Of a stretch of DNA of 64,000 bases, positions 1 to 64,000 are shown one piece after another. Position 1 is the first letter of the stretch, and every line of letters starts with the position of its first letter. The notes beneath the pieces are model-generated. The model saw only the letters and a list, made by a program, of their open reading frames with translations, did no database searches and had not been told where the DNA came from. The DNA comes from Halomonas fontilapidosi (GTDB taxonomy: Bacteria; Pseudomonadota; Gammaproteobacteria; Pseudomonadales; Halomonadaceae): assembly GCF_014192285.1 (NCBI RefSeq), contig NZ_JACHXQ010000001.1, forward strand, positions 62,001 to 126,000, read 5' to 3'. The position numbers were made by a program, and so were the translations under genes.

Positions 1-332
1 CGAAGCGGCGCTTAGGCAAGGTCTATCGGGTCACCCTCGCCGAGCCGCTGGAGGGCGCCGCGCTGGACGCCGCCGTGTCCGGTTTCGCCGAGGGCCTGAT
101 GCTTGACGGGGAGGAAAAACCGACGCGTCCCGCGCAGCTGGCCATGCGCTCGCCGCAGGTTGCCGAGTTGACGCTCCACGAAGGCAAGTACCATCAGGTC
201 AAGCGCATGTTCGCGGCCATCGGTCACCATGTGGTAGCGCTGCATCGCGAATCGATCGGACCGCTATCTCTCGGTGAGCTGGCGCCCGGCGAATGGCGCG
301 AGCTGAGCGAGGAGGAAGTGGCGCTGTTCTGA
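1..332 (+). CDS. rsuA: Ribosomal small subunit pseudouridine synthase RsuA, C-terminal part (cut by window edge)
   Basis: The last 110 or so residues of a RsuA/RluB-family pseudouridine synthase, read in the frame that starts at base 3. The family core is visible as GKVYRVTLAEPL followed by the C-terminal ELTLHEGKYHQVKRMFAAIG block, in which the KYHQVKRM stretch is diagnostic of the RsuA/RluB/E/F group. RsuA modifies U516 of 16S rRNA. The assignment to RsuA rather than RluE or RluF rests on overall resemblance only, because the N-terminal S4 domain and the catalytic Asp lie outside the window. It converges with the diguanylate cyclase gene; the 52-base gap shows no convincing terminator. Confidence 0.8.
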   Translation, partial: KRRLGKVYRVTLAEPLEGAALDAAVSGFAEGLMLDGEEKPTRPAQLAMRSPQVAELTLHEGKYHQVKRMFAAIGHHVVALHRESIGPLSLGELAPGEWRELSEEEVALF

Positions 333-384
333 GGGTGATGCGGCGTCGCGCTTTGATGCGCCCAAGGGCGGTTGCTGCCGGACG

Positions 385-2127
385 TCAGGCGTAGATCTCG
401 ACTCTCGCCCGCCCTCGGTTCTTGGCCGAATAGAGGGCCTTGTCGGCGAGACCGATCAGCGTCAGCGGGTCGCCGGCATGCTCGGGAAAGGTGGCGATGC
501 CGCAGGAGATCGATAGCGGTCCGAGCACCCGGTCGCGGTAACGAAAACGCTTGTGGCTCAGTACCTCCAGCAGTTCGCTGAGACGCGCCTCGGCGATGGC
601 CGCCGTGGCCCCCGGCATGATGATCACGAACTCCTCGCCACCCATCCGGCAGACCACGTCGGCATCGCGGAAGTGATGGGTCAAGACTCGGCCCATGCCG
701 ACCAGCACCGTATCCCCTGCCTCGTGTCCTTCGTGGTCGTTGAACTGCTTGAAATGGTCGATATCGACCATTGCCAGGGTCAGCGGGGTGCCGTGGCGAC
801 GCGCGACCGCCGCCTCGTGCTGAAGTAGCTCGTCGAAGTAGCGTCGGTTGTAGAGCCCGGTCAGGGCGTCCTGGTAGGAGTAGGCCTGCAGCTTTTCGAC
901 CATCTCCTCCAGCGCCCGCGTGCGCTCGGCGACCTGCTTTTCGAGGGAGAGGTTGAGCCGGTGCAGCTCGCGCTGGGTATGCCGGTAGTGCCACAGGGTG
1001 ATCGTCACGATGGCCAGCGCGAAGACCAGTGCGGCAGCGCTGACCGGCACGCGTCGCCAGGGCAGCAGGCCGTGGGCCACGGCCATGTCGATCAGCAGCA
1101 GCAGGGCGAAGAGTCCGTAGCTGGTGACGATCAGCTTCTGTTCGGCATTGAGTGTGCCGAGGTGCACGGCGATCGTCGTGAACATCACCAGCAGGGTGAC
1201 CAGCAGCAGGACATCGAAGGTCGGAAAGGTGCTGGAGAGGTCGATGACGCCGGCCAGCGCCAGTCCCGGTGCCAGCACCAGGTAGCCCAGGTGGAGCTGC
1301 CAGATGCGCCGCAGCAGCGTCGGGCCTTGGGCGGCGAACCAGTGCTCCAGCATCAGCCCCATGGCCACCGGCAGCGTGTAGTAGCCGATGGCGGCCAGGT
1401 AGTCCCATAGCAGGGGAATGTCCACCAGCAGTTGGCTGGCTTGGGTCTCGGCCAGCAGCATGCTGCCCGCCGCCAGAGCGAACAGGCCGATGCCGAAGAA
1501 GCTGCGTCGGTCGCCCTGCACGATCGCGAAGATGAAGGCCAGCAGCGCCAGCAGCAGCAGGAAGGCGCTGACCACCAGTTCTCCGGCCGAACGCTCGAGG
1601 ATGTAGTGCAGAAGGTCGATGCGCTCCATCAGCTTGACCTCGCCCCACAAGCCGATGTCGGTATAGTCGGAGAACACCCGGAAGTAGAGGGTCTGGCCGG
1701 CGAAATCTTCCGGCAGGCTGATCATGTGCCACGGCCAACCCGCGAATCGTCCCTCGCCGCGAGCGTCGAAGTGTCCGTACTGGTAGATCAGCTCGTCCTC
1801 GAGCCAGGCCTGAGTGATCAGGTCGACGCTGTAGATGTAGAGTACCGGGTCGCGCCACTCGCCGGCGGGCAGGGTGATGCGAAACCAGGCGTGCCTGTTG
1901 TCGCCGCGGCCGGGCGGGTTGGAAGGAAAGGCGATTGGCTGCCACTCACTCTGCGATGTCGCGTCTCCGACCCAGGCGGGGGTGCCGTCATCCTGAAAGG
2001 GGGAGTCTCCCCAGCGATATTCCCAGCCTTCGTCGAGTGCCAGTGGAGCCGGACCGGCGCATGCAGGCGCGACCATCAGCAGTGCCAGCAACAGGGGCGC
2101 GAGCAGGGAGAAGAGAAGTGTACGCAT
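385..2127 (-). CDS. Membrane diguanylate cyclase with 7TMR-DISM sensor region
   Basis: A 580-residue predicted c-di-GMP synthase. Order of parts: signal peptide (residues 1-24), an extracytoplasmic beta-rich 7TMR-DISM-extracellular-like domain (about 40-180), seven or so hydrophobic segments (about 190-395), a short charged helix, then a C-terminal GGDEF domain. The active site reads GGEEF (residues 496-500) and is preceded five residues earlier by RDAD, which matches the RxxD inhibitory I-site, so an active, product-inhibited cyclase is expected. The start at base 2127 (MRTLLFSLL) was chosen because it gives a clean signal peptide and has an AGGA ribosome-binding site; an upstream in-frame start would add 24 residues without a membrane function. 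The periplasmic ligand is unknown. Confidence 0.9.
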   Translation of the reverse strand: MRTLLFSLLAPLLLALLMVAPACAGPAPLALDEGWEYRWGDSPFQDDGTPAWVGDATSQSEWQPIAFPSNPPGRGDNRHAWFRITLPAGEWRDPVLYIYSVDLITQAWLEDELIYQYGHFDARGEGRFAGWPWHMISLPEDFAGQTLYFRVFSDYTDIGLWGEVKLMERIDLLHYILERSAGELVVSAFLLLLALLAFIFAIVQGDRRSFFGIGLFALAAGSMLLAETQASQLLVDIPLLWDYLAAIGYYTLPVAMGLMLEHWFAAQGPTLLRRIWQLHLGYLVLAPGLALAGVIDLSSTFPTFDVLLLVTLLVMFTTIAVHLGTLNAEQKLIVTSYGLFALLLLIDMAVAHGLLPWRRVPVSAAALVFALAIVTITLWHYRHTQRELHRLNLSLEKQVAERTRALEEMVEKLQAYSYQDALTGLYNRRYFDELLQHEAAVARRHGTPLTLAMVDIDHFKQFNDHEGHEAGDTVLVGMGRVLTHHFRDADVVCRMGGEEFVIIMPGATAAIAEARLSELLEVLSHKRFRYRDRVLGPLSISCGIATFPEHAGDPLTLIGLADKALYSAKNRGRARVEIYA

Positions 2128-2359
2128 GGCGTCCTGAGGCCTAGTATCGGGTCGATAGTGTAATCCAACGTAACTCCTGGCGAATGCCACCCCTGTCAAC
2201 GCCCCGTCGCGGATGTCTTGGGACTCGGTATAGGGTCATAAAATTTATACCGTTATCTTGCTTTTCTACACTGAAAGTGGACCCACCGGTCCCAAAGAAG
2301 AAATCAGCCGAGACTGTCAGCAAACGAACGAGTAAACGCGTCTTTCCAACGTAGGCAGC
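2128..2359. promoter_or_regulatory. Intergenic region upstream of the diguanylate cyclase gene
   Basis: No supported gene. The stretch around 2240-2275 is markedly AT-rich (it reads TATAAA on the minus strand) against the GC-rich background and is the likely promoter area of the diguanylate cyclase gene. A GGACC/GGTCC inverted repeat with a 4-base spacer lies at 2279-2292 and could be a weak yejF terminator or an operator. A 60-codon minus-strand reading frame here has no recognisable protein features and was not called. Confidence 0.3.
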
Positions 2360-3958
2360 TCACTCGTGCGGTGCCAGCCCGGCGGCCGCCACCAAGGCTC
2401 GTGTGTAGTCGCTGGCAGGATTCTCGAGGACCTGCAGACAGTCGCCCGCTTCCATCACCTCACCGTCCTTGAGGACCAGCACCCGATGAGCCATGGCCCG
2501 CACCACCGCCAGATCATGGCTGATGAACAGATAACTCAGCTGGCGCCGGGCCTGGAGATCGCGCAGCAGCTCGACCAGCTGCTTCTGTACGCTGCGGTCC
2601 AGGGCGGAGGTGGGCTCGTCGAGCACTACCAGTTGTGGCTCGAGGATGATTGCTCGGGCAACAGCAATGCGCTGGCGCTGACCGCCGGAGAACTCGTGGG
2701 GATAGCGGGAGGCACAATCCTCGGGCAGGCCCACCTCGCGAAGGGTGGCACGCACGCGGCGGTCGACCTCGGCTCTGTCGAGCTCCGGCTGATGGAAGCG
2801 CAGCCCCTCGCTGATGATGTCGAAGACCGGCAGACGCGGTGATAGCGAGCCATAGGGGTCCTGGAACACCACCTGCAGGCTGCGACGCTGGCGTCGCAAG
2901 GCGTTGCCGGTCAGCTGGTCGAGGCGCACGCCGTTAAAGTCGATCTCGCCGCTGCCCGTTCCCAGGCGCAGCAGGGCAAGGGCCAAGGTTGTCTTGCCCG
3001 AACCGGATTCCCCGACGATGCCCAGGGTCTCGCCGGGGGCGACATGTAGGTCGAGTGGCTTGACCGCTTCGAACGGCGGCGGGCGTCGGCCAAAAAGTCG
3101 TGTCGGACGCGGAAAGCGGACACCAACGCCTCGGGCACTCAGCAACGGCGCGAGACGGGGGATGGGCGCCGGGCGCCCCCTGGGTTCGGCCTCCAGCAGC
3201 TGCCGGGTATAATCGCTGCGCGGCTGGCTGAAGACCTCCGCGACCGCTCCGGTTTCCTGTTCGCGGCCAGCATGCAGTACGCAGATGCGGTCAGCATGCC
3301 GGCGCACCAGGTTAAGATCGTGAGTGATGAAGAGCATGCCCATGCCATGAACATCACGCAGTTCGGCGAGCAGGGCGAGGATTTCCTGCTGCACGGTGAC
3401 ATCCAGTGCGGTGGTGGGCTCGTCAGCGATCAACAGTTCGGGGTCGTTGGCAATCGCCATGGCGATCATCACGCGTTGGCGCTGCCCGCCAGAGATCTGG
3501 TGCGGCCAGGCATCCAGCAGTTCGCCGGCGCGGGGCAGCTTGACCTGTTCCAGCAGGTCGCGGGTGCGCAATCTGGCGGCATTGCCGGTGATGCCCTGAT
3601 GCAGACGTAGGGTCTCGCCGATCTGCTTGCCGATGGGATGCAGCGGATTGAGCGAGGTCATGGGCTCCTGAAAGACGAAGCCCACTCGACTACCGCGCAA
3701 CCCCCGCCAGCCTCGATCGGTCAGCGTGGCAAGGTTGGTATCGCGCAGCCGGCGCTCGCCTTCGATGCGCGCATTGGGGGGCAGCAGGTTCATCGCGCCG
3801 AGCGCCGAGACCGACTTGCCGGAACCCGACTCGCCGACTAGGGCCAGGGTCTCGCCGCGCTTGACGGTGAGCGACAGGCGGTCGACGACGCGGATTCCGT
3901 CGAAGGCAACGGTCAGGTCGTGCAGCTCAAGCAGGGGGGACGTCCGGGTGTCAGGCAT
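2360..3958 (-). CDS. yejF: Microcin C/peptide ABC importer, double ATPase subunit YejF
   Basis: A 532-residue ATPase made of two fused ABC domains of the dipeptide/oligopeptide (Dpp/Opp) class. Each half has a Walker A motif (GESGSGKS at residues 42-49; GESGSGKT in the second half), an ABC signature (SGGQRQR in both) and a Walker B aspartate region. It energises uptake through YejB-YejE with YejA as binding protein; in Escherichia coli this system imports microcin C-type peptides. The start at 3958 (MPDTRTSP) is preferred over a longer frame because ABC homology begins within ten residues; it overlaps the 3' end of yejE by 8 bases, which suggests translational coupling. Last gene of the yejABEF operon. 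Confidence 0.93.
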   Translation of the reverse strand: MPDTRTSPLLELHDLTVAFDGIRVVDRLSLTVKRGETLALVGESGSGKSVSALGAMNLLPPNARIEGERRLRDTNLATLTDRGWRGLRGSRVGFVFQEPMTSLNPLHPIGKQIGETLRLHQGITGNAARLRTRDLLEQVKLPRAGELLDAWPHQISGGQRQRVMIAMAIANDPELLIADEPTTALDVTVQQEILALLAELRDVHGMGMLFITHDLNLVRRHADRICVLHAGREQETGAVAEVFSQPRSDYTRQLLEAEPRGRPAPIPRLAPLLSARGVGVRFPRPTRLFGRRPPPFEAVKPLDLHVAPGETLGIVGESGSGKTTLALALLRLGTGSGEIDFNGVRLDQLTGNALRRQRRSLQVVFQDPYGSLSPRLPVFDIISEGLRFHQPELDRAEVDRRVRATLREVGLPEDCASRYPHEFSGGQRQRIAVARAIILEPQLVVLDEPTSALDRSVQKQLVELLRDLQARRQLSYLFISHDLAVVRAMAHRVLVLKDGEVMEAGDCLQVLENPASDYTRALVAAAGLAPHE

Positions 3959-5045
3959 CGGGCCCGCTCCTCGAGGATTCGCTCGCCGCCGGAGAAGCGC
4001 TGGCAGCATGCTGGATATGACGGGGGTCGAAAGCATCGCGCAGCCCCTCGCCGATGAATACCAGCAGCGACAGCATCACCGATAGGGTGACGAAGGCAGT
4101 AATGCCCAGCCACGGCGCCTGCAGATTGTTCTTGCCCTGGGCGACGAGCTCGCCCAGGGACGGGGAACCCGGCGGCAGCCCGAAGCCCAGGAAGTCCAGC
4201 GCGGTGAGGGTGGTGATGGCCCCGGTGAACAGGAAGGGGATGAACGTCAGGGTGGCCACCATGGCATTGGGCAGCACGTGGCGCCACATGATCAGCCGCG
4301 AGGGCAGGCCCATGGCTCGGGCGGCGCGCACGTACTCGAGGTTCCGGGCGCGCAGGAATTCGGCACGTACCACATCGACCAGCCCCAGCCAGGAGAACAG
4401 CAGCATGATGCCCAGCAGCCACCAGAGGTTGGGTTCCACCAGGCTCGCCAGGATGATCAGCAGGAAGAGCATCGGCAGCCCCGACCAGATCTCGGTGAAG
4501 CGCTGGCCGATGAGGTCCACCTTGCCGCCGAAGTAGCCCTGGATGCCGCCGGCCACTACCCCCAGCACGAGCGAGCCCGCGGTGAGCACCAGGGCGAAGA
4601 CCACCGAGAGGCGAAAGCCGTAGATCACTCGCGCCATGACGTCGCGGCCCTGGTCATCGGTGCCCAGCCAGTGGCGAGCGGTGGGCGGCGACGGGGCCGG
4701 GTGATCGAGGGCCATGTCCAGGGTCTCGTAGGAGAAGGGGATCGGCGGCCAGAGCATCCAGCCGTTGGCCATGATCTCGTCGTGCACGAAGGGGTCGCGG
4801 TAGTCGGCGGGACTGGGCAGAAAGCCGCCGAATTCGGTATCGGGATAATCCACCAAAACCGGCACGTACCATTCGCCCTGGTACTGCATGACGATCGGAC
4901 GGTCGTTGGCGACCAGCTCGGCCACCAGACTGATGGCAAAGAGGACCGCGAAGATCCATAGCGAGACCCGCGCTCGCCGGTTATCGCGGAAGACCGCCAG
5001 GCGTCGCCGAGTGATGGGCGAGAGCTCGCGCGAAAGCAGTGACAT
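3951..5045 (-). CDS. yejE: Peptide ABC importer permease YejE
   Basis: A 364-residue inner-membrane permease of the DppC/OppC class. It has an N-terminal transmembrane segment, a long periplasmic loop with the family-typical DYRDPFVHDEI region, and a C-terminal block of five or so membrane helices carrying the permease EAA-like loop (RAARAMGLPSRLIMWRHVLPN), which contacts the ATPase YejF. The start at 5045 (MSLLSREL) leaves four bases after the yejB stop, as expected in an operon; an upstream in-frame start would overlap yejB without adding a domain. It pairs with YejB as heterodimeric pore. Confidence 0.92.
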   Translation of the reverse strand: MSLLSRELSPITRRRLAVFRDNRRARVSLWIFAVLFAISLVAELVANDRPIVMQYQGEWYVPVLVDYPDTEFGGFLPSPADYRDPFVHDEIMANGWMLWPPIPFSYETLDMALDHPAPSPPTARHWLGTDDQGRDVMARVIYGFRLSVVFALVLTAGSLVLGVVAGGIQGYFGGKVDLIGQRFTEIWSGLPMLFLLIILASLVEPNLWWLLGIMLLFSWLGLVDVVRAEFLRARNLEYVRAARAMGLPSRLIMWRHVLPNAMVATLTFIPFLFTGAITTLTALDFLGFGLPPGSPSLGELVAQGKNNLQAPWLGITAFVTLSVMLSLLVFIGEGLRDAFDPRHIQHAASASPAASESSRSGPDA

Positions 5046-5049
5046 CGGT

Positions 5050-6123
5050 TCAGGACTCCCGTGTCTCGAAGTCGATGCGCGGGTCCACCCACACATAGGT
5101 CAGGTCGGAAATCAGCTTCAGGACCAGCCCGATCAGGGTGTAGAGAAAGAGCGTGCCGAAGATCACCGGATAGTCGCGCTGCATCACCGCCTCGAAGCCC
5201 AGCAGGCCCAGGCCGTTGAGCGAGAAGATCACCTCGATCAGCAGCGACCCGGTGAAGAAGATACCGATCAGCGCCGCCGGCAGCCCGGCAATGATGATCA
5301 GCATGGCATTGCGGAAGACGTGGCCGTAGAGCACGCGACGATCGCTGGCTCCCTTGGCGCGGGCGGTGAGCACGTACTGCTTGTGAATCTCGTCGAGGAA
5401 GCTGTTCTTGGTCAGCATGGTCAGGGTCGCGAAGCTGCCGATGGCCGAGGCGATGACCGGCAGGGTGATGTGCCAGAGGTAGTCCTTGACCTTGCCCCAC
5501 ACGGAAAGCTCATCGAAGTCCGACGAGGTGAGGCCGCGCAGCGGGAAGAGGTCCCAGTAGCTGCCGCCGGCAAACAGCACGATCAGCAGGATGGCAAACA
5601 GGAAGCCGGGGATGGCATAGCCGACGATCACCAGTCCCGAGCTCCAGATGTCGAAGCGTGAGCCGTGTCGCAGAGCCTTGCGGATGCCCAGCGGGATCGA
5701 GATCAAGTAGACCACCAGGGTGGTCCAGAGCCCCAGCGAGATCGATACGGGAAGGCGCTCCAGCATCAGGGTGGTCACCGGCTCATCGCGGAAGAAGCTT
5801 TCGCCGAAATCGAAGGTGGCGTAGTCGGCGATCATGCCCAGGAAGCGCTCATGAGCGGGCTGGTCGAACCCGAACTGTGCCTCGAGCTTTTCGATGAAGG
5901 CCGGGGGAATGCCCCGGGCACCGCGCGAATCGCCACTCGCCGCGACGTCCCCGCCACCTCCTTCCATGCGGGTACTGGCCTGGCTGGAGAGGCCCTCGAA
6001 GCGAGCCAGCATCTGATCGATCGGGCCACCCGGCGCGGCCTGGACGATGATGAAGTTGAGCAGCATGATCCCCAGCAGGGTGGGGATCATCAGCAGCAGG
6101 CGGCGCAGTACATAGCGGGCCAC
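5050..6123 (-). CDS. yejB: Peptide ABC importer permease YejB
   Basis: A 357-residue inner-membrane permease of the DppB/OppB class. The first helix ([21 protein letters not shown]) is typical of the family, followed by a large periplasmic loop and further helices. The EAA-like cytoplasmic loop ([21 protein letters not shown]) is intact. It is the second gene of the yejABEF operon, 55 bases after yejA and 4 bases before yejE. No truncation or frameshift is visible. Confidence 0.92.
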
Positions 6124-6178
6124 GGCGTATCCTTACTCCACGAAGGGCAACAGCCGGCGAGTCGGTTGCCGGCTCCCT

Positions 6179-8008
6179 TCAGCGATTGCGTTGGCGGGTC
6201 TCGATCTCGGCGCCGCGCTCGGGGTCCACCCACCAGGCGCTCAGGTCCAGGTTGTACTCGGGGAACGGTTCTTTCCAGGCGAACTTGTCCCACAGGGCGA
6301 TGCGCGTCTTGCCCAGGTGCCATTGGGGAATCACGTAGAAGCCCCAGCGCAGCACCCGGTCCAGCGCGCGGGCCGCGGTGTCCAGCGCCTCCCGGGAGTC
6401 GGCGGCGATCAGGTCGTCGACCAGGGCGTCGACCACCGGATCGCTGAGCCCGATCAGGTTGCGGCTCTGGGGGACCTCGGCATATTCGCTGGTCCAGAAA
6501 TCGCGCTGTTCATTGCCGGGGTTGGCCGACTGGGGGAAGCTGCCGACGATGATATCGAAATCGAAGCTGCGTAGCCGGTTGAGGTACTGGTTGACGTCGA
6601 CGATGCGAATATCGCCTTGGATGCCGATCTTCGCCAGATTCTGCAGCAGCGGCTGCACGACCCGCTCGAACTGGGTGTCGAAGAGCAGCACCTCGACGCT
6701 CAGTGCGGCACCGCTGTCGAGGTGGGTCATGACGCCATCGCGAACGACATAGCCGGCTTCGTTGAGTAACGCTAGCGCCCGGGCGAGGCGGGGGCGCATC
6801 TCCTCCGGGTGCTCGATGGGCAGGGGCTCTTCGAAGACGCGCTCGGGCAGGGCCTCGCGATGCGGCTCGAGAAGGGCCAGCTCGGCCTCGCTCGGCAGCC
6901 CCTCGGCGGCCATCTCGGAGTTGGCGAAATAGCTTTCGGTGCGCTGGTAGGCACCGTAGAAGAGGTTGCGATTGAGCCACTCGAAATTGAAGGCCAGGTT
7001 GAACGCCTCGCGGACCCGCGGGTCCTGGAACTTGTCGCGCCGCAGGTTCATCACATAGGCCTGCATGCCGGCGGGTTGTCCGTCCGGTACCTCGAGGCGT
7101 TCGACGAAGCCTTCTTCCAGGGCCGGAAAGTCGTAGGCGGTGGCCCAGTTGCGGGCGCTGGTCTCGATGCGCATGTCGAGGTTGCCGGCCTTGAAGGCCT
7201 CGAGTGCCACCGTCTGGTCGCGGTAGTAGTCGTACACCAGTCGGTCGATGTTGTGGCGTCCCCGGTTGACCGGGAGATCCCGTCCCCAGTAGTCATCGAC
7301 ACGCTCGTAGGCGATGCGTCGCCCCGGCTCCACGGTGCCGATCCGATAGGGGCCGGAGCCGAGCAGGGGATCGCGCGTAGTGGCCTCGAAGTCACGACCC
7401 TGCCAGAAGTGGGCGGGCAGGATCGGCAGCTGGCCGATGATCAGCGGCAGCTCACGCGACTCGCTGTCGGCGAAGTCGACGTGCACGGTCTTTTCGTCCA
7501 CGGCCCGGACGTCGACGACATCGGCATAGTAGGCGCCGTAGAAGGGCTGACCCTGCTCCGTCAAGGTCTCGAAGCTGAATACCACATCCGCGGCTGTGAC
7601 CGGCTCGCCATCATGGAAGCGCGCTTCGGGGTGCAGGTCGAATTCGATCCATTGCCGGTCCGGGTCCAGCCGGACCCCCTCGGCGAGCAGGCCATACATC
7701 GAGAAGGGCTCGTCGGGATGCTGAGCCAGCAGGGTGTCGTAGATTTCGGTCAGGCCGGTGGCCGGCGTACCACGAATGATGAAGGGATTGGTCGAATCGA
7801 AACTGCCGATGGCCGAGCGCACCAGGCTGCCTCCCGCCGGGGCCTCGGGGTTCGCATGGGGGAAGTGCATGAAGTCCGGTGGCAGCGCCGGGTCGCCATA
7901 CAGGGCCAGACCATGGACAGTCGGCACCTCGCTTGGCTCGGCCGACAGGGCCGGTCCAGCGAGCAGCACGCCCAGCAGCAAGCCCAGGCCAGGGGCAGCG
8001 TATCGCAT
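6179..8008 (-). CDS. yejA: Peptide ABC importer periplasmic binding protein YejA
   Basis: A 609-residue family 5 extracellular solute-binding protein. A cleavable signal peptide (residues 1-22, ending ALSA) is followed by the SBP_bac_5 fold; regions such as GLALYGDPALPPDF near the N terminus and GSGPYRIG in the middle are typical of YejA-like proteins. It captures peptides in the periplasm and delivers them to YejB-YejE. First gene of the operon; the 42 bases between it and mltD leave little room for a promoter, so transcription may start inside or upstream of mltD. Confidence 0.92.
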   Translation of the reverse strand: MRYAAPGLGLLLGVLLAGPALSAEPSEVPTVHGLALYGDPALPPDFMHFPHANPEAPAGGSLVRSAIGSFDSTNPFIIRGTPATGLTEIYDTLLAQHPDEPFSMYGLLAEGVRLDPDRQWIEFDLHPEARFHDGEPVTAADVVFSFETLTEQGQPFYGAYYADVVDVRAVDEKTVHVDFADSESRELPLIIGQLPILPAHFWQGRDFEATTRDPLLGSGPYRIGTVEPGRRIAYERVDDYWGRDLPVNRGRHNIDRLVYDYYRDQTVALEAFKAGNLDMRIETSARNWATAYDFPALEEGFVERLEVPDGQPAGMQAYVMNLRRDKFQDPRVREAFNLAFNFEWLNRNLFYGAYQRTESYFANSEMAAEGLPSEAELALLEPHREALPERVFEEPLPIEHPEEMRPRLARALALLNEAGYVVRDGVMTHLDSGAALSVEVLLFDTQFERVVQPLLQNLAKIGIQGDIRIVDVNQYLNRLRSFDFDIIVGSFPQSANPGNEQRDFWTSEYAEVPQSRNLIGLSDPVVDALVDDLIAADSREALDTAARALDRVLRWGFYVIPQWHLGKTRIALWDKFAWKEPFPEYNLDLSAWWVDPERGAEIETRQRNR

Positions 8009-8050
8009 CGCTCAGGTTCCTTGTAGCAGGCAGGGCCATGGCCCCGATCA

Positions 8051-9238
8051 TCAACTACCGGAAAGTGTCAGCTGTTGCCCCGGTTGTAAAGCGTCGGGCC
8101 GTTCGATGCCGTTCCAGCGGGCCAGGTCGGCCAGCGCCACGGCATGGCGGGAGGCGATGGCCGAGAGGCTGTCCCCACGACGGACCACATAGATATCATC
8201 GCCGTCGTTGGTGGCGGTGCGCTGACGGGCAGTGCCGCGGAGCTGTGCCAGCATCTGTTCGGCGCTGTCGGCGGGTACCAGCAGCCGCTTGACGTGGCGT
8301 GGGTCGACCCGGTTGCCGAGCAGGCCGGGATTGAGGTCGGCCAGGGCGGCGTGGGAGACCCCGGCCATCCGGGCTGCTTCGCCGAGATTCATCGGCTGGG
8401 TCAGCGGGACTTCGGCCACGGCCGGCGAGGCACCTATCTGGGGCAGCTCGACGTTGTAACGCTCTGGCTCGGCGATGATCGCCGAAATAGCGATCAGCTT
8501 GGGGACATAGGCCATGGTTTCCCGCGGCAGGTGGAGGTCCCAGTAAGTGCCCGCCTTGCCCTGGGAGAGCGCGGCACTGCGCGCTCGGTTCACGGTGCCT
8601 GCGCCGGCATTGTAGGCGGCCAGGGAGAGCTCGAGGTCCCCCTCGTACCACTGCTCGGCCTGCATCTCGATGTAGTCCAGGGCGGCATGCGTCGAACGCG
8701 CCACGTCCAGGCGGCCATCGTAGCCGCCCCCGCGGCGCAGACCCAGGGCATGGCCGGTGCCGGGCATGAACTGCCAGAGACCCGCCGCCCCGCGGTGGCT
8801 GCGGGCGTTGGGGTCGAAGGAGCTTTCGATGAACGGAATCAGGGCAATCTCGCCCGGCAGGCCGCGTTCCTCCACGCGTTCGGTGATCCAGGCAAGCCAG
8901 GGCCTGGCGCGCTCGGTGATCTCGACGATGTTGTGGGGACTCTGCCGATAGTGGTCGATCCACTCCTGCACGCGTGCCTGATCGGTATCTTCCTGCCATT
9001 GGAAGGCCTCGGCAAGGCGGGACCAGGCATCCCTGGGTTCGAGCGCCAGGGCATCCCAGAAACTCTGGTTGGCGGGAAGCCTGGCAGCTTGGGCCTTGTG
9101 GCTGACCGAATCGTCCTTGAAGGCGCGCTGAGGGGTGGGTGAGGCCTGGCTGTTGCCGGTGGCGGCCATCAGGGAACCCATCAGTGCGAGACAGCTGGTA
9201 AAGCCCAGGATCCGTCGACGTGTCGTATGGTAGGTCAT
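8051..9238 (-). CDS. mltD: Membrane-bound lytic murein transglycosylase D
   Basis: A 395-residue peptidoglycan lytic transglycosylase. It has an N-terminal signal region (residues 1-32), an SLT catalytic domain with the catalytic glutamate in FIESSFDPNA and the downstream GLWQFMPGT motif, a region resembling a degenerate LysM repeat, and one clear C-terminal LysM domain starting at YVVRRGDSLSAIA. It cleaves the glycan strand between MurNAc and GlcNAc with formation of a 1,6-anhydro end. E. coli MltD has two canonical LysM repeats, so this version is shorter. No lipobox was seen, so membrane attachment is uncertain. Confidence 0.9.
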   Translation of the reverse strand: MTYHTTRRRILGFTSCLALMGSLMAATGNSQASPTPQRAFKDDSVSHKAQAARLPANQSFWDALALEPRDAWSRLAEAFQWQEDTDQARVQEWIDHYRQSPHNIVEITERARPWLAWITERVEERGLPGEIALIPFIESSFDPNARSHRGAAGLWQFMPGTGHALGLRRGGGYDGRLDVARSTHAALDYIEMQAEQWYEGDLELSLAAYNAGAGTVNRARSAALSQGKAGTYWDLHLPRETMAYVPKLIAISAIIAEPERYNVELPQIGASPAVAEVPLTQPMNLGEAARMAGVSHAALADLNPGLLGNRVDPRHVKRLLVPADSAEQMLAQLRGTARQRTATNDGDDIYVVRRGDSLSAIASRHAVALADLARWNGIERPDALQPGQQLTLSGS

Positions 9239-9265
9239 CGAAAGGTGGTCTCCTGGTCAAACGTT

Positions 9266-9287
9266 GGCCTGCCGTCTCTGGCAGGCC
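9266..9287 (-). terminator. Hairpin between gloB and mltD
   Basis: A perfect 8-base-pair stem (GGCCTGCC / GGCAGGCC) with a 6-base loop lies between the gloB stop and the mltD start. In the minus-strand direction it is followed only by AACGTTTG, so it is a weak rather than classic intrinsic terminator. Confidence 0.4.
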
Positions 9288-9323
9288 TCATGTCATCCAT
9301 CAATTCATCCAGCAATGGCGTGC

Positions 9324-10091
9324 TCAGAAGTCATCCTTCCAGGCGCGCAGCGTGGTGAAAGTCGCCAGCTGGCTGTCGGTATCACCATGCGCCGAGGCGG
9401 CCTTGCGTATGCCGGCCGAGGTGCAGCGCAGGAAAGGATTGATGCGGCGTTCGCGGCCCAGCGTGGTGGGCAGGGTAGGGCGATCGAGTTCGCGGCTACG
9501 TTGGCATTCCGCTTCGGTGGCCTCGACATCGGGGTTGTCCGGGTCGGCCGTGCGCGCGAAGGCCAGATTGGCCAGGGTATATTCGTGGGCGGCAAACACT
9601 AGGGTGTCCTCCGGCAGCGCGTCGAGGCGCGACAGCGACTCGTGCATCTGTGCCGGGGTGCCCTCGAAGAGTCGGCCGCAGCCGGCACTGAACAGCACGT
9701 CGCCGCTGAACAGCAGCGGCGGGATGCCTGGCGCGAAGAAACCGATATGATCCAGTGTATGGCCGGGTAGGGCGAGGACCTCGAACAGCCTGCCCATCAC
9801 GCGCACTTCGTCGCCGTCGCCGACCCGTTCGTCGATGCCGTCGATCTCGGGGTTGTCCGGACCGATCACGCGCGGCGAGTAGCGCTTGATCAGTTCGGCC
9901 AGGCCACCGGTATGGTCATGATGATGATGGGTGATCAGCACCGTGCCCAGGTTCAGCCCCTCGCGTTCCAGCCATTCGACCACCGGCGTTGCATCGCCGG
10001 GGTCAACCACACAGACTTCCGGGCTCGTGTCCTGGCGCAGCAGCCAGATATAGTTGTCGCTAAAGGCGGGTATCGGTGTCACGCTCAACAT
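9324..10091 (-). CDS. gloB: Hydroxyacylglutathione hydrolase (glyoxalase II)
   Basis: A 255-residue metallo-beta-lactamase-fold enzyme that hydrolyses S-lactoylglutathione to lactate and glutathione, the second step of methylglyoxal detoxification. The binuclear metal motif THHHHDHTGG is at residues 54-63, and the downstream GHTLDHIGF and FSGDVLFSAGCGRLFEGT motifs are glyoxalase II signatures. Its length matches the family (about 250 residues). It diverges from a methyltransferase gene, an arrangement common in gammaproteobacteria (gloB against methyltransferase-rnhA-dnaQ). Confidence 0.95.
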   Translation of the reverse strand: MLSVTPIPAFSDNYIWLLRQDTSPEVCVVDPGDATPVVEWLEREGLNLGTVLITHHHHDHTGGLAELIKRYSPRVIGPDNPEIDGIDERVGDGDEVRVMGRLFEVLALPGHTLDHIGFFAPGIPPLLFSGDVLFSAGCGRLFEGTPAQMHESLSRLDALPEDTLVFAAHEYTLANLAFARTADPDNPDVEATEAECQRSRELDRPTLPTTLGRERRINPFLRCTSAGIRKAASAHGDTDSQLATFTTLRAWKDDF

Positions 10092-10187
10092 GGGCTCGGG
10101 GTCCTTGACGGAGGCGTTGCCAGACGCTGCCGCGATTTGTCGCGATATGGTTTACAAAACCCGGCACTGTGGAGGAATGACGGTACT

Positions 10188-10961
10188 ATGTCAAATTCGC
10201 GGGATCCCCACGCCTTGGCGCGGCTGGTCCGGGAGGGGCGACGTTACTGGGCGTCGCCGGCGGGTCAGGCGCTATGGAAGTCCGAGCGGGCTTGTCTCGG
10301 TCCGGTCTGTGAGCGCCTGGTCGGGCAACACAGCCTGGAACTGGGCATGGCGCCCATGCTCAGTGATATCTGTCCGATCCGCCACGCCCTGGGCTGGTCA
10401 CCGAGCCGTGAGATGGCCGAGCACGAATCGACCCTGGTGTGCCCACCGGATGCCCTGCCGCTTCCCGATGACAGCCTGAGCCTGGTGGTGGTCCACCATC
10501 TGCTCGAGGTGGTCACAGAGCCGCATCACATGTTGCAAGAGGCGGCGCGGGTCACCGCCGACAATGGCCGACTGATCATCTTCGGCTGGTTTCCGCTGAG
10601 TGCCGGCGGGCTGTCGCGTGCCTGGCCGGGCAGGCGGCGGCGCATGCCGTGGCGAGGTCACTGGCGCTCCCCCGGCCGGCTCGGCGACTGGTTGGCATTT
10701 GTCGACTTCGAGATCGAGCGGGTAGACTATTGCGGCTTTCATCTGCCCGGCAGCCTGCCGCGCAATACCATGCTGGAGACCCTCGGGCGGCGCCACAACC
10801 TGCCGCTGGGCGACAGTTACATGATTCATGCTCGCCGCCGGGCACAGCTCGCCCAGTCGCAGCGTCCGCGTTTCGAACTGGCTCGACCTCTGACCGGCCC
10901 GGCGCTGGGCAGTGCCTCGCGCGTCGAGCCGCAACCGGAAAGGAACCGCAACGGTGACTGA
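10188..10961 (+). CDS. Class I SAM-dependent methyltransferase (type 11)
   Basis: A 257-residue protein that carries a Methyltransf_11-like core. The acidic loop region ([25 protein letters not shown]) is typical of the class, and [10 protein letters not shown] follows. The substrate is unknown; this gene regularly sits between gloB and rnhA in gammaproteobacteria. The start at 10188 (MSNSRDPH) is preferred because a GGAGG lies upstream and gloB begins at 10091 in the opposite direction; a longer frame would overlap gloB. Its stop overlaps the GTG start of rnhA by 8 bases, suggesting coupling. Confidence 0.82.
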
Positions 10962-11421
10962 CATAGCGCACGGCGAGCCGCAGACCGTGACCATCTATAC
11001 CGACGGCGCCTGTCGTGGCAATCCCGGCCCTGGCGGGTGGGGCGCATTGCTGGTCAGCGGGCCTCACGAGAAGGCGCTCAAGGGGTTCGAGGCGGTGACC
11101 ACCAACAACCGCATGGAACTGATGGCGGCGATCATGGCGCTACGCGAGCTCAAGCGGCCCTGTCGGGTGGCGCTGTGGACCGACTCCGAGTACCTGCGCA
11201 AGGGGATCACGGAGTGGATTCACAACTGGATCAAGCGGGGCTGGAAGACCGCCGCCCGCCAGCCGGTCAAGAATGCCGAGCTGTGGCGAGAGCTCCACGA
11301 GGAGACCCACCGCCATGCGATCGAGTGGCACTGGGTCAAGGGGCACAGTGGCCATGCCGGCAACGAGCGGGCCGATGAACTGGCCAATCAGGCCATCGAC
11401 GAGCATCGCGCCCGCGCCTGA
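10954..11421 (+). CDS. rnhA: Ribonuclease HI
   Basis: A 155-residue RNase HI that degrades the RNA strand of RNA-DNA hybrids. All four carboxylate ligands are present at family positions: D17 ([10 protein letters not shown]), E55 (NNRMELMAA), D77 (WTDSEYL) and D141 ([10 protein letters not shown]), an offset of seven from E. coli D10/E48/D70/D134. The basic handle region ([11 protein letters not shown]) is intact. The GTG start at 10954 follows an AAAGGA site and overlaps the preceding methyltransferase stop; an upstream ATG start would only add residues translated from the methyltransferase gene. Followed by dnaQ on the same strand. Confidence 0.95.
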
Positions 11422-11454
11422 CGCCCGCCTTTCCTGCACGCCGAGAGAGATCCC

Positions 11455-12219
11455 ATGCGACAGATCATTCTGGATACCGAGACCACCGGCATCGATCCCC
11501 GTGACGGTCATCGCCTGATCGAGATCGGGGCGGTCGAGATGGTCAACCGCCGCCTTACCGGCAACCGTTATCATCAGTACATCAATCCCGAGCGGGACAT
11601 CGAGGCTGAAGCCGTGGGCGTACACGGCATCACCAACGAGCGAGTCGCCGACGAGCCGCTCTTCGCCGAGGTTGCCGATGCCTTCTGGGCCTTCATCGAA
11701 GGGGCCGAGTTGGTGATCCATAACGCACCCTTCGACGTGGGCTTTATCGACCACGAACTCGAGAGGCTCAATGCCTTGCGCGGCGAGCCACGACTCGGCC
11801 CGGTGTCAGAGCACTGCCGCATCCTCGACACCCTGACCCTGGCACGCGACAAGCACCCCGGTCAGCGCAATAGCCTGGATGCCCTGTGCAAGCGCTATGA
11901 AATCGAGAATGGGCATCGCGTGCTGCACGGTGCTCTGCTCGACGCCGAAATCCTCGCCGACGTCTACCTGGCCATGACCGGGGGCCAGACCATGCTCTCG
12001 CTGGATGCCTCGGCAACAGCCGAGGGGCGCGCGGGTGATCAGGGGGGGCTGGCCATCCGTCGCTTGTCCCTTCCCGCGGGGCAACTGCGCGTGGTGCCAC
12101 CCGACGAGACGGAGCTGGCGGCCCATCGTGCCAAGCTGGAACGCATTCGCGAGGCGGGCGGCGAGTGCCGCTGGGATGACTACCCGGAATTGCTCGGCGG
12201 TGAGGCGGCGTCACCCTGA
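11455..12219 (+). CDS. dnaQ: DNA polymerase III epsilon subunit (3'-5' proofreading exonuclease)
   Basis: A 254-residue DEDDh exonuclease. The Exo I motif LDTETTG carries D7 and E9; Exo II (NAPFDVGFIDHEL) and Exo III (HGALLDAEILADVYL) follow. The C-terminal tail of about 65 residues is expected to bind the alpha subunit. It lies 33 bases after rnhA, in the same direction; in E. coli the two genes are divergent. Its stop shares one base with the nudC start (TGATG), so nudC is probably translationally coupled. Confidence 0.95.
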   Translation: MRQIILDTETTGIDPRDGHRLIEIGAVEMVNRRLTGNRYHQYINPERDIEAEAVGVHGITNERVADEPLFAEVADAFWAFIEGAELVIHNAPFDVGFIDHELERLNALRGEPRLGPVSEHCRILDTLTLARDKHPGQRNSLDALCKRYEIENGHRVLHGALLDAEILADVYLAMTGGQTMLSLDASATAEGRAGDQGGLAIRRLSLPAGQLRVVPPDETELAAHRAKLERIREAGGECRWDDYPELLGGEAASP

Positions 12220-12992
12220 TGCTGCGTCAGGAATTGCCCAGCAAGGAAGGGGCCGGGCGTGTCATCCGCCTGGCCCGCGGGCGTATTGCGCCCGGTATCG
12301 ACGAGGGCCCGCTGCAAGCCTTTCAGCCCTGGCATGAGCGGATGCAGCCGTTGTGCTGGTGGCAGGATGAGCCCGTGGCGCTCGCGCTGGAGACACAGCC
12401 CGACGATGACTGGCTTGATGGTCGGGCCTGGATGGCGCGCCTGCCGGAATCCTGGTTCCCGCTGGTCTCCACGGCCCTGCAGGTGGCGGCCTGGCTCGAC
12501 AATCACTGCTTCTGTGGGCGCTGTGGCGCTCCGGCCAGGCGCCTCGACGCCGAGTTCGCCATGCACTGCGAGCAGTGTGGCCATCGCAACTACCCGCGCA
12601 TCTCGCCCTGCATCATTACCCTGGTGACCCACGGGGAAGCGCTGCTGCTGGCCCGCAGCCCGCGGTTTCCTCCGGGCCGATACTCGACGCTGGCCGGCTT
12701 CATCGAACCGGGCGAGTCGGCCGAAGACGCCGTGCGCCGCGAAATCTTCGAGGAGGTGGGGCTCAGCGTGGGACGGGTCAGCTACTACAAGAGTCAGCCC
12801 TGGCCCTTTCCCCATTCACTGATGCTGGGCTTCTTTGCCGAAGCGGCTAGCCGGCGCATCCGTATCGACGGCGTGGAGATCGCCGACGCCGCCTGGTTCA
12901 GCCCGCGGCAGCTGCCCCAGCTGCCGCCGCTCTACTCCATCTCCCGAGCGCTGATCGAGACCCACCTCAGGGAAGTCGGAGTGCGGGAGTAA
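12219..12992 (+). CDS. nudC: NAD(+) diphosphatase NudC (RNA deNADding/NADH pyrophosphatase)
   Basis: A 257-residue Nudix hydrolase that splits NAD(H) into NMN(H) and AMP and can remove NAD caps from RNA. A four-cysteine zinc ribbon (C99, C102, C117, C120) precedes the Nudix box at residues 160-182 (GFIEPGESAEDAVRREIFEE..). The subfamily marker SQPWPFPHS, which separates NudC from other Nudix enzymes, is present. It begins with an ATG overlapping the dnaQ stop. Length matches E. coli NudC (257). Confidence 0.95.
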   Translation: MLRQELPSKEGAGRVIRLARGRIAPGIDEGPLQAFQPWHERMQPLCWWQDEPVALALETQPDDDWLDGRAWMARLPESWFPLVSTALQVAAWLDNHCFCGRCGAPARRLDAEFAMHCEQCGHRNYPRISPCIITLVTHGEALLLARSPRFPPGRYSTLAGFIEPGESAEDAVRREIFEEVGLSVGRVSYYKSQPWPFPHSLMLGFFAEAASRRIRIDGVEIADAAWFSPRQLPQLPPLYSISRALIETHLREVGVRE

Positions 12993-13006
12993 CGAATATG
13001 CGGGGG

Positions 13007-13318
13007 TCAGTGGCCAGGAAACAGGCGGGTAAGCTGTGTGGCCAGCATGACGTTGCCGGTGGCCTTGAGCTTGCCCGTCATGAAAGCGCTCATGCCGTTG
13101 ATCTCGCCGCTCATTATGCCCTTCAGGGTCTCGCTGCTCAGGCTCAGGCTGACCGAAGGGTCGTCATGCTCACCCTCGTGGATGCCCAGCGTACCGTCGT
13201 TCACTACCAGGTAATGATTGCCGGCATCGGTGAAGTGGAACTGGAAGACGTCATGCATGCCGCTGGCGGCCTCGGGGTCGAAGCGGCGCTGTAACTTGTC
13301 GAGGGTGGCGTCTGACAT
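13007..13318 (-). CDS. SCP2 sterol-binding-domain protein
   Basis: A 103-residue single-domain protein of the SCP2/UbiT-like lipid-binding fold. Family markers include the central DPSVSLSLSSETLKGIMSGE and the C-terminal GKLKATGNVMLATQLTRL. It probably binds a lipid or acyl chain; the ligand is unknown. Start chosen at 13318 (MSDATLDK), which has an AAGGATC site and is preceded by a divergent promoter region shared with sohB. A possible PsrA-type operator lies upstream (13370-13383), consistent with fatty-acid control. Confidence 0.85.
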   Translation of the reverse strand: MSDATLDKLQRRFDPEAASGMHDVFQFHFTDAGNHYLVVNDGTLGIHEGEHDDPSVSLSLSSETLKGIMSGEINGMSAFMTGKLKATGNVMLATQLTRLFPGH

Positions 13319-13369
13319 GGGGGAGATCCTTGCTGGCCGTCGGATAAAGTCTGACCACAGAGCGTATTT

Positions 13370-13383
13370 GAAACGTCCGTTTG
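13370..13383. promoter_or_regulatory. Possible PsrA-type operator upstream of the SCP2 gene
   Basis: The sequence GAAAC-N4-GTTTG fits the palindromic pattern described for PsrA, the TetR-family regulator of fatty-acid metabolism in pseudomonads. Read on the minus strand it sits between a TTGATT (-35-like) and a TACGCT (-10-like) element 17 bases apart, where binding would block transcription of the SCP2 gene. The match is short and could be coincidence. Confidence 0.35.
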
Positions 13384-13454
13384 AATCAAGCGTGCTTGTG
13401 CAGGCACCCAGGCCCCGGGCAGGATGACAGCATAGCGAACAAAAGGAGAAGGCA

Positions 13455-14498
13455 GTGAACGAATGGCTGACGGAATTTGGCATGTTCGTAGCGCAGCTGG
13501 TGACCCTGATGGTGATCGGCGGCGTGGCGCTGATCGTGGTCCAGCGGGTCAAGGGCGACGCGGGGGGCCGCACCCGGCTGCGTCTCGAAGAGCTCAATGG
13601 CACGCGCCGTCATCGTCGCCGCCGGATGCAGTTGGCGGCCAGCCAGCCGGGGGCCCGCAAGCGGCTGATCAAGGCCTTCCGGCGCGATGACAAGGCGCAG
13701 GATCGGCGCGGCCGCAAGGGAGACGGGGAGAGCGCCTCACCGACGGTGTGGGTGCTGGATTTTCATGGTGACATCAAGGCAAGCGGTACCGGACAACTCG
13801 CCGAGGAGGTCTCGGCGGTGCTGGGGGTGGCCGGCCAGGGGGACGAGGTGGTGGTCCGCCTGGAGTCGGCCGGGGGGCTCGTGCATGGCTATGGCCTGGC
13901 GGCCGCCGAGCTGGATCGCCTGCGCGAGGCGGGCCTCTCGACTACCGTCTGCGTCGACAAGGTGGCCGCCAGTGGCGGTTATCTGATGGCCTGCGCAGCC
14001 GACCAGCTGCGTGCTGCCCCTTTCGCGGTGCTCGGCTCGATCGGTGTGGTCGCCCAGCTGCCCAACCTGCATCGTCTGCTCAAGCGCCACGACATCGACG
14101 TGGAGCTGCTCACCGCCGGGCGCTACAAACGGACCCTCACCGTCTTCGGCGAAAACACCGAGGAGGGGCGCGAGAAGTTTCGCGAGGATCTCGAGACCAC
14201 CCATGAGCTGTTCAAGCGTCATGTGGCCGAGCGTCGTCCGGGCCTCGATATCGACGCGGTGGCCACCGGCGAGATCTGGTACGGCAGCGATGCCCTGACA
14301 CGCGGCCTGGTGGATGCACTGGGGACCAGCGAGGCCTACCTGATGGAGCGCATGCAGCAGGCGCGGGTGATCCGCCTGACCCTGGAGCACAAGCACACGC
14401 TAGGCGAGCGTTTGGGTATGGCGGTCTCAGGTGGCGTGGAGATGAGCATCGAGCGGGTGCTGGAGAGGCTCGATGCCGGTCGCTGGCAGAAGCGCTGA
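13455..14498 (+). CDS. sohB: Inner-membrane peptidase SohB (family S49)
   Basis: A 347-residue membrane-anchored serine protease of the signal peptide peptidase (SppA/SohB) family. A single N-terminal helix (about residues 9-30) is followed by a basic linker and the protease domain. The likely catalytic pair is Ser173 (AASGGYLMA) and Lys225 (AGRYKRTLT), with the family motif GSIGVVAQ between them. The GTG start at 13455 follows a strong AAAGGAGA site. Length matches E. coli SohB (349). Confidence 0.93.
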   Translation: MNEWLTEFGMFVAQLVTLMVIGGVALIVVQRVKGDAGGRTRLRLEELNGTRRHRRRRMQLAASQPGARKRLIKAFRRDDKAQDRRGRKGDGESASPTVWVLDFHGDIKASGTGQLAEEVSAVLGVAGQGDEVVVRLESAGGLVHGYGLAAAELDRLREAGLSTTVCVDKVAASGGYLMACAADQLRAAPFAVLGSIGVVAQLPNLHRLLKRHDIDVELLTAGRYKRTLTVFGENTEEGREKFREDLETTHELFKRHVAERRPGLDIDAVATGEIWYGSDALTRGLVDALGTSEAYLMERMQQARVIRLTLEHKHTLGERLGMAVSGGVEMSIERVLERLDAGRWQKR

Positions 14499-14505
14499 TC
14501 GGACC

Positions 14506-14835
14506 CTAGGGTCTGCCGCCCAGTTCCAGGCGACCGAGAGCCTCGATCAGGGTTCTCGCACGCTCACCATGCAGGGAGTAGTAGATGGTCTGGGACTCCC
14601 GGCGAGTGCTGACCAGATTCTCGCGACGCAGTATCGCCAGGTGCTGCGAGAGTGCCGATTGGCTGAGTGACAGCCGCTGATTGAGCTCGGTCACCGAGAG
14701 TTCGCTGCCGTCGAGCAGGCAGAGAATCCGCAGACGGTTGTCGTTGGCCATCGCCTTGAGAAGGGCGCTGGCCTCATCGATGACCGCTGTGCCGCCTTCC
14801 AGGAGACGTGCTGCAGCGCCGCTGGTATTGCCCAT
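14506..14835 (-). CDS. ArsR-family winged-helix transcriptional regulator
   Basis: A 109-residue ArsR/SmtB-type repressor. The HTH covers ELSVTELNQRLSLSQSALSQHLAILRRENLV, the wing YYSL. This version resembles the BigR/SqrR/YgaV branch, which senses persulfide through two cysteines, but only one cysteine is present (in RILCLLDG), so a two-cysteine switch is not available. No As/Cd metal-site motif is seen. The start at 14835 has an AGGGGA site; an upstream ATG lacks one. It converges with sohB and diverges from the propionyl-CoA synthetase gene. Confidence 0.85.
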   Translation of the reverse strand: MGNTSGAAARLLEGGTAVIDEASALLKAMANDNRLRILCLLDGSELSVTELNQRLSLSQSALSQHLAILRRENLVSTRRESQTIYYSLHGERARTLIEALGRLELGGRP

Positions 14836-15166
14836 GATCTGTCCCCTGCTGGGCAGGATCGGCATGTCGACGGCCGATGACCTGCGCTGTTGAATGCATT
14901 TACATGAGCCCGCCGCGCGGGTGGCATCTGTTGCTCGTGCATATCCTGATTCAGCTTCTCCTCAATAATAGTCCAGCTTGACGGCTGTCGCCGAATCAAC
15001 GCTGTATCAATGAAAAATCTGATGCGGCGCGCCGCGTGTTGTCGACAATTAGCCCGGCTTTACCTTGCACTTTTGTCGAAGATTAGCCGATGGTATGAGG
15101 TTACAGCGGCCAACTTGCTCTAGAGTGTCAACAATCAACGCCCCTTCGATTGCTGACAGGATGCAG
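14836..15166. promoter_or_regulatory. Divergent control region between the arsR-type gene and prpE
   Basis: 331 bases without a supported gene. It holds three related elements ahead of prpE: a perfect palindrome TTGTCGACAA at 15039-15048 extended by TTAGCC, a second copy TTGTCGAAGATTAGCC starting 34 bases later at 15073, and a looser third copy near 15125-15137. The first two agree at 14 of 16 bases. The palindrome resembles operators of GntR-family regulators of propionate catabolism. No hairpin or RNA gene is evident. Confidence 0.5.
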
Positions 15167-17077
15167 ATGAGCATGTACCAAGACGAGTATCGCCGCTCCA
15201 TTGATCACCCCGAGGCCTTCTGGGCCGAACAGGCCAGGCGCGTTCCCTGGTTCACCCCGCCCACCACCATTCTCGAGTACGACGAGGCGGGTCATGCTCG
15301 CTGGTTCGTGGATGGCGAGCTCAATATCTGCCATGCCGCCCTCGACCATCATGTCGAGCAAGGGCGCGGCGACCAGCCGGCCATCTACTGGGACTCTCCG
15401 GTCACTGACAGCAAGCGCACCTTGACCTTCGTCGAGATGCGCGACCAGGTCGCCCGCGTTGCCGGCGCCTTGCAGGCGCTGGGCGTGGAAAAGGGTGACC
15501 GGGTCGTGATCTACATGCCCATGGTGCCGGAAGCGCTGATGGCCATGTACGCCTGCGCGCGTCTGGGGGCCGTGCACTCGGTAGTGTTCGGCGGCTTTGC
15601 CCCTCACGAGTTGGCCGTGCGCATCGAGGATGCCGAGCCCAAGGTGGTGATTGCCGCTTCCTGTGGCGTCGAGGGCGATCGGGTGCTGCCCTACAAGCCG
15701 ATCATCGATGCGGCCATCGAGCAGAGCAGCTACAAGCCCGAGGCCTGCGTGATCTTTCAGCGCGACCAGCATCATGCCGAGCTGGGCGCGATTGACCATG
15801 ACTGGGCGGCGCTGGTCGAGAACGCCGAGCCCGCTGACTGTGTGGCGGTCAAGGGCAGCGATCCGCTCTATGTGCTCTATACCTCCGGCACCACCGGCAA
15901 GCCCAAGGGAGTCGTGCGCGATACCGGCGGCTATGCCGTGGCGCTGAGCTATTCCATGGACACCATCTATGACGTGGACCCTGGCGATGTCTTCTTCTCG
16001 GCCTCCGACGTCGGCTGGGTGGTCGGCCACTCGTATATCGTCTATGCGCCCCTGCTGCGCGGCTGTACCACCGTGGTCTACGAGGGCAAGCCGGTAAAGA
16101 CCCCGGATGCCGGGGCTTTCTGGCGGCTGATCAGCGAGTATCGTGTCAAGAGCTTCTTCACCGCACCGACGGCCTTCCGCGCCATCAAGAAGGAAGATCC
16201 GGACGCCAAGCTGATGGCGCAATACGACATCTCCTGTCTCAAGGCGTTGTTCCTGGCCGGTGAGCGCCTCGATCCGCCGACGTTCCATTGGCTGGACGAC
16301 CTGATGGACGTGCCGGTGATCGATCACTGGTGGCAGACCGAGACCGGCTGGCCGATCGCCGCCAACCTCCAGGGCCTGGAGCCGATGCCCACCAAGGCGG
16401 GGAGCGCGACAGTGCCGGTGCCCGGCTTCAACGTCCAGATCCTCGATCGTGCCGGGGAGCCCATGGGGGCCATGGAGCAGGGCAGCGTGGTGATCAAGCA
16501 GCCGATGCCGCCTGGCTGTCTGACCGGTATCTGGGGAGATCCGCAGCGCTTCCAAAGCGCCTACATGTCGGCCTTCCCCGGCTACTACCTGACCGGTGAC
16601 GGTGGCTTTGTTGACGAGGATGGCTATCTGTTCATCATGGGGCGCACCGATGACGTCATCAATATTGCCGGTCATCGTCTCTCCACGGGCGAGATGGAGG
16701 AGGTCGTCGGCGCGCATCCCGCCGTCGCCGAATGCGCGGTGATCGGTATTCATGATGCTCTCAAGGGCCAGCTGCCGGTGGGGCTGGTCATCCCCAAGGA
16801 CGGCTTCGATGGACGCGAGGTGGAACTCGAGGAGGAGCTGATCGCCCTGGTGCGCGACAAGATCGGGCCTATTGCCTGCTTCAAGCAGGTGCTGGTGGTT
16901 GATCGCCTGCCCAAGACCCGTTCCGGCAAGATCCTGCGCAAGCTGCTGCGCAATATTGCCGACGGCCAGGAGTTCGGGGTGCCCTCCACCATCGATGACC
17001 CGGCGAGTCTGCAAGACGTGCACGAGGCCATGAAGGAGCGTTCGGTAGGCACCGCCCACGAGGCCCGCCAGCTCTAA
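15167..17077 (+). CDS. prpE: Propionyl-CoA synthetase (AMP-forming acyl-CoA ligase)
   Basis: A 636-residue adenylate-forming enzyme that activates propionate (and probably acetate) to the CoA thioester. The P-loop-like motif YTSGTTGKPKGVVRDTGGYA is very close to the PrpE signature, and the C-terminal TRSGKILRK carries the catalytic lysine that Pat-type acetyltransferases acetylate in this family. The ATG at 15167 follows AGGA at the right distance; two other in-frame ATGs are within six bases. It is not accompanied by prpB, prpC or prpD here, so the methylcitrate genes must lie elsewhere or be absent. A strong hairpin follows. Confidence 0.9.
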   Translation: MSMYQDEYRRSIDHPEAFWAEQARRVPWFTPPTTILEYDEAGHARWFVDGELNICHAALDHHVEQGRGDQPAIYWDSPVTDSKRTLTFVEMRDQVARVAGALQALGVEKGDRVVIYMPMVPEALMAMYACARLGAVHSVVFGGFAPHELAVRIEDAEPKVVIAASCGVEGDRVLPYKPIIDAAIEQSSYKPEACVIFQRDQHHAELGAIDHDWAALVENAEPADCVAVKGSDPLYVLYTSGTTGKPKGVVRDTGGYAVALSYSMDTIYDVDPGDVFFSASDVGWVVGHSYIVYAPLLRGCTTVVYEGKPVKTPDAGAFWRLISEYRVKSFFTAPTAFRAIKKEDPDAKLMAQYDISCLKALFLAGERLDPPTFHWLDDLMDVPVIDHWWQTETGWPIAANLQGLEPMPTKAGSATVPVPGFNVQILDRAGEPMGAMEQGSVVIKQPMPPGCLTGIWGDPQRFQSAYMSAFPGYYLTGDGGFVDEDGYLFIMGRTDDVINIAGHRLSTGEMEEVVGAHPAVAECAVIGIHDALKGQLPVGLVIPKDGFDGREVELEEELIALVRDKIGPIACFKQVLVVDRLPKTRSGKILRKLLRNIADGQEFGVPSTIDDPASLQDVHEAMKERSVGTAHEARQL

Positions 17078-17100
17078 CGCTCGCCACCACCGCCGACCTC

Positions 17101-17130
17101 GACGCCGCCGCCCTTCCGGGCGGCGGCGTC
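17101..17130 (+). terminator. Strong GC hairpin after prpE
   Basis: A perfect 13-base-pair stem (GACGCCGCCGCCC and its complement) closes a TTCC loop 23 bases after the prpE stop. The T-run is minimal, but the stem strength makes a transcript end likely. Confidence 0.65.
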
Positions 17131-17145
17131 GTTCCATGGCATGCA

Positions 17146-17174
17146 TGGCCAGGCGTCTGGTCAGGCCGTATAAT
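17146..17174 (+). promoter_or_regulatory. Predicted sigma-70 promoter of the queuosine-precursor transporter gene
   Basis: A perfect TATAAT at 17169-17174 stands 17 bases after TGGCCA, which matches four of six -35 bases. It lies between the prpE hairpin and the downstream gene. Confidence 0.45.
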
Positions 17175-17250
17175 GCCCGGCCTATTCGCCTCCGGGCGAT
17201 GACTCTGCCACGAGGGTTCCCTCACCCCTCCCCGAAAAAAGGATGCCGTG

Positions 17251-17934
17251 ATGTTCGTGCTTTCCAATGCCCAGTATCGACGCTGCCTGACGCTGCTGGT
17301 CGCCTTCCATATTCTGGTCATCGCCGCCAGCAACTACCTGGTACAGCTGCCCTTTACCCTCTTCGGGTTCCATACCACCTGGGGCGCTTTCAGCTTTCCC
17401 TTCATCTTCCTGGCCACGGATCTCACCGTGCGCCTGTTCGGCAAGGAGCCGGCGCGGGCCATCGTGCTGAGAGTCATGCTACCGGCGCTGGTGATCTCCT
17501 ACGTCGTCTCGGTGGTCTTCCCGCGCGGCGGCTTTGCCGGTCTCGCGGGGCTGGGCGAGTGGAACCTCTTCGTTGCGCGGATCGCGCTGGCGAGTTTCAT
17601 GGCCTACGTGCTGGGCCAGCTGCTGGATGTGCAGGTCTTCGATCGCCTGCGCACGCTCAAGGCCTGGTGGGTGGCGCCGGCGGTCTCCACGGTGCTCGGC
17701 AACCTGGCCGATACCTTCGCCTTTTTCTCCATCGCCTTCCACAACAGCCCCGATGCCTTCATGGCGGCCAACTGGCCGGAGATCGCCTGGGTCGACTACG
17801 TGATCAAGCTCGGCATCAGCCTGGCGTTCTTCCTGCCGCTCTACGGTGTGCTGCTGGCCTGGCTGAGCCGTCGCCTGGTGGCTGTGACGGGCAACGCCGA
17901 TCTGATGCCCGGCGAGGCACAGGCAAGAACCTGA
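17251..17934 (+). CDS. Queuosine-precursor (7-cyano-7-deazaguanine) transporter, YhhQ family
   Basis: A 227-residue multi-span membrane protein of the YhhQ/DUF165 ECF-like family, which takes up preQ0 or preQ1 for queuosine tRNA modification. Family marks are GAFSFPFIFLATDLTVRLFG near the N terminus and ALASFMAYVLGQLLDVQVF in the middle. Six or so hydrophobic helices are visible. The ATG at 17251 is preceded by AAAAGGA; a GTG codon immediately before it is an equivalent alternative. The assignment is based on family; E. coli YhhQ is of similar length (221). Confidence 0.88.
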   Translation: MFVLSNAQYRRCLTLLVAFHILVIAASNYLVQLPFTLFGFHTTWGAFSFPFIFLATDLTVRLFGKEPARAIVLRVMLPALVISYVVSVVFPRGGFAGLAGLGEWNLFVARIALASFMAYVLGQLLDVQVFDRLRTLKAWWVAPAVSTVLGNLADTFAFFSIAFHNSPDAFMAANWPEIAWVDYVIKLGISLAFFLPLYGVLLAWLSRRLVAVTGNADLMPGEAQART

Positions 17935-17960
17935 CGTTACTCCAGGACAAGGAAATCGTG

Positions 17961-18740
17961 ATGCCCATCGAACTTCACTACGTCGACACCGGCGGTGACG
18001 CAACGCCGCTGGTGGTCGTGCATGGCCTGCTCGGCAGTGCCGACAACTGGCGGTCTCACCTCAAGCAATGGCAGCGCCGGCATCGGGTGATTGCCGTCGA
18101 CCTGCGCAACCATGGCCGCTCGCCGCATGTCGCGGGGATGGGCTACGATGCCATGGCCGAGGACCTGCTGGCCCTGCTGGATCGGCTCGACGTCTCCAGG
18201 GTCCACCTGCTGGGTCACTCCATGGGCGGCAAGGTGGCGATCAGCCTGGCCCGCCTAGCCCCTTCCCGCGTGGCCTCGCTGATCGTGGCCGACATCGCGC
18301 CGATCGCCTATGGCCATGACCACGACAGCGTGTTTGCCGCCCTGCGCCGCGTCGAGGCAGGCCAACCGACCAACCGTCGCGAGGCCGACGCGCTGCTCGC
18401 TGAGCATGTCGAGGAGTCGGCCGTGCGCCTCTTCCTGGCCACCAATCTCGAGCGTAGCGACCAGGGCATATTGCGCCCGCGAATCGGCCTCGACGAGATC
18501 CAGGACGACTACGAGACGATCATGGCAGAGCCGGCAGGCGAAGGCGCCTTCGACGGGCCGACCCTGGTTCTGCGCGGTGCGCACTCGACCTATGTGACCG
18601 ACGCCATGCTGCCGAAGGTGCGCGAGGTGCTGCCGCGCGCCGAGGTCGAGACGCTGGAAGCAGGCCACTGGCTACATGCCGAGCAGCCTGCCGCCTTTCA
18701 GGCGGCGGTCAACGCCTTTCTCGAGCGCGTGGAACGCTAG
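17961..18740 (+). CDS. Alpha/beta-hydrolase, YbfF-like esterase
   Basis: A 259-residue alpha/beta-fold hydrolase. The nucleophile Ser87 lies in GHSMGGK, the oxyanion region is HGLLGSADNW and the catalytic His236 is in AGHWLHAEQP. The overall pattern, including RNHGRSPH, is close to E. coli YbfF, an acyl-ester/acyl-CoA hydrolase, though the true substrate is unknown. It follows the transporter gene by 26 bases with an AAGGAA site and is probably co-transcribed. The last four bases overlap the convergent binding-protein gene. Confidence 0.87.
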   Translation: MPIELHYVDTGGDATPLVVVHGLLGSADNWRSHLKQWQRRHRVIAVDLRNHGRSPHVAGMGYDAMAEDLLALLDRLDVSRVHLLGHSMGGKVAISLARLAPSRVASLIVADIAPIAYGHDHDSVFAALRRVEAGQPTNRREADALLAEHVEESAVRLFLATNLERSDQGILRPRIGLDEIQDDYETIMAEPAGEGAFDGPTLVLRGAHSTYVTDAMLPKVREVLPRAEVETLEAGHWLHAEQPAAFQAAVNAFLERVER

Positions 18741-19951
18741 CGAGGCGACGCCCCGGGGTCGATGGCCAGTCGCGAGACCGGATGGCGTTCCTGGATCAGG
18801 CCGGCCTCGAAGAGGTAATCCTCGAAGCGGCGGTAGCGGCCCTGATCGAGCGCCGCCGGGCTGAGGTTCAGGCGGCCACGCACCATGTCCCACCCCTCGC
18901 GATTGACCGCGGTGTCCAGCGCGGGTTCGGCGCTTGCAAGCAGCGCCCAGGCCTCGTCCGGGTGGTTGGCGATCCAGGCCGTGGCCTCCTCGAGCGTCGC
19001 GACCAGCCGGCGGATGGCCTCCCGCTGCGGCCCCAGGTGGTCGCGGTTGGCCAGCAGTACCAGACCGTCATGTAGCGGTATGCCCAGCGCCTCGATGCGT
19101 AATACCCGGGTAGCCAGCCCCTCGTCGGCGAGCTCACGGGGCAGCCGGTGACGCATGGCGCCGATCACCCCGTCCACGCGCCCCTCGCGGAGCGCGTCGC
19201 CGAGCCGAAAGTTGAGCGCTTCGGTCTCGACCTCGTCGTCACGGATCGCGGCGCCCTTCAAGAGGGCCGCCAGCAGCACATCTCGGCTATCGATGTCGGC
19301 ATGGCCGATGCGCGAGCCGGCCAGCTGGGCGGGCGTTTCGATGGTGCCGTCCTCGCGAACCACCAGCGCACTCAAGGGCGTCGCGATCAGACTGGCGACA
19401 CGTACCAGCGGCAGGCCGCGATCCACCTGGAGGTGCAGCAAGGGCTGGCGGGATACCGCCAGGTCGATCCTTGAGGCGGCCAGCAGCTTGCTCGGTACAT
19501 CCGGGTCGGCCGGGTTCGCAAGCGTGACGTCCAGCCCGCGGCTGGCAAACAGGCCTCGCTCCCTGGCGACGAACAGGGCGGCGTGGCGAGGGCTGGGGTA
19601 GCCGTCCAGCATGATCTGCAGTGTCGTGACCGGCGGTGGTTCGATTGGCTCCGCCGGGCGAAGCGCTAAGGCTGGAACGCTGGGACGCGAGGGCGTGTCG
19701 ACGCTGGGGCCGGCCGGCGCGTCTGTGTAGCGACGCAGGGTCTGGGCCCAGGCGGCAGCCCTGGCCGCCTCGTCGGCCAGGGCCTCCAAGTCCAGCACCA
19801 TCACCTCGGTACCCAGCGGCGGATAGCCTTCCTGCAGCTCGGCGGAAGCGTCGTCTGGCGGGTCGGCCGCGGCGGGCTGCGTTGACAGTAGCACGATGGC
19901 CGAGAGCAGCAGCCTCCAGCATAGAGGCCGCCGAAAAACAGATGTGATCAT
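18737..19951 (-). CDS. Orphan NMT1/THI5-type ABC substrate-binding protein with long N-terminal extension
   Basis: A 404-residue exported protein. A signal peptide (residues 1-30, ending PAAA) is followed by about 80 residues rich in Ala, Glu and Pro without clear homology, then an NMT1/SsuA-type type II periplasmic-binding domain beginning near LQIMLDGYPSPRHAALFVA, which resembles the ThiY/THI5 start. Such proteins bind sulfonates, nitrate or thiamine precursors. No permease or ATPase gene lies nearby. The start at 19951 was chosen because it gives the signal peptide and has an AGGAG site; an upstream frame adds 18 residues. Confidence 0.8.
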   Translation of the reverse strand: MITSVFRRPLCWRLLLSAIVLLSTQPAAADPPDDASAELQEGYPPLGTEVMVLDLEALADEAARAAAWAQTLRRYTDAPAGPSVDTPSRPSVPALALRPAEPIEPPPVTTLQIMLDGYPSPRHAALFVARERGLFASRGLDVTLANPADPDVPSKLLAASRIDLAVSRQPLLHLQVDRGLPLVRVASLIATPLSALVVREDGTIETPAQLAGSRIGHADIDSRDVLLAALLKGAAIRDDEVETEALNFRLGDALREGRVDGVIGAMRHRLPRELADEGLATRVLRIEALGIPLHDGLVLLANRDHLGPQREAIRRLVATLEEATAWIANHPDEAWALLASAEPALDTAVNREGWDMVRGRLNLSPAALDQGRYRRFEDYLFEAGLIQERHPVSRLAIDPGASPR

Positions 19952-20112
19952 CGAAACGGGACTCCTGAGAGGGGCGCTTTCCGGCCGTGCCACGCTGCTG
20001 CGCAAGCTTAACCGCTGCCCATGGGCGGCGGCCAGTCATGACCGCAAACGGAAATCGCCGTGTCAGACGCGGCATGCGATAATCCGTGTTCTCATTGCCC
20101 AGGCAGGATGCC

Positions 20113-21819
20113 ATGGATTCGATCAACAGCCTCTTCCTGCTCAGCGGTTTCCTCCTGGCCCTGAGCATTCTTGCCAGCCGGCTCTCCTCGATGGCCGGTG
20201 TGCCGCTGCTGCTGATCTTTCTGGGCCTGGGCATGCTCGCCGGTGAGGAGGGTCTGCTTGGCATCCAGTTCGACGACTATTCGCTGGCATTTCTGATCGG
20301 CCACCTGGCGCTGGCCATGATCCTGCTCGACGGCGGACTGCGCACTCGTCTCAAGACCTTCCGCGTGGGTTTCCGGCCGGCGCTCTCCCTGGCGACCCTG
20401 GGCGTCTTCATCACCAGCGGCCTGGTCGGCCTGTTTGCCATGTGGCTGTTCGACCTGAGCCTGGTGCAGGGGCTGTTGGTGGGCGCCATTGTGGGGTCCA
20501 CCGACGCCGCGGCCGTGTTTTCCATGCTCAGTGGTCGGGGCGTCAATCTCAACGAGAGGGTCGGGGCGACGCTGGAGATCGAGTCCGGGACCAACGACCC
20601 CATGGCGATCTTTCTTACCCTGATGCTGGTCGAAGTGCTGGTTGGCGAGATCGGCGGGGTTGGCGAGACCCTGTTGTTCCTCGTGCAGCAGTTTGGCCTG
20701 GGCATCGCCCTCGGCGTGGGTATCGGCTGGCTGAGCGCGCGCCTGCTGAGCTGGCTCGATCTGGCCCCGGGGCTCTATTCACTGCTGGCCCTGGGGCTTG
20801 GCTTCTGTGTCTTCGGGCTGACCAGTGCCCTGGGCGGCAGCGGCTTCCTGGCCATCTACCTGACCGGCCTGATGATCGGCAATCGGCCCGGTCGCCACCT
20901 CACGTTCATTCTGCCGGTGCATGACGGACTGGCCTGGCTCTCCCAGATTGGCCTCTTCCTGGTACTGGGCCTGTTGGTCACCCCCAGCGAGATGCTGGAT
21001 TTTGCACTGCCCGCGCTGCTGGTGGCCCTGGCACTGATCTTCATCGCCAGGCCGCTGGCGGTGCTGGTGGCGGTCAAGCCATTCTTCAAGTTCCGTTGGC
21101 GGGAGATCGGCTTCATCGCCTGGGTGGGGTTGCGTGGGGCGGTGCCCATCGTGCTGGCGATCTTCCCGGTCATCGGCGGGGTGGAGAATGCCTCGCTCTA
21201 CTTCAATGTCGCCTTCGCGGTGGTGCTGCTGTCGTTGCTTATCCAGGGCGGCAGCCTGCCGTGGATGGCACGCCGCATGAAGGTCGAGCTGCCGCCCAGC
21301 GTGACCCCGAATCGGCGGGGGCCGCTGGGTATCCTGCCCGAGAACGACTACGAGATGTTTGTCTACGAGGTCGAGAACGCCGACCTCGAAGACGTCCCGA
21401 TTCGCTTGCTGCGATTTCCTTCCGGGGCGCTGATCTCGGCGCTCTTCCGCGAGCATGCCATGTTGCACCCCAAGGGCAGCACGCGGCTGCGGCTGGGAGA
21501 CGTGATCTGCGTGATTGGTCGCACGGATGATCTGCCGGCGCTCAACCGGTTGTTCAATGGCGATGCCAAGCTCAAGCGGGAGCGGGCCTTCTTCGGGACC
21601 TTCACCTTTGATGGTGACGCCCGCATGCGCGACATCGCCGATGCCTATGGCCTGACGCTGAGTCCCGGCGAGCAGGACATGACGCTCGCCGAGTTCATCT
21701 CCCTGCGGGTCGGAGGGCACCCAGTGGTGGGCGATGACGTGGACTGGCACGGTATCCACTGGGTGGTCAGCGAGATGGACGGCAACAAGGTGACCCGGGT
21801 AGGACTCAGGCTCTATTGA
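20113..21819 (+). CDS. nhaP2: Potassium/proton antiporter NhaP2 (CvrA)
   Basis: A 568-residue CPA1-family antiporter. The first 390 or so residues form about 12 membrane helices with the ion-binding ESGTNDPMA motif; the cytoplasmic tail carries a TrkA-C (RCK-C) domain followed by a CorC/HlyC-like region, the layout of E. coli CvrA/NhaP2 (578 residues). It exchanges cytoplasmic K+ for H+ and protects at low osmolarity or in high K+. The start at 20113 (MDSINSLF) follows AGGA; an upstream in-frame codon adds nine residues. Confidence 0.92.
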   Translation: MDSINSLFLLSGFLLALSILASRLSSMAGVPLLLIFLGLGMLAGEEGLLGIQFDDYSLAFLIGHLALAMILLDGGLRTRLKTFRVGFRPALSLATLGVFITSGLVGLFAMWLFDLSLVQGLLVGAIVGSTDAAAVFSMLSGRGVNLNERVGATLEIESGTNDPMAIFLTLMLVEVLVGEIGGVGETLLFLVQQFGLGIALGVGIGWLSARLLSWLDLAPGLYSLLALGLGFCVFGLTSALGGSGFLAIYLTGLMIGNRPGRHLTFILPVHDGLAWLSQIGLFLVLGLLVTPSEMLDFALPALLVALALIFIARPLAVLVAVKPFFKFRWREIGFIAWVGLRGAVPIVLAIFPVIGGVENASLYFNVAFAVVLLSLLIQGGSLPWMARRMKVELPPSVTPNRRGPLGILPENDYEMFVYEVENADLEDVPIRLLRFPSGALISALFREHAMLHPKGSTRLRLGDVICVIGRTDDLPALNRLFNGDAKLKRERAFFGTFTFDGDARMRDIADAYGLTLSPGEQDMTLAEFISLRVGGHPVVGDDVDWHGIHWVVSEMDGNKVTRVGLRLY

Positions 21820-21842
21820 ACCGGCAGGCCTGTGGCCGATAA

Positions 21843-22397
21843 TCAAGAATTCCGCGCCGCCTTGAGCATCGCCATTTCCACCTCGACGGCATCCTGATCG
21901 GGTCGGGTGACCCACACCGCTCCATCCTGAATCAGGCAGTTCAGCGTCATGCTCCTGGCCGCCAGCGTTGCCAGGGCCTGAACCGATGCTGGGGCAATAT
22001 CGATGACCGTCAGGTTATCGAGTGTCGCGCACTTGCCGGCGACCTGCTCCCACCAGATGGCTGCACCGTGACCGCTGTAGGGATAGAGGATGACCTGGCT
22101 GGCTCGCGCGCAGGCGCGCCGGATTTCCTTTTCGTCGGGCTGCCCCAGCTGGATCCATACCTCGATAGCGTCGGTCAGATCCTTGCGCCACAGGTCGGGT
22201 TCGCCCTCGGTGCTGACGCCACGCCCGAAGGTCAGAGACGCATCGGCGTTCAGGGCGAAGGCCAGCAGTCTCACCATCATCCGCTCGTCGGTTTCCGAGG
22301 GATGTTGTGCCACGGTCAGGGCATGATCCGCGTAGTAGTGTCGGTCCATGTCGGCGATCTGCAGCTGAACCTTGTGAATCGTTGCCTTGAGTGCCAT
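21843..22397 (-). CDS. yaeQ: YaeQ family protein
   Basis: A 184-residue YaeQ-family protein, fold related to PD-(D/E)XK nucleases. Recognisable parts are MALKATIHKVQLQIADMDRH at the N terminus and the central PDLWRKDL..IEVWIQLGQPDEKEIRRA. The E and QLGQPDEK positions correspond to the conserved nuclease-like core, but a catalytic role has not been established for the family. It converges with nhaP2 and is divergent from the phosphatase gene. Confidence 0.92.
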   Translation of the reverse strand: MALKATIHKVQLQIADMDRHYYADHALTVAQHPSETDERMMVRLLAFALNADASLTFGRGVSTEGEPDLWRKDLTDAIEVWIQLGQPDEKEIRRACARASQVILYPYSGHGAAIWWEQVAGKCATLDNLTVIDIAPASVQALATLAARSMTLNCLIQDGAVWVTRPDQDAVEVEMAMLKAARNS

Positions 22398-22464
22398 GTC
22401 GCTCGTCGGTTGGGGGAATATATTCTGCCATCATGACACAGTCGACGAATGCGGAGGATGAAAC

Positions 22465-23115
22465 ATGCTGGCCACACATCCAGTGAATACCCGGGGCCGC
22501 GATTTCTTCGTGGGAGACCTTCATGGTCAGTACCGTCTCCTGCAGGAGAGGTTGCAGGACGTCGCTTTCAACTCCTCGGAGGACCGCTTGTTCTGCGTTG
22601 GCGACCTCATCGACAGAGGCGCTGGTTCGCTCGACTGCTTGAAGCTGGTCTTCATGCCCTGGTTTCACGCCGTGCGAGGCAATCATGAGGAGTTGGCCCG
22701 CCATGCGCTATGCGACGGGGAGGACAGCCGCGCCTGGGAGATGTGGATGATCAACGGCGGTGGCTGGGTTTACGATAGCGGCATTGGCGAGATGCGAGAC
22801 GTGCTGGAATCGGCGCTTCTCGATCTGCCCCTGGCACGAGAGATCGCGGTCATGGGCGGGCGCCTGGGCATGGTGCATGCCGAACCGCCGCCCGACTGGT
22901 CGCGTATCGAGGAGGCCGACCCGCAAGCGCTGGTATGGAACCGCTCCCGTATCCAGCAGGGCGACGAGACAACGGTAGCGGGAATCGACGCCGTTGTGGT
23001 TGGCCATACCATCGTGGAACGGCCGATGTGTCTGGGTAACGTCCACTACATCGACACTGGTGCCTTCAGTACCGGACGCTTGACGATGTTCGAGGCACGC
23101 GAGTTTCTGGCGTGA
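22465..23115 (+). CDS. PrpA/PrpB-like serine/threonine protein phosphatase
   Basis: A 216-residue metallophosphoesterase. All three metal-binding signatures are present: GDLHGQ (D18, H20), GDLIDRG (D47, D50) and GNHE (N73, H74). The PrpA/PrpB and lambda-phosphatase group has this length and pattern, and these enzymes dephosphorylate phosphoproteins, with E. coli PrpA linked to envelope stress. A clear ribosome-binding site (GGAGGA) is visible upstream. The C-terminal histidine in VVGHTIVERP is a further metal ligand. Confidence 0.88.
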   Translation: MLATHPVNTRGRDFFVGDLHGQYRLLQERLQDVAFNSSEDRLFCVGDLIDRGAGSLDCLKLVFMPWFHAVRGNHEELARHALCDGEDSRAWEMWMINGGGWVYDSGIGEMRDVLESALLDLPLAREIAVMGGRLGMVHAEPPPDWSRIEEADPQALVWNRSRIQQGDETTVAGIDAVVVGHTIVERPMCLGNVHYIDTGAFSTGRLTMFEAREFLA

Positions 23116-23194
23116 ATGAAAAGGGCAACGACGATAGCCATTGCCGGCCACTAAGCAAGGCTGGAACTCGATAGGGATAGATGACAAGAACATG

Positions 23195-23216
23195 AAAAAG
23201 GCGCCCGTAGGCGCCT
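23195..23216 (-). terminator. Intrinsic terminator of tRNA-Ser
   Basis: On the minus strand a perfect AGGCGCC/GGCGCCT stem with a four-base loop is followed by five T residues, about 17 bases downstream of the tRNA 3' end. A classic intrinsic terminator. Confidence 0.85.
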
Positions 23217-23232
23217 GATTCTAAAAACGAAG

Positions 23233-23323
23233 TGGCGGAGGGACAGGGATTCGAACCCTGGAAGGGCTATTAACCCTTGCCGGTTTTCAAGACCGGTGCA
23301 TTCAACCGCTCTGCCATCCCTCC
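23233..23323 (-). tRNA. tRNA-Ser (anticodon TGA)
   Basis: A 91-base class II tRNA on the minus strand. The acceptor stem GGAGGGA pairs with TCCCTCC, the D-arm reads GCAGAGCGGTTGAATGC, the anticodon stem CCGGT/ACCGG holds a CTTGAAA loop with anticodon TGA, a long variable arm (CAAGGG...CCCTT) follows and the T-loop is GGTTCGAATCC. CCA is encoded. It reads UCA and other UCN codons. Confidence 0.97.
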
Positions 23324-23447
23324 GGCTCACGGTTGGGTATACTACCAGCTTTCCTCGCCGGGTCAAGAGCGCCTTGGGATCAAGATGTTAGGCCTGGCTT
23401 CGTGGGGTGAGGCACAATGAGCGGATCGCTGACTTCAGGAGCGCAAC

Positions 23448-23918
23448 ATGCTTGACCCCGCAGCGAATGCCAAGGTTCGTCCGGTCCCCGCCGTCTCGGC
23501 CGCCGTGATAAAGGAGGGACGCATCCTCATGGTGCGACGTCGCAACCCGCCGAATGCGGGGATGTTGGCCCTCCCAGGCGGGAAAGTGGAAGCGGGGGAA
23601 AGTCTTCGGCAGGCCGCGGCGCGGGAGCTGATGGAGGAAACCGGGATACTCGCGGCCCCACGGCGCATCCTGACGGCTATCGACCTCTTCGACCACGACG
23701 ATGCGGGCTTGCTGAGGATGCATTTCATCATCGTGGTGGTTGAGCTCGAGTGGCAGGGTGGGATGGAGGCGGCCGCCGACGATGCTACCGAGCTGCGATG
23801 GATGGACCTCGAGGCGCTCGAGCAGGGGGATGGCGAGGTCTGTGACTCCGCCCTGCGCGTGGCCCGCAGGGTGCTGGCCGAGTCGATGTCCGCAGAAAAC
23901 GCGTTGAAACCCGACTAA
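23448..23918 (+). CDS. Nudix hydrolase (ADP-ribose pyrophosphatase-like)
   Basis: A 156-residue Nudix protein. The full Nudix box (GGKVEAGESLRQAAARELME..) lies at residues 44-66 with the catalytic E and the REXXEE pattern. The preceding segment VSAAVIKEGRILMVRRRNPP resembles the small ADP-ribose/NMN-class enzymes found beside nicotinamide and nucleotide genes. The substrate cannot be settled from the sequence. Single-gene unit, divergent from the tRNA. Confidence 0.85.
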   Translation: MLDPAANAKVRPVPAVSAAVIKEGRILMVRRRNPPNAGMLALPGGKVEAGESLRQAAARELMEETGILAAPRRILTAIDLFDHDDAGLLRMHFIIVVVELEWQGGMEAAADDATELRWMDLEALEQGDGEVCDSALRVARRVLAESMSAENALKPD

Positions 23919-23997
23919 CCAGTCTCTTGCGTCGGGAACCTTCTGTCGGCATTCTAGGTCAAGTATCATGACCAATCACACAGGGAGCTTCGGATCC

Positions 23998-24666
23998 ATG
24001 GCTTACCAAGATACGCAGATGACTCAACAGCAGACGCAGGCTGTGGGTACCAGCAAGGTCCTGCGCAACACCTATGGCTTACTGGCGATGACCCTGCTGT
24101 TCTCCGCCGCCACGGCTGGTGCTGCGATGGCCATGGGCATCGAGCGGATGAACATCTTCGTGTTCTTCATCGGCGCCTACGGCCTGATGTTCCTGGTGCA
24201 CAAGACCGCCAACTCGGCGCTCGGCCTGCTATCCACCTTCGCTTTCACCGGTTTCATGGGGTTCACGCTGGGGCCGATCCTCAGTGCCTATCTTACCCTG
24301 CCTAACGGCGCGCAGCTGATCATGACCGCGCTTGGCATGACCGGCTTGACGTTTGTCGGCCTCTCGGCCGTGGCGTTGATCACCCGCAAGGACTTCAGCT
24401 TCCTGGCGAATTTCCTGATGGCCGGCGCTATCGTGCTGATCATTGCCATGCTGGCGGCCATCTTTCTGCAGATCCCCGCCTTGTCGCTGATGGTATCTGC
24501 CGGTTTCGTGCTGTTTGCCTCGGCCGCCATCCTCTATCAGACCAGTGAGATCGTCCATCGTAGTGGCGAGACCAACTATATTCTTGCCACCATTACGCTC
24601 TACGTTTCGATCTACAACCTCTTCGTCAGCCTGCTTTCCATCCTGGGGATCATGAGCCAGGATTGA
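23998..24666 (+). CDS. yccA: Bax-inhibitor-1/YccA family membrane protein
   Basis: A 222-residue protein with seven or so transmembrane helices of the BI-1/LFG family. It aligns well by eye with E. coli YccA (219 residues), sharing KVLRNTYGLLAMTLLFS, YGLMFLVHKTAN and the C-terminal ATITLYVSIYNLFVSLLSILG. YccA modulates FtsH proteolysis of membrane proteins. The start at 23998 (MAYQDTQM) is favoured by a GGGAG site and family length; an ATG ten codons upstream is an alternative. Confidence 0.9.
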   Translation: MAYQDTQMTQQQTQAVGTSKVLRNTYGLLAMTLLFSAATAGAAMAMGIERMNIFVFFIGAYGLMFLVHKTANSALGLLSTFAFTGFMGFTLGPILSAYLTLPNGAQLIMTALGMTGLTFVGLSAVALITRKDFSFLANFLMAGAIVLIIAMLAAIFLQIPALSLMVSAGFVLFASAAILYQTSEIVHRSGETNYILATITLYVSIYNLFVSLLSILGIMSQD

Positions 24667-24691
24667 TCGTACCCCCCGATACCGTGGTTTC

Positions 24692-24716
24692 CTGGCCCCG
24701 CCTCTGGCGGGGCCAG
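24692..24716 (+). terminator. Terminator between yccA and tusD
   Basis: A perfect 11-base-pair stem (CTGGCCCCGCC and its complement) with a three-base loop is followed by GCTATTTC. It separates yccA from the tus operon. Confidence 0.65.
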
Positions 24717-24736
24717 GCTATTTCAGGAGGACTCCC

Positions 24737-25129
24737 ATGCGCTACGCTATTCTGCTGATGGGGACTCCCTACAGCGATCAGGCAAGTCACTCCGCCTTGC
24801 GCTTCGCGCATGCCCTGGTGGCGAGAGGGCACTGTCTCGAGGCAGTGTTCTTCTACCATGATGGCGTACATAACGCCGCCCGTCTGGCCGCCCCCCCTCA
24901 GGATGAGCCGCACCTGGTGGATGCCTGGGCGGGGCTTGCCAATGAACATCGAGTCGCCTTGCAGGTCTGCATTGCCGCCGCGCTGCGCCGAGGTCTGCTG
25001 GACGAGCGCGAAGCCGCACGACATGGCAAGGATGGCGTCAGCGTGCAGGCTCCCTTCGAACTGACGGGCCTCGGCCAGCTGGTCGACCTCGGTATGCGCT
25101 GCGACCGTCTGGTTACCTTCGGCCCCTGA
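24737..25129 (+). CDS. tusD: Sulfur relay protein TusD (DsrE-like)
   Basis: A 130-residue DsrE-family protein of the TusBCD sulfurtransferase, which relays sulfur from TusA toward MnmA for 2-thiouridine at tRNA wobble U34. The catalytic Cys78 lies in LQVCIAAALRRG, at the same residue number as in E. coli TusD. Ribosome-binding site AGGAGG at the correct distance. First gene of tusDCBE. Confidence 0.95.
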   Translation: MRYAILLMGTPYSDQASHSALRFAHALVARGHCLEAVFFYHDGVHNAARLAAPPQDEPHLVDAWAGLANEHRVALQVCIAAALRRGLLDEREAARHGKDGVSVQAPFELTGLGQLVDLGMRCDRLVTFGP

Positions 25130-25149
25130 GGGCGTTCGACGGAGTCACC

Positions 25150-25527
25150 ATGCAAGATCACCACCATTACGACAGTGACCTGCTGGTCATCCTTCGCCAT
25201 GGGCCCCACGGGAGCAGCTGGCTGAAGGAGGGACTGGACGCGGCTCTGGTTGCCGCTGCCTTCGGGCGCCGTGTTTCCCTGCTGTTCATGGGAGAGGGTG
25301 TGGCGGCCCTGATGCCGTGCCAGAAGAAGGGCCCCCTGGGGCAGAAGGGCACGGCCGAGACGCTGGAGATGCTGGAGATGTATGATATTGACAGCCTACT
25401 GGTGGAAGAGCAGGGGCTGTCGTGTCTCGGCCTCTCGAGCGACGACTTGATGCTCGAGGTAACATCCTTGTCGCCCCCGGCGCTGGCACGTGTTTTCGCC
25501 GAGCACCGCCTGGTGTTGACCTTCTAG
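25150..25527 (+). CDS. tusC: Sulfur relay protein TusC (DsrF-like)
   Basis: A 125-residue DsrF/TusC subunit, recognised by the DLLVILRHGPHGSSWLKEGLDAALVAAAFG opening pattern split around the family GR-VSLLFMGEGV segment. It forms the hetero-hexamer with TusB and TusD. Begins 20 bases after tusD. Confidence 0.93.
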   Translation: MQDHHHYDSDLLVILRHGPHGSSWLKEGLDAALVAAAFGRRVSLLFMGEGVAALMPCQKKGPLGQKGTAETLEMLEMYDIDSLLVEEQGLSCLGLSSDDLMLEVTSLSPPALARVFAEHRLVLTF

Positions 25528-25547
25528 CAGACGCAAGGAGTGCGCCA

Positions 25548-25838
25548 ATGCTCTTGCATGTGGTAAATCGTTCCCCGGCGACCAGTCGGGTCTATCAGCA
25601 AGCCCTGTCTGGCATGTCGCCGGACGATCGCCTGCTGCTGATCGAGGATGGGGTCCAGGGAGCGCTCCCTCAGCTGGTCAGGTATTATGCGGGCCTCGAG
25701 GGGCGCCTGTTTGCCCTGAAGGAAGATCTGGAATCCCGCGGGCTGCTCGGGCACTGCGACGCCAGCGTGCAAGTGGTTGACGTGGATGGTTTCGTGGATC
25801 TGACCGAGGAAGCCGAACGTACGGTGAGCTGGTACTGA
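25548..25838 (+). CDS. tusB: Sulfur relay protein TusB (DsrH-like)
   Basis: A 96-residue DsrH/TusB subunit (MLLHVVNRSPATS, then DRLLLIEDGV). The start at 25548 follows AAGGAG by seven bases; the open frame continues upstream but has no support, and the family is about 95 residues. It overlaps the tusE ATG by one base (TGATG), which suggests coupling. Confidence 0.93.
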   Translation: MLLHVVNRSPATSRVYQQALSGMSPDDRLLLIEDGVQGALPQLVRYYAGLEGRLFALKEDLESRGLLGHCDASVQVVDVDGFVDLTEEAERTVSWY

Positions 25839-26191
25839 TGGCAACCACAGAAATATACCGTTATCTAACTATTAAAAAAGGAAAATATGCCCTAGACCCG
25901 GAAGGATACCTGGTCAACATGAATGACTGGTCGCCCGACGTCGCCGAGGCCCTGGCACATGAAGAGGGCATCACACTGACAGAGGAGCACTGGGAAGTCC
26001 TCCAAGTGCTGCGTGACTTCTATGCACGCTATGAAATGGCTCCTGCCATGCGTCCACTGGTCAAGGCTGTCGGACAGGCCCTGGGGGCTGAGAAAGGCCG
26101 CTCCATTCATCTGATGCGTCTCTTTCCGGATAGCCCGGCCAAGGTCGCTGCCCGTCTTGCCGGCTTGCCCAAACCCACCCACTGCCTGTGA
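25838..26191 (+). CDS. tusE: Sulfur carrier TusE (DsrC family, single C-terminal cysteine)
   Basis: A 117-residue DsrC-family sulfur carrier. The C-terminal arm reads FPDSPAKVAARLAGLPKPTHCL; the penultimate Cys116 is the sulfur carrier, while the second conserved cysteine of true DsrC (in the AK-x-x-CR segment) is replaced by alanine. That places it with TusE, which accepts sulfur from TusBCD and passes it to MnmA, rather than with DsrC of dissimilatory sulfur oxidation. Confidence 0.93.
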   Translation: MATTEIYRYLTIKKGKYALDPEGYLVNMNDWSPDVAEALAHEEGITLTEEHWEVLQVLRDFYARYEMAPAMRPLVKAVGQALGAEKGRSIHLMRLFPDSPAKVAARLAGLPKPTHCL

Positions 26192-26201
26192 TTGAGCAAC
26201 A

Positions 26202-26789
26202 ATGAACTTCCTGGCACATGGCTGGCTCGCCCGGGGCGGCAGCGATGACTTCCTGTACGGCAACCTGATTGCCGACGGGGTCAAGGGGGCGGATCTCTCG
26301 GCCTGGAGGGCGGAGCAGGCGGCCGGCATTCGCCACCACCGGCGCGTGGACGCCTTCGTCGATCGCCATCCGGTCGTTTCCGATGTTCTCGCGAGAGCGC
26401 CGCGCCGGCAGCGCCGCTTTGCCGGCATCGCCCTGGATCTGGTCTGGGACCATTTTACGGCCAGAACACTGGCCGACGACCAGCGGCGCTGGCTGACTGA
26501 TCGTTGTTACCAGGTATTGAGCACACGGCCCGCGCCGGCGCGGCTGGAGACCATGGTGCCGGCCCTGGTAGAACAGGACTGGCTCAACCGCTATGCCGAC
26601 TTTGCCTTTACGTGCCGGGCCATCGAGGGGATCGGACGGCGGTTATCCGGCCCCAACCGTCTTGTCGAGCTGTTGCCCTGGCTGGAAGAGGACTACGAGC
26701 AACTCGCTCGAGACTTTGCCAGGCTCTGGCCGGCGGTCAATGACACCCTCGGGGTCGTGCCGAGCGAGGGGCCCGTCAGTCGACCCTGA
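26202..26789 (+). CDS. acpH: Acyl carrier protein phosphodiesterase AcpH
   Basis: A 195-residue HD-like hydrolase that removes the 4'-phosphopantetheine arm from holo-ACP. Family marks are MNFLAHGWLA, DFLYGNLIADGVKG, the HHRRVDAFVDRHP block and DLVWDHFTA. Ten bases after tusE, probably the last gene of this operon. It overlaps the convergent moeA by 14 bases. Length matches E. coli AcpH (193). Confidence 0.92.
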   Translation: MNFLAHGWLARGGSDDFLYGNLIADGVKGADLSAWRAEQAAGIRHHRRVDAFVDRHPVVSDVLARAPRRQRRFAGIALDLVWDHFTARTLADDQRRWLTDRCYQVLSTRPAPARLETMVPALVEQDWLNRYADFAFTCRAIEGIGRRLSGPNRLVELLPWLEEDYEQLARDFARLWPAVNDTLGVVPSEGPVSRP

Positions 26790-27984
26790 GCCACAGGCAG
26801 TCGACATCATCTCCCGGCTCGATACGGCTCTCGGCGGGAATCACCGCCAGGGCATCGGCATTGATGCAGGATGAGAGCACGCCGGAGTTCTGGTCCCGGA
26901 AGGCACGTGCCACGATCCCCTCGCGGCCGAACTCGAGCCTTACACGCATGTAATGGCGCCGCGGGCCAGTGCTCGTGCTGAAATCCGCCCGAGCCCGCAG
27001 GCAGGGGAGGTGGGCGAGTGACGGGCACCCCTGCAGAGCACCCAGCAACGGACGCAGGAACAGCCAGGCTCCCACGAAGCAGGAGACGGGATTGCCGGGC
27101 AGACCGACGAAGCGGACCTGCTGCCCATCTGGTCCCGGCAGGCGACCCAGCGCAAGGGGCTTGCCGGGGCGAATCGCCAGTCGCCACAGATCCAGTTGGC
27201 CCAAGGATTCCAGGGCCGCCTTGACGTGATCCTCCTCGCCCACGCTAACGCCGCCGGTGCTGATCACCAGATCGGCCTGCAAGGCGGCTGCCTTCAATGT
27301 CTCTCGGGTTCCCGTCGGGTCATCGGGAATCGAGGTGACCAGTGTGAGCGTTGCGCCGAAGCGTTCGAGGAGGCGCTTGAGCATCGGGCGATTGGAGTTA
27401 TAGATCTGGCCCGCGGCAAGCGGCTGGCCCGGGTCGACGATCTCGTCGCCGGTGGAGAGCAGTGCCACCTTGGGTCGGGGGCGCACCACAACCTCGGTAA
27501 TGCCCTGGCCGGCCAAGTGACCCAGTGCGGCGGCCTCGAGTCGCTCCCCGGCTGCCAGCAGCCGATCGCCTGCGGCGACGTCGCGACCACGGCGGCGAAT
27601 ATTGTCGCCTTCCGGGATATCCGTCGGTATTGCGGCCAGGTTGGCTGCCACGTCGACTCTTTCCTGCATCACCACGCAGTCGGCGCCCGGCGGTATCTCG
27701 CCCCCCGTGAAGATGCGCGCGCACTTGCCGGGGGCAAGCGGCCTCGCCGGCACGCCTGCCGCGATGCGCTGGGCAATGGGCAGACGCTTGCCGGCGTCCT
27801 GATGGTGAAGGGCATAGCCGTCCATGGCGCTGTTATCGAAGGCCGGCACGTCGAGGCGGGCATCGAGGGACTCGGCGAGCACACGGCCGGCCGCCTCGTC
27901 ACAGGGGAGGGGCTCCGCCGCTGCCGGGGCAACGTCACGAAGCAATGCCGCCAGCGCCGTGTCGATCGATTGCAGTTCAGCCAT
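26776..27984 (-). CDS. moeA: Molybdopterin molybdenumtransferase MoeA
   Basis: A 402-residue enzyme that inserts molybdate into adenylated molybdopterin. Marks: AFDNSAMDGYAL near residue 48, IFTGGEIPPGADCVVMQE near residue 92, the MPT-binding STGDEIVDPG and GGVSVGEEDHV, and the LPGNPVSCFV loop in the C-terminal half. The start at 27984 (MAELQSID) gives the family length; it overlaps moaB by 8 bases. It serves Moco enzymes such as the formate dehydrogenase encoded just upstream. Confidence 0.95.
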   Translation of the reverse strand: MAELQSIDTALAALLRDVAPAAAEPLPCDEAAGRVLAESLDARLDVPAFDNSAMDGYALHHQDAGKRLPIAQRIAAGVPARPLAPGKCARIFTGGEIPPGADCVVMQERVDVAANLAAIPTDIPEGDNIRRRGRDVAAGDRLLAAGERLEAAALGHLAGQGITEVVVRPRPKVALLSTGDEIVDPGQPLAAGQIYNSNRPMLKRLLERFGATLTLVTSIPDDPTGTRETLKAAALQADLVISTGGVSVGEEDHVKAALESLGQLDLWRLAIRPGKPLALGRLPGPDGQQVRFVGLPGNPVSCFVGAWLFLRPLLGALQGCPSLAHLPCLRARADFSTSTGPRRHYMRVRLEFGREGIVARAFRDQNSGVLSSCINADALAVIPAESRIEPGDDVDCLWLRVD

Positions 27985-28498
27985 GCTGGCCTCGCTCGGG
28001 AATGACAAGATTGGCGAAGTTACACGGCTTGTGCCGACTGTCGAGCTGTTCGGCGAGGATGCCGTCCCAGGCGGTGCGGCAGGCGCCGGTGGACCCGGGC
28101 AGGCAGAACACCACGGTCGCGTTGGCCAATCCGCCGAGGCAGCGGCTCTGCACGGTGGAACTGCCGATTTCCTGCCAGGAGAGGTGGCGGAAGAGTTCGC
28201 CGAATCCTTCGATCTGCTTGTCGAGCAGCACCGAGACCGCCTCGGGCGTGGAGTCACGGCCGGTGAAGCCGGTGCCGCCGGTGGTCAGGATCACCTGGAC
28301 GTCGGGGTCGGCGATCCAGCCGGCCACCACGGCACGAATACGATAGACATCATCAGGCACGATGCGCTTGTCATGCAGCACATGGCCGGCGGTGGTGAGG
28401 CGCTCGACCAGTCCCTGTCCGCTGCGGTCGGTCTTTTCGTCGCGCGTATCCGAGATGGTCAGCACCGCAACGCAGAGGGGAATCATTGGCTCGCTCAT
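27977..28498 (-). CDS. moaB: Molybdenum cofactor biosynthesis protein MoaB (MogA-like adenylyltransferase)
   Basis: A 173-residue MoaB/MogA-family protein that adenylates molybdopterin before molybdate insertion by MoeA. Signatures: LTISDTRDEKTDRSG near the N terminus and ILTTGGTGFTGRD in the middle. It overlaps both neighbours slightly (moeA by 8 bases, the DUF1244 gene by 4), so the three are one transcription unit. Confidence 0.93.
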   Translation of the reverse strand: MSEPMIPLCVAVLTISDTRDEKTDRSGQGLVERLTTAGHVLHDKRIVPDDVYRIRAVVAGWIADPDVQVILTTGGTGFTGRDSTPEAVSVLLDKQIEGFGELFRHLSWQEIGSSTVQSRCLGGLANATVVFCLPGSTGACRTAWDGILAEQLDSRHKPCNFANLVIPERGQHG

Positions 28499-28818
28499 CC
28501 GTCCTTCTGCTCCCGCTTGGCGGCCTCACGCGCCTCGAAGGCGGCCTTCTGCTCGGGTGTGGCCTCCTGCTGGTAGTGGGCCTTCCACTCCGCATAGGGC
28601 ATGCCGTAGACGTATTCGCGTGCGCTGTCGTAATCGAGTTCGGCGCCGCGCTCATCCGCGGCGGCCACCAGCCACTTGGAAAGACAGTTTCGGCAGAAGT
28701 CGGCAAGAATCATCAGGTCGATGTTCTGCACCTCCTTGTGCTCGTCGAGATGGCGTAGCAGGCGGCGAAAGGCGGCGGCTTCGAGTTCGGTGCGAGTGGC
28801 ATCATCGAGATGCTGCAT
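28495..28818 (-). CDS. DUF1244 domain-containing protein
   Basis: A 107-residue protein of the DUF1244 (COG3492) family, unknown function. The conserved block HKEVQNIDLMILADFCRNCLSKW is easily recognised, with two cysteines three residues apart, and YVYGMPYAEWKA follows. Start at 28818 (MQHLDDAT) has a GGGAG site; a GTG nine codons upstream is possible. First gene of the moaB-moeA unit. A metal or cofactor role is suggested only by position. Confidence 0.85.
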   Translation of the reverse strand: MQHLDDATRTELEAAAFRRLLRHLDEHKEVQNIDLMILADFCRNCLSKWLVAAADERGAELDYDSAREYVYGMPYAEWKAHYQQEATPEQKAAFEAREAAKREQKDG

Positions 28819-28864
28819 GGGGAGACTCCCGGGAGTGGCTTTCACAAATACCGCTCCAGCTTAA

Positions 28865-28891
28865 CAAAAGACACCGCCCGAAGGCGGTGTC
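28865..28891 (-). terminator. Intrinsic terminator of the formate dehydrogenase operon
   Basis: On the minus strand a perfect 9-base-pair stem (GACACCGCC/GGCGGTGTC) closed by a TTCG tetraloop is followed by TTTTG, 24 bases after the gamma-subunit stop. It separates the operon from the DUF1244-moaB-moeA unit. Confidence 0.85.
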
Positions 28892-28914
28892 ATTGTACGG
28901 CTCGTGGCCAACGC

Positions 28915-29973
28915 TCAGCCGGATCGAGGTGTCGGTTCCTCGCCTCGCGAATGTGGCCGGGTGGCCGCCAGTTGCTCCTCGGGAACCGCCTGATCCTTGA
29001 CGTCCTCGTACCAGAGGTTGTGATGCTCCTTGGCCCAGCTCTCGTCGACGTATCCGGTGGCCATCGCCTCGAAGGAGGCCTCGGTCCCCAGCGTACCGAT
29101 GTAGATGTGACCCAGGGCAACCGCCGTCAAGCCGAAGGCGCCCACTGCATGGATGATGTTGGCCCACTGCATGGTGTCGCGCCCTTGGCCATAGTTGGGA
29201 AAGTCCAGCACCAGACCGCTGACAATGACCGCGATGCCGGCAGTGGCGAGCAGCCAGTACCACAGTTTCTCGCCCGCGTTGGCGAAGCCGGCATCCGGAT
29301 GCCCCTTGCCAATCAGGCCGCCGCCCTTGGCGAACCAGGCCAGGTCATGCTTCCGGGGGATGTTGTGGGCCAGCAGGCGCAGCAGCAGGATGACCAGCAG
29401 AATGCCGAACAAGGGCCCCAGGTAGTTGTGGATCAGCTTGGTGCCGGACATCATCGCCGCCCAGAACCCGTCGCCGAACAACGGACGGAAGATGGCCTTG
29501 CCGTAGGCCAGATTGAGGCCGGTAAGGGCGAGCAGGATGAACAACGACGCCACCGTCCAGTGCAGCGACCTGATCACCAGTGACCAACGCAGCAGCTTGC
29601 GGCCCGTTCGGGGCTCGTCGAGCTTCTTGCTGCCGAACACCAGATAGAAGAGACCGATCACCGCGATCATGCCGAGTATGACGATCACCCCGAAGGGAGA
29701 GACCCAGCGATCGCGAAGTTGCCGCCAGGTCTCACCACTGGCATTGATCAGGTTGTAGTTGGAGTCGAAGCGGCTATCCCGGTAGTTGGGTCCGGTCTCG
29801 CCGTTCTTGACCTGCCGCCAGACATCGGCATCCAGGGCTGGTACCGCAATCGCCGCCTCTCGCCCCGGGTCGGCCTGGGCGAGAGCCGTCTGGGCCAGTC
29901 CCAGGCTGACCACCAGGGCCAGTATCAGCAGGGAGAGTCGCCATAGCCCCCGCCAGGGTGTGGATGTGTTCAT
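28915..29973 (-). CDS. Formate dehydrogenase gamma subunit (cytochrome b556)
   Basis: A 352-residue membrane anchor and quinone-reducing di-heme cytochrome b. A signal-like first helix (residues 1-32) and a periplasmic segment precede four main membrane helices; candidate heme ligands are His in LVIRSLHWTVASLF, TKLIHNYLGPLFG and GLTAVALGHIYIG. It passes electrons from the alpha-beta subunits to the quinone pool. Last gene of the operon. The acidic C-terminal tail (about 30 residues) is not conserved. Confidence 0.9.
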   Translation of the reverse strand: MNTSTPWRGLWRLSLLILALVVSLGLAQTALAQADPGREAAIAVPALDADVWRQVKNGETGPNYRDSRFDSNYNLINASGETWRQLRDRWVSPFGVIVILGMIAVIGLFYLVFGSKKLDEPRTGRKLLRWSLVIRSLHWTVASLFILLALTGLNLAYGKAIFRPLFGDGFWAAMMSGTKLIHNYLGPLFGILLVILLLRLLAHNIPRKHDLAWFAKGGGLIGKGHPDAGFANAGEKLWYWLLATAGIAVIVSGLVLDFPNYGQGRDTMQWANIIHAVGAFGLTAVALGHIYIGTLGTEASFEAMATGYVDESWAKEHHNLWYEDVKDQAVPEEQLAATRPHSRGEEPTPRSG

Positions 29974-29985
29974 GACATGACCTCC

Positions 29986-30636
29986 TTACCCCTGCTGTGT
30001 GGCGTCGTAGGCCAGGGAATCGGCCGCCGAGAGGTCGTTACCCTGGCCAGCGCGCACCCGTTCACGGCGCGGATTATCGGACCAGCCGCCGTCGCGATGG
30101 CCGCGCTGCACCACGCGCTGGCGGAAGATGTCGGCCACTTCCTGAGCGTCGCCGGCCAACAGCGCCTTGGTCGAGCACATCTCGGCACACAGCGGCAGCT
30201 TGCCCTCGGCGATGCGGTTGGCCCCGTACTTCAGGTACTCCTCCTCCTGGGTCTCCGCCGGGCCGCCGGCGCAGAAGGTACACTTGTCCATCTTGCCCCG
30301 CTCGCCGAAGGCGTTCTGCTTCGGAAACTGCGGCGCACCGAAGGGACAGGCGTAGAGGCAGTAGCCGCAGCCGATGCACAGATCCTTGTCGTGCAGCACG
30401 ATGCCGTCGTCGCGCTGGAACAGAGTCTCGGTGGGACACACGGCAATGCACGGTGCATCATCGCAGTGCATGCAGGCCACCGAGATGGAGACCTCGCTGG
30501 GCTCGCCGTCGTTGAGGGTCACCACGCGACGGCGCTGGACCCCCCATTCCACCTCGTTGGCGTTCTTGCAGGCGGTGACGCAGCCGTTGCATTCGATGCA
30601 GCGCTCCGCGTCGCACATGAACTTCATAGTGGCCAT
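29986..30636 (-). CDS. fdhB: Formate dehydrogenase beta subunit (four 4Fe-4S ferredoxin-like)
   Basis: A 216-residue iron-sulfur subunit of the Fdh3B class. Cysteine clusters are visible as CIECNGCVTACK, CMHCDDAPCIAVCP, CIGCGYCLYACP and the split set CTFC...CAEMC, for four clusters. No C-terminal membrane helix is present, unlike E. coli FdnH/FdoH, so contact with the membrane goes through the gamma subunit. Ten bases downstream of the alpha subunit. The start at 30636 (MATMKFMC) could alternatively be the second Met three codons later. Confidence 0.93.
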   Translation of the reverse strand: MATMKFMCDAERCIECNGCVTACKNANEVEWGVQRRRVVTLNDGEPSEVSISVACMHCDDAPCIAVCPTETLFQRDDGIVLHDKDLCIGCGYCLYACPFGAPQFPKQNAFGERGKMDKCTFCAGGPAETQEEEYLKYGANRIAEGKLPLCAEMCSTKALLAGDAQEVADIFRQRVVQRGHRDGGWSDNPRRERVRAGQGNDLSAADSLAYDATQQG

Positions 30637-30646
30637 GGTGTTCTCC

Positions 30647-33502
30647 TCAGCTTGCCTTCTCGATGCGACACAGCGTGCACTTGGTTTCCTGCATCTGGGT
30701 CACCGAGTCATAGCCGTAGGTGGTGGCGGTGTTGGCCGCCTCGCCGAGCACATAGGGTGCCGAGCCTTCCGGATAGCGGTCATGCAGGCTCTCGCCCTGG
30801 AACATGCCGCCGAAGTGGAAGGGCATGAAGACCACCTCGCGAGCGACCCGCGGGGTGACCAGCGCCTTGACCTTCACGCGGCCGCCTTCGGCGCCTTCGA
30901 CCCAGACCATGTCGCCCTCGGCGATGGCCAGATCGTTGGCGAGAGCCGGGTTGATCTCGACGAACATCTCCTGCTGCAGCTCAGCCAGCCAGGACATGGA
31001 GCGGGTCTCCTCACCGCCGCCCTCGTACTCGACCAGGCGTCCGGAAGTGAGGATGATCGGGTACTCCCCGGTGACGTCCTTTTCCTGGATGGTCTTGTAG
31101 AGCGTGGGCAGACGATAGTGGGAGGCGACGTCGTCCCAGGTCGGATAGTCGGCCACCAGATCGCGACGGCTGGTATAGAGAGGCTCGCGGTGCTTGGGGA
31201 TAGGATCGGGGAAGGTCCAGACATTGCAGCGCGCCTTCGCATTGCCGAAGGGCGAACACTCGTGGGCGATCGCCACGCGCTGAATGCCGCCGGAGAGGTC
31301 GGTTTTCCAGTTCTTGCCCTCCGCCTCGGCCTTCTCGGCCTCGGTCAGGTCATCCCACCAGCCGAGATCCTTGAGCATGGCGTCGGTAAATTCGGGATAG
31401 CCGTCCTCGAGCTCGGAGCCGTCGCTGAACGAGCCGTCAGCGAGAATGTTCTCGCCATTGCGCTCGATGCCGAAACGTGCACGGAAGGTCAGACCACCTT
31501 CTGACACCTTCTTGCTGGTGTCGTAGAGGATCGGGGTCCCCGGGTGGCCCATCTCGGCGGTCCCCCAGCAGGGCCAGGGGAGCCCGTAGTAATCGCCATC
31601 AGCGGGGCCACCCTCGGCTCGCAGGTCGCGGAAGCTGAAGGTATGCCAGTTCTGCTGATGCGCCTTGAGACGCTCCGGGCTCTGGCCGGTATAGCCCACC
31701 GTCCACATGCCGGCGTTGAACTCTCGAGTGATATCCTCGATCAGTGGCTCGTCGCCGTTCATCTGGAAATTCTTGACGAGTTCGTCACCGAAGCCCAGTT
31801 TCCTGGCCAGCAGGTACATGATCTCGTGGTCCGGCTTAGATTCGAACAGCGGCTCGATGACCTGGTCACGCCACTGAATGGAGCGGTTGGTGGCGGTGAC
31901 GCTGCCGGTGGTCTCGAACTGGGTTGCGGCCGGCAGCAGGAAGACGCCGTCCTGGCGGTCATGCATGACCCCGGCAACGGTGGGGTAGGGGTCGACGATG
32001 ACCATCATCTCGAGCTGCTGCATGGCCTTCTGCATCTCGGGGCCGCGGGTCTGGGAGTTAACCGCATGCCCCCAGTAGAACATCGCCTTGAGCCGGGTGC
32101 GCTGGGAGATATCCTCTTCCTGCTCGAGCACACCGTCGATCCAGCGCGACACGGTGATGCCGCTGGAGTACATCGGCTGGCCGTCGACGTACTCGGCCTG
32201 GTCAAAGCGGCCCTTGAGCCATTCGTAGTCCAGATTCCAGACCCGTGCCCAGTGCTTCCAGGCCCCCTCGGACAGGCCATAGTAGCCGGGCAGGGAGTGA
32301 GACATCAGACCGAGGTCGGTGGCGCCCTGGACGTTGTCGTGGCCGCGGAAGATGTTTGCCCCGCCGCCGGACTTGCCGATGTTGCCCAGCGCCAGCTCCA
32401 GGATGCAGTAGGCCCGGGTGTTGTTGTTGCCGGTGGTGTGCTGGGTGCCGCCCATGCACCACACCACGCAGCCCGGACGGTTGTCGGCCAGGCGCTTGGC
32501 GGTGTCGCGCATGGCCGCCTCAGGGACGCCGGTGATGTTCTCGACCACATCGGGCGGGAACTGGGCCACTTCGGCGCGCACCTCGTCCATGGCATAGACG
32601 CGCTGATCGATGTACTCCTGGTCTTCCCAGCCATTCTCGAAGATGTGCCACAGCAGCCCCCAGATAAAGGCCACGTCGGAACCCGGGCGAAGGCGAACGT
32701 AGCTGTCGGCCTTGGCCGCGGTGCGGGTGAAGCGCGGGTCGACGACGATGATCTGCGCCTGGCTCTTCTCCTTGGCCAGCAGGATATGCTGCATGGCCAC
32801 CGGGTGTGCCTCGGTCGGATTGGAGCCGATGAACATGATCGACTTGCTGTGCTGGATATCGTTGAGCGAGTTGGTCATCGCTCCGTAGCCCCAGGTGTTG
32901 GCCACGCCGGCCACGGTGGTGGAGTGACAGATGCGCGCCTGGTGATCGGTATTGTTGGTGCCGGCCAGCGCGGCGAACTTGCGCATCAGGTAGGCCTGTT
33001 CATTGTTGAACTTGGCCGAGCCCAGCCAGTAGATGCTGTCCGGGCCGTGCGCCTCGGTCAGCTCCAGCACCTTGTTGCCGATCTGCTCGATGGCCTCCTC
33101 CCAGGAGAGGCGCTGCCACTCACCGCCCACCAGCTTCATGGGATACTTGAGGCGACGGGTCGAGTGACCGTGCTGACGCAGCGACGCGCCCTTGGCACAG
33201 TGGGCGCCGCGGTTGATGGGGTGGTCGAAGGCGGGTTCCTGCTTGGTCCATACCCCTTCCTGAACCTCGGCATAGACGCCACAACCCACCGAGCAGTGGG
33301 AGCAGACCGTCCGCTTGGTCTCTACCGGGGCATCGGAGACAGCGGTCTTCTCGGCCGCATCGGCGCGCTGCATCATAGGCGCGCCCATGAAGCCGGCGGC
33401 GGCCAGGCCGCCGGTCGTGGCGCCGCTGCGCTTGAGGAACTGGCGGCGGGAGATGCCCAGCCCACTGGTCCTCGGCGTATCGGATCTAGGTGTCAGACGC
33501 AT
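30647..33502 (-). CDS. fdhA: Formate dehydrogenase alpha subunit, Mo/W-bis-MGD catalytic subunit
   Basis: A 951-residue periplasm-directed formate oxidase. A Tat signal (SRRQFLK, twin Arg at residues 19-20) leads; the 4Fe-4S site uses C67, C70, C74 and C102. At the metal ligand, where E. coli FdnG has selenocysteine, this protein has Cys192 (QARICHSTT, followed by GYGAMTNS), so it needs no selenium. Start at 33502 has an AGGAGA site; the longer frame begins at a TTG. Maturation probably uses the TorD-like chaperone and FdhD encoded nearby. No frameshift was noted. Confidence 0.94.
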   Translation of the reverse strand: MRLTPRSDTPRTSGLGISRRQFLKRSGATTGGLAAAGFMGAPMMQRADAAEKTAVSDAPVETKRTVCSHCSVGCGVYAEVQEGVWTKQEPAFDHPINRGAHCAKGASLRQHGHSTRRLKYPMKLVGGEWQRLSWEEAIEQIGNKVLELTEAHGPDSIYWLGSAKFNNEQAYLMRKFAALAGTNNTDHQARICHSTTVAGVANTWGYGAMTNSLNDIQHSKSIMFIGSNPTEAHPVAMQHILLAKEKSQAQIIVVDPRFTRTAAKADSYVRLRPGSDVAFIWGLLWHIFENGWEDQEYIDQRVYAMDEVRAEVAQFPPDVVENITGVPEAAMRDTAKRLADNRPGCVVWCMGGTQHTTGNNNTRAYCILELALGNIGKSGGGANIFRGHDNVQGATDLGLMSHSLPGYYGLSEGAWKHWARVWNLDYEWLKGRFDQAEYVDGQPMYSSGITVSRWIDGVLEQEEDISQRTRLKAMFYWGHAVNSQTRGPEMQKAMQQLEMMVIVDPYPTVAGVMHDRQDGVFLLPAATQFETTGSVTATNRSIQWRDQVIEPLFESKPDHEIMYLLARKLGFGDELVKNFQMNGDEPLIEDITREFNAGMWTVGYTGQSPERLKAHQQNWHTFSFRDLRAEGGPADGDYYGLPWPCWGTAEMGHPGTPILYDTSKKVSEGGLTFRARFGIERNGENILADGSFSDGSELEDGYPEFTDAMLKDLGWWDDLTEAEKAEAEGKNWKTDLSGGIQRVAIAHECSPFGNAKARCNVWTFPDPIPKHREPLYTSRRDLVADYPTWDDVASHYRLPTLYKTIQEKDVTGEYPIILTSGRLVEYEGGGEETRSMSWLAELQQEMFVEINPALANDLAIAEGDMVWVEGAEGGRVKVKALVTPRVAREVVFMPFHFGGMFQGESLHDRYPEGSAPYVLGEAANTATTYGYDSVTQMQETKCTLCRIEKAS

Positions 33503-33528
33503 GGCATCGCTCTCCTGGCTCGGGGCCG

Positions 33529-33732
33529 TCAATCACGCAGGGTGGCGTAGAAGGCACGGATATGGGGGGTTTCCCGGTACTCACGGGAAGGTTCGGCCTC
33601 GCGGGTGGTCGGTTTGGCGTCGGCCTGAACCAGGGTGACGTGACCGACGGCAGCGGCTGCACCGGCGGCAGCGGAACCGATACCGATCGTCTTGAGGAAG
33701 CGACGGCGCTCCGGATTGCGTGTGTTGGGCAT
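33529..33732 (-). CDS. Small Tat-signal protein of formate dehydrogenase operons
   Basis: A 67-residue protein that is almost entirely a Tat signal (ERRRFLKTIG) plus a short conserved tail ending ETPHIRAFYATLRD. This matches the small formate-dehydrogenase-region Tat target family found just upstream of fdhA. Its role is unknown; it may be a periplasmic assembly partner. The start at 33732 follows GAGGAG by seven bases; a Met seven codons upstream overlaps that site. Confidence 0.85.
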   Translation of the reverse strand: MPNTRNPERRRFLKTIGIGSAAAGAAAAVGHVTLVQADAKPTTREAEPSREYRETPHIRAFYATLRD

Positions 33733-33825
33733 GGAACTATCTCCTCTACTCATGCTGTCTGCGGCCCGTGCCGGGCCTGTTGTGATTGTCTTTGTTTCTG
33801 TGGCATCACGGTCCGGTGTGAGGCG

Positions 33826-34428
33826 TCAGGGTTCGACGATTCTTACGGCGTCCTCCTGCGACTCGGCCTCGAGTCGCCGGCCCTCCTCTTCGATAAAGGC
33901 CTGGCCGAGCCGCCCCAGGCTGGCATGGAACGAGGTCTCGACCCGGCCGAGATCCGCCAGGCACTGAGAGGCCCAGGGCGCGAGGTGGCGCATGAAGAAG
34001 CGCGCCTCGTCCGGGGAGCGAGCCTCGATCAGCATGGCCATCACTTCACACAGGGCGGCCAGGTGATCTTCCGGGTCCTGGCTATGGCCGGCGCGCTGGA
34101 AACCCAGCGCCTTGAGATCGCGGCGCAGGGCAACCAGCGCCGCATCCATCAGCTCGCCGTTGCGGTACCAGGAGGCGTACGGCGTGATATCGCCCTGCAC
34201 CACGCCGATCAGGTGACGGAAGTGCGCACGTTCGAGGCGCTCGGCCGAGGTCTCGCCTGCAGCGGCTACCAGCGAGGCCCAGCGCTGGGCCAGCAGGCTA
34301 CCGTCCTGCTCGACGTCCAGTCCCGCCAGCCACTCCAGCAACGAGGCATCGGGCGCCGCGCGCAGCAGTCGCCCCAGCAGCCGGTAGACATCGGCTCGCA
34401 GGGCATCCCGCTCGTTCAACTCGGTCAT
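33826..34428 (-). CDS. TorD/DmsD-like molybdoenzyme chaperone
   Basis: A 200-residue all-helical protein of the TorD/NarJ-like chaperone group, which binds a Tat signal and holds a molybdoenzyme until its cofactor is inserted. Visible marks are ADVYRLLGRLLRAAP at the start, the central TPYASWYRNGELMD and EDHLAALCEVMAMLI. Its position between the polyferredoxin and the Tat peptide in the fdh operon makes FdhA the probable client. Family identification is fairly firm, client inferred. Confidence 0.87.
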   Translation of the reverse strand: MTELNERDALRADVYRLLGRLLRAAPDASLLEWLAGLDVEQDGSLLAQRWASLVAAAGETSAERLERAHFRHLIGVVQGDITPYASWYRNGELMDAALVALRRDLKALGFQRAGHSQDPEDHLAALCEVMAMLIEARSPDEARFFMRHLAPWASQCLADLGRVETSFHASLGRLGQAFIEEEGRRLEAESQEDAVRIVEP

Positions 34429-34432
34429 GGAT

Positions 34433-36142
34433 TCACACCTTCAGCTGCGATTCAGGATCACGGGCCATGGCCTGCCAGACATCCTTGACGCGACAGTCCT
34501 CGCACATCTCAAGCCGGGCCAGGGCCTCGCCGGCGAAGTAGGGATGGTCGGCGAGCTTCGCCTTGAGCGTCGCTACCGTGCTCGCGGCAGCGAAGGGTTT
34601 GCCACAGCGAATGCACGGGAAGGCCGCTTCCTCGTACTGGACCCGACGTTCGCCTCGCGTCGCGTCGGCCAGAAAGCCGGGCACCAGCGTGATGGCATCC
34701 TCGGGGCAGGCCTCGGCACAGAGCCCACACTGCACGCAGTCGGCCTCGCGAAAGCTCAGCAGTGGGCGGTCGTTGCCGGCAGCCAGGGCCGGGGTAGGGC
34801 AGTTGGATACGCAGGAGAGGCACAGGGTGCAAGCCTCACCGTCAACCGCCAGGCTGCCGTAGGCTGCGCCGGCCGGCATCGCATGGCGCTGGCCATCGGG
34901 TGTGCCGTGTGCGGCCAGGTGGGCAAGCACGTCGTTGAGACGGTCGCGCTTGTCGCTGCCGGTGAACGACAGTGGGGTGCCCTCAAGCGGGGCTTCGCCC
35001 GGCAGCGCGTCGCGCGCGGCCGCGTCACCTGCTATCAGGCGGCTCACCCGTGATGGCGAGTGGCCAAGGGCGTGGAGCAGGGCATGTGCCTGGGCAAGCT
35101 GGTCATCGATGAAGGTCATGAGACGATCGGGCATGCCGGGCCGGCACTGGATGCGCACCTCGGCGGCCCCGCCGGCCAGCGCGGTCAACCACTGGTCATG
35201 ACCGGCGGCGCCCAACTCCTCGAGAGGAATATCCAGGACATGACCCGCCGCGTCGCCTTCCGCCGCCAGGTCGCCGGCCTCGGCGAAACGCACCACCGGG
35301 GCCGTGCCACCGGCGTCCCGATAGGCAGAGAGCCAGGCCAGCAGGGTCTCCTGCTGCCGAGCGGTCTCGGGTAGGCGGAACTGTATCGCGCCGGTCGGGC
35401 ACGCGCTGGTGCAACTGCCCACCCCATGACAACGGAAGGGGTCAATCTCAATCCATGCCTCGATACGGCCCTGATGGCTGCGCACGGCATCGGCGGGGCA
35501 GACATCCAGGCAACGGGTACAGCCGGTGTACCCGCTGGCAGAGTGGGCGCAGAGGGCATTGTCGATCTGGAAGTAGCGCGGTTTGTCGAAGTCGCCTACC
35601 AGGCCGGCGAGGGCCTCCAGCTGCTCGTCGCGTTGCGGATCCTGCCAGGCGAGGGGGAGATAACCGGGTGGCGGCAGTTCGAGATCCAGCAGCGGCCTCT
35701 GGCCCAGATCAAGTACCAGGTCGAAGTGCGAACGATCGGTCAGGGCCCGGGCCAGATCGAGTGTATCGCCCTCGCCGGACATGCGAACCAGGAAATGCCC
35801 CAGGTAGCCCTCGATCTCCAACGCACGGGCCTGTGATCGTGAGAGCCGCTGGCAGGTCATGTCGGCAGTGGCGGCGAGCAGCGCTTCATCCTCTTGCGTC
35901 TCGCCCTCGGTGACAGGGTCGGTGAACAGCAGGGTCGGCGCAGGAAGGCCAAGATGGCGCAGGGCACAAGCGGCGCGCCGCACGTCGCGCTCGTTGCCGA
36001 GCAGCAAGGCGTGGCCCTCGCTATGGTAGCCGACGCTGGCCGGGGTAAGATTGACCGGCCAGGAGACGCGCTGGCGTGCCGCCTCTCGGGCCTGCCGGTT
36101 GCGGCTGTCATCCACCGGCATGATATCGATTCGTTGGTTCAT
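34433..36142 (-). CDS. Polyferredoxin-like 4Fe-4S protein of the formate dehydrogenase operon
   Basis: A 569-residue soluble multi-cluster protein. Four ferredoxin-type motifs can be seen: CTRCLDVCP (with an upstream Cys), CHGVGSCTSACP, CTLCLSCVSNCP and CVQCGLCAEACP; further CXXC pairs (CIRC, CEDC) lie near the C terminus. No signal peptide, so cytoplasmic. Genes of this kind sit with DUF3305/DUF3306 upstream of Cys-type formate dehydrogenases, but their role is not established; electron supply for maturation is a guess. The 118 bases before it contain a small hairpin (GACC-TCCTT-GGTC) and no gene. Confidence 0.8.
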   Translation of the reverse strand: MNQRIDIMPVDDSRNRQAREAARQRVSWPVNLTPASVGYHSEGHALLLGNERDVRRAACALRHLGLPAPTLLFTDPVTEGETQEDEALLAATADMTCQRLSRSQARALEIEGYLGHFLVRMSGEGDTLDLARALTDRSHFDLVLDLGQRPLLDLELPPPGYLPLAWQDPQRDEQLEALAGLVGDFDKPRYFQIDNALCAHSASGYTGCTRCLDVCPADAVRSHQGRIEAWIEIDPFRCHGVGSCTSACPTGAIQFRLPETARQQETLLAWLSAYRDAGGTAPVVRFAEAGDLAAEGDAAGHVLDIPLEELGAAGHDQWLTALAGGAAEVRIQCRPGMPDRLMTFIDDQLAQAHALLHALGHSPSRVSRLIAGDAAARDALPGEAPLEGTPLSFTGSDKRDRLNDVLAHLAAHGTPDGQRHAMPAGAAYGSLAVDGEACTLCLSCVSNCPTPALAAGNDRPLLSFREADCVQCGLCAEACPEDAITLVPGFLADATRGERRVQYEEAAFPCIRCGKPFAAASTVATLKAKLADHPYFAGEALARLEMCEDCRVKDVWQAMARDPESQLKV

Positions 36143-36260
36143 GCAGTCTCACGGTCGAGTGGCGTAGGTTGAGCGTGTTCTTGTTATGAAGTGCTAATCA
36201 ATAAGTGTTGGTCGAATCGGCGTCGAGCGCAAAGACCTCCTTGGTCTAAGAGAGACCGAT

Positions 36261-36854
36261 CTAAGAGGCGCCGGGTGGGTAACGCTCTGTGTCTGATGGT
36301 TCGTCGTCTTCCTCGCCAGTGACCATCGCCGCGTCATCTTCGGCGCCGGCTTGTTCGGTTTCAGCTGGCTCGGCATCGGGGTGTGACGCCTTGGCGATCT
36401 CGGGATCATGCGCATCCTGGATCTGGCCATCATCTTCCGCTTTCTGACGGGTCCAGTTGCGCAGTCGCTCGGCGACCTCGCTGGCCAGTGGCTGGAGCTT
36501 CTGCCGGTAGTCGTCGTCATAGTCGTCAAGGCCGTCACGGACCCCGTAATGCTCAGCGGCAAAGAGTCGGCGCAGGGCCCGCTTGCGCAGGCCGGCGCTG
36601 ACGCCGGAGGCCAGGTAGGCCTTGATGTCGCTGCCGGCGGGCAGGGTGTCCGGATCGGGCAGGGTGTGATCGAGACTGCCGGGCGCCGGCGAATCGGATG
36701 ACCGGGACGCCCGGGCGCAAGGGTCGGTGTCCAGTGGCGTCCGGTCAGATGCCTCGTGCTCCTGCGACTCGCCCTCGCGTTGCGACAAGGGTGCCGCTGA
36801 CGACGCCGGCAGCTCACCCCGCTTGAGACGCGACCATCTCTCTAAGCGGCTCAT
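36261..36854 (-). CDS. DUF3306 domain-containing protein
   Basis: A 197-residue acidic, probably disordered protein. It opens with SRLERWSRLKRGE, has a conserved middle (YLASGVSAGLRKRALRRLF followed by DGLDDYDDDYR) and ends in a Glu/Asp-rich tail. This is the DUF3306 family, found only with formate dehydrogenase genes. Function unknown; it overlaps the DUF3305 gene by four bases. High acidity is also common in halophile proteins. Confidence 0.82.
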   Translation of the reverse strand: MSRLERWSRLKRGELPASSAAPLSQREGESQEHEASDRTPLDTDPCARASRSSDSPAPGSLDHTLPDPDTLPAGSDIKAYLASGVSAGLRKRALRRLFAAEHYGVRDGLDDYDDDYRQKLQPLASEVAERLRNWTRQKAEDDGQIQDAHDPEIAKASHPDAEPAETEQAGAEDDAAMVTGEEDDEPSDTERYPPGAS

Positions 36855-37282
36855 GCCTCGATCTCCCGGGCGCGCCCGGCACCCTTGCGCTTCTTCTTGC
36901 GGCCTTCTTCCGGAGCCTCGCCATGATGCGCGACATAGGCCTCGATCCAGGCCTGCACAGCCAAGGGCATATCGGCTTCCAGCACCCGGTGCTCGCCGTC
37001 GAGCCAGCCGGCAGCGACGTCCTGGCTGGCGGAAATGGCGGCGGGGTGGGGTGAGGCACCGGCTTCACCGGCCCGAACGAAGAGGCGAGGGGATCGGCTT
37101 GTCAGGTTGAAACGGTAGGCGGCACGCTCGGTCATGTAGAGTTGCAGGTCCAGGGTCCAGGGACCGTGGCGCCCGGATGCGAGGTCGACGATCTCCCAGC
37201 GGGTGGTGGGAAAGCCCTTGATAGTCAAGGACTCACCGACGATGTTGAAGCTCAGCGGGCGAATCGTGCGGTTTGAGGACAT
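36851..37282 (-). CDS. DUF3305 domain-containing protein
   Basis: A 143-residue protein of the DUF3305 family. The conserved core includes TTRWEIVDLASG and LQLYMTERAAYRFNLTSRSPRLFV; the C-terminal tail is lysine- and arginine-rich. Function unknown, always near formate dehydrogenase genes. Start at 37282 (MSSNRTIRP) has a GGAGA site at a somewhat long spacing; a Met seven codons upstream is the alternative. First gene of the operon; a TTGACA hexamer lies at 37362-37367 on this strand. Confidence 0.8.
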   Translation of the reverse strand: MSSNRTIRPLSFNIVGESLTIKGFPTTRWEIVDLASGRHGPWTLDLQLYMTERAAYRFNLTSRSPRLFVRAGEAGASPHPAAISASQDVAAGWLDGEHRVLEADMPLAVQAWIEAYVAHHGEAPEEGRKKKRKGAGRAREIEA

Positions 37283-37377
37283 GATACGAATTTCTCCAGC
37301 CATCTCTATATGCAGTAAAGACAGTGGCGGGAGAGAATGCCATCATCACCCATCAACGTTCTGTCAAGGAACCGTGA

Positions 37378-38223
37378 ATGCATGACATCAGCCTGAGTCG
37401 GGCGCGTCTGCCGGCCACCCTGGAGATCGAGGTTCTCGACGAGTTCGGTGAGGCAAAACGGCAGGCCATTGCGGCGGAGCGGGCCCTGACCGTCTACCTC
37501 AACAGGCGCGAGATCGTCACGCTGATGACCCTGGGGGCAGATCCCGAAGCCCTGGTGGTCGGGTACTTGCGCAATCAGGGGCTGTTGATCGAACAGGCGG
37601 ATCTTCAGGCGGTCCATGTCGACTGGGAGGTGGAGGCCGCGGCGGTGGTCACCCGCCATCTACCCGAGGATCTGGAGGAACGCCTGGGCCAGCGCACGGT
37701 GACCACCGGCTGCGGCCAGGGAACGGTATTTGGCCGGCTGCTAGAGGCCACTTCATTGCGACCGCTACCGACGACAGCGATCCGCCAGTCGGTGCTCTAC
37801 CGGCTTCTCGACAACCTTGGCGCTTACAACGAGACCTATCGCAGCGCCGGTGCCGTCCACGGCTGCGCCCTATGTCGCCAGGAAGGCGTCCTGGATTTCA
37901 TCGAGGATGTAGGGCGGCACAACGCCGTGGATACGCTGGCCGGCCGCCAGTGGCTGGCGGAGGCGGAGAGCACCGACGCCGATATCTTCTACACCACCGG
38001 CCGACTGACGTCGGAGATGGTGCTCAAGGTGGCGCAGATGGGCATCGGGGTCCTGGTGTCGCGATCGGGTGTCACCCAGAAGGGGGTGGAACTGGCCGAG
38101 CGCTTCGGCGTGCTGCTGATCGCCCGCGCCAAGGGACGGCGTTTCCAGGCGATCCACGGCGCGGGCCGGCTTGAACTCGATGCCGTCCCCCAGCGGCGCC
38201 CGGGGGATCGGGCACGGGCGTGA
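37378..38223 (+). CDS. fdhD: Formate dehydrogenase accessory sulfurtransferase FdhD
   Basis: A 281-residue protein that transfers sulfur from IscS to the Moco of formate dehydrogenase. Marks are TTGCGQGTVFG (around residue 112), the active CXXC pair C163/C166 in HGCALCRQEG, then EDVGRHNAVDTLAG and TTGRLTSEMVLK. AAGGA site just upstream. It is transcribed divergently from the operon it serves, so both promoters share about 95 bases. Confidence 0.95.
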   Translation: MHDISLSRARLPATLEIEVLDEFGEAKRQAIAAERALTVYLNRREIVTLMTLGADPEALVVGYLRNQGLLIEQADLQAVHVDWEVEAAAVVTRHLPEDLEERLGQRTVTTGCGQGTVFGRLLEATSLRPLPTTAIRQSVLYRLLDNLGAYNETYRSAGAVHGCALCRQEGVLDFIEDVGRHNAVDTLAGRQWLAEAESTDADIFYTTGRLTSEMVLKVAQMGIGVLVSRSGVTQKGVELAERFGVLLIARAKGRRFQAIHGAGRLELDAVPQRRPGDRARA

Positions 38224-38226
38224 GTC

Positions 38227-38862
38227 TCAGGCGCTGCCGTCGCTGCGGGTGCAGACCGACAACACCGTGGCATCGTCGTCGCTGACCGAGACCAGCGCAT
38301 GGCCCATGGCGCTGTCGAAGTAGATGCTGTCTCCGCTGGCCAGCGCCAGGGGCTCGTAGTATTCGGTATAAAGCCGGATTTCGCCGTCGAGCACCATCAG
38401 GAACTCCTCGCCGTCATGACGCACCCATTCGCTGAATTCGTCGAAGGCGCGCGCGCGCACAATGGTCTTGAAGGGAATCATGCGCTTCTGGGCGAGTTCA
38501 CAGCTGAGCAACTCGTGCTCGTAGGTCGGGGTGGGGTGGCGCTGCCCCTCGCCACGCCGCGTAAGGTCGCGACGACCCATGGTGCGGGGCTGGGTACGGG
38601 GTGGCGAGAGTAGCTGGGGCAGGTCGATGCCCAGACCGTTGATCAACTTCTGCACGGCCGTGAAGGTGGGCGAGATCTGATCGTTCTCGATCTTGGAGAG
38701 GGTGGAGCGTGCCAGGCCGGTCCGCTGACTGACGTCCTCGAGCGTCCACTGTTGCGCCAGGCGAATCTCCTTGAGGCGCTCGCCGAGGCGAAGTGGTTCG
38801 ACGAACGGTTTGCGGCCGGCGGCGATGCGCAGGGCGGCGTCCTGGTCGGTGGTAGCGGTCAT
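38227..38862 (-). CDS. XRE-family regulator with C-terminal cupin domain
   Basis: A 211-residue repressor of the HTH-cupin type. The HTH (LKEIRLAQQWTLEDVSQRTGLARSTLSKIEN) occupies residues 28-60 and the cupin the last 80. Such proteins sense small molecules (polyamines, amino acids) through the cupin. Convergent with fdhD (3 bases apart) and upstream, in the same direction, of nothing obvious; the deacetylase gene lies behind it. The target is unknown; the neighbouring deacetylase or fdhD are possibilities only. Confidence 0.85.
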   Translation of the reverse strand: MTATTDQDAALRIAAGRKPFVEPLRLGERLKEIRLAQQWTLEDVSQRTGLARSTLSKIENDQISPTFTAVQKLINGLGIDLPQLLSPPRTQPRTMGRRDLTRRGEGQRHPTPTYEHELLSCELAQKRMIPFKTIVRARAFDEFSEWVRHDGEEFLMVLDGEIRLYTEYYEPLALASGDSIYFDSAMGHALVSVSDDDATVLSVCTRSDGSA

Positions 38863-39015
38863 GCGCTGTTCACTATCGGAAACGAGATTTCCCCAAGCCT
38901 ACCACAGTCACAGCGCACATGGCCCTGCCAGCGGCGCCACTATGGCGCGTGGCGACAAGGAAGTCGCAAAGCGACAGGCGGACGTCGTGTTTCCCGGGAG
39001 CGGGAAACAGACGGA

Positions 39016-39951
39016 TCACTCGCCGAACGGCAGCCCGAGCAGGGCCTTGAGATGCGCCTCGGTACTGCGCCCCAGGGAGTCGAGGTCATAGCCGCCTTCC
39101 AGCACCGATACCAAGCGGCCATCGGCATAGAGCGCGGCGATCTCCAACGCCATGTGGGTGACCCAGTGGTAGTCCTCGTCTTCCAGGCAGAGCTCCGCCA
39201 TGGGATCCTCGCGATGCGCGTCGAAACCGGACGAGAGCAGCACGATTTCCGGCTTGAAGGCATGCAGGGCGGGCAGCCAGTCATCCTCGATCGCCTGGCG
39301 GAAGGCGGCACTGTCGGTGCCGGCGTTCAGTGGGGTGTTGACCACGTTCTGCCATTCGCTGCGCAGGTAGCGCCAGGGGTAGAAGGGGAACTGGAAGCTG
39401 GTGCAGACCAGCACCTCAGGGTCATCCTTGAAGATATCGATGGTGCCGTTGCACTGGTGGACATCGAAGTCGAGGATGGCGATACGGCGGGCGCCATATT
39501 TCGCCCTGGCGTGGGCCGCCCCCACCGCCACGTTGTTGTAGAAGCAGAAGCCCATGGCGTCGGAGGCCTCGGCGTGATGCCCCGGGGGACGCACCGCACA
39601 GAAGACATTGTCGGCCTGGCCACGGAAGACCTGATCGACGCCGCGCACCACGGCGCCGGCAGCCACCCTTGCCGCCTTGAGGCTATCCGGGTTCATCATG
39701 GTGTCACTGTCGAGCGTGACGATGCCGTGATCCGGCACGCACTTGTCCAGGGCCCGCAGATGACGGAGGGGGTGGACGCGGGCCAGCTGTTCCTCGCTCG
39801 CCTCCACTGCATCCGATTGCATGGTCTGCTGCAGCACACCCGACAGCATCAGCCGTGCGCGAATGGCATCCAGGCGCAAGGGGCTTTCCGGGTGTTCAGG
39901 CCCCATGTGATGCAAGTGACAGTTCGGGTGAGTAATGTAGGCGGTAATCAT
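39016..39951 (-). CDS. Histone-deacetylase-family (class II) amidohydrolase
   Basis: A 311-residue arginase/deacetylase-fold enzyme. The zinc and proton-relay residues are visible: H125-H126 (RPPGHHAE), D163 and H165 (DFDVHQCNGT) and a later Asp in SSGFDAHRED. Relatives deacetylate lysine in proteins, acetylpolyamines or other acetyl-amides; sequence alone does not decide. Divergent from the Pat-type acetyltransferase gene 109 bases away, so a writer-eraser pair is plausible. GGAG site eight bases before the start. Confidence 0.88.
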   Translation of the reverse strand: MITAYITHPNCHLHHMGPEHPESPLRLDAIRARLMLSGVLQQTMQSDAVEASEEQLARVHPLRHLRALDKCVPDHGIVTLDSDTMMNPDSLKAARVAAGAVVRGVDQVFRGQADNVFCAVRPPGHHAEASDAMGFCFYNNVAVGAAHARAKYGARRIAILDFDVHQCNGTIDIFKDDPEVLVCTSFQFPFYPWRYLRSEWQNVVNTPLNAGTDSAAFRQAIEDDWLPALHAFKPEIVLLSSGFDAHREDPMAELCLEDEDYHWVTHMALEIAALYADGRLVSVLEGGYDLDSLGRSTEAHLKALLGLPFGE

Positions 39952-39965
39952 GCACTGGCTCCGAA

Positions 39966-39979
39966 GTGACTGAGGTCAC
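39966..39979. promoter_or_regulatory. Inverted repeat between the deacetylase and acetyltransferase genes
   Basis: GTGAC-TGAG-GTCAC, a perfect 5-base inverted repeat, lies just upstream of the deacetylase start within the shared promoter region and could bind a dimeric regulator. Short, so chance is not excluded. Confidence 0.3.
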
Positions 39980-40029
39980 CTTAATCGTGACGCCCGCTTG
40001 CAGGACAGTGTCAATAAGTCTTAGACAAT

Positions 40030-40047
40030 GAAGGGCAATACCCCTTC
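40030..40047 (+). promoter_or_regulatory. Leader hairpin directly before the acetyltransferase ribosome-binding site
   Basis: GAAGGG and CCCTTC (6 base pairs, loop CAATAC) form a hairpin that ends two bases before the GGGAGG site used by the downstream gene. A competing CCC-CTTC-GGG pairing would reach into that site. Translational control is possible, not shown. Confidence 0.35.
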
Positions 40048-40060
40048 GGGAGGATCCTGC

Positions 40061-42808
40061 GTGAGTACCCGCTTCCTGCGCCACTTCTTCGAACCCACCT
40101 CCATCGCGGTGATCGGGGCCTCCGAGAAGCCCCATTCCACGGGCGGCCTGGTGATTCACAACCTCCGCGAGGGCGGTTTTACCGGCAGCGTCTGGGCGGT
40201 CAATCCCAAGGGCTACGACAGCGTCTTCACGATGCCCTGCGTCAGTCGCGTATCGCAACTGCCCGAGGTACCGGATCTGGCGGTGATCTGCTCGCCGGTG
40301 GAGACGGTGCCGGGCCTGATCGAGCGGCTGGGAAAGTTTGGCGTCAAGGCCGCCCTGGTGCTGTCCGGGGGCGCCCATCTCGACGAGGAACGCGACCACA
40401 AGGGCTCGATACGCAGCCGAATGCTGGCCGCCGCCAGAGACTCGGGCATCCGCGTGCTCGGGCCCGAATGCATGGGGCTGATCGTGCCGGGACGCAAGCT
40501 CAATGCCTCCTACGCCAGTCAACCGGTGAAGGCGGGGCGCGTGGCCTATCTCGGCCAGTCGGGCATGCTCGGTAATGCCATGATCGACTGGGCGGCCGGC
40601 CGCGGCATCGGTTTTTCCCATCTGCTCACGGTGGGCGACAGCGTCGACGTCCTGCTGCCCGACCTGATGGACTACATCAACCAGTTTTCGCCGGCCCAGG
40701 CGATCCTGCTTCACCTCGAGCGCATCATGGATGCCCAGCACTTCATGACCGCGCTGCGCGATGCCTCACGCAATCGCCTGGTGTTGGCCATCAAGAGCGG
40801 CCGCACGGCGGAGTCCGACATTTCCGGGCTGCCGCCGACGCCGGGTATTGCCAATCGCGACCAGGTGTTCGATGCGGCCTTCGCCCGGGCGGGGGTTGTC
40901 AGGGTCAACGACTCCGATGAACTGTTCGACGCTCTGGAGACGCTGTCGCGCATGAAGCCCCTGAAGGGGGATCGCCTGGCGATTGTCTCCAACGGTCTGG
41001 GACCGGCGATGCTGGCCATCGACAAGCTAATCAATGCCGGGGGCAAGCTGGCCCAGTTCAGTGAAGAGACTCGCGAGGCCCTGCGCCGCGACGACTTCGA
41101 CATGAGCAAGCCCGGTGAAAACCCGGTGGACCTGGGCGGCAATGCCACGCCCGAACGGCTCGTGGAGGCCCTGGAGATCGTGGCGGCCGACCGGGGCGTG
41201 GATGCCGTGCTGGTCGTCCACGCGCCGACGCGCCTCGCGCCGTCGAAGACCACCGCCCAGGCGATCATCGCGGCGCGCAAGCGCTTCCGGCGCAATCTGC
41301 TGACCAGCTGGATGGGCCTCGAGGAGGCACTGTCGGCGCGTCACGAGTGCAACCTGGCCGGCATACCCACCTATATCTCGCCGGAGAAGGCGGTGAAGGC
41401 CTTCATGCACATGGTCGATTACCAGCGGGTGCAGGCCCTGCTCCAGGAAATCCCGCCGAGTTTGCCCTTCGACACCACCCTGGAGATTCGTCGCCGCTGC
41501 CGGTCGCTGATCGAGGAGGCCCGCGAGGCGGGGCGCGAATGCCTGACGCACTCCGAGACGGCCCAGGTACTGGAGGCCTACGGGCTTCCGGTAGCACAGA
41601 GTCGCTATTTCACGACCGCCGAGGAGGCCCGCGAGGCGGCTGTTGACTTCGAAGGGCCGATGGCCCTCAAGGTGATCCATGAAGGCAACTGCCACCCCTT
41701 CCGCTATCGTCAGCACCCTCACAAGATCTCCGCCGGCCTGATTCAGGACCTGTCGAGTCCGGCGCAGGTTGCCGAGGGCGTGGAACGGCTTAGCGACAAG
41801 GTAACGGAAAAGTTTCCGGACCTGACGGTGCTGGAGTACTGCCTGCAGGCCATGCAGCGCGGCAAGCACTCCATGCAGCTGTGTGCCGGCATTACCCGCG
41901 ACCCGATCTTCGGCCCGGTGATCGTCTTCGGCATTGGCGGCTACAAGGTCAACATACTGGCCGACCGCCAGGTGGCGCTGCCGCCGCTCAACATGAGTCT
42001 CGCGGCGGACGTGGTGGGACGCACCCACGCCGCCCGACTGATCCGCGAGCACTCCAGCCATCCCGAGCGCGACCTGGATCGACTCTGCGAGCTGCTGGTG
42101 AAACTGTCACAGATGGCCAGCGACCTGCCCCATCTGCGCGGGCTGGAGCTCAATCCGCTGCTGCTCAATCGCGACGGTGTGGTGGCGGTGGATTTCGCCA
42201 TGGATCTCGGCCCCGCCGCGCGTTTCGCGATCATGCCCTATCCCGAGGAGCTGCGGGAATGGGTGACGCTCAAGAACGGTTGGCAGGTCGAGGTTCGCCC
42301 GATCCGCGCCGAGGATGCGCCACTGATCGATCGTTTTCACCAGCAGCTCTCCGAGGAGAGCATTCGTTTCCGCTACTTCCACAACAAGGCGGACCTGACC
42401 AAGCGAGACCTGTCGATGCTCTCGCACATCAACTACGACCGGCAGATGGCCTTCATCGCGGAGCACCTTCGCGACGATGGCAGCAAGGAGATGCTCGGCG
42501 TGGTCCGCGTGTGGAACGACCCCGACAACATTCGCACCGAGTTCTCGGTCATCATCCGTGACGACCTGCAGGGACTGGGTATCGGCAGCCTGCTGATGGA
42601 AAAGATGATCAGCTACTGCAAGAGCGTCGGCACCCTCGAGATGATCGGCAAGATCATGGTCGACAACCATCCCATGCGCGCCCTGATGAAGCACCTGGGC
42701 TTCAAGCAGCGCTACAACATGGAGGAGCAGGTGGTGGATGCAATACTGCGGCTCAACGAGCCGGAGAGCGAGTGGCAGCGCCACCGGCTGGAGAGCCTGC
42801 CGGACTGA
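40061..42808 (+). CDS. Pat/YfiQ-type protein lysine acetyltransferase (ADP-forming acyl-CoA synthetase fused to GNAT)
   Basis: A 915-residue fusion. Order: CoA-binding domain (IAVIGASEKPHSTGG), succinyl-CoA-ligase-like domains, ATP-grasp region near residues 510-720, and a C-terminal GNAT acetyltransferase (about 735-900, with the acetyl-CoA loop in DDLQGLGIGSLLMEKM). In Salmonella and E. coli the Pat/YfiQ homologue acetylates and inactivates acyl-CoA synthetases such as Acs and PrpE; a PrpE is encoded in this window. Start: GTG at 40061 preceded by GGGAGG, preferred over an ATG 33 bases upstream without such a site. The synthetase half is usually inactive in this family. Confidence 0.9.
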   Translation: MSTRFLRHFFEPTSIAVIGASEKPHSTGGLVIHNLREGGFTGSVWAVNPKGYDSVFTMPCVSRVSQLPEVPDLAVICSPVETVPGLIERLGKFGVKAALVLSGGAHLDEERDHKGSIRSRMLAAARDSGIRVLGPECMGLIVPGRKLNASYASQPVKAGRVAYLGQSGMLGNAMIDWAAGRGIGFSHLLTVGDSVDVLLPDLMDYINQFSPAQAILLHLERIMDAQHFMTALRDASRNRLVLAIKSGRTAESDISGLPPTPGIANRDQVFDAAFARAGVVRVNDSDELFDALETLSRMKPLKGDRLAIVSNGLGPAMLAIDKLINAGGKLAQFSEETREALRRDDFDMSKPGENPVDLGGNATPERLVEALEIVAADRGVDAVLVVHAPTRLAPSKTTAQAIIAARKRFRRNLLTSWMGLEEALSARHECNLAGIPTYISPEKAVKAFMHMVDYQRVQALLQEIPPSLPFDTTLEIRRRCRSLIEEAREAGRECLTHSETAQVLEAYGLPVAQSRYFTTAEEAREAAVDFEGPMALKVIHEGNCHPFRYRQHPHKISAGLIQDLSSPAQVAEGVERLSDKVTEKFPDLTVLEYCLQAMQRGKHSMQLCAGITRDPIFGPVIVFGIGGYKVNILADRQVALPPLNMSLAADVVGRTHAARLIREHSSHPERDLDRLCELLVKLSQMASDLPHLRGLELNPLLLNRDGVVAVDFAMDLGPAARFAIMPYPEELREWVTLKNGWQVEVRPIRAEDAPLIDRFHQQLSEESIRFRYFHNKADLTKRDLSMLSHINYDRQMAFIAEHLRDDGSKEMLGVVRVWNDPDNIRTEFSVIIRDDLQGLGIGSLLMEKMISYCKSVGTLEMIGKIMVDNHPMRALMKHLGFKQRYNMEEQVVDAILRLNEPESEWQRHRLESLPD

Positions 42809-42829
42809 ACCAGGCGCCGCAATGTCGTC

Positions 42830-42853
42830 GGCCCCGCCACGCGTGGCGGGGCC
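42830..42853. terminator. Bidirectional terminator between pat and pdxH
   Basis: A perfect 24-base palindrome of GGCCCCGCCAC and its complement lies 21 bases after the acetyltransferase stop and 13 bases after the pdxH stop. It can fold as a strong hairpin for both convergent transcripts; no long T-run. Confidence 0.65.
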
Positions 42854-42866
42854 GGGCGTCGGCGGA

Positions 42867-43508
42867 TCAGGGCGCGAGGCGGAAGCGGTTCCAACTGCCG
42901 TCGCGTCGCTCGTAGCGGATGCGGTCATGGAGCCGGCTCGGCTGCCCCTGCCAGAACTCGATCATGTCGGGAACCACCCGATAACCGCCCCAGTGGATGG
43001 GACGCGGGATCTCCTGTCCCTCGTAGGCGCGCTCGAAGCGCTGCTCGCGCTCCGCGAGCCAGGAGCGATTGGGTATCACCACGCTCTGGGTGGCCACCCA
43101 GGCGCCCAGCTGGCTGCCGCGGGGACGCGTGGCAAAGTAGGCATCCGACTCCGCGGGAGCGACCTGCTCGACTCGCCCCTCGACCCGCACCTGGCGAGAG
43201 AGCGACGGCCACCAGAAGACCAGGGCGGCATGGGGCACATTGGTCAGCTCACTGCCCTTGTGGCTGTGATAATTGGTGTAGAACACCAGGCCCTGGTCGT
43301 CGGTTCCTTTCAGCAACACGACGCGTGCATGAGGGCGGCCCTGACTGTCGGCGGTGGCCAGGGTCATGACATTGCCGTCGTCTCCTTCGGCCTCCAGTGC
43401 CAGGGTCAGCCACTCGTCGAACATTCCCATGGGCGTGTCGGGTGTGTCGGACTCGTCGAGCTGGCCGCCTTCATAGTCGCGCCGTATGTCGGCAATCTTG
43501 CGTGTCAT
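42867..43508 (-). CDS. pdxH: Pyridoxamine 5'-phosphate oxidase
   Basis: A 213-residue FMN enzyme that makes pyridoxal 5'-phosphate in the last step of vitamin B6 synthesis and salvage. Marks: RRDYEGGQLDES near the N terminus, GRPHARVVLLKG for FMN binding, YTNYHSHKGSEL and the C-terminal DRIRYER..GSWNRFRLAP. TAGGAG site before the start. Length matches E. coli PdxH (218). Confidence 0.95.
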   Translation of the reverse strand: MTRKIADIRRDYEGGQLDESDTPDTPMGMFDEWLTLALEAEGDDGNVMTLATADSQGRPHARVVLLKGTDDQGLVFYTNYHSHKGSELTNVPHAALVFWWPSLSRQVRVEGRVEQVAPAESDAYFATRPRGSQLGAWVATQSVVIPNRSWLAEREQRFERAYEGQEIPRPIHWGGYRVVPDMIEFWQGQPSRLHDRIRYERRDGSWNRFRLAP

Positions 43509-43601
43509 GACCGTCTCCTAGCATTTTGTCCCATGGTCGCCGCTCGTCGGGTCGAGCTCAATACCTCGGATGGGCAGGGCGGAAGATATTTCCGGCTAAG
43601 C

Positions 43602-43949
43602 TTATGGTGTCCAGCCCAGCTGTACCATCGCCATGTACGCGCCGGTGCCGCCGATGATCGACAGCAGGGCGTTGCGCTGCCATAGGTGCAGGCTCACCAC
43701 TACCAGTGAGGCGATAATCATCGGCCAGCCGTCGGGCGCAATATTCAGGCGTCCATCGGCCAGGGGGCGGAAATCGCGCAGGGCATAGAGCACCAGGATC
43801 ATCATTACCGCCGGCGGCAGATAACGGCCCAGGTGCAGGATCAGCGGATGCTCCGCCTGGCGGGCCAGGGCCACGAAGGGCAGTACCCGAGTGGCGAAGG
43901 TCGCGGCGGCACAGACGGCAATGAAGCCCAGCAGGTCGAGAACATTCAT
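43602..43949 (-). CDS. azlD: Branched-chain amino acid exporter small subunit AzlD
   Basis: A 115-residue protein with four hydrophobic segments, matching AzlD (ATRVLPFVAL at the start, RYLPPAVMMILVLYAL in the middle). It forms an exporter with AzlC. The start at 43949 gives the family length and overlaps azlC by four bases; the longer frame has no family support. Confidence 0.9.
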   Translation of the reverse strand: MNVLDLLGFIAVCAAATFATRVLPFVALARQAEHPLILHLGRYLPPAVMMILVLYALRDFRPLADGRLNIAPDGWPMIIASLVVVSLHLWQRNALLSIIGGTGAYMAMVQLGWTP

Positions 43950-44641
43950 GATGCCCCTCCGGCCTGGCGCACGCGATAATCGGCCAGCAGCATCAGGCTC
44001 GCCGCGCCGATCGCCCCCAGCAGCAGGTGACGCTCCGGCAGCAGCAGGATGGCCCCGAATCCGGTCGCCAGGGCAATCACAAAGGGCAACCACTGGCGCA
44101 GCCGGCGTGCCTGCTCCAGCGTCAGGACTATGAACAGCGCCGTCAGGGCGAATTCAATACCGCGGCTGTCGAAGGCCAGGGTCGTGCCGATGAGCACGCC
44201 GAGGATCGAGCCCAGCACCCACCAGAGCTGGTTGAGCAGGCTGATCCGGAAGGCCTGAGCATGGTCCAGGCCACCGTCACCGGTATGGGTCGTGAGCAGG
44301 GAGTAGGTCTCGTCGGTCAGGGCGAAGATGAGATAGGGCTTGCGCCAGCCGGCGCCCTGGAAACGGCGCAACAGCGAGAGCCCGTAGAAGAGATGGCGGG
44401 AGTTCAACATCAGCGTGGCCACGGCCACTTCCACCAGCCCGGCGCCGCCGGCCAGCAGTGCGACGGCCAGGAACTGACCGGCCCCGGCATAGATGAGTAA
44501 TGACATCAGGACCGCGCCCCAGGCCGGAATACCCACCTCGATAGCGAGGATGCCGAAGGCGGCGCCCAACGGCAGATAGCCGAACATCACGGGCAGGGTG
44601 GTAACACCCGCCTGCCGCCAGGCGTTATCGTTGTTCAACAT
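43946..44641 (-). CDS. azlC: Branched-chain amino acid exporter large subunit AzlC
   Basis: A 231-residue AzlC-family permease. Family marks are MFGYLPLGAAFGILAIEVG, LIYAGAGQFLAVALL and LNSRHLFYGLSLL. About seven hydrophobic segments. It exports branched-chain amino acids (or their analogues) with AzlD. AAGGAGG site before the ATG. Confidence 0.93.
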   Translation of the reverse strand: MLNNDNAWRQAGVTTLPVMFGYLPLGAAFGILAIEVGIPAWGAVLMSLLIYAGAGQFLAVALLAGGAGLVEVAVATLMLNSRHLFYGLSLLRRFQGAGWRKPYLIFALTDETYSLLTTHTGDGGLDHAQAFRISLLNQLWWVLGSILGVLIGTTLAFDSRGIEFALTALFIVLTLEQARRLRQWLPFVIALATGFGAILLLPERHLLLGAIGAASLMLLADYRVRQAGGAS

Positions 44642-44665
44642 CGACCTCCTTGTCGGTGCCTGATG

Positions 44666-45786
<1,121 letters not shown>

Positions 45787-45848
45787 TCAAGGAGGAGGGT
45801 GATCATGATCGAATCCTTATGCCATCAGGCAATAAAGGAACCATTGTA

Positions 45849-45887
45849 GGCTGCGGCGGAATCTCGCCACAACATCTCGCCGCAGCC
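45849..45887 (-). terminator. Hairpin behind the mgtC-type gene
   Basis: GGCTGCGGCG and CGCCGCAGCC pair perfectly over 10 bases around a 19-base loop, nine bases after the mgtC-type stop. No T-run. The same hairpin follows the candidate 14-codon frame on the plus strand. Confidence 0.4.
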
Positions 45888-45895
45888 GGCCAGCA

Positions 45896-46357
45896 TCAGT
45901 CGCCGCTCCCGTGGCCCGGGAGGAAACGCTCGATGGCCCCCAGGACCGATATGATCACCAGCGCCATCAGCGTGACCATGCCGGCCAAGGGAAAGTTGTC
46001 GACGCCGGCAGCGACCCCGATGGCGCCGGCCAGCCAGATCGACGCGCCGGTGGTGATGCCATGGACGCTCGCCCCGCTGCGGATGATGCTGCCGGCGCCC
46101 AGAAAGCCGATCCCCCCGATCACCCCCTCGACGATACGGGTGGGATCGATGCGTGCCGAGGGATCACCCTCGGCAGTGGCGTGGAGAATTTCCAGGCCCA
46201 CGATCAGGAAAGCCGCCGCCCCCAGGGCGACCAGCATGTGAGAGCGCAAGCCGGCGGCCTTGCCGCGCAGTTCACGTTCCAGGCCCAGCACCAGCGCCAG
46301 GCCGGCAGCAACGCCCAGGCGAGTGAACATATCGAGCAGCGAGATCTCGGTTTCCAT
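45896..46357 (-). CDS. MgtC/SapB family membrane protein
   Basis: A 153-residue protein with about four membrane segments, carrying the MgtC-family N-terminal signature (RLGVAAGLALVLGLERELRGK, then LRSHMLVALGAA) and GGIGFLGAGSIIR. No C-terminal ACT-like domain, so it is the short form. Related proteins affect Mg2+ and acid stress and bind the F1Fo ATP synthase. AGGAGG site five bases before the ATG. Confidence 0.9.
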   Translation of the reverse strand: METEISLLDMFTRLGVAAGLALVLGLERELRGKAAGLRSHMLVALGAAAFLIVGLEILHATAEGDPSARIDPTRIVEGVIGGIGFLGAGSIIRSGASVHGITTGASIWLAGAIGVAAGVDNFPLAGMVTLMALVIISVLGAIERFLPGHGSGD

Positions 46358-46420
46358 GATGCCTCCTGGAGCCCAGCCGGCCGACCGCCGTGGGTGTGTC
46401 ACTGAATAAAGACGTCGTAG

Positions 46421-46837
46421 TCAATCGCGCCGTCGGTAGGCCCAGACGCGTTGACCATCGGCCAGCCTCACCCGCACACGATCGTAGCGTATGCCAAGCC
46501 GCTCGTAGCGATCCAGGCGCGCCAGTTCGCCGGCGTCGACCTTCAGTACCAGTCCCTCGACGCGCCCTTGAGGCGCCTCTTGCAAGTCGAGGGCGTCACG
46601 CCGGTAGCCTTGCAGCAGGGCGGGTTCGGGATCGCCGACACGCCCGTAGACCAGCCAGCGGACCGGGGCATGGGTGAGGGTGCCATACACGAAGACCCGG
46701 TGCGGGCCTTGCTGGATAGCGGCCAGATGGTCGGGGCGGTCGTAGGTCCAGGGACTGAGCAGGGACAGCCACAGCCAACCCGCCAGGGCCAGCGGGGTGC
46801 CGAGGGCCAGAGGACCCAGCCACTTGAGGGTTCGCAT
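46421..46837 (-). CDS. Gamma-glutamylcyclotransferase (AIG2/YtfP-like) with N-terminal membrane segment
   Basis: A 138-residue protein. One hydrophobic helix (residues 8-28) precedes a YtfP/AIG2 domain: FVYGTLTHAPVRWLVYG, then the conserved Glu in LDRYERLGIRYDR that is the acid/base residue of gamma-glutamylcyclotransferases. Reaction on gamma-glutamylamines or glutathione pieces possible. The membrane segment is uncommon in this family. Confidence 0.83.
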   Translation of the reverse strand: MRTLKWLGPLALGTPLALAGWLWLSLLSPWTYDRPDHLAAIQQGPHRVFVYGTLTHAPVRWLVYGRVGDPEPALLQGYRRDALDLQEAPQGRVEGLVLKVDAGELARLDRYERLGIRYDRVRVRLADGQRVWAYRRRD

Positions 46838-46953
46838 CGAGCATCCTTGTCATGGGCCAAGGGCTATCCTGCCATGGTCGGGCCGATGACTTAAGACATC
46901 GAAACCGCTCTGCTAGGATGAATCTTCCCCTTATGACATCCAGGAGGTGCCCC

Positions 46954-47547
46954 ATGAGCCAGGCGAATCGCGACGATGTGGATTTCCGGGCACTGATGGA
47001 GGATGTACGGCCCCTGCGCGGCACCACCAATCGGGCCGACCCCCAGCGAGGCCGGCGCGCGCCCAGCGAGGCCCAGCTGGCCAGGCGCGAGAGTGCCGCG
47101 GCCGAGACCTCGGGCGGCGACTTCCTTTCCGATGATTTCGTCGACCTGGTGCCACCCTTTGACCCCTTGGCTTTCCGCCGTGACGGCATCCAGCAGGGCG
47201 TCATCGACCGTCTGCGCCACGGCGGCTATCCGGTTCAGGCCAGCCTGCATCTGCTGCGTCGGCCGCTCGAGGAGAGCCGGCGGCTTCTCCCCCCTTTCAT
47301 CCGCGAGGCCTATGCCCACGACCTGCGCTCGGTGTTGATCGTCCATGGCCGGGGCCGCGAGATCGACAGCCCACCCAACGTCCTGCGCTCCTACCTGGCG
47401 AAGTGGCTCGGTGCCTTCGATGAGGTACAGGCCTTCATGTCGGCGAGTCAGGCAGACGGTGGCCTGGGCGCGACCTGGGTGATGCTGCGCAAGAGCGAGC
47501 GTGCGAGGTCGGCAAATCGGGAGCGTCAGCAGAAGCGGCGCGGCTAA
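46954..47547 (+). CDS. Smr-domain protein (SmrA-like)
   Basis: A 197-residue protein with a C-terminal Smr domain: the typical SLHLLRRPLEESRRLLPPFI and LIVHGRGREIDSPPNVLRSYL. Smr proteins are nucleases, of DNA in older work and of RNA in ribosome rescue (SmrB) more recently. E. coli SmrA (YdaL) and SmrB are both of similar size; which orthologue this is was not settled. AGGAGGTG site before the ATG. Confidence 0.88.
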   Translation: MSQANRDDVDFRALMEDVRPLRGTTNRADPQRGRRAPSEAQLARRESAAAETSGGDFLSDDFVDLVPPFDPLAFRRDGIQQGVIDRLRHGGYPVQASLHLLRRPLEESRRLLPPFIREAYAHDLRSVLIVHGRGREIDSPPNVLRSYLAKWLGAFDEVQAFMSASQADGGLGATWVMLRKSERARSANRERQQKRRG

Positions 47548-47565
47548 GGCGCACGCTAACACGAC

Positions 47566-47589
47566 GCTGCCGGCCCTCGGGCCGGCAGC
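47566..47589. terminator. Bidirectional terminator between the Smr gene and the DUF934 gene
   Basis: An 11-base-pair perfect stem (GCTGCCGGCCC and its complement) with a two-base centre, 19 bases after the Smr stop and 26 after the DUF934 stop. Confidence 0.6.
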
Positions 47590-47615
47590 ACACTCAGTCA
47601 GAGAGCGTGGGTCAC

Positions 47616-48146
47616 TCAGGCCATCGCGGGTTGCCTGCGCCGCTGCGCAAGTTCACGCATCCGCCGGCGAAATAGCGGCTCGGGGTCGTCAGTGCCGGGC
47701 TGGTAGCCCCGACTGAAGGTGTAGAGGGCGCGCAGGGCGTCCTCGACAACCTGGTCTTCGCGCAGCGAGAAGGCATTGACGCCGCAGCGGGACATGTAGA
47801 ACAGCTGGTCGATCAGTACATCGCCCACGGCGCGAATCTGCCCTCGATAGCCGTGTCGCTCGCGCAGCAGCCGCGCGATGCTGTAGCCCCGGCCATCGGT
47901 GAATTTCGGAAAGTCGATGGCCACCAACGGGGCTTCCTGCAATTCGGCGGCAAGGGCTGGCGTGAGCTCGGTGTCGCTGGACAGCCAGGGGGCCAGGTCG
48001 TCGCGACGACCGGCCGCCTGCCACACCGCCAGGGGCACCAGGGCGGGACCCTGTGCCGGGGCGGTCTCGTCGTCATGGCGGACCCAGGAATCCTCGACCA
48101 GATGACGATCGACGATCAGCGGACGAGTGACGGTCTGCTCAGGCAT
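47616..48146 (-). CDS. DUF934 protein, sulfite reductase partner
   Basis: A 176-residue protein of the DUF934 (COG3749) family, found directly after cysI in many proteobacteria. Conserved block: VAIDFPKFTDGRGYSIARLLRER, then GDVLIDQLFYMSRCGVNAF. Presumed to assist sulfite reduction; mechanism unknown. The start at 48146 (MPEQTV) is seven bases after AAGGAG; a GTG two codons earlier is too close to that site. Overlaps cysI by eight bases. Confidence 0.88.
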   Translation of the reverse strand: MPEQTVTRPLIVDRHLVEDSWVRHDDETAPAQGPALVPLAVWQAAGRRDDLAPWLSSDTELTPALAAELQEAPLVAIDFPKFTDGRGYSIARLLRERHGYRGQIRAVGDVLIDQLFYMSRCGVNAFSLREDQVVEDALRALYTFSRGYQPGTDDPEPLFRRRMRELAQRRRQPAMA

Positions 48147-49791
48147 AGACACGCTCCTTGAAGGGTTTGAGGCCGATACGACGATAGGTGTCGAGGAAGG
48201 TCTCGTCCGCGGTTCGCTCGCCGACGTAGACCTGCAGCAGCTTGTCGATCACCTCCGGCACATCCTCGCGGAAGAAGGAGGGCCCTAAGATCTTGCCCAG
48301 CGAGGTGCCGTTACCCTGGCTGCCGCCCAGCGAGATCTGGTAGTACTCCTCGCCCTTCTTGTCGACGCCGAGGATGCCGATGTGGCCGACATGATGGTGT
48401 CCGCAGGCATTCATACAGCCGGAGATGTTGAGCTCCAGCGGGCCCAGGTCATAGAGGAAGTCGAGGTCCTCGAAGCGCTCCTGGATGGCGTGGGCGACCG
48501 GGATCGACTTGGCGTTGGCCAGGCCGCAGTAGTCGCCACCGGGGCAGCAGATAAGGTCGGCCAGGGTACCCACCGTGGGGTTGGCCATGCCCAGCGCCTC
48601 CAGTTGCTGCCAGAGTGCTTCCAGACGGTCCACCGGCACGTCGGTCAACACCAGGTTCTGCTCGTGGGTGACCCGCAGCTCTCCATAGCCGAACGCATCG
48701 GCCAGATCGGCGATAGCCGCCATCTGCTCCGAGGTAACGTCCCCGGGGGAATGCTCGCGACGCTTCAGCGAGAGGGTCACGGCCTTGTAGCCGGCCACCT
48801 TGTGGTCGGTGACGTTATTGGTGACGAAGCGCGCGAAGGCACGGTTCTCGCCGCGCAGGCGCTCGTAGGCATCGATGGCCTCGGCCGACACTTCGCGGCG
48901 CGGCGGCTCGACGAAGTGCTCGGCCACGGCCTCGACGGCCTCCTCGGTCAGAGTCTGGGGGCCGTCCTTGAGATGCGCCCACTCCGCCTCGACGCGGCGA
49001 CGGAATTCGTCGACGCCCAGCGCCTTGACCAGAATCTTGATGCGCGCCTTGAACTTGTTGTCGCGACGGCCGAACTGGTTGTAGACCCGCACCAGCGCTT
49101 CCAGATAGGTCAGCAGGTGCTGCCAGGGCAGGTCCTCGTGGATCACTTCGCCGATCATCGGCGTACGGCCCAGGCCCCCGCCGGCCAGCACCTTGACGCG
49201 CACCTCGCCATCGCGGTCCCGCCACAGCCGCAGGCCCACGTCATGCACCTGAATGGCGGCACGGTCCTCGACGGCGCCGCTCACGGCAATCTTGAACTTG
49301 CGCGGCAGATAGGCGAACTCCGGGTGAAACGTCGACCACTGGCGAATCAGCTCGCACCAGGGGCGCGGGTCGACCTCCTCGTCGGCAGCCACCCCGGAGA
49401 ACTGGTCGGTGGTGGTGTTACGAATGTCGTTCCCGCTGGTCTGTATAGCGTGCATCTGCACGCTGGCGAGATCGGCCAGGATATCTGGCACGTCCTCGAG
49501 CTTCGGCCAGTTCAGCTGCAGGTTGGTGCGGGTGGTGAAATGGCCATAGCCGCGATCGTAGCGCGCGGCAATCTCGCCCAGCTTGCGCAGCTGATAGGAG
49601 GCCAACATGCCGTAGGGAATGGCGATGCGCAGCATCGGCGCATAGCGCTGGATGTAGAGGCCATTCTGCACGCGTAACGGCAGGAACTCTTCCTCGCTGA
49701 TGCGTCCCGCGAGATAGCGACGCATCTGGTCGCGGAACTGGGCGACGCGTTCATCGACCAGAGTCTGATCGTGGGTGTCGTAACGGTACAT
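48139..49791 (-). CDS. cysI: Sulfite reductase hemoprotein (siroheme, 4Fe-4S; ferredoxin-linked type)
   Basis: A 550-residue nitrite/sulfite reductase. The siroheme-iron-sulfur ligands are present as CCPGGDYC and SGCMNAC, and the substrate region near TRTNLQLNWPKLEDV carries the conserved Arg. Assignment as sulfite reductase rests on its partner DUF934 gene and no cysJ, which suggests a ferredoxin or other donor instead of CysJ flavoprotein. Nitrite reduction cannot be excluded from the sequence. Starts at 49791; a predicted promoter is upstream. Confidence 0.9.
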   Translation of the reverse strand: MYRYDTHDQTLVDERVAQFRDQMRRYLAGRISEEEFLPLRVQNGLYIQRYAPMLRIAIPYGMLASYQLRKLGEIAARYDRGYGHFTTRTNLQLNWPKLEDVPDILADLASVQMHAIQTSGNDIRNTTTDQFSGVAADEEVDPRPWCELIRQWSTFHPEFAYLPRKFKIAVSGAVEDRAAIQVHDVGLRLWRDRDGEVRVKVLAGGGLGRTPMIGEVIHEDLPWQHLLTYLEALVRVYNQFGRRDNKFKARIKILVKALGVDEFRRRVEAEWAHLKDGPQTLTEEAVEAVAEHFVEPPRREVSAEAIDAYERLRGENRAFARFVTNNVTDHKVAGYKAVTLSLKRREHSPGDVTSEQMAAIADLADAFGYGELRVTHEQNLVLTDVPVDRLEALWQQLEALGMANPTVGTLADLICCPGGDYCGLANAKSIPVAHAIQERFEDLDFLYDLGPLELNISGCMNACGHHHVGHIGILGVDKKGEEYYQISLGGSQGNGTSLGKILGPSFFREDVPEVIDKLLQVYVGERTADETFLDTYRRIGLKPFKERVYA

Positions 49792-49850
49792 TCAGCGCAT
49801 TCCTGATACTGGGAAGTGGCGGATATGGGGGCCACCTTACCGCCTGGCGT

Positions 49851-49890
49851 TTATTCTAGAAAAGAATAAATATTCATAGTTTATATGCAA
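49851..49890 (-). promoter_or_regulatory. Predicted cysI promoter with overlapping inverted repeats
   Basis: On the minus strand TTGCAT (49890-49885) and TATTCT (49868-49863) lie 16 bases apart. Overlapping them are TTATTCT-AGAAA-AGAATAA (49851-49869) and GAATA-AA-TATTC (49864-49875). AT-rich repeats of this kind are typical of LysR-type targets such as CysB, but no consensus match is claimed. Confidence 0.4.
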
Positions 49891-49908
49891 AATGGAATGA
49901 CGGCGGCG

Positions 49909-51237
49909 TCAGATGACCAGTGCCTGCCAATGCCGCCGCTGCCAGATCAGCACGAAACCGATCGAGTTGAGGCAGCGATAGCCGAGCTGCACCCACCAGA
50001 TACCGACGAGGCCGTGGTCGAGTACGACCCCCACCCACCAGGCGAGTGGCAGGAAGACCAGCCACTGTAGGAGCAGGGTCATGGCCATCACCGTACGATG
50101 GGCGCCGGCCCCCAGCAGGGCCTGCGCGAAGACCAGCGCGGCGGCATCCAGCACGATCATCAGCGCGGTGAGCTGGAGCGGCAACCGGCCGATGGCAACA
50201 AGGTCCGGGTCGTGAAGGAAGAGGGCCAACACGGTTTCGGGAAACAGCGCCATCGGCAGGGCCAGCAGCGCCAGGCAGGGCCAGGCCAGATGCACCACCT
50301 CCCAGCCCCAGCGGTGTGCCTCGTCACGTGCCTGACGCCCCAGGGCCTCACCGACCAGGCTCATGGCTGCCATGCCAAGGCCCACGCCGGGCAGGATCAG
50401 CAGTAGCGAGAGGTTGACCAGCACGTGGCCCACGGCAACGCTGGCGGTGCCGATCTGACCGAGAATCCAGAACAGCACGGCATAGCCGGTGGCAAACCAG
50501 ATCTGCTGGAAGGAGTGAGGCGTGGCGAGGCGCAAGGTGGTGACCAGTGTCTCATGTCGCGGCCAGCCGACGAGAAAGCCGCTGGTGGTCGCATGGCGCA
50601 CGCTCAACGTGGCCCAAATGACGAGCCCGACGAACAGCGACAGGCTGGTGCCGGCACCCGCGCCGGCCGCCCCCATGTGCGGCAGGCCCCAGAGACCGAA
50701 GATCAGGCCGAGACTCGCGATTACATTCACGGCGTGCATCACCAGGATAATGCGCAGGTAGAGGCCGGTCTGCTGGATGCCGTTCCAGTAGCCACGGAAG
50801 CAGAAGATCATTGCCACCGGGATCAGCGAGAGGATTCGCCAGCGAAAGTAGGCCACCGCCTCGCCCGTGACCGCCGGGTCCTGATTGATCAGCGCGAGCA
50901 GACGTGGCGCCTGCCAGAGGCAGAGCAGGGTCAGAGGCACGGCCACCGCAAATGCAATCATCAGCCCCGCGTTGAGCGCCATGGCGCGCTGTGTCCAGTC
51001 CTGTTCGCCGTGGCGTCGTGCCGTCTGAGCCTGGACGCCGGAAGAGAGCCCGAAGACCACGGCGGTGATCAGGAAGGCGGCATAGCCGCCGATGCCCACG
51101 CCGGCCAGCGGCACCTCGCCGAGCGAACCCACCAGGGCCGCGTCGATCAGGTTGAGCAGGCTCTGAGTGAGCATGCCGGCGATGATCGGCAGGGCGAGGC
51201 GCAGGATCGTCTGGCGGCGAGTGGGCTCGGGCAGCAT
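49909..51237 (-). CDS. MATE-family multidrug/sodium exporter
   Basis: A 442-residue membrane protein with twelve hydrophobic helices in two halves, of the MATE (NorM/DinF) superfamily. The N-terminal half starts ILRLALPIIAGMLTQSLLNLIDAALVGSLG and the second half has the family SFQQIWFATGYAVLFWILG. It resembles the DinF branch. Substrate and ion are unknown. It lies 51 bases behind metH, same strand. Confidence 0.9.
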   Translation of the reverse strand: MLPEPTRRQTILRLALPIIAGMLTQSLLNLIDAALVGSLGEVPLAGVGIGGYAAFLITAVVFGLSSGVQAQTARRHGEQDWTQRAMALNAGLMIAFAVAVPLTLLCLWQAPRLLALINQDPAVTGEAVAYFRWRILSLIPVAMIFCFRGYWNGIQQTGLYLRIILVMHAVNVIASLGLIFGLWGLPHMGAAGAGAGTSLSLFVGLVIWATLSVRHATTSGFLVGWPRHETLVTTLRLATPHSFQQIWFATGYAVLFWILGQIGTASVAVGHVLVNLSLLLILPGVGLGMAAMSLVGEALGRQARDEAHRWGWEVVHLAWPCLALLALPMALFPETVLALFLHDPDLVAIGRLPLQLTALMIVLDAAALVFAQALLGAGAHRTVMAMTLLLQWLVFLPLAWWVGVVLDHGLVGIWWVQLGYRCLNSIGFVLIWQRRHWQALVI

Positions 51238-51261
51238 CGTCTTCCGGGCACATGAGGAGAG

Positions 51262-51283
51262 GCGGCCCGCCGCAGTGGGCCGC
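51262..51283 (-). terminator. Weak hairpin between metH and the MATE gene
   Basis: GCGGCCC and GGGCCGC, seven base pairs with an 8-base loop, in the 51-base gap. No T-run, so at most partial termination. Confidence 0.3.
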
Positions 51284-51288
51284 AGGAA

Positions 51289-55002
<3,714 letters not shown>

Positions 55003-55312
55003 GGGTCGAGGCAATCTCCAGCGTGAATACGAGTCGGGGTCGAACCGGCAGCGGGGCGCCTGAGGCGTCTTGTCGGGGGGATACGCTGCGGGCGCAGGGC
55101 GGTGCTGCTCAACCTCGGGATGTCGGGCAGGCCGCCGGGTAAGGCGCCCATCGTAACAAAAGCCTCGACGCCGGGGCAGGGGGCAGGCTAAAACCCAGCA
55201 TTTCACTCGGGATTGTGTCGATCGCGCTGGTCGCTTACCATTGAGACATCACACTTTGCGTACCTGTCGCGCCTCAGCCCTTGGCGCGGCGCGTCACGAT
55301 AGCGAGAGCACC
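55003..55312. promoter_or_regulatory. Divergent control region between metH and nfuA
   Basis: 310 bases without a supported gene. A good nfuA promoter is seen: TTGTGT (55213-55218), 17 bases, TACCAT (55236-55241). On the metH side the sequence is GC-rich with no convincing -10 or -35 and no riboswitch consensus that I could match; its leader would be up to about 150 bases. A partial resemblance to an SAH riboswitch was examined and rejected. Confidence 0.4.
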
Positions 55313-55903
55313 ATGAGCGACAGCATCCAGATCACCGACAGTGCCCAGGACTACCTTGCCGAACTGCTCGAGAAGCAGAATGTCGAGGGTATCGCGGTCC
55401 GTATCTTCATCACCCAGCCGGGCACCCCCTACGCCGAGACCTGCCTGGCCTACTGCCGGCCCGGCGAGGAAGAACCCAGCGACGAGCTGCTGGAGCTGGA
55501 GAAGATCCGTGTCTACCTGGACAAGAACAGCCTGCCGTTCCTCGAGGAGGCGGTGGTCGACTTCAATGCCGACCGCATGGGCGGCCAGCTGACCATCAAG
55601 GCCCCCAATGCCAAGATGCCCAAGGTCAATGCCGACAGCCCGCTGGAGGATCGCGTCAACTATATCCTCTACAGCGAGATCAACCCGGGGCTGGCCTCTC
55701 ACGGTGGCGAAATCAAGCTGATCGAGCTCACCGATGACCAGGTTGCGGTGCTGGCCTTCGGTGGCGGCTGCCAGGGCTGTGCCGCGGTCGACCTGACACT
55801 CAAGGACGGCGTGGAGAGGACTCTGCTGGAGCGTATCCCGGAACTCGCCGGCATCCGCGACGTCACCGACCACACGGACACCACCAACGCCTACTATCGC
55901 TAG
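55313..55903 (+). CDS. nfuA: Fe-S biogenesis carrier NfuA
   Basis: A 196-residue two-domain protein: a degenerate A-type domain (residues 1-95) and a Nfu domain with the cluster-binding pair C153 and C156 ([11 protein letters not shown]). It carries 4Fe-4S clusters to client enzymes, especially under oxidative or iron stress. Start at 55313 (MSDSIQIT) fits the family; the frame extends upstream without homology. Length matches E. coli NfuA (191). Confidence 0.94.
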
Positions 55904-55917
55904 ACGCTCAGGCTCCC

Positions 55918-55941
55918 CGGCGGGGTGAGAAACTCCCGCCG
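55918..55941. terminator. Possible hairpin between nfuA and the kfrA-like gene
   Basis: CGGCGGG and CCCGCCG, seven base pairs around a ten-base loop, 15 bases after the nfuA stop. Weak. Confidence 0.3.
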
Positions 55942-55966
55942 AGTCGCGTCGACAGGTTTTCTACCC

Positions 55967-57007
55967 TCACTTCGCGTCCGTTGACGAAGGCTCCGCACCC
56001 GCGGGGCCTTCGTCGTTTTCACCGGCCTCGTCTTCGCTCTGCGCCGCCACCGGTGCCTGCCAGAGGCAGCGGTGAAGCTGGGTCTCCAGATCCCGCAGCC
56101 GGCGCGTCTGCTCCTCCAGCAGCTGCTTCTGTTCATCGATGCGCGCCTGCATCAATGCCTGCTCGTGCCGCAGCGTCCGGGTTCGCTCCTCGGCCTGATG
56201 GCGCGCCCATTCGGTCTCGCGATGGCGTTTCTCCTCGTCGGCCAGGGCGCCACGCGCCTCCTGAACCAACTGCTGCGCGCGCTCCAGACGCGCCTCTAGC
56301 TGCTGCAACCGCTGGGCATGGCGTTTCTCGGCAGCCTGCCGCTCCTGTCGCGCTTCGTCCACCAGCCCCATCAGGCGCGCCTCGCTGGTCTCGTGACGCT
56401 TCTCCTCGCGGGCCAGGCGCTGCCGATGGCGGTCGGCCTGTTCCGTCAAGGCGTCCTGTTGCTCGCGCGTCTGGCGTTCATGTGCCTGCTGCAGGCTCGC
56501 CAGCTGCGATTCCAGGCGCGCCTGCCGCGCGGCGAGCTTCGCCTCGCGTTCGGCCAGGACGTCACGCTCCGATGCACGGCGCGCCAGCTCGCCGCTCTGC
56601 TCCTCCAAGCGCTGTTCGGTCCGCGCCAAGTGCGCCGCCAGTGCCGACTCTCGCTGCTCGGCATCCTCGGCCCGCCGCATGGCGTCGCCGGCATCCTCTC
56701 GCGCCGACGCCACCCGGCTCTCGGCCTCCTCGCGGTAATGGGCAAGCCCCTCGTTGGCTGACGACTGGGCCTTTTCCCATAGCGACTCCGCGAGCTCCTG
56801 CAGGGCCTCGGGCATGCCCCGGGGCGGGGGCAGGTCGCGATTCTCCTCACGCCGTGCGCGCCACTCCCTCAGGTGCTCGCTGATGGTCGTGAAGCTGCCG
56901 GTGCCCAGCACCTCGCGCACCTTGTGCACGCTGGGCGCCTCTCCTTTCTCCAGCAGGGCATCGATGGCCCGCTGGACATCCTCATACCGCACGCCGCTGC
57001 GCGCCAT
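55967..57007 (-). CDS. KfrA-like DNA-binding coiled-coil protein
   Basis: A 346-residue protein with an N-terminal KfrA_N helix-turn-helix domain (residues 1-60, with YEDVQRAIDALLEKGEAPSV and GSFTTISEHLREWR) followed by about 240 residues of nearly unbroken Glu/Arg/Gln-rich coiled coil and an acidic tail. KfrA of plasmids binds operators through this domain and forms long coiled-coil filaments that aid partition. Here it is chromosomal and divergent from a tyrosine recombinase gene. It probably represses its own promoter through the palindrome at 57091-57114. Base composition is like its neighbours. Confidence 0.85.
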   Translation of the reverse strand: MARSGVRYEDVQRAIDALLEKGEAPSVHKVREVLGTGSFTTISEHLREWRARREENRDLPPPRGMPEALQELAESLWEKAQSSANEGLAHYREEAESRVASAREDAGDAMRRAEDAEQRESALAAHLARTEQRLEEQSGELARRASERDVLAEREAKLAARQARLESQLASLQQAHERQTREQQDALTEQADRHRQRLAREEKRHETSEARLMGLVDEARQERQAAEKRHAQRLQQLEARLERAQQLVQEARGALADEEKRHRETEWARHQAEERTRTLRHEQALMQARIDEQKQLLEEQTRRLRDLETQLHRCLWQAPVAAQSEDEAGENDEGPAGAEPSSTDAK

Positions 57008-57081
57008 GGTCGTGTCCTCGTGGTTGTCTGCCGGGGCTGCCCTGGGTTTTCGAGAGCAGTGTACCCGTGGGTGGCCTGATA

Positions 57082-57114
57082 TTGAAGATAATTACGTAAT
57101 ACGTTATATGTAAT
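57082..57114. promoter_or_regulatory. Divergent promoter and 24-base imperfect palindrome of the kfrA/recombinase pair
   Basis: Predicted recombinase promoter: TTGAAG (57082-57087), 17 bases, TATATG (57105-57110). A 24-base imperfect palindrome at 57091-57114 starts with the perfect ATTACGTAAT (57091-57100); 9 of 12 base pairs match. It overlaps this promoter and the probable minus-strand kfrA promoter (a -10-like TATCTT next to the palindrome). An AT-rich island in GC-rich DNA. Confidence 0.5.
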
Positions 57115-57136
57115 TTTATTTACGGCATTTGGAAAA

Positions 57137-57164
57137 AATCAAGATTACGCGGCTTATCTTGATT
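57137..57164. repeat. Perfect 9-base inverted repeat with 10-base centre, recombinase-core-like
   Basis: AATCAAGAT, ten bases, then ATCTTGATT. Two inverted arms around a short centre is the layout of tyrosine-recombinase core sites (typically 9-13-base arms and a 6-8-base centre), though this centre is slightly long. It lies 55 bases ahead of the recombinase start, after its predicted promoter, so it could alternatively be an operator or an RNA hairpin in the leader. Confidence 0.4.
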
Positions 57165-57218
57165 ATTGCGCGCGTAAGGCCGGATACTGTCCCGCAAGGC
57201 GCAAGGAGAGAGGCGAGC

Positions 57219-58448
57219 ATGGGCAGCGAGACTGGGCAGACAGCGCACGGTGAAGTGCTGAGCGTAACGTCGACGGCCCTCGAACGATTTTTGCTGCCTC
57301 CGGTCGAGGAGGGTCAGCCGGAAGGCCTTCATATCGCCGCCAGCACGGACGCCGAGGCCGTGGCCCGATGGCTCGAGGAATACCGGGCCAGCCCTCGGAC
57401 GCAGAACGCCTACCGCCGGGAGGCCCAGCGCCTGCTGCTGTGGCTGGCGGAGCAGGGCAGGGGGCTCGATGCGCTGCGCCGGGAGGACCTGGACACCTTC
57501 GAGGCCTTCCTGGGCGACCCGCGTCCTGCCGAGCGCTGGATCGGACCGGTACGCCCTCGCCACGACGCGCGATGGCGCCCCTTCCGTGGCCCGCTGTCGC
57601 CCGCCAGCCGTCGGCAAAGCCTGGTGATCCTACAGGGCATGTTTGCCTGGCTGGTGGAGGCGGGCTGGGTCCGCCACAACCCGTTTCGCCTGATGCGCGA
57701 CAAGCGCCGGCGCCTGGACAACCGTCAGGGCGGGATCGAGCGCTACCTGGAGCGTCCGCTATGGGACTGGCTATGGGGATGGCTGAACCGGCCGGCGGAG
57801 GAGGGCGCCTCGCACCGAGATCGCTACGAGCTGGCCCGGCGTCGGCTGGTGTTCGGCTTTGCCTACCTGCTGGCTCCGCGGATCAGCGAGATGAGCGCGA
57901 CGCGTATGAACGACTTCCGGCGCCGCGAGGGGCGCTGGTGGTGGCACGTGGTGGGGAAGGGGGCCAAGGCAGGGCGCGTCCCGGTGCCGCCGGACATGAT
58001 GGCGCTGCTCGGCGAGTGGCGCAGGACACTGGGCCTGGCAGAACACCCATCGCCGGATGATGCCTCACCCCTGCTGCGTGCCCTGGATGGTCGCCGAGGC
58101 CTGGGCGACAACCGCCTCTACCGCCTGATTCGCGACACTTTCGGCGAGGCCGCCGAAGCGCTCGAGCACGAAGCGGGCGAGGGGGCTCAGGCCGAGGTGC
58201 ATCGCCTGCGTCAGGCCACGCCGCACTGGCTGCGTCATACCGCCCTGACCCATCAGGCGCAGGCGGGGGTGGAGCTGCGCTATCTGGCGGCAACGGCTCG
58301 CCACTCGCGTCTCGATACCACGGCGCACTACCTGCACAGCGAAGACGAGGAGTGGCACCGCCAGCAGGCACGGCACGGCCTGGCCGTCGAAGACAGAAGC
58401 CCGAACGACATCGACGATCGAGATGACGGCCGTGAGTCGTTATACTGA
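57219..58448 (+). CDS. Chromosomal tyrosine recombinase (XerC/integrase family)
   Basis: A 409-residue site-specific recombinase. All catalytic residues are visible: R221 (LAPRISEM), K248 (GKGAKAGR), H336 and R339 (HWLRHT), H362 (ARHSRLD) and Y371 (HYLH). An SAM-like N-terminal core-binding domain (about 40-160) precedes; a basic, Trp-rich segment lies between. Longer than XerC/XerD (about 300). Start at 57219 follows AAGGAG; an upstream frame begins at a TTG within the AT-rich region. There is no other mobile-element gene nearby, so it seems resident. Confidence 0.9.
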   Translation: MGSETGQTAHGEVLSVTSTALERFLLPPVEEGQPEGLHIAASTDAEAVARWLEEYRASPRTQNAYRREAQRLLLWLAEQGRGLDALRREDLDTFEAFLGDPRPAERWIGPVRPRHDARWRPFRGPLSPASRRQSLVILQGMFAWLVEAGWVRHNPFRLMRDKRRRLDNRQGGIERYLERPLWDWLWGWLNRPAEEGASHRDRYELARRRLVFGFAYLLAPRISEMSATRMNDFRRREGRWWWHVVGKGAKAGRVPVPPDMMALLGEWRRTLGLAEHPSPDDASPLLRALDGRRGLGDNRLYRLIRDTFGEAAEALEHEAGEGAQAEVHRLRQATPHWLRHTALTHQAQAGVELRYLAATARHSRLDTTAHYLHSEDEEWHRQQARHGLAVEDRSPNDIDDRDDGRESLY

Positions 58449-58472
58449 TGGGAAGCGTTTTCAGGAGAGACC

Positions 58473-58901
58473 ATGAGCACCGAGACCACCGCCGAACAGG
58501 CCCAGCAGGAGCTTCTCGACGAGTTCGAGATGTTCGACAACTGGATGGATCGCTACCAGTACATCATCGACATGGGCAAGCAGCTGCCGGCTTACCCCGA
58601 CGAGTGGAAGGTCGACGAGCTGAAGATTCAGGGCTGTCAATCCAATGTCTGGATGCATCACCGTCGCGACGGCGAGACCCTGCATTTCGAAGCGGTCTCC
58701 GACGCGGCCATCGTCTCCGGGCTGATCGCCGTGCTGATGCGCATCTACAACGACCGTCGGCCGGCGGATATCCGCGCCACCAGCCCGCATTTCCTCAAGG
58801 ACCTGGGCCTCGACAAGCACCTGTCGCCGACCCGCAGCAACGGTCTCAACGCCATGCTCGAGCGGATCTATCGGGTTGCCGAGGAGGAAGTCGCGGCCTG
58901 A
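58473..58901 (+). CDS. sufE: SufE-family sulfur acceptor
   Basis: A 142-residue SufE/CsdE-type protein that accepts persulfide sulfur from a cysteine desulfurase. The acceptor is Cys55 in KIQGCQSNVW; the fold marks LDEFEMFDNWMDRYQYII and DDRRPADI-like YNDRRPADIRA are present. Which desulfurase (SufS or CsdA) it serves is not shown; none is encoded in the window. Twenty-four bases after the recombinase. CAGGAGA site. Confidence 0.92.
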   Translation: MSTETTAEQAQQELLDEFEMFDNWMDRYQYIIDMGKQLPAYPDEWKVDELKIQGCQSNVWMHHRRDGETLHFEAVSDAAIVSGLIAVLMRIYNDRRPADIRATSPHFLKDLGLDKHLSPTRSNGLNAMLERIYRVAEEEVAA

Positions 58902-59255
58902 TCAACGCTCATCCGGTGCTGGCTCATCCGTCCGGCAGCGGAATTGCTCGTCGAGCTCCGGATCCTCCCGGCAGAGCTGCTCGCTGGGTCCGCCGGGAAC
59001 CGGATCGATGCCTCCCTCGCAGCCCGGGTGGCAGCGCGAAATTCGCCGCAACGCCATGAGCCCACCCTTGAGCGGGCCATGCACCTGCAGCGCCTCGAGC
59101 GTATAGCTCGAGCAGCTCGGCCAGTAGCGACAACGCGGCCCGAGTAGCGGGCTGAGCGTCAGCTGATAGAGCCTTACCGCGGCGATCATCAGCGTGCCGA
59201 GGGCACGGCTCAGCAGACGCAACAGCCGCTGGATTCCGGCGGCCAGGCAGGGCAC
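58902..59255 (-). CDS. yidD: Membrane protein insertion efficiency factor YidD
   Basis: A 117-residue YidD protein. The family core [27 protein letters not shown] and the [18 protein letters not shown] tail with four conserved cysteines are intact. YidD assists YidC-mediated membrane insertion and normally sits in rpmH-rnpA-yidD-yidC; here it is with hisI and zur instead. The GTG start at 59255 has AGGGG upstream; the family core would also fit a Met 22 codons later. Confidence 0.9.
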
Positions 59256-59258
59256 GTC

Positions 59259-59699
59259 TCAGCCCCTGCCGTAGAGCGTGTCGGGGTCGATCAGCGGCTC
59301 GCTGGCAATACGCGCCTCGTCACCCTCCAGCGCCACATAGAAGCAGCTGCGCCGCCCGCTGTGGCAGGCCGGCCCGGTCTGGTCCACCTGCAACAGCAGT
59401 GTGTCGCCATCGCAGTCCAGTGCCGCGCCCTTCAGGTGCTGTTGCTGGCCGGAGCTCTCGCCCTTGCGCCACGGCTTACCCCGCGAGCGCGACCAATAGC
59501 AGACCCGCCCGGTGCGCAACGTCTCCTCCAGGGTCTCGCGGTTCATCCAGGCCATCATCAGCACCTCGCCGCTGTCGTGCTGCTGGGCGATGGCCGGGAT
59601 CAGACCGTCGGTGTTGAAACGGATGGCATCGAGAATCTCGGCAAGGGGGAAGCGGCTGTCTCGGGGGGCCCGTTCGAGGGCCTTGAAGGTGTCGGTCAT
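59259..59699 (-). CDS. hisI: Phosphoribosyl-AMP cyclohydrolase HisI
   Basis: A 146-residue zinc enzyme of histidine synthesis. The Mg site DCDGD and the zinc cysteines in DCDGDTLLLQ and GPACHSGRRSCF are intact. No HisE (phosphatase) domain is fused, and no other his gene is nearby. Its ATG overlaps the zur stop by four bases. The location beside zur suggests zinc-responsive expression, as noted for hisI paralogues in other genomes; whether a second hisI exists elsewhere is unknown. Confidence 0.93.
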   Translation of the reverse strand: MTDTFKALERAPRDSRFPLAEILDAIRFNTDGLIPAIAQQHDSGEVLMMAWMNRETLEETLRTGRVCYWSRSRGKPWRKGESSGQQQHLKGAALDCDGDTLLLQVDQTGPACHSGRRSCFYVALEGDEARIASEPLIDPDTLYGRG

Positions 59700-60169
59700 G
59701 GAAGCTCCGCAGGGGCGGCAGGGCGCTCGGACGCCTGTCGGCAGACATCACAGACGCCCAGCAGCTCGATGGTCTGACGCTGGACCGCGAAGCCCAGCTC
59801 CCTGGCACGACTTGCCAATTGGTCGTTGATCTCGTCCAGATGCAGCTCCTCGACCCGCCCACAGAGGCGACAGATCAGCAGCTGAAAGCCATGGGCATGC
59901 TCGGGACAGGGGCAGGCCACATAGGCATTGAGCGACTCGATGCGGTGCACCAGCCCCTGGTCGATAAGAAATTCCAGCGCGCGATAGATGGTGGGCGGAC
60001 GCGCTGCAGCGTGCTCCGTTGCCAGACGATCGAGCAGGTCGTAAGCCTTCAGGCTGCCCGGCGCATCGGCAATCATCTCCAGCACCCGTCGACGGATCGG
60101 CGTGAAGCGTGCACCACGCTGCTGGCACTGCCGTTCGGCCTGGCGAATCATGTCGTGGGGATCGGTCAT
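59696..60169 (-). CDS. zur: Zinc-responsive repressor Zur (Fur family)
   Basis: A 157-residue Fur-family repressor. Winged helix TPIRRRVLEMIADAPGSLKAYDLLDRL, then the dimer/metal region with CPCPEHAHGFQLLICRLCGRVEEL and CDVC, giving the two CXXC structural zinc pairs. The sequence is nearer Zur than Fur. Start at 60169 (MTDPHDMIR) fits the family; no strong site is seen. First of zur-hisI-yidD. Confidence 0.88.
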   Translation of the reverse strand: MTDPHDMIRQAERQCQQRGARFTPIRRRVLEMIADAPGSLKAYDLLDRLATEHAAARPPTIYRALEFLIDQGLVHRIESLNAYVACPCPEHAHGFQLLICRLCGRVEELHLDEINDQLASRARELGFAVQRQTIELLGVCDVCRQASERPAAPAELP

Positions 60170-60242
60170 GGCACCCGCGGGATGGCTGGAAGGAAGCGTT
60201 ATTCTACGCGCCGGGCCGCCGAGGGGCCAGCCGCCGCCGGCG

Positions 60243-61205
60243 TCAGGCCGTTTCGCGAAGCTCGCTGGAGCGGGCGAAATAGTGCTGGGCAAAGGCGACT
60301 CGTTGCTCGGGTGAAACGCCCTCGGGCTGGCGTTCGATCAGGTCGAGTCGGGGGCGCAGCCCCTCGCCATTGGCCATCTGGATCGCCAGCCCCGGACGCG
60401 CGTTGAGCTCAAGCAGCATGGGGCCGTGATCACGGTCGAGCACCATGTCGGTGCCGAGATACCCAAGCCCGGTCATCTCGAAGCAGCCGGCCGCCAGGCG
60501 CAGCAGGGTGTCCCAGTCGCTGATGTGCAGACTGGCGAGCTCATGTCCGGTATCGGGGTGGTCGTGGCGGGTGCGATCGAACTGCACGCCGCGGATCGCC
60601 GCACCGCTGGCGATATCGATGCCCACCCCCACGGCGCCCTGATGCAGGTTCGCCTTGCCGTCCGACGCCGCGGTCGAGAGGCGCATCATGGCCATCACCG
60701 GATAGCCCTTGAAGACGATGACCCGGATATCCGGAACGCCCTCGTAGGTATACTCGGAGAAAGACGCGTCGAAGTTGATCAGGGCCTCGATCAGCGCCAC
60801 GTCGGGGGAGCCGCCCAGGGAGTAGAGCCCGGAGAGGATATTGGAGACATGGCGTTCGACGTCGCCAAGGGTCAGTTGCACCCCACTGGGCTTGATGTAG
60901 CGGCCGCCTTCGATACGCTCGATGACCAGGATCCCCTTGCCGCCACTGCCCTTGGCGGGCTTGATCACGAACCCCTGATGGCCGATGAGCATGGTGCACA
61001 GCTGCTTGATGCCGAACTGCGTGGTCACCGTGCCAATCAACGCCGGGGTGGTGATGCCATACTGCTGTGCCAGCAGCTTGGTCTTGAGCTTGTCATCCAC
61101 CAGCGGGTAGAGGCGGCGGCTATTGTAGCGGCCAATGTAGCGGATATTGCGCCGGTTCATGCCGACGATGCCTTTGGCATGCAGGCGGGAAGGGGTCGTC
61201 CACAT
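60243..61205 (-). CDS. RimK-like ATP-grasp ligase (alpha-L-glutamate ligase-like)
   Basis: A 320-residue ATP-grasp enzyme. Marks are NRRNIRYIGRYNSRRLYPLVDDK at the start, the KPAKGSGGKGILVIER nucleotide loop, and DHGPMLLELNARPGLAIQMA for metal binding. The family is annotated as alpha-L-glutamate-ligase-like because of resemblance to RimK; neither amino acid nor acceptor is known. It follows the inactive-transglutaminase gene by four bases. Predicted cytoplasmic. Confidence 0.87.
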   Translation of the reverse strand: MWTTPSRLHAKGIVGMNRRNIRYIGRYNSRRLYPLVDDKLKTKLLAQQYGITTPALIGTVTTQFGIKQLCTMLIGHQGFVIKPAKGSGGKGILVIERIEGGRYIKPSGVQLTLGDVERHVSNILSGLYSLGGSPDVALIEALINFDASFSEYTYEGVPDIRVIVFKGYPVMAMMRLSTAASDGKANLHQGAVGVGIDIASGAAIRGVQFDRTRHDHPDTGHELASLHISDWDTLLRLAAGCFEMTGLGYLGTDMVLDRDHGPMLLELNARPGLAIQMANGEGLRPRLDLIERQPEGVSPEQRVAFAQHYFARSSELRETA

Positions 61206-61209
61206 GGTG

Positions 61210-62715
61210 TCAGTCCTCCGTGACCGGCTTGAAGCGGCGAAGTTCGAGCAGGCGATAGCCGGTGTAGTTGCCGAGCAGCAGAATCAGCGCCATCAATATC
61301 AGCTGGATGCCGAGGAAGTTGAAGGTGAGGTGGCGAATCAAGGGATTGTTCATCGCCAGGTAGGCGAGTACCGCGGTCAGCAGACTGCCACCGCCCTGGA
61401 TCAGCACCTGTTTGGGGCCTTCTTCCTCCCAGAGGATCGACATCCGCTCGATGGTCCAGGAGAGGATGATCATCGGGAAGAAGGTGATGGTCAGACCCGC
61501 ATTGAGCCCGAAGCGATAGGACAGCACCGAAAAGACCGAGATGATGGCGATGACCGTGATGATCACCGCCGTCACTCGCGCCACCAGCAGCAGGTTCAGA
61601 TACGACAAGTAGTTGCGGATCACCAGGCCCACGGCCACCACCAGCAGAAAGCCGATCAACCCGGTGATCAGCGTGGTCTGGATAAAGGCCAGCGCGATCA
61701 GCACGGGCATGAAGGTGCCCGAGGTCTTGATGCCGACCAGCACGCGAAGGATCACCACCATCAGCGCGCCGATGGGGATCAGCAGGATGGTCTGGAAGAG
61801 CGCCTGATCCTCCAGCGGCAGGCTATGGATCGAGAAGTTGAGCAGGGTGTCATCGGCCAGCTCGCTGCGTACGGCTGCCGCGGCAGGCTGATTGCGAGAG
61901 AGCATCGAGAAGCCGACGCGCGAGTTACTGCCGCCCTCGACCTCGAGCACCGCATGGCCGGCGGATTCCCACAGCAGCAGGTTATCCGGCCGGCCGCGCT
62001 CCCCGGTGCGCGGGTCGAACAGCATCCACTCCGGATCGTCGAAGACCTGGATCCAGGGCGTCAGGCTCTGACGGCGGCGACCATGCTCGAGCAGCAGACC
62101 GCTGACCTCGCGGGCCGGCACGCCGGCCTGGTTGAGCAGGCGGACGAGCAGCGGAGACCTGTCGAACTGGGTCAGCAGCAGGCGGGCATTCTCGCCCTGG
62201 CGCGCCTCGGTGAAGTCAGTAATCAGCTCGCGTGCGAAGCTGAAGGGGTCGGCGCTGCGTGACCAGGCCCGCTCGATCACCTGACGGGCCGCGGTGTCAT
62301 AGGGGCTTTCCCAGACGATGTCACGCCGCAGGGGAGGAGGCTCGATCAGCGGCTGGCGGGACGACGGGGCGACCAGCGCCTGCACGCTGTAATAGAGCTG
62401 CTGGTCGCCCGTGGCCTGGCGAGTGGTCCATTCGGCACGGCGGCCGCCGTTTTCCTCCAGGAAGGCCAATCCGTAACCGGGGGATGCCGTATGTTCGGTA
62501 AGGATTCGATAGCCCTGCTGGGTCGAGGGCAGCGCCAGGTTGACCTTGGCCGGCCCGCCATCGGCAATGAAATTGACCTGGGCCTCGATCTCCCAGACCT
62601 GGCGTTGCTCACCCGGTGTCCAGGGCACCTCGAACTGCACGTGGCGGTGGATGCTCATGGCAACCCCGGCCACCAGCAGCAAGCCGACGATCAGGTAGAA
62701 GGGCAGTCGTGACAT
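61210..62715 (-). CDS. Inactive-transglutaminase/seven-transmembrane protein
   Basis: A 501-residue membrane protein. One N-terminal helix, then a periplasmic transglutaminase-like domain (about 30-280), then some seven membrane helices (280-490) with VGIKTSGTFMPVLIALAF and VIVTI-like runs. In transglutaminases the triad is Cys-His-Asp; here I could not find the Cys, so the domain is probably binding rather than catalytic. Start at 62715 (MSRLPFYL) has AAGGAAG. Middle gene of the unit. Confidence 0.82.
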   Translation of the reverse strand: MSRLPFYLIVGLLLVAGVAMSIHRHVQFEVPWTPGEQRQVWEIEAQVNFIADGGPAKVNLALPSTQQGYRILTEHTASPGYGLAFLEENGGRRAEWTTRQATGDQQLYYSVQALVAPSSRQPLIEPPPLRRDIVWESPYDTAARQVIERAWSRSADPFSFARELITDFTEARQGENARLLLTQFDRSPLLVRLLNQAGVPAREVSGLLLEHGRRRQSLTPWIQVFDDPEWMLFDPRTGERGRPDNLLLWESAGHAVLEVEGGSNSRVGFSMLSRNQPAAAAVRSELADDTLLNFSIHSLPLEDQALFQTILLIPIGALMVVILRVLVGIKTSGTFMPVLIALAFIQTTLITGLIGFLLVVAVGLVIRNYLSYLNLLLVARVTAVIITVIAIISVFSVLSYRFGLNAGLTITFFPMIILSWTIERMSILWEEEGPKQVLIQGGGSLLTAVLAYLAMNNPLIRHLTFNFLGIQLILMALILLLGNYTGYRLLELRRFKPVTED

Positions 62716-62779
62716 GGGTCTTCCTTGAAAGGGCAAAAATCAGGCGACAAGGCGTGTTTCACGTCGACGCAGGCAAGCA

Positions 62780-63625
62780 TCACTCGGCGGCGAGTTCATC
62801 GCGATCAGCGGCCTCATCGGCGCCGGCTTCGTCTGCCGGACGTCCGCCGGGATATTCGGGACGCTCATGCAGATACTGCTCGGCCACATCGATGACGGTG
62901 ATATCCATCAGGAAACGACGCCCCAGAAGCACCGGATGGTCGAGGTGGGTGCGGTCATTGAGCGTGAACTGCACCGTCTCGCGTAGCGGCCCCAGCGTCA
63001 TCAGCAGACTGATCACCGGACGCGACTCCTCGCCGGACGCCTGGATGATACGCACTCGTCGCTCCACCGGTGCCTCGATCCAATTGTCGCGGACGCTGTC
63101 GACCACGGCATCGTCGTCATTCAGCCCCAGCTTGAAGCGCAACCAGTTCTCGCCATCACGCTCGAAGCGGGTGATCTCGGTGGCCGACAGCGATGAGGTC
63201 GTGGCACCAGAATCGATACGCGCCTTGAGGTAGGTGCCGACCTCGGGTAAGCCGATCCACTCACTGCGCCCCAGGATCTCCTTGTTACCCAAGCGGGTCT
63301 GGCTGTCGCTGCATTGACGCGTCCCTTGCGGTTCGGCGTCATCGCGGTCACGTTGCGCCACCTCGCCACGCAATTGCCGCAACAGGCTGCCGACTTCACG
63401 GACGTCCGCCGACAGTGCCTGGTGCTGATGCAACTGCTGATCGAGGCGGGTCTGTAGACCAGTCACACAGCGCGACGTGACGGCATCCTCGAGCCGATCG
63501 ATACGCGCCTGGAACGCCGCGCTGGTGACGGGCGGAGGCAGGGGCTCACGGTCGGGCAACAGGGTGCATCCGCTCAGCAGAGAGGCAACGATCAGGGTGC
63601 CGACAAGCGGCAAACATTGGCGCAT
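62780..63625 (-). CDS. Lipoprotein retropepsin-like aspartyl protease (RimB/DUF785-type)
   Basis: A 281-residue exported protein. Lipobox LLSGC with the lipidated Cys20, then a coiled-coil-like stretch (35-95), then a retropepsin domain with the single-chain motif ARIDSGATTSSLSA (Asp138) and GRRFLMDITVIDVAEQYL. The family is called ATP-dependent zinc protease in annotation, though it is a retropepsin-fold. The C-terminal tail is acidic. First gene of the unit; the 314-base upstream region holds palindromes. Confidence 0.85.
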   Translation of the reverse strand: MRQCLPLVGTLIVASLLSGCTLLPDREPLPPPVTSAAFQARIDRLEDAVTSRCVTGLQTRLDQQLHQHQALSADVREVGSLLRQLRGEVAQRDRDDAEPQGTRQCSDSQTRLGNKEILGRSEWIGLPEVGTYLKARIDSGATTSSLSATEITRFERDGENWLRFKLGLNDDDAVVDSVRDNWIEAPVERRVRIIQASGEESRPVISLLMTLGPLRETVQFTLNDRTHLDHPVLLGRRFLMDITVIDVAEQYLHERPEYPGGRPADEAGADEAADRDELAAE

Positions 63626-63939
63626 GAAAAGGGCTCGAGCCTACTAGGTGGCAGATGATCATAAGGAGTTGGTTCCTGCCTTGTCCAACGTCGGCAGAAG
63701 ACGACAACACGACTTAAGGGGGCAAGCCAAACTCATTGCCACCCCCGATTTAACATAATATACATTATGCGAACTTGTGTGATCTACCAATTGACCTTGG
63801 TCAAGGTGTCACCCGAATGCCCGCCTGGGGCTTCTGATGTGTCTTTAACACACTTGGGTATGCGCTACTCTGTTCTCGGGTCCGTCGTCCGCGCGATGAC
63901 CGCCGCCGACGCATCGATATAACAAGCAAGGGGATCTTC
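63626..63939. promoter_or_regulatory. Divergent control region before the retropepsin unit and the terminal gene
   Basis: 314 bases without a supported gene. It contains CATAAT-ATAC-ATTATG (63754-63769, perfect), then TTGACC-TT-GGTCAA (63791-63804) nested with ACCTTG-GT-CAAGGT (63794-63807, perfect), and TGTG..CACA further on. The AT-rich first palindrome could be a divergent -10 region and the second an operator. No regulator can be named. Confidence 0.4.
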
Positions 63940-64000
63940 ATGCAGACAAGGAACCGGCCACCGGGATTCGTCCTGCTGCCACTGGTGCTTGCGGTGTCCG
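63940..64000 (+). CDS. Start of an unidentified exported or membrane protein (cut by window edge)
   Basis: An ATG at 63940 follows AAGGGG by seven bases and opens with MQTRNRPPGFVLLPLVLAVS, a basic N terminus with a hydrophobic stretch as in a signal peptide or first membrane helix. Only 20 codons are in the window, so no family can be given. Confidence 0.55.
   Translation, partial: MQTRNRPPGFVLLPLVLAVS

Follow-up and report, generated by a model that had tools for sequence, protein, structure and literature searches.

A chromosomal KfrA-like protein and divergent tyrosine recombinase near dif in Halomonas fontilapidosi and its family: a candidate second dimer-resolution system

A 64,000-nucleotide stretch of the Halomonas fontilapidosi genome (hereafter the window) carries, between nfuA and a SufE-family gene, a gene for a KfrA-like coiled-coil protein divergent from a tyrosine recombinase, with a conserved palindrome (the core) in the gap that they share. 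Sequence comparison suggests that this locus is probably a domesticated resolvase, a dimer-resolution module complete in itself, with a single recombinase, that lies at the replication terminus and forms a second system able to replace XerCD. A broader version, towards which we lean with less assurance, is that two complete chromosome-dimer-resolution systems operate together at the terminus throughout the family. The second, domesticated from a transposon or plasmid resolvase and including KfrA as an architectural subunit, would have displaced XerCD/dif at least three times (twice together with FtsK-gamma), and KOPS polarity would have shifted to centre on its site. XerCD/dif is regarded as near-universal. 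A 2017 review poses the question of how bacteria without it cope (PMC5357621), and for the XerCD-less Marinospirillum celere, M. alkaliphilum and Oceanospirillum multiglobuliferum the module offers a concrete candidate. It would be a natural experiment in which a core cell-cycle machine was replaced by a transposon part, and its 28-bp site and recombinase are testable in E. coli. The open-licence literature yielded no paper that treats a KfrA/recombinase pair on a chromosome, or that deals with how these genera resolve dimers; as far as the literature searched shows, a second system beside XerCD that has a KfrA partner and has repeatedly outlasted XerCD is undescribed.

Profile searches bear out the first-pass annotation of the window, which had named the divergent KfrA_N and tyrosine recombinase genes and their flanks nfuA and sufE (Table 1). 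The KfrA_N domain scores 96.8 bits against a Pfam gathering cut-off of 26.1. The recombinase, whose start is taken as the ATG at 57219 (the reading frame itself is open from a TTG at 57129), has the complete catalytic set claimed for it, R221, K247, H336, R339, H362 and Y371, the lysine having been misplaced at 248. These residues are retained in 79-80 of 80 aligned recombinase ORFs, the lone exception being a gap. The protein is not XerC or XerD, with 58 and 38 bits against the TIGR02224 and TIGR02225 cut-offs of 335 and 330. The XerD of the same genome (354.7 bits, above cut-off) is found on another contig than the recombinase, as is a second XerD-model match of 244 bits, taken as XerC, so that XerC, XerD and dif are all present alongside the pair. 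A PDB sequence search with the recombinase returned four matches, three of them Xer proteins, and one with the KfrA N-terminus returned nothing convincing. No Tn3 transposase was detected in the window with two Tn3-family transposases as queries (E 0.01).

Table 1. Features of the locus and of the neighbouring dif site, in window coordinates
Feature	Position	Strand	Evidence
nfuA, left flank	55310..55903	+	TIGR03341, 312 bits
KfrA_N coiled-coil protein, 346 aa, putative TnpT-like DNA-binding protein	55967..57007	-	PF11740, E 1.7e-27
Block of TTACGTA-type repeats, putative accessory site and operator of KfrA	57090..57121		gap-free conserved columns, 57 loci
Core, candidate crossover site, AATCAAGATTA-CGCGGC-TTATCTTGATT	57137..57164		28-bp 11-6-11 inverted repeat, conserved in 57 loci
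Tyrosine recombinase, 409 aa	57219..58448	+	PF00589, E 5.6e-13
SufE-family gene, right flank	58473..58901	+	PF02657, E 3.1e-46
dif, XerCD site, AGTTCGCATAA-TGTATA-TTATGTTAAAT	63748..63775	-	exact match of the 24-mer searched

The shared gap (57008-57218) has the 211 bp given previously and, at 50% AT against 35% for the window, is only moderately AT-rich, less than had been implied. The inverted repeat pointed out there is exact. The columns of the gap with the highest conservation fall within it, and its 11-6-11 arrangement is proposed to be that of a recombinase crossover site. In an alignment of 57 loci (62 were given and five dropped, with site or gene missing), the repeat block precedes the core by a near-constant distance of about 15 bp, although kfrA itself lies anywhere between 101 and 331 bp from the core. 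With up to 3 mismatches allowed, 55 of 62 genus genomes contain the core, as do 215 of 275 family genomes at up to 1 mismatch to a degenerate pattern, among the matches listed and with a pattern too strict for some genera; the reversed-pattern control gave zero in both. More than one copy was seen in 13 of the 275 (same pattern, among the matches listed). In H. fontilapidosi itself the repeat occurs once, with no second place at up to 3 mismatches, which is the outcome of a check that the first-pass annotation had proposed. In one family genome (G132) the sole core match and the recombinase are on different contigs.

The two arms of the core change together. In 41 distinct cores, hand-picked from 72 of the family and distant relatives that themselves came from palindromic templates and a filter of 8/11 complementary pairs, a selection that favours pairing in this test, 86.5% of cells were paired compared with 26-46% in slid controls. 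There were 31 both-side changes, and the covariation score was matched by 0 of 500 shuffles; two of the five measures did not rise above the shuffles (pairs changed on both sides, 100/500; further pair types, 144/500). We infer that the recombinase would bind both 11-bp arms and swap strands across the 6-bp spacer, and that two directly repeated cores, such as a dimeric chromosome or plasmid would contain, would be resolved to monomers. The KfrA-like protein would bind the TTACGTA block beside the core, repress its own promoter and help synapsis, as TnpT does for TnpS.

The recombinase is present in 55 of 60 same-genus genomes (split in G044, frame-shifted in G032) and in 102 of 121 family genomes covering 20 of 24 genera, with decayed fragments only in G185. 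A divergent KfrA gene was found in 29 of 30 loci read, the one miss (L027) being cut by a contig end, and in 20 of 20 further loci. About 9 kb lie between the KfrA gene and the recombinase in G133. Family recombinases form one clade (SH-aLRT 83) in a quick tree with SH-aLRT support only, two short rows (L262, L265) aside which, like XerC, are clearly misplaced. In the outgroup families of the order, recombinases are 24-35% identical to that of the window, and among 15 stretches from 14 genomes KfrA_N occurs in one and dif, at up to 5 mismatches, in none. By this distribution the KfrA/recombinase unit is old and vertically inherited, in keeping with the first-pass view of it as resident. Recent insertion was considered and rejected, given the vertical spread through genus and family. 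An ordinary mobile insertion had been expected to leave sister genomes with an empty nfuA-sufE junction and direct repeats around the pair; such a junction exists in G117, where nfuA and sufE are 25 bp apart, but most of the family has the pair, and the two flanks of the pair share no word of 8 or more bases (100-120 bp compared). The module may descend from a resolvase of a Tn3-family transposon or a plasmid, or have a common origin with one, and would have become established next to dif, between nfuA and sufE, in the family ancestor.

The dif site was not part of the first-pass annotation, although it is in the same window, with the core 6.6 kb to its left; its limits in Table 1 are our assumption, by analogy with the 28-bp dif. 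A dif was detected in 61 of 62 genus and 109 of 121 family genomes. In the 135 genomes where a single contig carries both recombinase and dif, the two are 1.8-51.8 kb apart (median 6.8 kb), within 10 kb in 104 and within 20 kb in 130; the count omits genomes without recombinase or dif, along with G044 (split gene), G185 (fragments), G031 and G035 (different contigs) and G060 (no dif found). This closeness may be passive synteny, because nfuA-sufE is near dif in the pair-less G117 as well. On a groundwater gammaproteobacterial MAG contig (L204) the pair is 6.6 kb from dif (21/21 bases searched) at a locus with neither nfuA nor sufE.

The core is normally a single site at the replication terminus across genus and family, with GC skew and KOPS-like motifs analysed in five genomes. 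The KOPS motif searched, GGGNAGGG, is that of E. coli and may not be the hosts' own. In two dif-bearing genomes the interval of best convergence contains dif and excludes the core (G000, 123187-127331, dif 125750, core 119141; G101, 723752-744870, dif 736223, core 746766), whereas in two XerCD-less genomes, on which the other half of this comparison rests, it contains the core (G099, 146172-148390, core 147371; G149, 761549-768686, core 762463). Misoriented motifs at the optimum number 4/43, 4/24, 7/31 and 7/63 in the four genomes, and a fifth, G162, has ten KOPS-like motifs only. The left bound of the G149 interval falls in the recombinase gene. Cumulative GC skew peaks at 153.0 kb in G099 against a core at 147.4 kb (160-kb stretch), at 739.7 kb in G149 against a core at 762.5 kb (400-kb stretch), and in G101 about 24 kb from dif and about 35 kb from the core.

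Twelve family genomes have no detected dif, and 11 of these also lack XerC and XerD (best XerD-model matches 63-140 bits); all nine dif-bearing genomes tested have two XerD-model matches of at least 238 bits. G118 keeps XerCD and has no dif at up to 3 mismatches. The eleven comprise eight genomes of genus g39 (Marinospirillum, including M. celere, G149, and M. alkaliphilum, G099), two of genus g41 (Oceanospirillum; G124, which is O. multiglobuliferum, and G162) and G120; G173 is O. sediminis. The recombinase is retained in nine of the eleven, which is nine of the ten from Marinospirillum and Oceanospirillum, and KfrA and a palindromic core were present in all six XerCD-less loci read (G099, G122, G137, G149, G124, G162). 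Recombinase, XerCD and dif all went undetected in G171 (95% complete, 230 contigs) and, together with FtsK-gamma, in G120, where KfrA and repeats are kept beside sufE; some genomes therefore do without such a system or use something else. The G180 and G187 genomes are 77 and 87% complete. FtsK-gamma was likewise not found in G124 and G162, and is present in the six g39 genomes tested. In the recombinase tree, G162 groups with the XerCD-bearing G101 and G151 (support 98) and G124 falls outside, which on this gene tree implies at least three losses of XerCD. The module would work alongside XerCD/dif in most members of the family, and may have taken its place in Marinospirillum and, on two or more occasions, in Oceanospirillum.

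Cores also occur on other replicons. One is on the closed 4,301-bp plasmid pHAL40, which has RepB and no annotated recombinase. Another is on pTHAF12_a and pTHAF12_c, counted as one occurrence because the latter is wholly inside the former; these have annotated integrases, one about 0.9 kb from the core. They were set aside as evidence that the core recombines, the ends of pTHAF12_c being a 35-bp repeat and not the core. Contigs of 6.5-17 kb from five genomes (G014, G121, G154, G186, G145) carry the core, that of G145 being circular with two near-identical 3.75-kb halves, as do three IMG/VR contigs. Of these last three, L102 is a circular contig on which a P2-type capsid gene and a Rep3 initiator were seen, and L100 has ParA and tail-fibre genes; TTACGTA-type repeats precede the core in L100 and L101 (about 14 of 42 kb covered). 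In these stretches the KfrA of the window gave no match (E<=1) and its recombinase no close homologue. Weak recombinase matches (E 0.06-0.8) comprise the last motifs in L106 and L107, which may therefore carry other tyrosine recombinases, and a stray one in L101. XerCD/dif is known to serve plasmids and phages in trans (PMC5357621), to which the cores on plasmids and phage-like contigs are a parallel.

Relatives nearer than Tn4651 TnpS were found on mobile DNA too. On plasmids of Mycetohabitans and Sulfuricystis, in the latter beside parAB and rep, they are divergent from KfrA_N genes. A divergent KfrA_N gene was present in 54 of 87 loci (the best 80 of at least 560 in a named scan and 7 of 7 viral ones). 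A Tn3-type transposase adjoins the pair in L184 and L185 and, more weakly, in L198, L202 and L255. The plasmid relatives in Burkholderia glumae (H4) and Marinobacter (H26) have no adjacent KfrA_N pair, the latter with a KfrA_N gene about 3 kb away.

With such relatives, does the module act on the chromosome at all? It could instead resolve plasmid or phage-plasmid multimers or police mobile DNA, with the chromosomal core as home copy and promoter site and chromosome dimers left to XerCD. In favour of this account are the cores found on small plasmids and on phage-like contigs (repeat blocks too are present on two of these contigs) and the plasmid relative adjoining parAB and rep. However, the module is widespread and more than one core was seen only in the 13 of 275 family genomes noted above, with a strict pattern; the module also stays where XerCD/dif was lost, and there KOPS-like motifs converge on the core. 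We consider this account unlikely, if still a serious one.

Recombinase and core have been lost repeatedly while KfrA stays, and this counts against a dimer-resolution module. KfrA is retained, in G002 only weakly, in 21 of 25 genomes that yielded no intact recombinase, among them all 13 from genus g40, and the core (up to 1 mismatch to the degenerate pattern, among the matches listed) is absent from all 25 except G025, whose contig ends at the core and whose recombinase gene may merely be cut off. Loss or decay of the recombinase is seen in G028, G040, G185 and genus g40. Either KfrA must act on its own in these genomes or the losses are recent, and the first-pass notion of the pair as a unit holds for most of the family and fails here. 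TACGTAA-type repeats were seen by eye upstream of KfrA at eight loci. The conserved function might then be that of KfrA, as a terminus-bound architectural or segregation protein with the recombinase a dispensable companion. Its retention and upstream repeats agree with this, as does the KfrA of plasmid RA3, described as aiding plasmid maintenance (PMC7783346). Against it, catalytic residues and core are conserved, and a 22-bp operator pattern was found in one place only, this locus, in 5 of 10 genomes, a weak pattern that missed known operators in the other five. A terminus-wide KfrA array was rejected on the same finding. The KfrA-centred account appears improbable.

A transposon resolvase surviving as a fossil, with no present role, would fit the Tn3-borne relatives and the repeated loss and decay, but the recombinase is under purifying selection (dN/dS <0.45 in 11 of 11 pairs; about 0.06 in two Marinospirillum pairs, where dS is saturated) with its catalytic residues kept, and the core arms co-vary in the hand-picked, palindrome-selected set, leaving this account very improbable. 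Programmed inversion or a regulatory switch, suggested by the first-pass annotation and in line with some invertases being tyrosine recombinases, is next to impossible with mostly one core per genome and hence no second site to invert with; replicon maintenance was the better of its two guesses.

The closest known design, also beyond the first-pass annotation, is TnpS/TnpT/rst, which serves cointegrate resolution in Tn4651-type Tn3 transposons. The rst resolution site of Tn4651-type transposons is described as lying in the gap shared by TnpS and TnpT, and TnpT as without apparent homology to other proteins (PMC7157771). In contrast to that description, Tn4651 TnpT has a KfrA_N domain (E 2.6e-26). 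Its gene and that of TnpS diverge from a gap of 180 bp, and the KfrA of the window is 32% identical to TnpT over 180 aa. In both systems the genes for a tyrosine recombinase and a KfrA_N helper thus face away from a shared gap, which in the window holds a site-like palindrome, and TTACATA-type repeats were seen by eye close to the Tn4651 helper gene. They differ in that the recombinase of the window belongs to another subfamily, with no BLASTP match to TnpS, which is on a very long separate branch of the quick tree (SH-aLRT), and in that the pair is chromosomal, at the terminus and vertically inherited, with no Tn3 transposase in the window. The KfrA proteins of IncU/IncP plasmids share an N-terminal DNA-binding domain, a long coiled coil and a repeat operator at their own promoter, but are plasmid-borne, with no recombinase partner mentioned in the part of the source drawn on here (PMC7783346).

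XerCD/dif/FtsK has a 28-bp 11-6-11 site at the terminus as well, whereas the module couples a single recombinase to a KfrA partner and proposed operator of its own, and is present where XerCD is missing. The nearest functional precedent, likened by published description and not by sequence, is XerL of Legionellales (PMC9765430). As described there, XerL is a lone recombinase where XerCD is missing, its dyad-symmetric site is near the GC-skew peak, and a mobile element mimics the site; unlike the module, the L. pneumophila site and xerL are more than 400 kb apart, XerL is sufficient alone, and coexistence with XerCD does not figure in the part of that account used here (PMC9765430). Set beside these systems, the locus is best read as a putative system of the dif/Xer kind for which a transposon or plasmid resolvase supplied the parts.

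Neither the recombinase of the kfrA–recombinase pair nor any component of the XerCD system (XerC/XerD, the chromosome-dimer site dif and FtsK-gamma were all searched) was found in one 99% complete genome, G120. This genome does encode other tyrosine recombinases, with XerD-model scores of 122 and 88 bits, which are candidate substitutes for the missing systems.

The pair is not always intact among relatives. KfrA is retained next to sufE and close to dif in loci L052, L089, L090-L092, L094, L095 and L072, where the recombinase and the core (the inverted repeat proposed as crossover site) are gone or decayed. In G133 (locus L070) ~9 kb separates kfrA and the core from the recombinase, and in G044 (L048/L049) the recombinase is split into pieces ~52 kb apart. 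An empty junction close to dif, lacking the pair and with 25 bp from nfuA to sufE, is seen in G117 (L093). In locus L193, from a Contendobacter odensis MAG, the pair adjoins a gene that by eye resembles serS. In many gammaproteobacteria serS lies close to ftsK.

Directly upstream of the recombinase start, three loci carry perfect 7-bp tandem arrays whose purine-rich unit resembles a ribosome-binding site and varies in sequence by species. Such arrays could possibly provide a translation start tuned by slippage.

Perfect 7-bp tandem arrays preceding the recombinase gene (positions within each locus)
Locus	Positions	Unit	Copies	Strand
L016	1203-1412	CAAGGAG	30	
L014	1292-1416	GCGAGGG	17.9	
L004	2720-2803	CCTTGCT	12	other

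The nearest known layout to the pair is that of TnpS/TnpT, the Tn4651 recombinase and its helper. TnpT was described as having no apparent homology (PMC7157771), whereas we find a KfrA_N domain in this protein (E 2.6e-26; NC_003350 29463-30461).
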